Shown: positions 1 through 20,939 of the stretch, in pieces | How positions within the stretch are numbered: the first letter of the stretch is position 1 | Layout of the letters: every line of letters begins with the position of its first letter | Origin: a virus | IMG/VR virus record: IMGVR_UViG_3300009422_001821 | Coordinates: 1 to 20,939 of that record | DNA length: 20,939 bases | Reading direction: 5' to 3' (one strand) | Position numbers and translations under genes: made by a program | The notes under the pieces: generated by a model | Database searches by the model: none | The model's input: only the letters and a program-made list of their open reading frames with translations | What the model was told of the DNA's origin: nothing

Positions 1-509
1 GAATAACTTTCTCTAAAGTTCACAGTCATCCAATATGCATATAATTTTGAAATAGCATATGGCGATCTTGGTTTGAAAGGAGTGTCTTCATCTTGCTTGC
101 CATTTACAGAACTGTTGCCATACAGTTCAGATGTACTTGCTTGATAAAATTTTGTATTGGGTGAATTTTCTTTGAGTGCTGTCAGTATATTCAGCACACC
201 TAGAGAGTTTGCTTCTGTTGTGACCATGGTCAAATCCCAACTTGCTTTCACAAAACTCTGTGCCGCTAAGTTGTAAAATTCATTTGGCTTCAGTGTTTTT
301 GCTAAATGGTTCATTGCTGAACAGTCAGTGATATCTCCAGTTAATAATTCAATATCATTTTCAATGCCGAGATATCTTAGGTTTTCCAGGTTAGGATTGG
401 AATATCTTTTTATTAACCCATAAACCTTGTAATCATTTTCTAATAAATGTTTGGATAGGTATGGACCGTCTTGTCCGGTCACACCGGTTACGAATGCTAC
501 TTTTTTCAT
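1..509 (-). CDS. gmd: GDP-mannose 4,6-dehydratase, N-terminal half (runs off the left edge)
   Basis: This would convert GDP-D-mannose to GDP-4-keto-6-deoxymannose, the entry step to GDP-fucose, GDP-rhamnose or GDP-perosamine. I translated it by hand from the ATG at 509; 169 codons are present against about 345 usual, so the C-terminal half lies beyond base 1. Seen: the Rossmann motif GVTGQDG at residues 9-15, the family signature QASTSELYG near 123-131 (Thr126, Glu128), and the YAISK active site with Tyr151 and Lys155, followed by LYAYWMTVNFRES, a near-diagnostic GMD stretch. It is the last visible gene of the left minus-strand block and has its own 82-base upstream gap with a promoter-like element. 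No Shine-Dalgarno sequence precedes the ATG. The family call is very secure; whether the missing half is intact cannot be seen. Confidence 0.95.
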   Translation of the reverse strand, partial: MKKVAFVTGVTGQDGPYLSKHLLENDYKVYGLIKRYSNPNLENLRYLGIENDIELLTGDITDCSAMNHLAKTLKPNEFYNLAAQSFVKASWDLTMVTTEANSLGVLNILTALKENSPNTKFYQASTSELYGNSSVNGKQDEDTPFKPRSPYAISKLYAYWMTVNFRESY

Positions 510-516
510 TATAATA

Positions 517-545
517 ATTATATATGGAATAGATTGTATTGTACA
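517..545 (-). promoter_or_regulatory. Possible sigma-70-type promoter of gmd
   Basis: In the 82-base gap before gmd the minus strand reads TGTACA (540-545), a 17-base spacer, then TATAAT (517-522). The -10 is perfect and the -35 matches TTGACA at 4 of 6 positions. Initiation about 7 bases on would fall at or just before the ATG at 509, giving an almost leaderless message, which fits the absence of a Shine-Dalgarno sequence. The gap is very AT-rich and chance TATAAT hits are likely, so this is tentative. Confidence 0.35.
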
Positions 546-591
546 GTATTTTGTGAAACCAGACATCTACGTGGACGTTGCAAAAACAAAT

Positions 592-1212
592 TTACCTAAT
601 AAACTTAAAAAGTTTTTCTGCTATAAGATTGTGACCTTTTTGATTAGGATGATACTTGTTTGGATTAATGTATTCATTGTCTTGAAATTTTGCAAGTTCT
701 AATGTTTTTGTATTTGTGTCGGCCCCAAACATCTCAGTAGCACTTTGTGGAATAAATTTTGTTTTGTCTATGCCTGTATATTTCCAATCTATGTTGGTCC
801 ATCCCTCTATGTAATAATCTTGGTAACCTAATTGTTGACACATTCTTTGCACTGCGAGTATTGATATGTTTGCCCTATGATAATCCAATTCATCTGACTG
901 TACGTCTGAGAAATAAAATCTATTCAATGCACTTTTGTCTCCTGTTGGTCTAAGAACCTGTTTTTGTCCGTTTTGGAAATGTAAAAATCTTGTAGGATTT
1001 GTTATAAAAAATACACAAATACAATCTTGTATTTTGCGTTTTGCAAAGTTGTCTAATTGTAAAATTAAAGAGTCGATGCTCGTGCCTTGTTCTGCTTCAT
1101 TGTAAAAATTTTTAGTTTCCAATTTAACATGTAAAAGATCACCAAATGGAATCTCACCTGGTTGAAGTTCTGTGCCAATTGGCCAACTATCGCCGAACAC
1201 TGCTAGATTCAT
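592..1212 (-). CDS. SGNH/GDSL-family hydrolase-like protein
   Basis: A 206-residue cytoplasmic-looking protein without a signal peptide or membrane segment. Block I is GDSW at residues 7-10, with Ser9 the expected nucleophile. A glycine in AEQGTS (Gly43) and the Asn of ITNPT (about 72) sit where SGNH enzymes place oxyanion-hole residues. Near the C-terminus NKYHPNQKGH supplies the expected histidine (His188), but the usual Asp three residues before it is Asn185. Such proteins hydrolyse or transfer O-acyl groups, often on glycans. The ATG overlaps the TGA of the preceding glycosyltransferase gene (ATGA), with an AAAGG-like ribosome site about 8 bases upstream, so the two are probably co-translated. 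Substrate unknown; the Asp-to-Asn change makes activity less certain. Confidence 0.75.
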   Translation of the reverse strand: MNLAVFGDSWPIGTELQPGEIPFGDLLHVKLETKNFYNEAEQGTSIDSLILQLDNFAKRKIQDCICVFFITNPTRFLHFQNGQKQVLRPTGDKSALNRFYFSDVQSDELDYHRANISILAVQRMCQQLGYQDYYIEGWTNIDWKYTGIDKTKFIPQSATEMFGADTNTKTLELAKFQDNEYINPNKYHPNQKGHNLIAEKLFKFIR

Positions 1213-1883
1213 TTCATAGCCTTTCTAAGTTTACTAACATCATAATCAAAGTAACACTGTTTAGTTTTATTGTACACCCAGGTATCTCTTTGATGCACAG
1301 CACTAGTTCGTATGCGTTTGGCTGTGTCGTCTTCTGTAATTTTTTTTACTTTGATCATTACATCTTCCATAAAAATATATCTATCCACAGCATTTGCAAG
1401 ATCGTTGGTGTATGCATCCAAGTACCAATGATGAAACTGTGGCGGGAAATGATATCCCAAAGCATTGCGCCATTCTTTTGTAATGACAGGATGGGGTGAT
1501 GTGCGATGTATCAATCCATGTTTTTTACCTGTGGCTGTACCAATCATAAAAATACCATCCGGATATTTCTCATATTGATCCAAGAATATTTTATCCCACC
1601 CAGGTGTAATAAATTCTGCATCATCTCCGCACAGCATGTACATCTTGCTGTTTTCACTTTCGGCCAACATATTCCAACTCATAACAGTGCTTCTATCTAT
1701 ACCAATGTCTGCATCAAAAACTCGATACTGCTTGAGTGTTGGATCATCTTCATTGAGATAAAATTTTACCTTTATTTGATTAGGCCATTTTGCAGTGGCG
1801 TAGACAGATTGTTCCATGCGTTTGGCATAGTCTGGCCTGCCTCGACTTGGGCAACAAATTACTATATTAGTTTCTTGGTCCAT
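1209..1883 (-). CDS. GT-A fold glycosyltransferase (family 2-like)
   Basis: A 224-residue soluble protein. The N-terminus IVICCPSRGRP is typical of small GT2-like transferases, and CGDDAE (Asp87-Asp88) is the likely metal/nucleotide-sugar acidic motif at the end of the nucleotide-binding half. The C-terminal half is rich in aromatic residues and has no recognisable acceptor domain. Its start overlaps the end of the upstream epimerase gene by 22 bases and its stop overlaps the SGNH gene in an ATGA junction. No Shine-Dalgarno is evident, consistent with translational coupling. Donor and acceptor cannot be told from sequence. Confidence 0.75.
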   Translation of the reverse strand: MDQETNIVICCPSRGRPDYAKRMEQSVYATAKWPNQIKVKFYLNEDDPTLKQYRVFDADIGIDRSTVMSWNMLAESENSKMYMLCGDDAEFITPGWDKIFLDQYEKYPDGIFMIGTATGKKHGLIHRTSPHPVITKEWRNALGYHFPPQFHHWYLDAYTNDLANAVDRYIFMEDVMIKVKKITEDDTAKRIRTSAVHQRDTWVYNKTKQCYFDYDVSKLRKAMK

Positions 1884-2866
1884 GTTTGTGGTGTGTGTTC
1901 ATTTTCTATTTCTATGGGCAAAGAATAATTAAATTTTCTTATGCCACGTTTTTGAATGTAATCTAAAGTCTGCGTGATACCGTCTTTAATTTTTACTTCT
2001 GTTTTGTAATTGAAATATTCTCTAATTTTATTTGATGAACATGTTGCATACTTTACTTCTTTTGGCCTTCCTGGCATGTACTGATGTAAACCATTGTAAC
2101 CAGTTGCGTTTGCTGTGAGATCTGCAAGTTCGTTAATAGAGATATAATCTTCATCAGGACCTAAATTAAATATTTGACCAACTGCCTTTGTGTCAAAAAC
2201 AATTCTATCAAAAATTTGCAGTGTGTCATCTATGTAAGAAAAACAACGTTTTTGTTCACCATCACCATATATTATGCAGGGTTTGCCTTGCAAGTTTCTG
2301 TGCAAAAATATTGATACAACATTCCTAAAAGGATCATCGTAAACTTGGTTAGGACCATAAATGTTGTGAGGCACCACAATACTCCAGTCTATGTTGTTAA
2401 CTTCACACAAACATTTCACAGTGTCTTCGGCTGCCACTTTAGCAATGCCATATGGATCTTCAGGAGCAGGCTTCATGTCTTCTGTAAATGGCGGCTGTTG
2501 TTTGCCGTAACGTGCCATTGAACTCATATACACAAATCTTTTTATATTGTGTTTGATTGACGCTGTTAACACATTTACAGTAGCATCGTATGTGTTTCTT
2601 GTAACAAGTACAGGAGACACAACACTAAGACCTTCGTATGCTGTACAAGCCGCATGAATAACAATGTCAAATTTTTCACGAGCAAATAATTGATCTAATG
2701 CAGATTGATCACAACAATCAATTCTTAATGTTTGAACTTCAGTGAGATTATCATCATATCCACCTATACCATTGTCTATGCCAACAACTTTGTGTCCTGT
2801 TGAATGATATCTTTTAGCAAGATGAGAACCTACAAATCCAAGAGATCCTGTTATTAGGATTTTCAT
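1862..2866 (-). CDS. NAD-dependent nucleotide-sugar epimerase/dehydratase (extended SDR)
   Basis: A 334-residue extended short-chain dehydrogenase. It shows the NAD-binding GSLGFVG (Gly7, Gly10, Gly13), MSSMARYG with catalytic Ser115/116, and PYGIAK with Tyr139 and Lys143. Downstream are the sugar-nucleotide-side motifs NIYGPNQ and RCFSYIDD, which resemble UDP-glucose/UDP-GlcNAc 4-epimerases and dTDP-glucose 4,6-dehydratases. No Thr-Asp-Glu dehydratase triad is evident before the Tyr, so I favour an epimerase. The length is normal for the family. The ATG sits in an ATGA overlap with the FkbM gene upstream. Substrate unknown. Confidence 0.85.
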   Translation of the reverse strand: MKILITGSLGFVGSHLAKRYHSTGHKVVGIDNGIGGYDDNLTEVQTLRIDCCDQSALDQLFAREKFDIVIHAACTAYEGLSVVSPVLVTRNTYDATVNVLTASIKHNIKRFVYMSSMARYGKQQPPFTEDMKPAPEDPYGIAKVAAEDTVKCLCEVNNIDWSIVVPHNIYGPNQVYDDPFRNVVSIFLHRNLQGKPCIIYGDGEQKRCFSYIDDTLQIFDRIVFDTKAVGQIFNLGPDEDYISINELADLTANATGYNGLHQYMPGRPKEVKYATCSSNKIREYFNYKTEVKIKDGITQTLDYIQKRGIRKFNYSLPIEIENEHTPQTWTKKLI

Positions 2867-3501
2867 AATCTTTGGTAAATGCAGTCTCTGGTGAGTTTAT
2901 AAACTCTAGTATAACCTAGGCCTTCCAACCAGGTATTGATTGCTTGTTTGCCATCATTGCCTTGATTGAACACACATCGTTCCAAACATATCAAAGGCGA
3001 CGAGGAGTCAATAGTATTTTTTGCACCGTGAAGCACTTGTAATTCTGCTCCTTCAACATCAATTTTTAAAACATCCACGTGAGTGAACTGCATCTCATCC
3101 ATTGGACGTAATTTTATATCACCTAAGATATCACCTTTGTATCTTTCAACAACCATGGTTGAACCTAAATGATTTGGTACTTTAACATCTAAAACTCCGC
3201 TGGTGTTTTTGTCAGAAAGACCATATTCAAATAGATTAACATTTTGTAAGTTTCCGCAGTTTTTTTTAAAACATTCTATGTTGTAATGTGCAGGCTCGAA
3301 TGCTGTTACAGTATCAAAGTGTGAAGCATACTTTATGGCCCAACGTCCTACATTGCCGCCAACGTCAACCATGTGTCTAAAATTTGTAGCACGTTGTAAA
3401 ATTTCTTTATGTAAAGCACTGTCATGATCTTTCACTGACTGTGCAATATGATGTTCTGGATGATCATCATCTGGTATATATAATCCTTCTACTAGTTGCA
3501 T
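2863..3501 (-). CDS. FkbM-family methyltransferase
   Basis: A 212-residue SAM-dependent O-methyltransferase. Motif I is MVDVGGNVG (about 44-52), followed by the acidic AFEP (Glu69). The FkbM hallmark LKIDVEGAELQVLHGA lies at about 145-160. FkbM enzymes methylate hydroxyls of sugars or polyketides; in this setting a glycan sugar is the likely target. A GGGAG-like ribosome site lies about 8 bases before the ATG at 3501. The stop overlaps the next gene as ATGA. It is one of three FkbM proteins in the window, each divergent from the others. Confidence 0.85.
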   Translation of the reverse strand: MQLVEGLYIPDDDHPEHHIAQSVKDHDSALHKEILQRATNFRHMVDVGGNVGRWAIKYASHFDTVTAFEPAHYNIECFKKNCGNLQNVNLFEYGLSDKNTSGVLDVKVPNHLGSTMVVERYKGDILGDIKLRPMDEMQFTHVDVLKIDVEGAELQVLHGAKNTIDSSSPLICLERCVFNQGNDGKQAINTWLEGLGYTRVYKLTRDCIYQRL

Positions 3502-3525
3502 ATTTTTTACTCTCCCAAACTTTTG

Positions 3526-4110
3526 TTACTTGTAATCATAATTTAATGAAATAGTAACTTGATCTATTTGACTGTTGCTTTTTATTTCTAAACAATATTT
3601 TATAAATGTTATAATGTCATTACAATCAACACCATTTCCGGTCCATGTTGGTTTAGATCTAGACAATTCAGTATCTAGTCTATCTGGTTTAATTAATGTT
3701 GTCTTAAAAGAAACTTGATTATTTCTAAATGCACGACTGCATTGTAGGCTTGCCGCTTCTAAACTTTTTTTTGATACTCTATAAGTTTCCCATGAAGGTT
3801 CAGGAGCAACGTTATCATCACTAGCTATACTTCCTATGTTGAATAGCCAACCTTTTTTATTGTGTGCTTTCCACGATTGAAACATTTTCATTAATAATAC
3901 GGATTGTCCAAAATTTGCCCAATCTTCTTGGGGAGGCCCATCAAATGCATTATTAATAAAAATATCATAATCCAAACTTTTTTCTATTATAGTGTCAATG
4001 TTTTTAGTAATATCGTGATTGCTTGTAGATCTGCTTATGCTATCTGCTTTTAATGTTTCTACTATGGCGTTACCTAAACCTCTATTTCCACCTGTTACTA
4101 AAATTTTCAT
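3526..4110 (-). CDS. Classical short-chain dehydrogenase/reductase
   Basis: A 194-residue NAD(P)-dependent oxidoreductase. It shows the classical cofactor motif TGGNRGLG (6-13), INNAF (about 52-56, the NNAG equivalent), catalytic Ser94 in IGSIAS, and YRVSK with Tyr110 and Lys114. I place the start at 4110 rather than the longer frame from 4137: the ATG at 4110 forms an ATGA overlap with the upstream radical SAM gene and has a textbook AAGGAGG nine bases before it. At under 200 residues it is short for a classical SDR (about 250), with a compressed N-terminal half. It probably reduces or oxidises a sugar or sugar-nucleotide intermediate; substrate unknown. Confidence 0.8.
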   Translation of the reverse strand: MKILVTGGNRGLGNAIVETLKADSISRSTSNHDITKNIDTIIEKSLDYDIFINNAFDGPPQEDWANFGQSVLLMKMFQSWKAHNKKGWLFNIGSIASDDNVAPEPSWETYRVSKKSLEAASLQCSRAFRNNQVSFKTTLIKPDRLDTELSRSKPTWTGNGVDCNDIITFIKYCLEIKSNSQIDQVTISLNYDYK

Positions 4111-5243
4111 CTTATACTGCCTCCTTGATCCCAACATTTATTAAATGTCTGTCCACATGTAAAAGCACATTCAAACAGTCTACCGTCTTTAAACTCTTTT
4201 TTACTCCAACTGTCTACTAGATCAGGCCAAAACTTGTTTTCGAATATTTCTATCATAGATTTGTTTTGTACTTGTAAGTTTTCTTTTCCATATTTTTCAT
4301 ACATCATTATTATTTGATTATTATACTTGTTTTCTCCCAACGGGTCAAATGATCCAGGATCTGCTTCCTCATGGAATCGTGCATCATAAAGGTTATGTTC
4401 AAAGAAATTACAAGGCATTACTATACCTTCTGCTGTTATTACCACTTTATTACCTAGTAATGCATCACAGGTAATATCTGTTTGTTTAAAGTAATCTACC
4501 ATTGAGCCGTACTTTTCTTTTACCTCATTAACTCTGCTAACACTGTCGTTCCTATATTCTGGATTATCTGGCATCTGCAGATGTCGTACTGTTTGACCTA
4601 TGCTGTTCTTAACAGGCCATTTTTCCATAGGTTCTAGTTTCTTCTGGTCAAAGAATCTTCCTGTTTTGCGTACAAGGCATTCAATGAAGTTATATTCTTT
4701 TGCTAGTTTTTTAACAGTTTCGATTTGATGTTCATTGTGTTTAAACACAATAAAGTTCCATTTGGCTCTTCCGCCTGCGTTGATAAAATTTTTAGCATTT
4801 TGTATTGCATGTTCGTATCTCACTCCTACTCTGTACAGATGATTAGTGTCTTCTAATCCATCAATGCCAAAGTCAATTTGTCCATAGCCGTTCATAATTT
4901 TTGCAATCTCTTCCCAAAAACCTTCTTTACGTTTGGCACCGTTGGTGTGTATGTATAACCACAAGTCTGACCTTTGATCTCTAAACCATTGTAATATTTC
5001 TAAAAACTGCGGGTGAACAGATGGATCACCATAACTGCCACAGAAAAATATCTGTTTGCATCTATCTAATATATCTTTAGTAAATGCTTTTTTGATCCAT
5101 TCAATGTCCATATCAACTAATGGCATGTGAGGATTTACTTTGCCACCATTAATGTTTCGGGGACACTGTGGACAGGCGGCATTACATCTCGTTGTAATTT
5201 CTAGTTGCCATTCAGTGATTTCATCTAAATTAAAGTTTATCAT
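4107..5243 (-). CDS. Radical SAM enzyme with SPASM-like C-terminal cysteines
   Basis: A 378-residue iron-sulfur enzyme. The radical SAM CxxxCxxC is TRCNAACPQC, with Cys20, Cys24 and Cys27 ligating the SAM-binding [4Fe-4S] cluster. CGSYGDP (about 68-74) corresponds to the family's GGEP motif. The C-terminal part carries Cys259, Cys278 (in GIVMPC), Cys359, Cys363 and Cys370, a spacing suggestive of a SPASM or twitch domain with an auxiliary cluster. SPASM enzymes modify peptides or, less often, sugars and other small molecules. No precursor peptide gene is visible next to it. Its neighbours are an epimerase and an SDR, so a sugar or glycan substrate is a guess. It needs a low-potential electron donor; the ferredoxin at 18119 is one local candidate. 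Confidence 0.85.
   Translation of the reverse strand: MINFNLDEITEWQLEITTRCNAACPQCPRNINGGKVNPHMPLVDMDIEWIKKAFTKDILDRCKQIFFCGSYGDPSVHPQFLEILQWFRDQRSDLWLYIHTNGAKRKEGFWEEIAKIMNGYGQIDFGIDGLEDTNHLYRVGVRYEHAIQNAKNFINAGGRAKWNFIVFKHNEHQIETVKKLAKEYNFIECLVRKTGRFFDQKKLEPMEKWPVKNSIGQTVRHLQMPDNPEYRNDSVSRVNEVKEKYGSMVDYFKQTDITCDALLGNKVVITAEGIVMPCNFFEHNLYDARFHEEADPGSFDPLGENKYNNQIIMMYEKYGKENLQVQNKSMIEIFENKFWPDLVDSWSKKEFKDGRLFECAFTCGQTFNKCWDQGGSIR
4120..4126 (-). promoter_or_regulatory. Strong Shine-Dalgarno that fixes the SDR start
   Basis: AAGGAGG on the minus strand, nine bases before the ATG at 4110 and inside the last codons of the radical SAM gene. It rules out the 27-base longer reading from 4137 and indicates a bacterial-type ribosome. 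Confidence 0.85.
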
Positions 5244-5967
5244 TCCTATTAAGTGTTTCTTCCATTACATTTACTTTTGGTTCCCAACCCAATGCTCTTA
5301 GTTTCACAGATGGTAAAACATTAGACTCTAATTCAAAGTCTTCTCCTGCTGTGAGAGGAACCACATATCCGTTTCGTGCAACCAATTGGTCAACCTTAAA
5401 TGCTATTCCACAACCGCAGTCAAACACGCCTTGTTCCTTTGGATTGTTTATCATTGTTTGTATAGCACTCACAACATCTGACACATGAATAAAATCTCTA
5501 GTGTGTGTGGTTGCATATGTAATTGTACCTAATTTTAATTTAGAAATCAACATGTATTCATTAGCACCGTCGCCCCATACAGTTGAAAAACGCAAACCAA
5601 CAGAGTTTTTTGGTGCAATAAATTCGTCTACATATTTGGACAAAGCATATGGATTTCTGTGCCATTCTATACATGCAGAGGATGATGCATATATTACTCT
5701 TATATTGTGTTTGGCACATTCGTCGAACACGGTTCTGCATTTTACAACATTTTCTTGCCAGTATAAATCTGGTTTTGAAAAACTTTCACGAATGTCTGCT
5801 TTTGCGGCCAAGTGTATACAAAGATCTGATTTTGGATTAATAGTAAAATTTCCAACATCTTTTTGTACAAGCAAGTCCCAACAGTCGATGGTGTGACCGT
5901 TTGCTTCTAAATATTTACGTACATGCGTTCCTATAAAACCATGTGATCCTGTGAGTGTGATATGCAT
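5230..5967 (-). CDS. NAD-dependent epimerase/dehydratase, short form
   Basis: A 245-residue extended-SDR protein with GSHGFIG (Gly7, Gly10, Gly13), YASSSA (Ser95-97), NPYALSK (Tyr107, Lys111), the substrate-side GLRFSTVWG, and RDFIHVSDVV, the counterpart of the RxFxYVDD motif. It is 60-90 residues shorter than typical nucleotide-sugar epimerases, mainly in the segment after Lys111 and the C-terminal lobe. It is unlike the epimerase at 1862, so it is not a recent duplicate. The start has no clear Shine-Dalgarno but is preceded by TATATATAAAA. It overlaps the radical SAM gene by 14 bases. Product sugar unknown. Confidence 0.8.
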   Translation of the reverse strand: MHITLTGSHGFIGTHVRKYLEANGHTIDCWDLLVQKDVGNFTINPKSDLCIHLAAKADIRESFSKPDLYWQENVVKCRTVFDECAKHNIRVIYASSSACIEWHRNPYALSKYVDEFIAPKNSVGLRFSTVWGDGANEYMLISKLKLGTITYATTHTRDFIHVSDVVSAIQTMINNPKEQGVFDCGCGIAFKVDQLVARNGYVVPLTAGEDFELESNVLPSVKLRALGWEPKVNVMEETLNRNDKL

Positions 5968-5971
5968 ATTT

Positions 5972-6601
5972 TTATATATAGAATGTTCTATCGCTAGTCA
6001 AACTGTCCTGGCTGTTGACATCCACTGCACGTGGTTTAACCACTTCTATTTTTACATACTTGTCTTTGACAAACATGTCTGATGCTGTGATACCATCTTC
6101 ATGAGCACCTTTAATTAAGCGTTGGGCCGCATGCGGTTTAATAACATATCCATATGTGCCCATCAGTTGATTTTCGCCTTTGCGTATGTTGACAAAATTC
6201 TCAACAAATGGATCTTGACCCATATATGGATCTTCTTCAAATCTGTATCCGTCAAGATGTAAAACATCTTGGAAGTCTTGATCATATGAATCACTTACCA
6301 CGCGTGAATCATGTTCCAACACCACAATTGGCTCATCCAGTTCGATACATTTTTTCCATGCATGGTAGTGTGAAATCATACAACCACGGACACCACCTTT
6401 TTGCCATTTTATTTTGTACAGTTTAGGTCCCGGTAGATAAGGTTTAAGATTTTGTTCTTGAATAAATTTGTCAGCACGTGAAGGCGTAAATCCTTCCATC
6501 AGCCATGCATCAAGACCGTGTTGTCTTGCTGTGAGTTTACACTCTAGTGCAGAGTCCACAGTAGATTGAACTTCTTTGAGATATATTATAAATGCTTTCA
6601 T
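5972..6601 (-). CDS. GT25-like (LPS-type) glycosyltransferase
   Basis: A 209-residue protein starting MKAFIIYLK. The family-25 signature GCMISHYHAW (73-82) is followed by VVLEHDS (Glu96-His97-Asp98) in place of the usual EDD. GT25 enzymes transfer galactose or glucose to lipooligosaccharide or to protein glycans. The open frame extends to 6772, but the first 57 codons overlap the upstream gene and look like a shadow. The ATG at 6601 forms an ATGA junction with the stop of the GT-B gene, so I use it. The replacement of the middle acidic residue by His is unusual and may alter metal binding. Confidence 0.75.
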   Translation of the reverse strand: MKAFIIYLKEVQSTVDSALECKLTARQHGLDAWLMEGFTPSRADKFIQEQNLKPYLPGPKLYKIKWQKGGVRGCMISHYHAWKKCIELDEPIVVLEHDSRVVSDSYDQDFQDVLHLDGYRFEEDPYMGQDPFVENFVNIRKGENQLMGTYGYVIKPHAAQRLIKGAHEDGITASDMFVKDKYVKIEVVKPRAVDVNSQDSLTSDRTFYI

Positions 6602-7575
6602 TTTATCATTTGCTCCACGTGTGGTTTGAATCTTTTCCATACAGTGCCATCGCGTACTTCTTGCAATGTCCAGTTGGCATAAGCAAGATTGTGTAGCCAC
6701 TGTGTGCGGTCTGGCATCTGTGGATTTTCTATGTCTTTTAAATTGTTTGATCCTATGTCCCATGCAAGACACAAATCAGAAGTCATAAACACAGGCACAC
6801 CATATGTGGCGGCATCAACGGCCGCAGTAGAATTGTGTGTGATTAGGCAGTGAATATTATTAAGTTCTTCTAAGAAAGTCCATCTATAACCATAAAACAT
6901 GCCACCACCTCTGGTCATGTCTGCAATTTTTATTTGCGGATGTCTTTTTTTAATATCTTCTGCACATTTGTCAGCATGGTTAGGATGCGGTCGCAACATT
7001 ATTGGTCGGTCGGTGACTCCTTTTAACTGTTCTACAACCTCGTCAATCCATACGTATGGATCTTTTTGCGCCATAGACCAATTGTCTTTTGGTTGAGAAC
7101 ACAGCAGAATATACTTGCCTTCTTTGCGCCATGGACGATCTGGTATGTTGAATTCGGATTTAATTTTTTGCCATCTATCACCATCACAATCTGCATTCAA
7201 AAAGTTTCCATTACGCATAGGCGACCATAGAGCACACCTAAAGTAGTGTTTGTTTGGGTCTGTTGCTCTGTTGCCAAAGGATGTCCACAGTCCTCCGTCG
7301 AACACAATAGGCACTCCGCCAGTCTGTTCCATGTGCTGTCTGATCTGTCTACGATTACCTTTTAAAAATGATCCAGCATTGTTAGGACCATAACCAAAAT
7401 GCACAGCAACTTTTTCTTTAGGAGGTCCCATCCAACGTTCAGCATCACCTTTACCTTCAATCCAAACAGACTCGTCACCAGCAGATGCAATGCCATCGCG
7501 CCATGCTTTCATCATTTCAAAGGAAGCGCCTTTGCCTCTTCTTTTCACAGTGTTTCGGAATATCTCAACTTTCAT
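6598..7575 (-). CDS. Capsule-polysaccharide-type GT-B glycosyltransferase, paralog A
   Basis: A 325-residue soluble protein related to capsule/Kdo-transferase-like (KpsC/KpsS-type) proteins. Seen: RPWRKEGKYILLCS (147-160), TDRPIMLRPHPN (188-199) and the nucleotide-sugar-binding-like THNSTAAVDAATYGVPV (246-262), followed by a C-terminal WLHNLAYANWTLQEVRDG. The same block order recurs in the plus-strand genes at 8415 and 9190. I start at the ATG at 7575; the longer frame to 7614 would run through the palindromic promoter-like element and into the divergent gene. The donor sugar is not determinable. The RPHPN element is kept here but altered in the other two copies. Confidence 0.7.
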   Translation of the reverse strand: MKVEIFRNTVKRRGKGASFEMMKAWRDGIASAGDESVWIEGKGDAERWMGPPKEKVAVHFGYGPNNAGSFLKGNRRQIRQHMEQTGGVPIVFDGGLWTSFGNRATDPNKHYFRCALWSPMRNGNFLNADCDGDRWQKIKSEFNIPDRPWRKEGKYILLCSQPKDNWSMAQKDPYVWIDEVVEQLKGVTDRPIMLRPHPNHADKCAEDIKKRHPQIKIADMTRGGGMFYGYRWTFLEELNNIHCLITHNSTAAVDAATYGVPVFMTSDLCLAWDIGSNNLKDIENPQMPDRTQWLHNLAYANWTLQEVRDGTVWKRFKPHVEQMIK

Positions 7576-7581
7576 TGCACT

Positions 7582-7593
7582 GTATTTAAATAC
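7582..7593. promoter_or_regulatory. Perfect 12-base palindrome between divergent starts (bidirectional promoter candidate)
   Basis: GTATTTAAATAC is its own reverse complement and lies 8 bases before the plus-strand ATG (7602) and 6 bases before the minus-strand ATG (7575). Read either way it gives TTAAATAC, close to the TATAAATA late-promoter element of T4-like phages (established for that group). Neither gene has a Shine-Dalgarno sequence, so both messages would be nearly leaderless. It could instead be an operator. Confidence 0.45.
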
Positions 7594-7601
7594 GTACTCA
7601 A

Positions 7602-8411
7602 ATGGCAAGGTCAATAACGGTTATTACAACTTTTTCTTCTACCGGTTGGGATGAGTATGGCAAACGCATGGTAGAAACTTTTGTAAAATATTGGCCAAAA
7701 GAAATAAAATTAAAAATTTATTACGAAGTTAAACCTGATGTAGATTATGGTGATCAAGTTGAATGGATTGATCTCAATGCAGTGTGTTCTGATTTAGTTG
7801 CATTCAAAACAAAACACAAAGATAACCCACATGCAAAAGGTCATAAAATAGGCAGTGACCTAAAACGCAAAGGATCATATTTGTGGGACGCAATCAAGTT
7901 CGCACATAAATCATACTGTGTATCACACGAGGCTCTTAATAGTTCATCAGATTTAATAGTCTGGTTGGACGCGGATGTTGTTACCCATAATCCTATTCCA
8001 GCAGAATTTATTGAGAGCCTCTTACCCCAAGACAATTACTGTGCTTACTTAGGCAGACAAAAAATTTATCCTGAATGTGGATTTGTAATCTATGACACAA
8101 ACAGTTCATACAACGAACAGTTTATGAAAGATTGGCAAGAACTGTACAACTCTGATAAAATATTTGAGTTGGTGGAATATCATGATTGTATTGCATTTCA
8201 AACAATAAAAGAAAAGTATGAAGCACAAGGATTAAAGTCACACAATATATCTAAGAATCATCCGCATCGACCTGGTGTGCATGTGTTTATAAATTCTCCC
8301 CTAGGTGAATATATGGATCACCTTAAAGGCAAACGCAAACAAGATGGACATTCAAAACGCACTGACATCTATATTCAACACAACAACGACTACTGGAACA
8401 AAATCCAGTAA
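7602..8411 (+). CDS. GT-A fold glycosyltransferase
   Basis: A 269-residue soluble protein. ITVITTFSSTGWDEYG begins a nucleotide-sugar-transferase fold and VWLDADVV supplies the DxD (Asp123, Asp125) that coordinates metal and the donor diphosphate. CGFVIYDT after it is typical of the acceptor-side strand in these proteins. First gene of a three-gene plus-strand island; the next starts 3 bases after its stop. The upstream spacer contains the palindrome at 7582. Donor and acceptor unknown. Confidence 0.75.
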   Translation: MARSITVITTFSSTGWDEYGKRMVETFVKYWPKEIKLKIYYEVKPDVDYGDQVEWIDLNAVCSDLVAFKTKHKDNPHAKGHKIGSDLKRKGSYLWDAIKFAHKSYCVSHEALNSSSDLIVWLDADVVTHNPIPAEFIESLLPQDNYCAYLGRQKIYPECGFVIYDTNSSYNEQFMKDWQELYNSDKIFELVEYHDCIAFQTIKEKYEAQGLKSHNISKNHPHRPGVHVFINSPLGEYMDHLKGKRKQDGHSKRTDIYIQHNNDYWNKIQ

Positions 8412-8414
8412 TAA

Positions 8415-9206
8415 ATGAAACTTAATGTGATCAACAATGGGCACGGGCCTAAAAGCAAAGCATGGTACACTCTGCGACCACTAAAAAAATATCATCATGA
8501 TGAAGGCATACCTACTATGTGGGGATTGCGTTTAGCCAATCATAGACGTGCTAGAGAGTGTGTAATGAACAATAAGCCTTGGTTGTTTTGCGACATGCCA
8601 TATTGGGGACGTTGGAATCCTTTAAAGGAATCAGTAAGTCCGAATGGTGAATACTATTGGCGAACCATTTATAAAGATATTCATGTAACAAAAATACACA
8701 AGGGTCTGCCTCATGACAGAATAAAAAACATATCAATAAAAGATTGGCGAACAAAAGGTGAATACATCTTACTTGCACCTTCGTCTGATTCTATCAATGG
8801 GTTTGTTGGAAGGCAAAATTGGGAAAGAGAAACAATAGAATTATTAAAAACAAAAACAGACATGCCTATAAAAATTAGATACAAGCCTCGAGGAGGTGCT
8901 GGCAGAAGCGGTCCTGCATATGCTCTTGTGCCTTTGGCAGATGATCTTGCCAAAGCATCATGTGTTGTTACCTCATGCTCCTTGGTAGGAGTTGAAGCGG
9001 CCATAGAAGGTATTCCTGTTTACAGTCTGCCTAGAGGAGCCACTTGGCCTATTGCACAGGCAGTAGAAAATTTTGGACAACCTAATTACTCAGAGCAACG
9101 CAAAGAATGGTTAGCAACACTCAGTTATCATCAATATACGCATGATGAAATACAATCAGGATTGTTCAAGGAGATAATGGAGGGCATGTATGATGAAATG
9201 CGTTAG
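8415..9206 (+). CDS. Capsule-type GT-B glycosyltransferase-like protein, paralog B
   Basis: A 263-residue protein sharing with the 6598 and 9190 genes the blocks DWRTKGEYILLAP (110-122), KTDMPIKIRYKP (147-158), DDLAKASCVVTSCS (176-189), GVEAAIEGIPV (192-202) and a C-terminal WLATLSYHQYTHDEIQSG. The RPHP element of paralog A is RYKP here and the Ser/Thr cluster is SCSLVG. Sequence identity is low but the motif order is unmistakable, so this is an old duplication. It overlaps the next gene by 17 bases. It may transfer a charged or Kdo-like sugar, by analogy only. Confidence 0.65.
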   Translation: MKLNVINNGHGPKSKAWYTLRPLKKYHHDEGIPTMWGLRLANHRRARECVMNNKPWLFCDMPYWGRWNPLKESVSPNGEYYWRTIYKDIHVTKIHKGLPHDRIKNISIKDWRTKGEYILLAPSSDSINGFVGRQNWERETIELLKTKTDMPIKIRYKPRGGAGRSGPAYALVPLADDLAKASCVVTSCSLVGVEAAIEGIPVYSLPRGATWPIAQAVENFGQPNYSEQRKEWLATLSYHQYTHDEIQSGLFKEIMEGMYDEMR

Positions 9207-9996
9207 AACAATGCGGCCTGCTACAGAAAAAATAATGAATTCATGGGCCAAGGGTTGTGATGGTACTATTATTAATCCTATCAAAGATGATCAAGACATG
9301 CCTTATGACACTTATGCTTTTTTAGGAGTTTTACGAGGCTCTGGCGATATGATTAAAAAATGCATACAAAAAAATTATGATTACTATTTTATTGATCATG
9401 CCTATTTTGATGCAGGACATAACAAAAAACCATCATGGTACAGAGTAACCAAAAATGATCACGTGCAAAATAAGTTGTTGGATTGCACCTCAGACAGATG
9501 GCACAAATATTTTAACAAATCTATAAAACCATGGCGCACCGGCAACAAAGTAATAGTGTGTCCACCCACAGGTGCAATGGAGTGGATGTTTGATACTCAT
9601 GATTGGCTCAACACCACTGTAGATGCGTTAAAACAGAAAACTGACCGTGAAATTGTGGTGAGAGACAAGCCAATGAATCCACAAGTAAAACGCATTGACG
9701 GAGTAACAACCATTAATGGGTTTGTGAAAACAACACAAGACAACCCACTGTCAGAAGATCTTGCTGATGCATATTGTGTAGTGACCCTTAACTCAGGTGT
9801 TGGTGTGACTGCTATAATAGAGGGAATACCAGTTGTGTGCGGTCCTGAATGTGCGGCATTCCCTGTAAGCAACACACTGGATGCTATAGAAGATTTACAA
9901 ACGTTTGATAGACAGCCATGGTTGAACAGTTTGGCCCACAGTCAATTTACATTAGAAGAAATGGCGTCTGGGTACGCTTACAGTGTCATTGAATAA
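9190..9996 (+). CDS. Capsule-type GT-B glycosyltransferase-like protein, paralog C
   Basis: A 268-residue third member of the family at 6598 and 8415. Matching blocks are KPWRTGNKVIVCPP (113-126), KTDREIVVRDKP (150-161), SEDLADAYCVVTLNSGVG (188-205), AIIEGIPVV (208-216) and WLNSLAHSQFTLEEMASG near the end. Paralogs B and C resemble each other more than either resembles A in length and in the DLA-A-CVVT block, suggesting a tandem duplication. The 3' end overlaps the convergent AsnB-like gene by 19 bases with no terminator between. Function as for paralog B, by family only. Confidence 0.65.
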   Translation: MMKCVRTMRPATEKIMNSWAKGCDGTIINPIKDDQDMPYDTYAFLGVLRGSGDMIKKCIQKNYDYYFIDHAYFDAGHNKKPSWYRVTKNDHVQNKLLDCTSDRWHKYFNKSIKPWRTGNKVIVCPPTGAMEWMFDTHDWLNTTVDALKQKTDREIVVRDKPMNPQVKRIDGVTTINGFVKTTQDNPLSEDLADAYCVVTLNSGVGVTAIIEGIPVVCGPECAAFPVSNTLDAIEDLQTFDRQPWLNSLAHSQFTLEEMASGYAYSVIE

Positions 9997-11705
9997 CGCT
10001 GTGCCCAAGAACGCATCATCCAAGAAATAACTCTTGTTTTTTTATTTTTCCAATTGTCCATAGACACTGTGTTTTTTAAACAGTCATCTGCATTCATATA
10101 TGACATTGCAAAATCATCCAAATCTTTGTTTGTGCCCAGCCAATAGATTAAAGGCACAGTCCAACCTGTTTTCATTTTGTTTATGATGTAATCAGGCATG
10201 TGGCCTTTGTATGCAATTTTGCTTAATAATTTTGTATCAGATTTGTCTTTGCCTATCTTATGATCAGAATGAATGTCCATGCAGTATTTCATAAAGCGTT
10301 GAGTGGCCAAAGGAAATCTGCCCTCCATGCCAAATTTCATTCCAAACTGATCATTGCGTGAAAAGAATTCTTCAGGCACCTGCGTGATGCAATCAATAGC
10401 CATATAAGAATTGATAGGATCTTCTGGATTCCAAAGTTCTTGTGGTATAATCTTACACAGTTCGCCATGTATTGCTTTTGCATCGACTTTTTTACTCAAT
10501 TGCACAGGACGTTTTATTCTGTGCATCCATCGCCAAACACATTCTTCAAAAGATGTAGGCAAGTTGTTTTTTAGTTTCCAATATTTGGGATAACCTCCTA
10601 ATAATTCGTCACCCATATCTCCAGCCATGGTTACTACTACATCGTGTTGACTCAGCACTTTGTTGGTGTGATAATACATTGGCATACTCATATTATACAC
10701 TGGTTGCTCCATTGTAAACATTGAGTCATCCCAACAGGACTTGACCGTCTCAGGAGTAACTTGAATAGGATGATGATTGAAGCCATAGTGATCAGCAAAC
10801 CATTTTGCATGTTTGGCATCATCGTTATGATCCTCGCCTATAATAACATTAGGATTCATTTCATTTGTGAAAGAATCAACAGATGGTAGGATTTTGTTTA
10901 ATTCGTGTGCTATCATGGTTGAATCTAAACCGCCTGATAGAAACACACCAAACTTACGCATACCCAGTGTACACATTTTTACAGTCTCATGCACTTCTTG
11001 TCTGAATTCTTCTGGATCAAATCCTTTCTTTGAAGTAGGTTTAATAACCCATCGCGAGGTTCTAGTAAATTTTTGTTTGTAAATGTCATACACCAGAGTC
11101 TGTCCTGGTAAAACTTTTTTAATGCCTTTGAACATTGTGTTGGCAGAGATGTTAATACCTGAATAACTCATTGACGCACTTGCAAATTCATCAATACATC
11201 TAGCGCCTGGTACTTTATCGATCATGCCTTTAATCTCAGAACCAAAAACTAGTCCGTCGGATGTTTCTGCATAAAACAGAGGTTTTATTCCCGCATGATC
11301 TCTTGACAGTGTAATTGTTTTTTGTTCTTTATCATAGTATGCATAGGCATGCATGGAATCAATGATGTTGCTATTGACTATGTCCACATAGAATGAGTCT
11401 AATAAAAATGCCAACAATTCTGTATCGCATGTAGTTTTGGGTATCCATCCACTGTTCCTATACGACCATACCACATGATCGTAGTTGAATATTTCTCCAT
11501 TGTAAATTAGAACATTGCCTTTGTCGGTGTGCCAAGGCTGTTTGCCAACTTCAGGTTCGGAAGTAATAGATAACAGATTGTGTCCTAAAGTCACGTGATC
11601 GTCATACCAAATGTCTGAACCATCTGGGCCTCTATGACTGCAACTATCTATATAGGATCTAATAAATCCGGGGTCACGTTTTGTTATGCCGTATATACCA
11701 CACAT
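9978..11705 (-). CDS. Asparagine-synthase-like glutamine-dependent amidotransferase (AsnB type)
   Basis: A 575-residue two-domain enzyme. The N-terminal Ntn-glutaminase starts MCGIYGI; Cys2 becomes the nucleophile after Met removal, which requires the start at 11705 and not 11729. RGPDG, YNGEIF (68-73) and the CDTE element complete the glutaminase site. The synthetase domain has the PP-loop SGGLDS (257-262) and AGDMGDELLGGYPKYW, a variant of the usual SGEGSDELFGGY. It transfers glutamine ammonia to an ATP-activated carboxylate. In polysaccharide loci and marine phage genomes such proteins often amidate sugar acids instead of aspartate; the context favours that, but the substrate is not visible. 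Its start is only 12 bases from the divergent oxygenase start. Confidence 0.9.
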   Translation of the reverse strand: MCGIYGITKRDPGFIRSYIDSCSHRGPDGSDIWYDDHVTLGHNLLSITSEPEVGKQPWHTDKGNVLIYNGEIFNYDHVVWSYRNSGWIPKTTCDTELLAFLLDSFYVDIVNSNIIDSMHAYAYYDKEQKTITLSRDHAGIKPLFYAETSDGLVFGSEIKGMIDKVPGARCIDEFASASMSYSGINISANTMFKGIKKVLPGQTLVYDIYKQKFTRTSRWVIKPTSKKGFDPEEFRQEVHETVKMCTLGMRKFGVFLSGGLDSTMIAHELNKILPSVDSFTNEMNPNVIIGEDHNDDAKHAKWFADHYGFNHHPIQVTPETVKSCWDDSMFTMEQPVYNMSMPMYYHTNKVLSQHDVVVTMAGDMGDELLGGYPKYWKLKNNLPTSFEECVWRWMHRIKRPVQLSKKVDAKAIHGELCKIIPQELWNPEDPINSYMAIDCITQVPEEFFSRNDQFGMKFGMEGRFPLATQRFMKYCMDIHSDHKIGKDKSDTKLLSKIAYKGHMPDYIINKMKTGWTVPLIYWLGTNKDLDDFAMSYMNADDCLKNTVSMDNWKNKKTRVISWMMRSWAQRYSMTL

Positions 11706-11717
11706 GTAAATATATGT
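11706..11717. promoter_or_regulatory. 12-base spacer between two divergent start codons
   Basis: Only GTAAATATATGT separates the ATG of the AsnB-like gene from that of the oxygenase-like gene. The plus-strand reading contains GTAAATA five bases before its ATG, a weak late-promoter match. Any promoter for the minus gene must lie within the plus gene, or that gene is transcribed by read-through. This is positional evidence only. Confidence 0.3.
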
Positions 11718-12326
11718 ATGGCAGGCCAATACTTCCTAGATAAAATACTGACATCTCCTGTGGTGCAAGATCCATGGCAACATCAAATTATAGATGATAC
11801 TATTCCCACAGACGTGTTTGGTAGATTGCAATCTCAATGTGAACAATTTCTCAACATGGACAACAATGGCGACTTAAGATTCATATTTCCAGATGAATTT
11901 GATCAGTATGGCATCGATTTGTATAATGAAGTTTATGATATAGGTAAAAAAATATTGGATAATGCAAAAGCATTGGTCAAAGACTTATATACAAATCCTA
12001 GATGGTACGATAGTTTAACTGTGTACGCACACATTTCTATAACACCGCCGTTGCCTTATAAGTTTGATATTCATGAAGAAGGACTGGAAAAAATTTGGTC
12101 GGCTGTTACATATGTGACACCAATAAAAAACATTGGCACAAAAATGTATTCGACAAAAAGCAAGTCTAGTTTTGTAGCAGAAGCACAGTGGAAACCAAAT
12201 TCAACATTTGTTTTTTGTGGCGAAAAAGGCAAAACTTGGCATTCATATGAAAGCAGTGAATCAACTAACAGAATAACGTTGAATTACTTTATTATGAGTG
12301 ACAAACGAGGCAAGCGTTTTATTTAG
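11718..12326 (+). CDS. 2OG-Fe(II) oxygenase-like protein
   Basis: A 202-residue protein with a C-terminal half like the double-stranded beta-helix of prolyl-4-hydroxylase-type 2-oxoglutarate oxygenases. Candidate iron ligands are His119 in DIHEEG (His-x-Glu in place of the commoner His-x-Asp) and His175 in KTWHSYES. Arg185 in NRITLNYFI is the likely 2-oxoglutarate carboxylate binder. VTYVTP and IGTKMYS between them are typical strand motifs. Such enzymes are frequent in marine phages. The start at 11718 is chosen because the longer frame from 11634 would cover the divergent AsnB start. It ends 8 bases inside the convergent FkbM gene. Substrate unknown: protein side chain or glycan. Confidence 0.7.
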   Translation: MAGQYFLDKILTSPVVQDPWQHQIIDDTIPTDVFGRLQSQCEQFLNMDNNGDLRFIFPDEFDQYGIDLYNEVYDIGKKILDNAKALVKDLYTNPRWYDSLTVYAHISITPPLPYKFDIHEEGLEKIWSAVTYVTPIKNIGTKMYSTKSKSSFVAEAQWKPNSTFVFCGEKGKTWHSYESSESTNRITLNYFIMSDKRGKRFI

Positions 12327-13005
12327 AAAAAATATAATTGTTTTCTTTTTCGTTGCGTTTATATTTGCCTTTTACTTTGTAACCAAAAGACAGCATTTTA
12401 TCCACTATGTGTAAATGTTGATCACTAATTTCAAACAACACCGAAGTTGCTTTTTTCAAAGTTTCTGTAGCACCATTTAACACATTGGATTCATATCCAT
12501 CTACATCAATCTTTATATGAGTAGGTTGTTTTAGTAACAACACAACATCATCAAGTGTTTGTTGCACAACACCATGATTGAACTGCCCTTCTTGATCGAT
12601 CACATTGTCTGCAACTCCTGGATGATAATTCTTGATGTTGATGTGTGAAAAGTTTGTGTCCTGACCTAGTCCAACACAATAAGCAGTGACGTTTTTAAAA
12701 TTGTTTATGTTGATATTTTGACACAATAAAAAATAGTTGCCAGCATGTGGCTCAAATGCATATGTTTGAATGCCTAGCAAACCGGCACTTATTGTGTAGA
12801 TACCTATGTTTGCGCCAATGTCGAAAAATACAGAATTTTTGGACATTGAACCAATCCACTCTATAGTTTCAGGCTCTTTGGTGAGTATTCTTGATACTCT
12901 GCTTTGTACATAGGTGGGTTCATTTTTTAAATTTACAAATGAACAAGATTTATTAAAAACTTTTGCTGTAAAATTTTTATCTGATGTTGTTCTTAGTTTG
13001 GGCAC
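12319..13005 (-). CDS. FkbM-family methyltransferase (GTG start)
   Basis: A 228-residue SAM-dependent methyltransferase with FFDIGANIG (60-68), AFEP (83-86) and the FkbM block IKIDVDGYESNVLNGA (164-179). The start codon is GTG at 13005, six bases after the stop of the upstream glycosyltransferase gene; GGTGG near that stop may act as the ribosome site. No in-frame ATG lies close by. Likely methylates a sugar hydroxyl. Its 3' end overlaps the convergent oxygenase gene by 8 bases. Confidence 0.85.
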   Translation of the reverse strand: MPKLRTTSDKNFTAKVFNKSCSFVNLKNEPTYVQSRVSRILTKEPETIEWIGSMSKNSVFFDIGANIGIYTISAGLLGIQTYAFEPHAGNYFLLCQNININNFKNVTAYCVGLGQDTNFSHINIKNYHPGVADNVIDQEGQFNHGVVQQTLDDVVLLLKQPTHIKIDVDGYESNVLNGATETLKKATSVLFEISDQHLHIVDKMLSFGYKVKGKYKRNEKENNYIFSK

Positions 13006-13011
13006 AAGTGA

Positions 13012-13743
13012 CTACCAGCCACCATCATCTTTTGCAATTTTATCTTGTACAGTGTCACCTAGTGATGCTTCGTATTCTGCTCTTGCATCAAGCCAGTCTT
13101 GTGCATATGGCACATCTTGTAGATGATCGAACCAAGGACCGCCTTCTGTGTAATGCAACATTTTTGGTGCACCATCAGTTGGCTCTTCATACCAATCAGT
13201 TAGCCAGTTCCATTCATGTGATAGTTGACCTACTTCGTTATCAGCACACCAAACAAATCTGTGATGCCATAATCCATCGTTGCTGTTGAGTGCATTAAGA
13301 TCTAGCAGTTTGTTAGCAGGGTGTTCGCAGTTCCACAACACACATGATGACCAGTTCTTTCTTGGATACTGCAACTGCTTTTTGCCATCCATCTTTGTGC
13401 CTTCGTGTGGTGTGTAATCATGCTTAGCAACCATGACAGCATAGTTGTCATTTGCTTGATTGAAGAGATCCTTAAGATCTGCTTTGCACAGGAAGTCACA
13501 ATCAATAAACAGTGCCCATCCTTTGTATCCTGTAAGATATGGAACCATAAATCTGCTGAATGTAAATTCTGTTGATGCTTTTTTATCCGCGTCACGAGTG
13601 TATGCACCAATTTCTTTTAGTGTGTCTAGTTTAAGTGGATATACTTTAACATCGGGATTATGTTTTTGGATAGTGTATTTTGCTACCTGATAGGCTATGT
13701 CTTCTCTAGAGTCCCAGCCTATGAATACTTTCATTTCTGTCAT
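13012..13743 (-). CDS. GT-A glycosyltransferase (family 8-like fold)
   Basis: A 243-residue protein beginning MKVFIGWDSRED after a short MTE lead. LFIDCDFL gives the DxD (Asp81, Asp83); SRFMVPYL before it and the C-terminal KMLHYTEGGPWF are characteristic of this small transferase type. The histidine-containing C-terminal block may bind the metal, as in GT8. The ATG at 13743 lies one base after the HAD gene's stop; the ATG at 13734 is an alternative start. TATAAATT just upstream on the minus strand is a possible late-type promoter but is also the end of the HAD coding sequence. Confidence 0.75.
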   Translation of the reverse strand: MTEMKVFIGWDSREDIAYQVAKYTIQKHNPDVKVYPLKLDTLKEIGAYTRDADKKASTEFTFSRFMVPYLTGYKGWALFIDCDFLCKADLKDLFNQANDNYAVMVAKHDYTPHEGTKMDGKKQLQYPRKNWSSCVLWNCEHPANKLLDLNALNSNDGLWHHRFVWCADNEVGQLSHEWNWLTDWYEEPTDGAPKMLHYTEGGPWFDHLQDVPYAQDWLDARAEYEASLGDTVQDKIAKDDGGW

Positions 13744-13744
13744 G

Positions 13745-14296
13745 TCAATTTATATAGTAATATATCTGTTGCCAGTTGTCAACCTTGACAATGCGTTTAT
13801 CATCATATGATGCATTGTATGAATGACGCATAAGAAATGTTTTTATACCCATGGAAGCACCTACTAGAGCATTGGCCCATTTGTCTTCTACCCATATACA
13901 TTCTTGTCCCCTGTACTTTTCTAACCATTCTTCTTTGCCTTGCCCGAATCCAACTGTGTCTAAGCGATTAAACACATTAGGAAAAAGCATTTCAATATTT
14001 CTTTTCCTTAATGAAATAGCATATGGATCATGGCCCATTGCTGTGCAACCATGCACTTCCCATCCTTCTGCTGACAGTCTATTAAGAGTTTCTGCGGCAT
14101 CACGCAACGGTTCCATGTATCCGAACCAGGCTGAATGATTGTGTGCCTGCATTTCTTTTTCTATGTGAGCATAGTCACTGTATTCAGTAGGATCATTGAC
14201 ACTTTTGCCTGGATGGTAAAATTCTAGATATTTGTTAAATTGTTTGCTCCAATCCAAACAAACTCCGTCTATGTCAGTTAGTATTATTTTTGTCAT
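13745..14296 (-). CDS. HAD-superfamily phosphatase-like protein
   Basis: A 183-residue protein with HAD motif I LTDIDGV (Asp8 nucleophile, Asp10 acid/base), motif II GCTA (Thr85), Lys121 as a possible motif III base, and motif IV VEDKW (Glu137, Asp138). The insert between motifs I and II is a small helical cap. The family covers sugar-phosphate and nucleotide phosphatases. Related short HAD proteins are common in T4-like marine phages (family knowledge, not shown here). AAGGAG lies 4 bases before the ATG, which overlaps the FkbM stop as ATGA. It may dephosphorylate a sugar phosphate in this pathway. Confidence 0.8.
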   Translation of the reverse strand: MTKIILTDIDGVCLDWSKQFNKYLEFYHPGKSVNDPTEYSDYAHIEKEMQAHNHSAWFGYMEPLRDAAETLNRLSAEGWEVHGCTAMGHDPYAISLRKRNIEMLFPNVFNRLDTVGFGQGKEEWLEKYRGQECIWVEDKWANALVGASMGIKTFLMRHSYNASYDDKRIVKVDNWQQIYYYIN

Positions 14297-15018
14297 TGTA
14301 CTCCTTCATGCACAAACAATTTGTCTGCCCTGTTTATATGTCCTATTGATTTATAGCCTAGTTCCCGCAAATACTCTGTGATGTCACGTGCATAATATCC
14401 ATATCTTCTTGTCAATTTTTTACCTTTATGATATTCACAAACAATTACTGGTTTGTCTCTCGCAATTGTTTCTCTAGCTCCTTTTATTACATGCAACTCA
14501 TATCCTTCTGTGTCTATCATCATCAATCCAATATTGGTTATGTTCAGCGAGTCAAGTGTTTTTATATTTTGTGTTTTATCTTCTTGATTTTTTGTATCCA
14601 CATGTGTGCCTATGTCTCCTACTACTGCCCATCTCTTTATTTTACCATTAGTCTTTCTTTTTAATTTTTGCACTACATTTGTAATGGCTACAGATTTATT
14701 ATCTTTGCCTAGTCCATATGGATGAAATGTAGCATTTGTAACATTGAATTTTTTCATGTTAAGTTTTGCACACTCGTGTACGTGATTATCAAAGTCGAAT
14801 GCGTGTACGTGTGCAAATTTACTGCACAAGAACTTCGTAGTAAATCCATAATGACAACCTATATCTAACGCCACACTTTTGTTTTTTACAAATTGATTAA
14901 TTAATCTATCAATTGCGTCATAATCTTCTTCGACTATGTTTGAGTTTTGTTCTAATAATTTTTTATATAAAGGTGTCTTATCACTGATATCCCACCCATA
15001 ATAATCATATGTGTCCAC
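14293..15018 (-). CDS. FkbM-family methyltransferase (GTG start)
   Basis: A 241-residue protein with motif I ALDIGCHYG (50-58), the acidic AFDFD (73-77) and the FkbM block MMIDTEGYELHVIKGA (166-181). CEYHKGKK follows, typical of the family's C-terminal strand. The start is GTG at 15018, seven bases after the upstream stop, with no good Shine-Dalgarno; no ATG lies near. It overlaps the HAD gene as ATGA. As the third FkbM in the window it suggests a glycan methylated at several positions. Confidence 0.85.
   Translation of the reverse strand: MDTYDYYGWDISDKTPLYKKLLEQNSNIVEEDYDAIDRLINQFVKNKSVALDIGCHYGFTTKFLCSKFAHVHAFDFDNHVHECAKLNMKKFNVTNATFHPYGLGKDNKSVAITNVVQKLKRKTNGKIKRWAVVGDIGTHVDTKNQEDKTQNIKTLDSLNITNIGLMMIDTEGYELHVIKGARETIARDKPVIVCEYHKGKKLTRRYGYYARDITEYLRELGYKSIGHINRADKLFVHEGVQ
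14301..14306 (-). promoter_or_regulatory. Shine-Dalgarno of the HAD gene
   Basis: AAGGAG on the minus strand ends 4 bases before the ATG at 14296, within the last codons of the FkbM gene, and decides that start. Confidence 0.75.
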
Positions 15019-15025
15019 TCAGTTA

Positions 15026-15745
15026 TTATACAGGATTTGCATGTGCTGTCAATACATTACCACCTTGCACATTGAGATAGTTGTGATCTTCCCACTGATG
15101 ATGTAACACTTGATACCATCCCCATTCAGCACCCATAAGATTTTGCTCGTTAAAAAGTTTTTCCACATTCTGTAATTTGTATCTAGGATGAAATATTATG
15201 TGGTCCCAAAGATATGGTCCAGGACATCTTTTACAGTCTTGATATGTGTGTATCTTTAATGGAGCATCAACATCAACACCAGGAGCACTTCCTGCAATGC
15301 CAATAACAGTTTGATCTTTCACAGTTTTTTCCAACAAAGGCATAAAATCTTCCTTTAAACTGAGTAAAGTGTCATATCTTAACTTTATTATAGTTTTGTA
15401 TTTTTCTGGAAGTGTTTTGGTCAACCAATAGTGTGCAAGTGTCTGTTTGGAATTGTGTTTCGTTTTTTCATACAATCCTGTTCTCTTGTAAATTTTACCT
15501 ACAGCAGGTTTTGTGTATCTGCGCCATATATGGCAGTCTGGTTTGTATTTTGTTTCTGTAAGATTATGATAGTTGTAAACAGGCTCTTCAAAAAAACGAC
15601 AATCTTCTACTTCTGGTGCTTCATAACCTTGCCACTGCATGTAAAAGGTATCAAATGGAAAAACTTTTTTTGCAATTTCTAATGCTTTTTTGTATCCCGG
15701 TCGAGCAAGTCCTGAGACGCAAACAGCAATCTCATCAGATTTCAT
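15026..15745 (-). CDS. WavE-like putative glycosyltransferase
   Basis: A 239-residue soluble protein. The N-terminus IAVCVSGLARPGYKKAL and the central TIIKLRYDTLL (Arg123, Asp125) resemble WavE-type LPS-synthesis proteins and other uncharacterised GT-A-like proteins. The motif PYLWDHIIFHPR (178-189) follows. I place the start at the ATG at 15745, which shares its A with the TAA of the RuBisCO-like gene (TAATG); the frame is open to 15763 but that would overlap 18 more bases. The one-base overlap suggests translation coupled to the RuBisCO-like protein, so it could transfer the sugar that protein helps make. Confidence 0.6.
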   Translation of the reverse strand: MKSDEIAVCVSGLARPGYKKALEIAKKVFPFDTFYMQWQGYEAPEVEDCRFFEEPVYNYHNLTETKYKPDCHIWRRYTKPAVGKIYKRTGLYEKTKHNSKQTLAHYWLTKTLPEKYKTIIKLRYDTLLSLKEDFMPLLEKTVKDQTVIGIAGSAPGVDVDAPLKIHTYQDCKRCPGPYLWDHIIFHPRYKLQNVEKLFNEQNLMGAEWGWYQVLHHQWEDHNYLNVQGGNVLTAHANPV

Positions 15746-16935
15746 TATTTTATTAGGCCCCATTTAGCAATTGCTTGTTCATACTCATCTCCGCCAGTTT
15801 TGTCTACTGATTGGCGCATGGCTTTTGCTCCTGCCAAAGTGCCTCCTGGATGTCCATGTATTGCACCACCTACATTTGCAATAAAATTATTGCCAAACTG
15901 TCTCACATTTGCTTGTACCAACCCAGGATGCATTCCACAACTCAGTGCTGGCACGACATTGTGGGTGTGCAGTGTAGAAATAGTTTTTTTAAGAACGTCT
16001 TCATCATCACTAAGATATCCTCCCCACATGCCTGCGTGTATGGTATCAACTCCTTGCATTCCAGCCAACTGACAGATAACGTTCCAGTCTATACCAAATG
16101 CATGTCTAGAATCTGTAATAACTTTGTCTCCTGACTTCTGAAAGTGTATAAACAACGGAAGATCAAGTCTACGTATTGCTCCATATACTCCTAGTCCTGA
16201 CCAAAAGTTTACGTGTACAGCATTTCCGCCTAGTTCAGAAACCCTAGTGGCTCTTTTTAATATGTGATCATGATCACCATTGATGCATACAGCATAAACA
16301 ACTTTTTTACTCTGTTTTGCCATCCAGTCTGCAATCAGTGGCACTCTTTCTTCTATTGGACAAAAACTTGGATTACTCATAATTTCATCTTCTTTGATAA
16401 AATCACATCCACCGTCTACAAGTTCTTTCACCATATCTAACAGTGTGTTTGCACTCATGCCTGTTTTTGGTTTTACAATAGCACCGGAAAATGGTTTGTC
16501 ATACTGTCCAGTGTATTCTCGCATTCCGGATACACCATATTTTGGACCTAAAAATTTAGATTTTATCTCTGCAGGAAATTCAAGGTCTATCAATCTACAA
16601 GAATCAAATGTGTCTATATCCATTTGTCCGCCCATCAACTGACACAGCAAATGACTTATTCCATCACCTTCCCAATCTGTGTTTATAATAGGAAAAGCAA
16701 TTTTTACTTTACCTTCAGTTAGGCCTTTCAAATTATCTTTTTCGTGAACAATTACACAAGATGATTTTTCGAAAAGTTCTTCAGTTTCCCAACGATTCCG
16801 CACGTTTGGATTCCCTACACTTTGACCAATTGCTAGATCCCATGAAACTTTTCTTAGGTCGGCATTTCTTGATTTCATGAAATATGTTGCAATAACATAT
16901 TTGCTTTTGTCTATGTTAGGATTGTAAAATTGCAT
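15745..16935 (-). CDS. RuBisCO-like protein (form IV-type, not a carboxylase)
   Basis: A 396-residue RuBisCO large-subunit homolog. In spinach numbering these are kept: Lys175 and Lys177 (Lys155, Lys157 in VKPKTG), the carbamylated Lys201 with Asp203 and Glu204 (KEDE, 181-184), His294 (264), His327 (300), Ser379 (332) and the Gly403/404 region (VGGAIHGHPGG). Lost: Arg295 (Phe265), His298 (Ser268) and loop-6 Lys334 (Tyr307); the Asn123 region does not align. Mg2+-enolisation chemistry is therefore plausible but RuBP carboxylation is not. Known form IV proteins are enolases, isomerases or decarboxylases of phosphorylated keto sugars or methylthio sugars. It is coupled by TAATG overlaps to a nucleotidyltransferase before it and a GT after it, which points to sugar-precursor synthesis. 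Its substrate is unknown. Confidence 0.9.
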   Translation of the reverse strand: MQFYNPNIDKSKYVIATYFMKSRNADLRKVSWDLAIGQSVGNPNVRNRWETEELFEKSSCVIVHEKDNLKGLTEGKVKIAFPIINTDWEGDGISHLLCQLMGGQMDIDTFDSCRLIDLEFPAEIKSKFLGPKYGVSGMREYTGQYDKPFSGAIVKPKTGMSANTLLDMVKELVDGGCDFIKEDEIMSNPSFCPIEERVPLIADWMAKQSKKVVYAVCINGDHDHILKRATRVSELGGNAVHVNFWSGLGVYGAIRRLDLPLFIHFQKSGDKVITDSRHAFGIDWNVICQLAGMQGVDTIHAGMWGGYLSDDEDVLKKTISTLHTHNVVPALSCGMHPGLVQANVRQFGNNFIANVGGAIHGHPGGTLAGAKAMRQSVDKTGGDEYEQAIAKWGLIK

Positions 16936-17651
16936 TATTTTGACCTATTATGATTTAAAAATGTATCGAGTTCTTCTGGTGTACCCATGCCCCACATTTC
17001 ATCAACCATGCTAGTCAATATTTTTTTGCCATCTTGCACTGCTTCGTTATACACAGGACACACATAAAATTCGTTATTAGTGCGAATGTTTTTTTCTATC
17101 ATTTGGTCAGCATATTTTACAAAGTCTGAACCTTTACGCCAGTGGTATATTCCTACAGTAGCATTTGTAGATATAGGATTTTTTTCTGCAACTTCTGTTA
17201 CATATCTGTCTCCGTTAATTTTTGCAAAAGAATGTTTTGGATGTACACTGTTGAAAGTAAGTATACCACCATCTATGCCTTCTTGGTTAAATTCGCTTAA
17301 TGTTTCAAAAGCATTCCACTCAATGTATTGATCAGCATTGGAAATTATTAATGGTTCATCATTGTCTATCAAGTCTCTTGCAGTCAACACTGTGCAGGCT
17401 GCACCTTCAGTCATGCCTTCTAGTTGCACAATTGTGCATCCTGGTGCAATTAAGTTTAACAAAGACTCTAAATTATATTTTTCATAGTGTGCTTTTTGCA
17501 CTAAAAAAATATAGTGGCCCTGTATGTTTAGATTGTTTACAACCTTTTGTATCATTGGTTGACCTTCTACTGCAATCAACGGTTTAGGAAAAGTGTATCC
17601 GGCTGATTGGAAACGTGATCCTGCTCCGGCCATAGGTATTATTATGTTCAT
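16935..17651 (-). CDS. Sugar-1-phosphate nucleotidyltransferase-like protein
   Basis: A 238-residue protein with the nucleotidyltransferase signature IPMAGAGSRF (5-14) and FPKPLI (21-26, with the phosphate-binding Lys23), TEGAACTVL (82-90) for base contact, and ISNADQYI with the metal-binding Asp108. Such enzymes activate sugar or polyol phosphates as NDP derivatives; related small members make CDP- or UDP-linked donors. The length matches the single-domain type without a C-terminal beta-helix. A GAGGATC ribosome site precedes the ATG, which overlaps the GDPD stop as ATGA; its own TAA overlaps the RuBisCO-like ATG (TAATG). Nucleotide and sugar specificity cannot be read from the motifs. Confidence 0.85.
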   Translation of the reverse strand: MNIIIPMAGAGSRFQSAGYTFPKPLIAVEGQPMIQKVVNNLNIQGHYIFLVQKAHYEKYNLESLLNLIAPGCTIVQLEGMTEGAACTVLTARDLIDNDEPLIISNADQYIEWNAFETLSEFNQEGIDGGILTFNSVHPKHSFAKINGDRYVTEVAEKNPISTNATVGIYHWRKGSDFVKYADQMIEKNIRTNNEFYVCPVYNEAVQDGKKILTSMVDEMWGMGTPEELDTFLNHNRSK

Positions 17652-18097
17652 TTTTGATCCTCTAGATGTTTATACTTGGAAACGTAGTCACTGCATAGTC
17701 CTGAACATTGCAGATATTCTGTTTCTGTAAGTTGTTCTGGATGCACAGCAATAGTGTTTTTTCCACCAGGTTGGCCAGGAAATGCCCAAATATATCCTTT
17801 TGATGTTAGTGTGTATTTGTCCGCATGATGATAAAAACAGTGTATGTTTTGTTTGATCAATCCTTCTAACGCATCAAACGTTTTAGCATGACACCAAATT
17901 GCGTTGTCTTTTAACCATGCACTTGAAACTGAATGATCTGCTCGATCATGCCCTAGCCAAAAGCCGCTGATGTCTGTTGAATATACATCAACCTCAACAT
18001 GGTATCCTTGATCCAGTGCTTCTTGAATATATTCAGGAGTATTTTCTTTTTTAGGCACTTTTCCGTTGATATTGCCTCTGTGTGCTATCAATATCAT
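17648..18097 (-). CDS. Short glycerophosphodiester-phosphodiesterase-like protein
   Basis: A 149-residue protein with the GDPD N-terminal catalytic set: AHRG (His6, Arg7), KENTPEYIQEAL (Glu18), VEVDVY (Glu35, Asp37) and LGHD (His50). Full-length GDPDs are 240-300 residues; here the second half of the TIM barrel is compressed, although WCHAKT (68-73) and CFYHHADKY (92-100) retain barrel-like strands. GDPDs cleave glycerophosphodiesters to sn-glycerol-3-phosphate and an alcohol. In this operon it could act on a phosphodiester-linked glycan unit or supply a polyol phosphate to the nucleotidyltransferase that follows (ATGA overlap). A GTATTTAATAC element lies 7 bases before the ATG, so this probably begins a transcript. 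Confidence 0.75.
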   Translation of the reverse strand: MILIAHRGNINGKVPKKENTPEYIQEALDQGYHVEVDVYSTDISGFWLGHDRADHSVSSAWLKDNAIWCHAKTFDALEGLIKQNIHCFYHHADKYTLTSKGYIWAFPGQPGGKNTIAVHPEQLTETEYLQCSGLCSDYVSKYKHLEDQK

Positions 18098-18104
18098 TAT
18101 GTGT

Positions 18105-18115
18105 GTATTTAATAC
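18105..18115 (-). promoter_or_regulatory. GTATTAAATAC element before the GDPD-RLP unit
   Basis: The minus strand reads GTATTAAATAC seven bases before the ATG at 18097, in the 21-base gap after the ferredoxin gene. It is an inverted repeat (GTATT-A-AATAC) nearly identical to the palindrome at 7582 and at almost the same distance from the start codon. This suggests a common promoter or operator. Two sites are too few to prove it. Confidence 0.4.
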
Positions 18116-18118
18116 AAA

Positions 18119-18466
18119 TCAATCTTGCCATGGCTCATCTATTAGTAATTCTTTCTTATCCTCTTTGTAGTTTTCTGGTGAGTATTCGGTGGATTCTGGC
18201 AATGGGTCTTTCTTTTTAGTAATCACAGGCCATATTTCTGAACGTTCTGCATTGAACTTCATCCAATATTTTAATTCTGTGCCACCAACTGTGTCAGGAG
18301 CAATAGCATCGACTGGGCATTCAGGAACACATACTCCGCAATCGATACATTCGTCTGGATTAATGACTAACATGTTTTCCCCTTCATAGAAACAATCCAC
18401 AGGACAAACTTCTACACAGTCAGTGTGTTTGCATTTGATACATTCTTGGCCTACTACATAAGTCAT
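18119..18466 (-). CDS. fdxA: Seven-iron ferredoxin (FdxA type)
   Basis: A 115-residue [3Fe-4S][4Fe-4S] ferredoxin closely matching Azotobacter FdI and alphaproteobacterial FdxA. By that alignment Cys9, Cys17 and Cys50 bind the 3Fe cluster and Cys21, Cys40, Cys43 and Cys46 the 4Fe cluster; Cys12 and Cys25 are the free ones. The conserved FdxA tail [14 protein letters not shown] is present, followed by an acidic extension. It carries low-potential electrons in the cytoplasm. An AAAGGAT ribosome site lies about 11 bases before the ATG. It is out of place in a glycan cluster; possible clients are the radical SAM enzyme at 4107 or an enzyme outside the window. Its strong conservation contrasts with the divergent neighbours and suggests recent acquisition from a host. 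Confidence 0.93.
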
Positions 18467-18491
18467 ACTACTATCTATCCTTTACCATTTG

Positions 18492-19217
18492 TTATAAATT
18501 GGGCCATCGTAATCGACAATATTTTTGTATATGACTGTCTTTCCGATGCTTTCTGCCACCTGCAGGATGTATAAAATATGCGGTTTTGTTGTTGGGAACC
18601 AACTTGTCTCGCAATTTAAAGTTCCATTTTTGTGACACTTTTTCGTGTTTTACTCCAGAAGATATAAATGCCCAATTGATAATTTGTCCGTCATCCCATG
18701 AATCTAACATTCTAAAATTTTTAATGTAAGGTCTTAAACATCTTGCACTGTGTTTGGTTAACCCAAAAACCCCTGTTTGGAAAAATCTTTCTACACACTG
18801 TTTAGGATCAAGATTTTTGTAAAGACTGTGTGTGATATTTGCTCGCCACCATTTATCACTACTTGCGTTATATTTGGGATATATGGCCGTTTTCATGGAC
18901 ACAGGATTTGAATGTTCTTCGAAAAAATTTGGCACAGACTCATGTACAATTACATCTGAATCAACATGCAAAATTTGTTCATATTTGTTCCACCAAGCAT
19001 CATTTAAAATTAAGTCAAATCTTTCAAACACTGGATGTTTTATGTTTTCTAGTTTAGGTTCTGTAATTACCACATGATCAATATTATATTTTTTACAGTA
19101 TTCACCAATGCTGTGCGTTGAATACTTTACTATGTCAGATCTTGTTAAATTATTAAATCTTGGGTCGTCATATTTGTTAGAGTCTATATCGTATTGTATT
19201 ATTGCGTTTTTCATCAT
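18492..19217 (-). CDS. GT-A glycosyltransferase-like protein (family 8-like)
   Basis: A 241-residue soluble protein. ILHVDSDVIV (82-91) holds the DxD (Asp86, Asp88), preceded by a nucleotide-binding region ending VVITEPKL. VERFFQTGVFGL and SWDDGQIINW follow in the order seen in GT8-like enzymes. Two adjacent ATG codons (19217, 19214) are possible starts; GGAT about 5 bases upstream is a poor ribosome site. The 5' leader contains the GC-rich hairpin at 19228-19250. It follows the tRNA-like gene on the same strand, so read-through from the strong promoter at 19351 could transcribe it. Confidence 0.7.
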   Translation of the reverse strand: MMKNAIIQYDIDSNKYDDPRFNNLTRSDIVKYSTHSIGEYCKKYNIDHVVITEPKLENIKHPVFERFDLILNDAWWNKYEQILHVDSDVIVHESVPNFFEEHSNPVSMKTAIYPKYNASSDKWWRANITHSLYKNLDPKQCVERFFQTGVFGLTKHSARCLRPYIKNFRMLDSWDDGQIINWAFISSGVKHEKVSQKWNFKLRDKLVPNNKTAYFIHPAGGRKHRKDSHIQKYCRLRWPNL

Positions 19218-19227
19218 GTTTTTATCC

Positions 19228-19250
19228 GGGGGACGCCTAGTACGCCCCCC
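19228..19250 (-). other. GC-rich RNA hairpin between the tRNA-like gene and the next CDS
   Basis: On the minus strand GGGGGGCG (19250-19243) pairs with CGTCCCCC (19235-19228) around a 7-base loop TACTAGG: eight contiguous pairs including one G-U. On the plus strand that pair would be an A-C mismatch, so the structure belongs to minus-strand RNA. No T-run follows (GGATAAAAAC), so it is not a standard intrinsic terminator. It may serve 3'-end processing of the tRNA-like RNA, partial termination, or control of the downstream gene, whose ATG is 10 bases away. Very unlike its AT-rich surroundings. Confidence 0.6.
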
Positions 19251-19267
19251 TGACTAGGATTGTATAG

Positions 19268-19343
19268 TACGCCGAGTGAGACTCACACTCACAAGCCGAA
19301 GCACTGGTCTTAAGACCAGCGTGTCTAATTCCACCATCGGCGC
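19268..19343 (-). tRNA. Aberrant tRNA-Leu(UAA)-like gene, all three canonical loops degenerate
   Basis: Read on the minus strand: 7-bp acceptor stem (GCGCCGA/UCGGCGU, one G-U), U8-G9, a 3-bp D stem GUG/CAC, G26, anticodon stem CUGGU/ACCAG, a class II variable arm GC-UUCG-GC, a 5-bp T stem GUGAG/CUCAC and discriminator A. Long variable arm, A73 and the GAAUU..AGA D-loop flanks identify a leucine tRNA. The D-loop (GAAUUAGA) lacks the G18-G19 segment. The anticodon loop is only six bases (CUUAAG) and can close to a UUAA tetraloop. The T-loop is UGUGAGU rather than UUCRANY. CCA is not encoded. Stems are intact, so this is either a pseudo-tRNA under residual constraint or a specialised tRNA-like RNA. 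The whole 134-base gap between genes (19218-19351) is taken up by it, its promoter and the hairpin. Confidence 0.75.
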
Positions 19344-19350
19344 ATAAACT

Positions 19351-19378
19351 ATTATACAATATAACCTTTTGTTGTCAA
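19351..19378 (-). promoter_or_regulatory. Perfect-consensus sigma-70 promoter of the tRNA-like gene
   Basis: The minus strand has TTGACA (19373-19378), a 16-base spacer and TATAAT (19351-19356). Both hexamers match consensus exactly. The expected start is about 7 bases on, at the first bases of the tRNA-like gene (19343-19344). The promoter overlaps the end of the SGNH coding sequence; its -10 includes that gene's stop codon. It is by far the best sigma-70 promoter I found in the window, implying strong transcription by a bacterial polymerase. Confidence 0.8.
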
Positions 19379-20071
19379 ATAGGGAATCAAAACTTCTTTG
19401 GTATATGTTGCATGACCTTCGGTGGTTGGGTGAAGTGTATCGTCTACTAATGTAGCGTCTTTGTTACTACAGTATTCATAACAACCTTGTTGTGTTGCAA
19501 ATGTGTTCCAATCTATTTGATCAAACAGATATTGGCATGATCGTCTATCAGCAAGTTGAAATACTTCGTCCATATATGGCATCATAAAATACCTAATTTT
19601 ATGTTTTTCTAAAAACCACTGTGTGCGTAAAACATGTTCCAGTGTTTGTATCTGTCCCCATGTGTCATCATAGTAATGTTTGTAATAGTCCTTGGCACTT
19701 TTCCAACCATGATTAGTGATGATCCAATCGCCTTCGTGATCATCATTTATAAAATTAGTAGGGTTACTCATACAAACTTCTGTGTTTTCCGGCTTCCAGT
19801 CTAGACCTCTATCATCTTTGTGCCAATAATAATCCCATCGATTGTATCCGCTCCACATTATGCCTACTAACATGTCTTCGGCTGAATGTCCTTGCTTGAG
19901 CAGTCTATCAACTTCGTAAATTATACTGCGTGATATCAAACCGTTGCCTTGACTACCCAAACCTTTGGATATCATAGGAATATTAATGTACCTTTGTAGA
20001 TGTCTTGGCCAAGTGTCAATGTGGTCTGATATACATTCTGCAAAACTACATCCGCTGGTTAATAATATCAT
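19352..20071 (-). CDS. SGNH hydrolase-like protein (GCSF type)
   Basis: A 239-residue protein with block I TSGCSFAE (nucleophile Ser9), LGSQGNGL about residues 38-45 for oxyanion-hole Gly and Asn, MWSGYNRWDYY in the third block, and a C-terminal DDTLHPTTEGH with Asp211 and His214 completing the triad. No signal peptide. Unlike the SGNH protein at 592 the whole triad is present, and the two are only distantly related. GCSF-type members are frequent in marine phages and in polysaccharide loci (family knowledge). A likely role is removing or transferring acyl groups on a glycan. The ATG overlaps the upstream small ORF's stop (ATGA). Its final codons double as the promoter of the tRNA-like gene. 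Confidence 0.8.
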   Translation of the reverse strand: MILLTSGCSFAECISDHIDTWPRHLQRYINIPMISKGLGSQGNGLISRSIIYEVDRLLKQGHSAEDMLVGIMWSGYNRWDYYWHKDDRGLDWKPENTEVCMSNPTNFINDDHEGDWIITNHGWKSAKDYYKHYYDDTWGQIQTLEHVLRTQWFLEKHKIRYFMMPYMDEVFQLADRRSCQYLFDQIDWNTFATQQGCYEYCSNKDATLVDDTLHPTTEGHATYTKEVLIPYLTTKGYIV

Positions 20072-20319
20072 CGTAGTTTGATCGCCTTATAGTTTTGATC
20101 ATAAGTCCAACTAAGTTTAAAGTAGATAACATCTAGTTCATTTTGCAAATACAAAAAATTATAATATGAATCACCATCAATATCATTTTCTACTAACCAT
20201 GCATCATACTGTGATTTTACTCTGAATGCACGATTTGCTCCATTAATCCAACTGCCTACAGGGATTTCGATTCTCCAACTATATTTTGTATCAAAGTCTC
20301 TAGAATTTTGACTTGCCAT
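20068..20319 (-). CDS. Small uncharacterised protein
   Basis: I do not recognise this 83-residue protein. It is acidic to neutral, rich in Tyr, Trp, Asp and Asn, with no cysteine, signal peptide or membrane segment; the alternating hydrophobic pattern in the C-terminal half suggests beta strands. It begins MASQNSRDF, overlaps the upstream gene by 20 bases and ends in an ATGA overlap with the SGNH gene, so it is probably translated as part of that unit. The tight coupling is the main evidence that it is real. Confidence 0.6.
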   Translation of the reverse strand: MASQNSRDFDTKYSWRIEIPVGSWINGANRAFRVKSQYDAWLVENDIDGDSYYNFLYLQNELDVIYFKLSWTYDQNYKAIKLR

Positions 20320-20939
20320 GTTTTAGGTACCAGTTAGTTGCGTGTAATCTTTGCATGGTATCTGGTGATATTTTTTTGTAAGTTTTTAACACCTCACTGG
20401 CCATATGCCAATATGTGCTCATATACACCCGGCCTGTTTGTGAAAATGTGTCTTCAAATTTTTTATATTCTGCCATAAACCAATTGTAATTAGATTCGCT
20501 TGGAGTATAAAAAGTTTCTACACAAGGAAAATGCTTAACGATATTTGCTATATTGTTTGATGTGTAATTTGCTATTTGAGTTTTAAGCCATTGCACATCA
20601 GTCAAGTCAAACCAAGTGTCGTAATTAATATCATCGAACTGTATGCTGTGCCACATATCATACCATTCTTTGTTTAAAAAAGGAGTGTATGTGCAATTGT
20701 ATAACTCATCTTTGGTTAGTGATGGCCCTATATTGTGTTCTAGAGCAGGAGAAAATAACTGATGTTGGCCATGATCGCAATTTGCTAATTTAGCATATTT
20801 TTTCCAAGTATCGCTATATCTGCCATTTAGGTAATCATAGTTGTTCAACATTGAATAAGGAAAATTATTATTTTCTAAAAATTTAGCATGTGTTTTTGGA
20901 ATCATTCTATCCCATGTGCATTGGTTGTGTAAGAATAAA
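20300..20939 (-). CDS. Uncharacterised protein, N-terminus beyond the right edge
   Basis: At least 213 codons with no recognisable family. The first ATG in the window is at 20905, but the frame stays open to the edge and reads LFLHNQCTWDR before it, plausible protein with no stop, so the true start may lie outside. The protein is rich in Asn, Tyr, Trp and His, with several predicted amphipathic helices and no membrane segment or catalytic motif I can name. The stretch YNWFMAEYKKFEDTF looks like a helix-rich acceptor region. It overlaps the small downstream ORF by 20 bases. Function unknown. Confidence 0.65.
   Translation of the reverse strand, partial: LFLHNQCTWDRMIPKTHAKFLENNNFPYSMLNNYDYLNGRYSDTWKKYAKLANCDHGQHQLFSPALEHNIGPSLTKDELYNCTYTPFLNKEWYDMWHSIQFDDINYDTWFDLTDVQWLKTQIANYTSNNIANIVKHFPCVETFYTPSESNYNWFMAEYKKFEDTFSQTGRVYMSTYWHMASEVLKTYKKISPDTMQRLHATNWYLKHGKSKF

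Follow-up and report, generated by a model that had tools for sequence, protein, structure and literature searches.

The window, a 20.9-kb virus fragment from IMG/VR (20,939 nucleotides), carries on its minus strand an upstream gene, a tRNA-like RNA, a short hairpin element and the first gene of an operon (Table 1). The RNA starts with G1 at position 19343 and reaches A73 at 19268, and the trinucleotide CUA follows at 19267-19265. Read from position 19343 downward, the part from acceptor to anticodon arm is GCGCCGA-UG-GUG-GAAUUAGA-CAC-G-CUGGU-CUUAAG-ACCAG, and the part from the variable arm to the 3' end is UGCUUCGGCUU-GUGAG-UGUGAGU-CUCAC-UCGGCGU-A-CUA.

Table 1. Features of the locus and of the operon behind it, in window coordinates; L002 is the closest orthologous locus.
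Feature	Position	Strand	Basis or remark
Upstream gene, 239 aa, PF19547 (DUF6071)	19352..20071	(-)	common to window and L002
Sigma-70-type promoter TTGACA-16-TATAAT	19351..19378	(-)	12/12 consensus matches; -10 ends 7 nt before G1
tRNA-Leu-shaped RNA, predicted non-decoding allele of phage tRNA-Leu(UAG)	19265..19343	(-)	ARAGORN, comparison with L002, fold, pair count
D loop GAAUUAGA, G18-G19 deleted (relatives: GAAUGGUAGA)	19324..19331	(-)	comparison with relatives
Anticodon arm CUGGU-CUUAAG-ACCAG (relatives: CUGGU-CUUAGGA-ACCAG)	19304..19319	(-)	comparison with relatives
T loop UGUGAGU (relatives: UUCGAGU), U55 and C56 lost, GUGAGU tandem made	19281..19287	(-)	comparison with relatives
3' element CCUAGU-CA-GGGGGGCG-U-ACUAGG-CGUCCCCC	19228..19258	(-)	covariation; model R1, 52.3 bits
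First operon gene, 241 aa, glycosyltransferase-like	18492..19217	(-)	position and distant PHROG match, no Pfam match
Ferredoxin-like gene	18119..18466	(-)	in the surface-sugar operon
RuBisCO-like large-chain gene	15745..16935	(-)	PF00016, E = 2e-41
Asparagine-synthase-like gene	9978..11729	(-)	in the surface-sugar operon

A sequence-only reading of this stretch had described a tRNA-Leu shape with fully paired stems, and our analysis bore this out. In the acceptor, D, anticodon and T stems, 20 of 20 positions are paired. Minimum-energy folding of the RNA yields the cloverleaf (-32.6 kcal/mol, z = -2.92, with 4 of 200 shuffled sequences folding equally well), and since an orthologous tRNA-Leu gene lies at the same place in relatives, the structure is more than a chance fold. 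ARAGORN found the shape at 19267-19343 and assigned no identity to it, returning 'tRNA-???' with a two-letter anticodon. Rfam gave no tRNA match to the RNA, even when the stretch was searched alone at E<=10; the gathering threshold of RF00005 (29 bits) was not reached, whereas the normal orthologues score 55.8-56.8 bits.

The loops, as had also been noticed from the letters alone, are rewritten. The D loop lacks its GG and the T loop its UC, and thus both pairs of elbow bases (G18G19 and U55C56) are absent from the window RNA; both are present in L002. The anticodon arm, CUGGUCUUAAGACCAG, is a perfect 16-nt palindrome, and its loop CUUAAG has 6 nt instead of the 7 nt needed for a readable anticodon. 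To these changes we add the loss of CCA: the 3' end reads ACUA where relatives have ACCA, and the remaining family members encode CCA. The 6-nt loop, the ARAGORN call and the missing Rfam match all agree with the earlier suggestion of a non-decoding RNA and, judged by its sequence, the window RNA is not a working decoding tRNA.

L002 has the same upstream gene as the window and a normal tRNA-Leu(UAG) at 4370-4451, with D-loop GG, anticodon loop CUUAGGA, T loop UUCGAGU and CCA. The two loci are identical in the 17 bases that precede the tRNA and in 40 bases downstream of it, and the upstream genes share 89% amino acid identity (48/720 nucleotides differ, dS 0.15). The same normal gene was found in L035 and L038-L041, giving six relatives with a functional-type orthologue. 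A normal tRNA-Leu at this place in related genomes had been named in the sequence-only reading as evidence against itself; because such genes do occur in these six loci, the window allele is derived and private. The GG-less D arm had no close copy in IMG/VR, and the exact allele is present in one record only. A 16-mer gave twenty IMG/VR matches, which were mostly unrelated and about as numerous as the chance level estimated for a collection of this size. Among named phages, nucleotide and protein searches with the window and with two proteins returned no relative.

In L010-L012, the downstream operon is about 95% identical to that of the window and stands without upstream gene, tRNA and element, so the module is not essential there. 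Upstream gene, tRNA and element are cleanly present or absent at an ATGA start/stop overlap (window 19217 and 20068-20071; L010 at about 6001), a pattern between relatives that suggests exchange of the whole as a cassette.

Compared with L002-like relatives, the private changes are the deletion of GG, UUAGGAACC to UUAAGACC, UUC to UGU and CCA to CUA; the sole variable-loop difference from L002 is common to L038 and L040 and is therefore not private. In repeat tests that were chosen post hoc, with the sequence already seen, and that are suggestive only, the change to UUAAGACC was found to make the 16-nt palindrome (2 of 534 arm variants with one deletion plus one substitution are perfect palindromes), UUC to UGU makes the GUGAGU tandem (a repeat of this length or longer results from 9 of the 54 adjacent double changes), and CCA to CUA makes GGCGTACTA, an exact copy of the 9-mer GGCGTACTA in the downstream element. 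Template switching in replication can build or keep perfect RNA stems by mutation alone (PMC8794818). The loop changes of the window probably amount to about four events, several of them copied from neighbouring inverted or direct repeats. It had been argued that random decay would hit the stems too. For the window allele alone this argument is weak: the probability that all stems are missed relative to L002 is about 0.04-0.06 (0.06 for four events, 0.007 for seven), and because the events are few and some are apparently repeat-copied, the intact stems say little about selection.

These observations bear on the possibility that the window holds a private pseudogene, in which a dispensable tRNA-Leu is decaying and the stems are intact because the decay is recent and template switching between local repeats alters loops while sparing or even improving stems. 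The normal orthologues in six relatives, the small number of events that suffices, the palindrome and the repeat copying, the loss of CCA and the single occurrence of the D-loop allele in IMG/VR all fit this explanation, which we regard as possible though on balance doubtful. It is at odds with the promoter region, flanks and element, which are unchanged relative to L002: across 97 stem and flank sites there are zero changes (P about 0.001 at the divergence of the neighbouring gene), although the flanks may be conserved for the element alone. A sequencing or assembly artefact in the metagenomic contig appears improbable. The allele does come from a single record and its changes are located in repeats and palindromes, but the neighbouring ORFs are intact and collinear with those of relatives at about 95%, the flanks are exactly those of L002, and change of this kind is seen independently in another locus, L042.

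In each of the ten distinct members of the family, the tRNA start is preceded at 6-7 nt by a -10-like box; in the nine besides the window, this box reads TATAAT, TACAAT or, in L042, TATATT. From this spacing we infer that transcription starts at or next to the first base of the tRNA. The 3' element begins 6 nt past the CUA of the window and forms an 8-bp covarying hairpin, the loop of which is complementary to the preceding CCUAGU. Among 8 distinct element sequences, 100% of the hairpin cells are paired, 4 of the 8 pairs have changed on both sides (shuffles: 1/500), and CCUAGU and ACUAGG are invariant. With R1, the covariance model of the element, the module loci and no others were retrieved, scoring 52-60 bits; no other match exceeded 15. 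When IMG/VR was scanned with the element alone, 11 loci were obtained, each with a tRNA-shaped RNA ending a few nucleotides upstream. Relaxed element patterns revealed no element in IMG/VR that lacks a tRNA-like RNA, the extra chance matches having neither, and the element pattern had zero matches in GTDB genomes. Altogether, 12 loci share the tRNA-like RNA and the element, 2-8 nt apart and about 40 nt before an ATG. We defined a cis leader module by the -10 spacing, a covarying element 2-8 nt after the 3' end of the RNA and a nearby ATG, and the window has all three.

In the window, the ATG of the first operon gene follows 10 nt after the hairpin. Across the loci, the start codon lies about 40 nt after the element start, although the downstream genes vary (HAD-like, sugar-transferase-like and others). 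A classical terminator was rejected as a reading of the element, as there is no T-run. An H-type pseudoknot was also considered; no nucleotide separates ACUAGG from the 3' hairpin strand, full co-formation of the helices is improbable, and alternative hairpins or loop pairing seem likelier.

The anticodon loop has its normal 7 nt in six of the 12 loci (L002, L035 and L038-L041) and deviates in the other six. Besides the window, L042 has a 6-nt loop (CCAAAA) together with a GG-less D loop and the T loop UACCCAAU. In L045 and L046, which are identical to each other, the loop is AUUACU (6 nt), and in L044 and L043 it is shortened to 5 nt (CUUAA and CUCGA, respectively). The ARAGORN call for L043 is tRNA-Ser(CGA), in which the closing pair is mismatched. 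A covariance-model check, which had been recommended beforehand, graded these RNAs: RF00005 does not match the window or L042, and it gives 32.8 bits for L043, 39.9 for L045/L046 and 42.0 for L044, all below the normal genes. L043-L046 retain CCA, GG and a UUCRA loop. Homologs with broken stems had been expected to speak against a maintained shape; the stems of the window, L042 and L045/L046 are complete (20/20 pairs), while L043 and L044 have one acceptor mismatch each (19/20) and fold no better than shuffles.

The loss of loops with retention of stems is thus seen beyond the window. L042 is very diverged and lacks the elbow bases, but its minimum-energy fold is a perfect cloverleaf (z = -2.95) and its stems are compensated; this compound state, the same as in the window, argues against a private pseudogene. 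A search for compensatory stem changes with free loops had been suggested for an alignment of homologs. Across the module set, ten pair positions have changed on both sides, although this covariation may date from a time when the genes were still decoding. Moreover, loss of the anticodon loop recurs at the tRNA-Leu gene and was seen at none of the neighbouring tRNAs, which also disfavours a private event. The other tRNA matches in the 15 searched records (n = 36, 52-76 bits, detectable tRNAs only) include no deviating loop; 6/12 against 0/36 has a probability of 8e-5 if the loci are independent and 5e-4 with near-duplicates roughly removed, values that are optimistic because of shared ancestry and because undetectable tRNAs are uncounted. 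Among the tRNA genes of related records are those for Thr, Ala and Ser and, in some, Glu. The best reading of these comparisons is that the tRNA-Leu has repeatedly lost decoding while persisting as a structured RNA.

The module-bearing records are T4-like marine phages. L044 lies in G016, a record of 108 kb with genes for a T4-type portal, major head protein, terminase, UvsX, single-strand binding protein and an SbcC-like protein. Genes for UvsX and a virion protein are also present in G005, a relative of the window at 95%.

What all members share is the distance between promoter and tRNA, the acceptor and T stems together with U72 and A73, the element and a place in front of an operon. Decoding is not among the shared features, and we therefore favour a role as a leader. 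We put at about even the chance that the window RNA is a non-decoding tRNA-Leu(UAG) allele heading a conserved leader module, with the cloverleaf kept at least partly as a structured 5' domain. Transcription would begin at or beside tRNA base 1, so the tRNA-like fold would form the 5' domain of the operon transcript, where it might be trimmed by tRNA-processing enzymes or merely cap the 5' end. The downstream hairpin would then be a protected 5' end or a translational control site of the operon mRNA. Such a job would need the acceptor/T stack and the element, not decoding, so that the anticodon loop would be free to vary and could be lost repeatedly; in the window allele, D loop, T loop and CCA would have gone in addition. 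T-loop bases and CCA are normally used by RNase P and in tRNA maturation. The window and L042 both lack the T-loop bases, and only the window also lacks CCA, which counts against the leader reading; the window allele may have moved further towards plain loss, and decay alone is the chief rival explanation.

The sequence-only reading had proposed a non-decoding tRNA mimic. The non-decoding character and the kept stems stand; the context, with promoter, 3' hairpin and operon head, points to a leader instead. One form of the mimic, a decoy that titrates host tRNA-targeting nucleases or toxins, or an RNA altered to resist their cutting, seems to us improbable. Phage tRNAs are reported to escape tRNA-targeting defences through changes in their anticodon loops (PMC10264068); the loop altered here is the usual target of such nucleases, and the window has a strong promoter. 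However, decoding is retained in those tRNAs but should not be possible with loops of 5 or 6 nt, such as that of the window, whose length is wrong for it. A decoy would also be expected to keep the recognised loop, and the constant linkage to the downstream element and operon head would be left unexplained.

The other form of the mimic, a leucyl donor outside the ribosome, comparable to the tRNA-Gly species of staphylococcal peptidoglycan synthesis, we consider very improbable. The non-proteinogenic tRNA-Gly of Staphylococcus aureus is likewise a tRNA shape withdrawn from decoding with conserved bases replaced, but these RNAs are chargeable donors that escape EF-Tu (PMC9976931), whereas the window RNA has neither the LeuRS contacts nor an encoded CCA. 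Charging had been called conceivable, since A73 is kept and LeuRS does not need the anticodon (PMC9976931). In E. coli, G18G19, G18:U55, G19-C56 and U54:A58 are leucine identity elements (PMC9976931); the window allele lacks G18, G19, U55 and C56, and LeuRS charging is therefore unlikely for it, while L043-L046, with CCA, GG and the UUCRA loop, might be charged. A scan of ten window proteins revealed no transferase of the aminoacyl-tRNA-dependent kind.

The window RNA shares locus, stems, A73, promoter region and 3' element with the L002-type tRNA-Leu(UAG) and differs from it in lacking G18-G19, U55-C56, the 7-nt anticodon loop and CCA. The nearest described situation for the leader module is that of the manA and wcaG RNA motifs (RF01745, RF01761), structured 5'-UTR RNAs before sugar and exopolysaccharide genes of marine T4-like phages (PMC2864571). 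The module differs from these in beginning with a tRNA-like domain and in having another element, and the two covariance models had no match in the window or in six related loci scanned. RNA C and RNA D are small T4 RNAs of unknown function (PMC9697503), which are likened to the window RNA by description only, with no sequence or structural relation established. The literature searched held no description of the module, which is not proof of its absence. More tentatively than for the window allele itself, we propose a composite class of leader RNA in T4-like marine phages, in which a non-translational cloverleaf, with or without elbow and transcribed from its own first base, would be followed by the covarying hairpin and would control or protect a surface-sugar operon mRNA.

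The reason why phages have tRNA genes is a matter of debate. In the family, the possible conversion of a tRNA gene into an mRNA leader can be put to the test: a tRNA joined to a conserved element at an operon head would have lost decoding repeatedly, and the other detected tRNAs of the same records look normal. L042 and the window provide natural cloverleaves that keep their stems without the D/T-loop elbow.

Similar shapes were observed elsewhere. In L017 (about 9778-9870 (+), with a copy in L019), tRNA-Ala and tRNA-Phe of an unrelated tRNA-rich phage flank an RNA of tRNA-Leu shape that lacks GG and has only 6 nt in its anticodon loop; the minimum-energy fold of this RNA is the cloverleaf (z = -4.08), and ARAGORN missed it. 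L020 has a GG-less tRNA-Leu-like RNA (about 50-140 (-)) whose anticodon and T loops both measure 6 nt and whose fold is not better than that of shuffles. A sequence search found no relatives of the L017/L019 and L020 RNAs. Beside the tRNA array of L019, a 557-aa protein (6069-7742 (-)) has a Ro/TROVE RNA-binding look by eye and no NCBIfam match.

The RuBisCO-like gene in the sugar operon of this T4-like phage is also present in L010, L038, L040 and L041, and it had no match in named phages. The nearest solved relatives of its product are archaeal RuBisCO and DK-MTP-1-P enolases; by alignment, KEDE retains the catalytic lysine and acidic residues.
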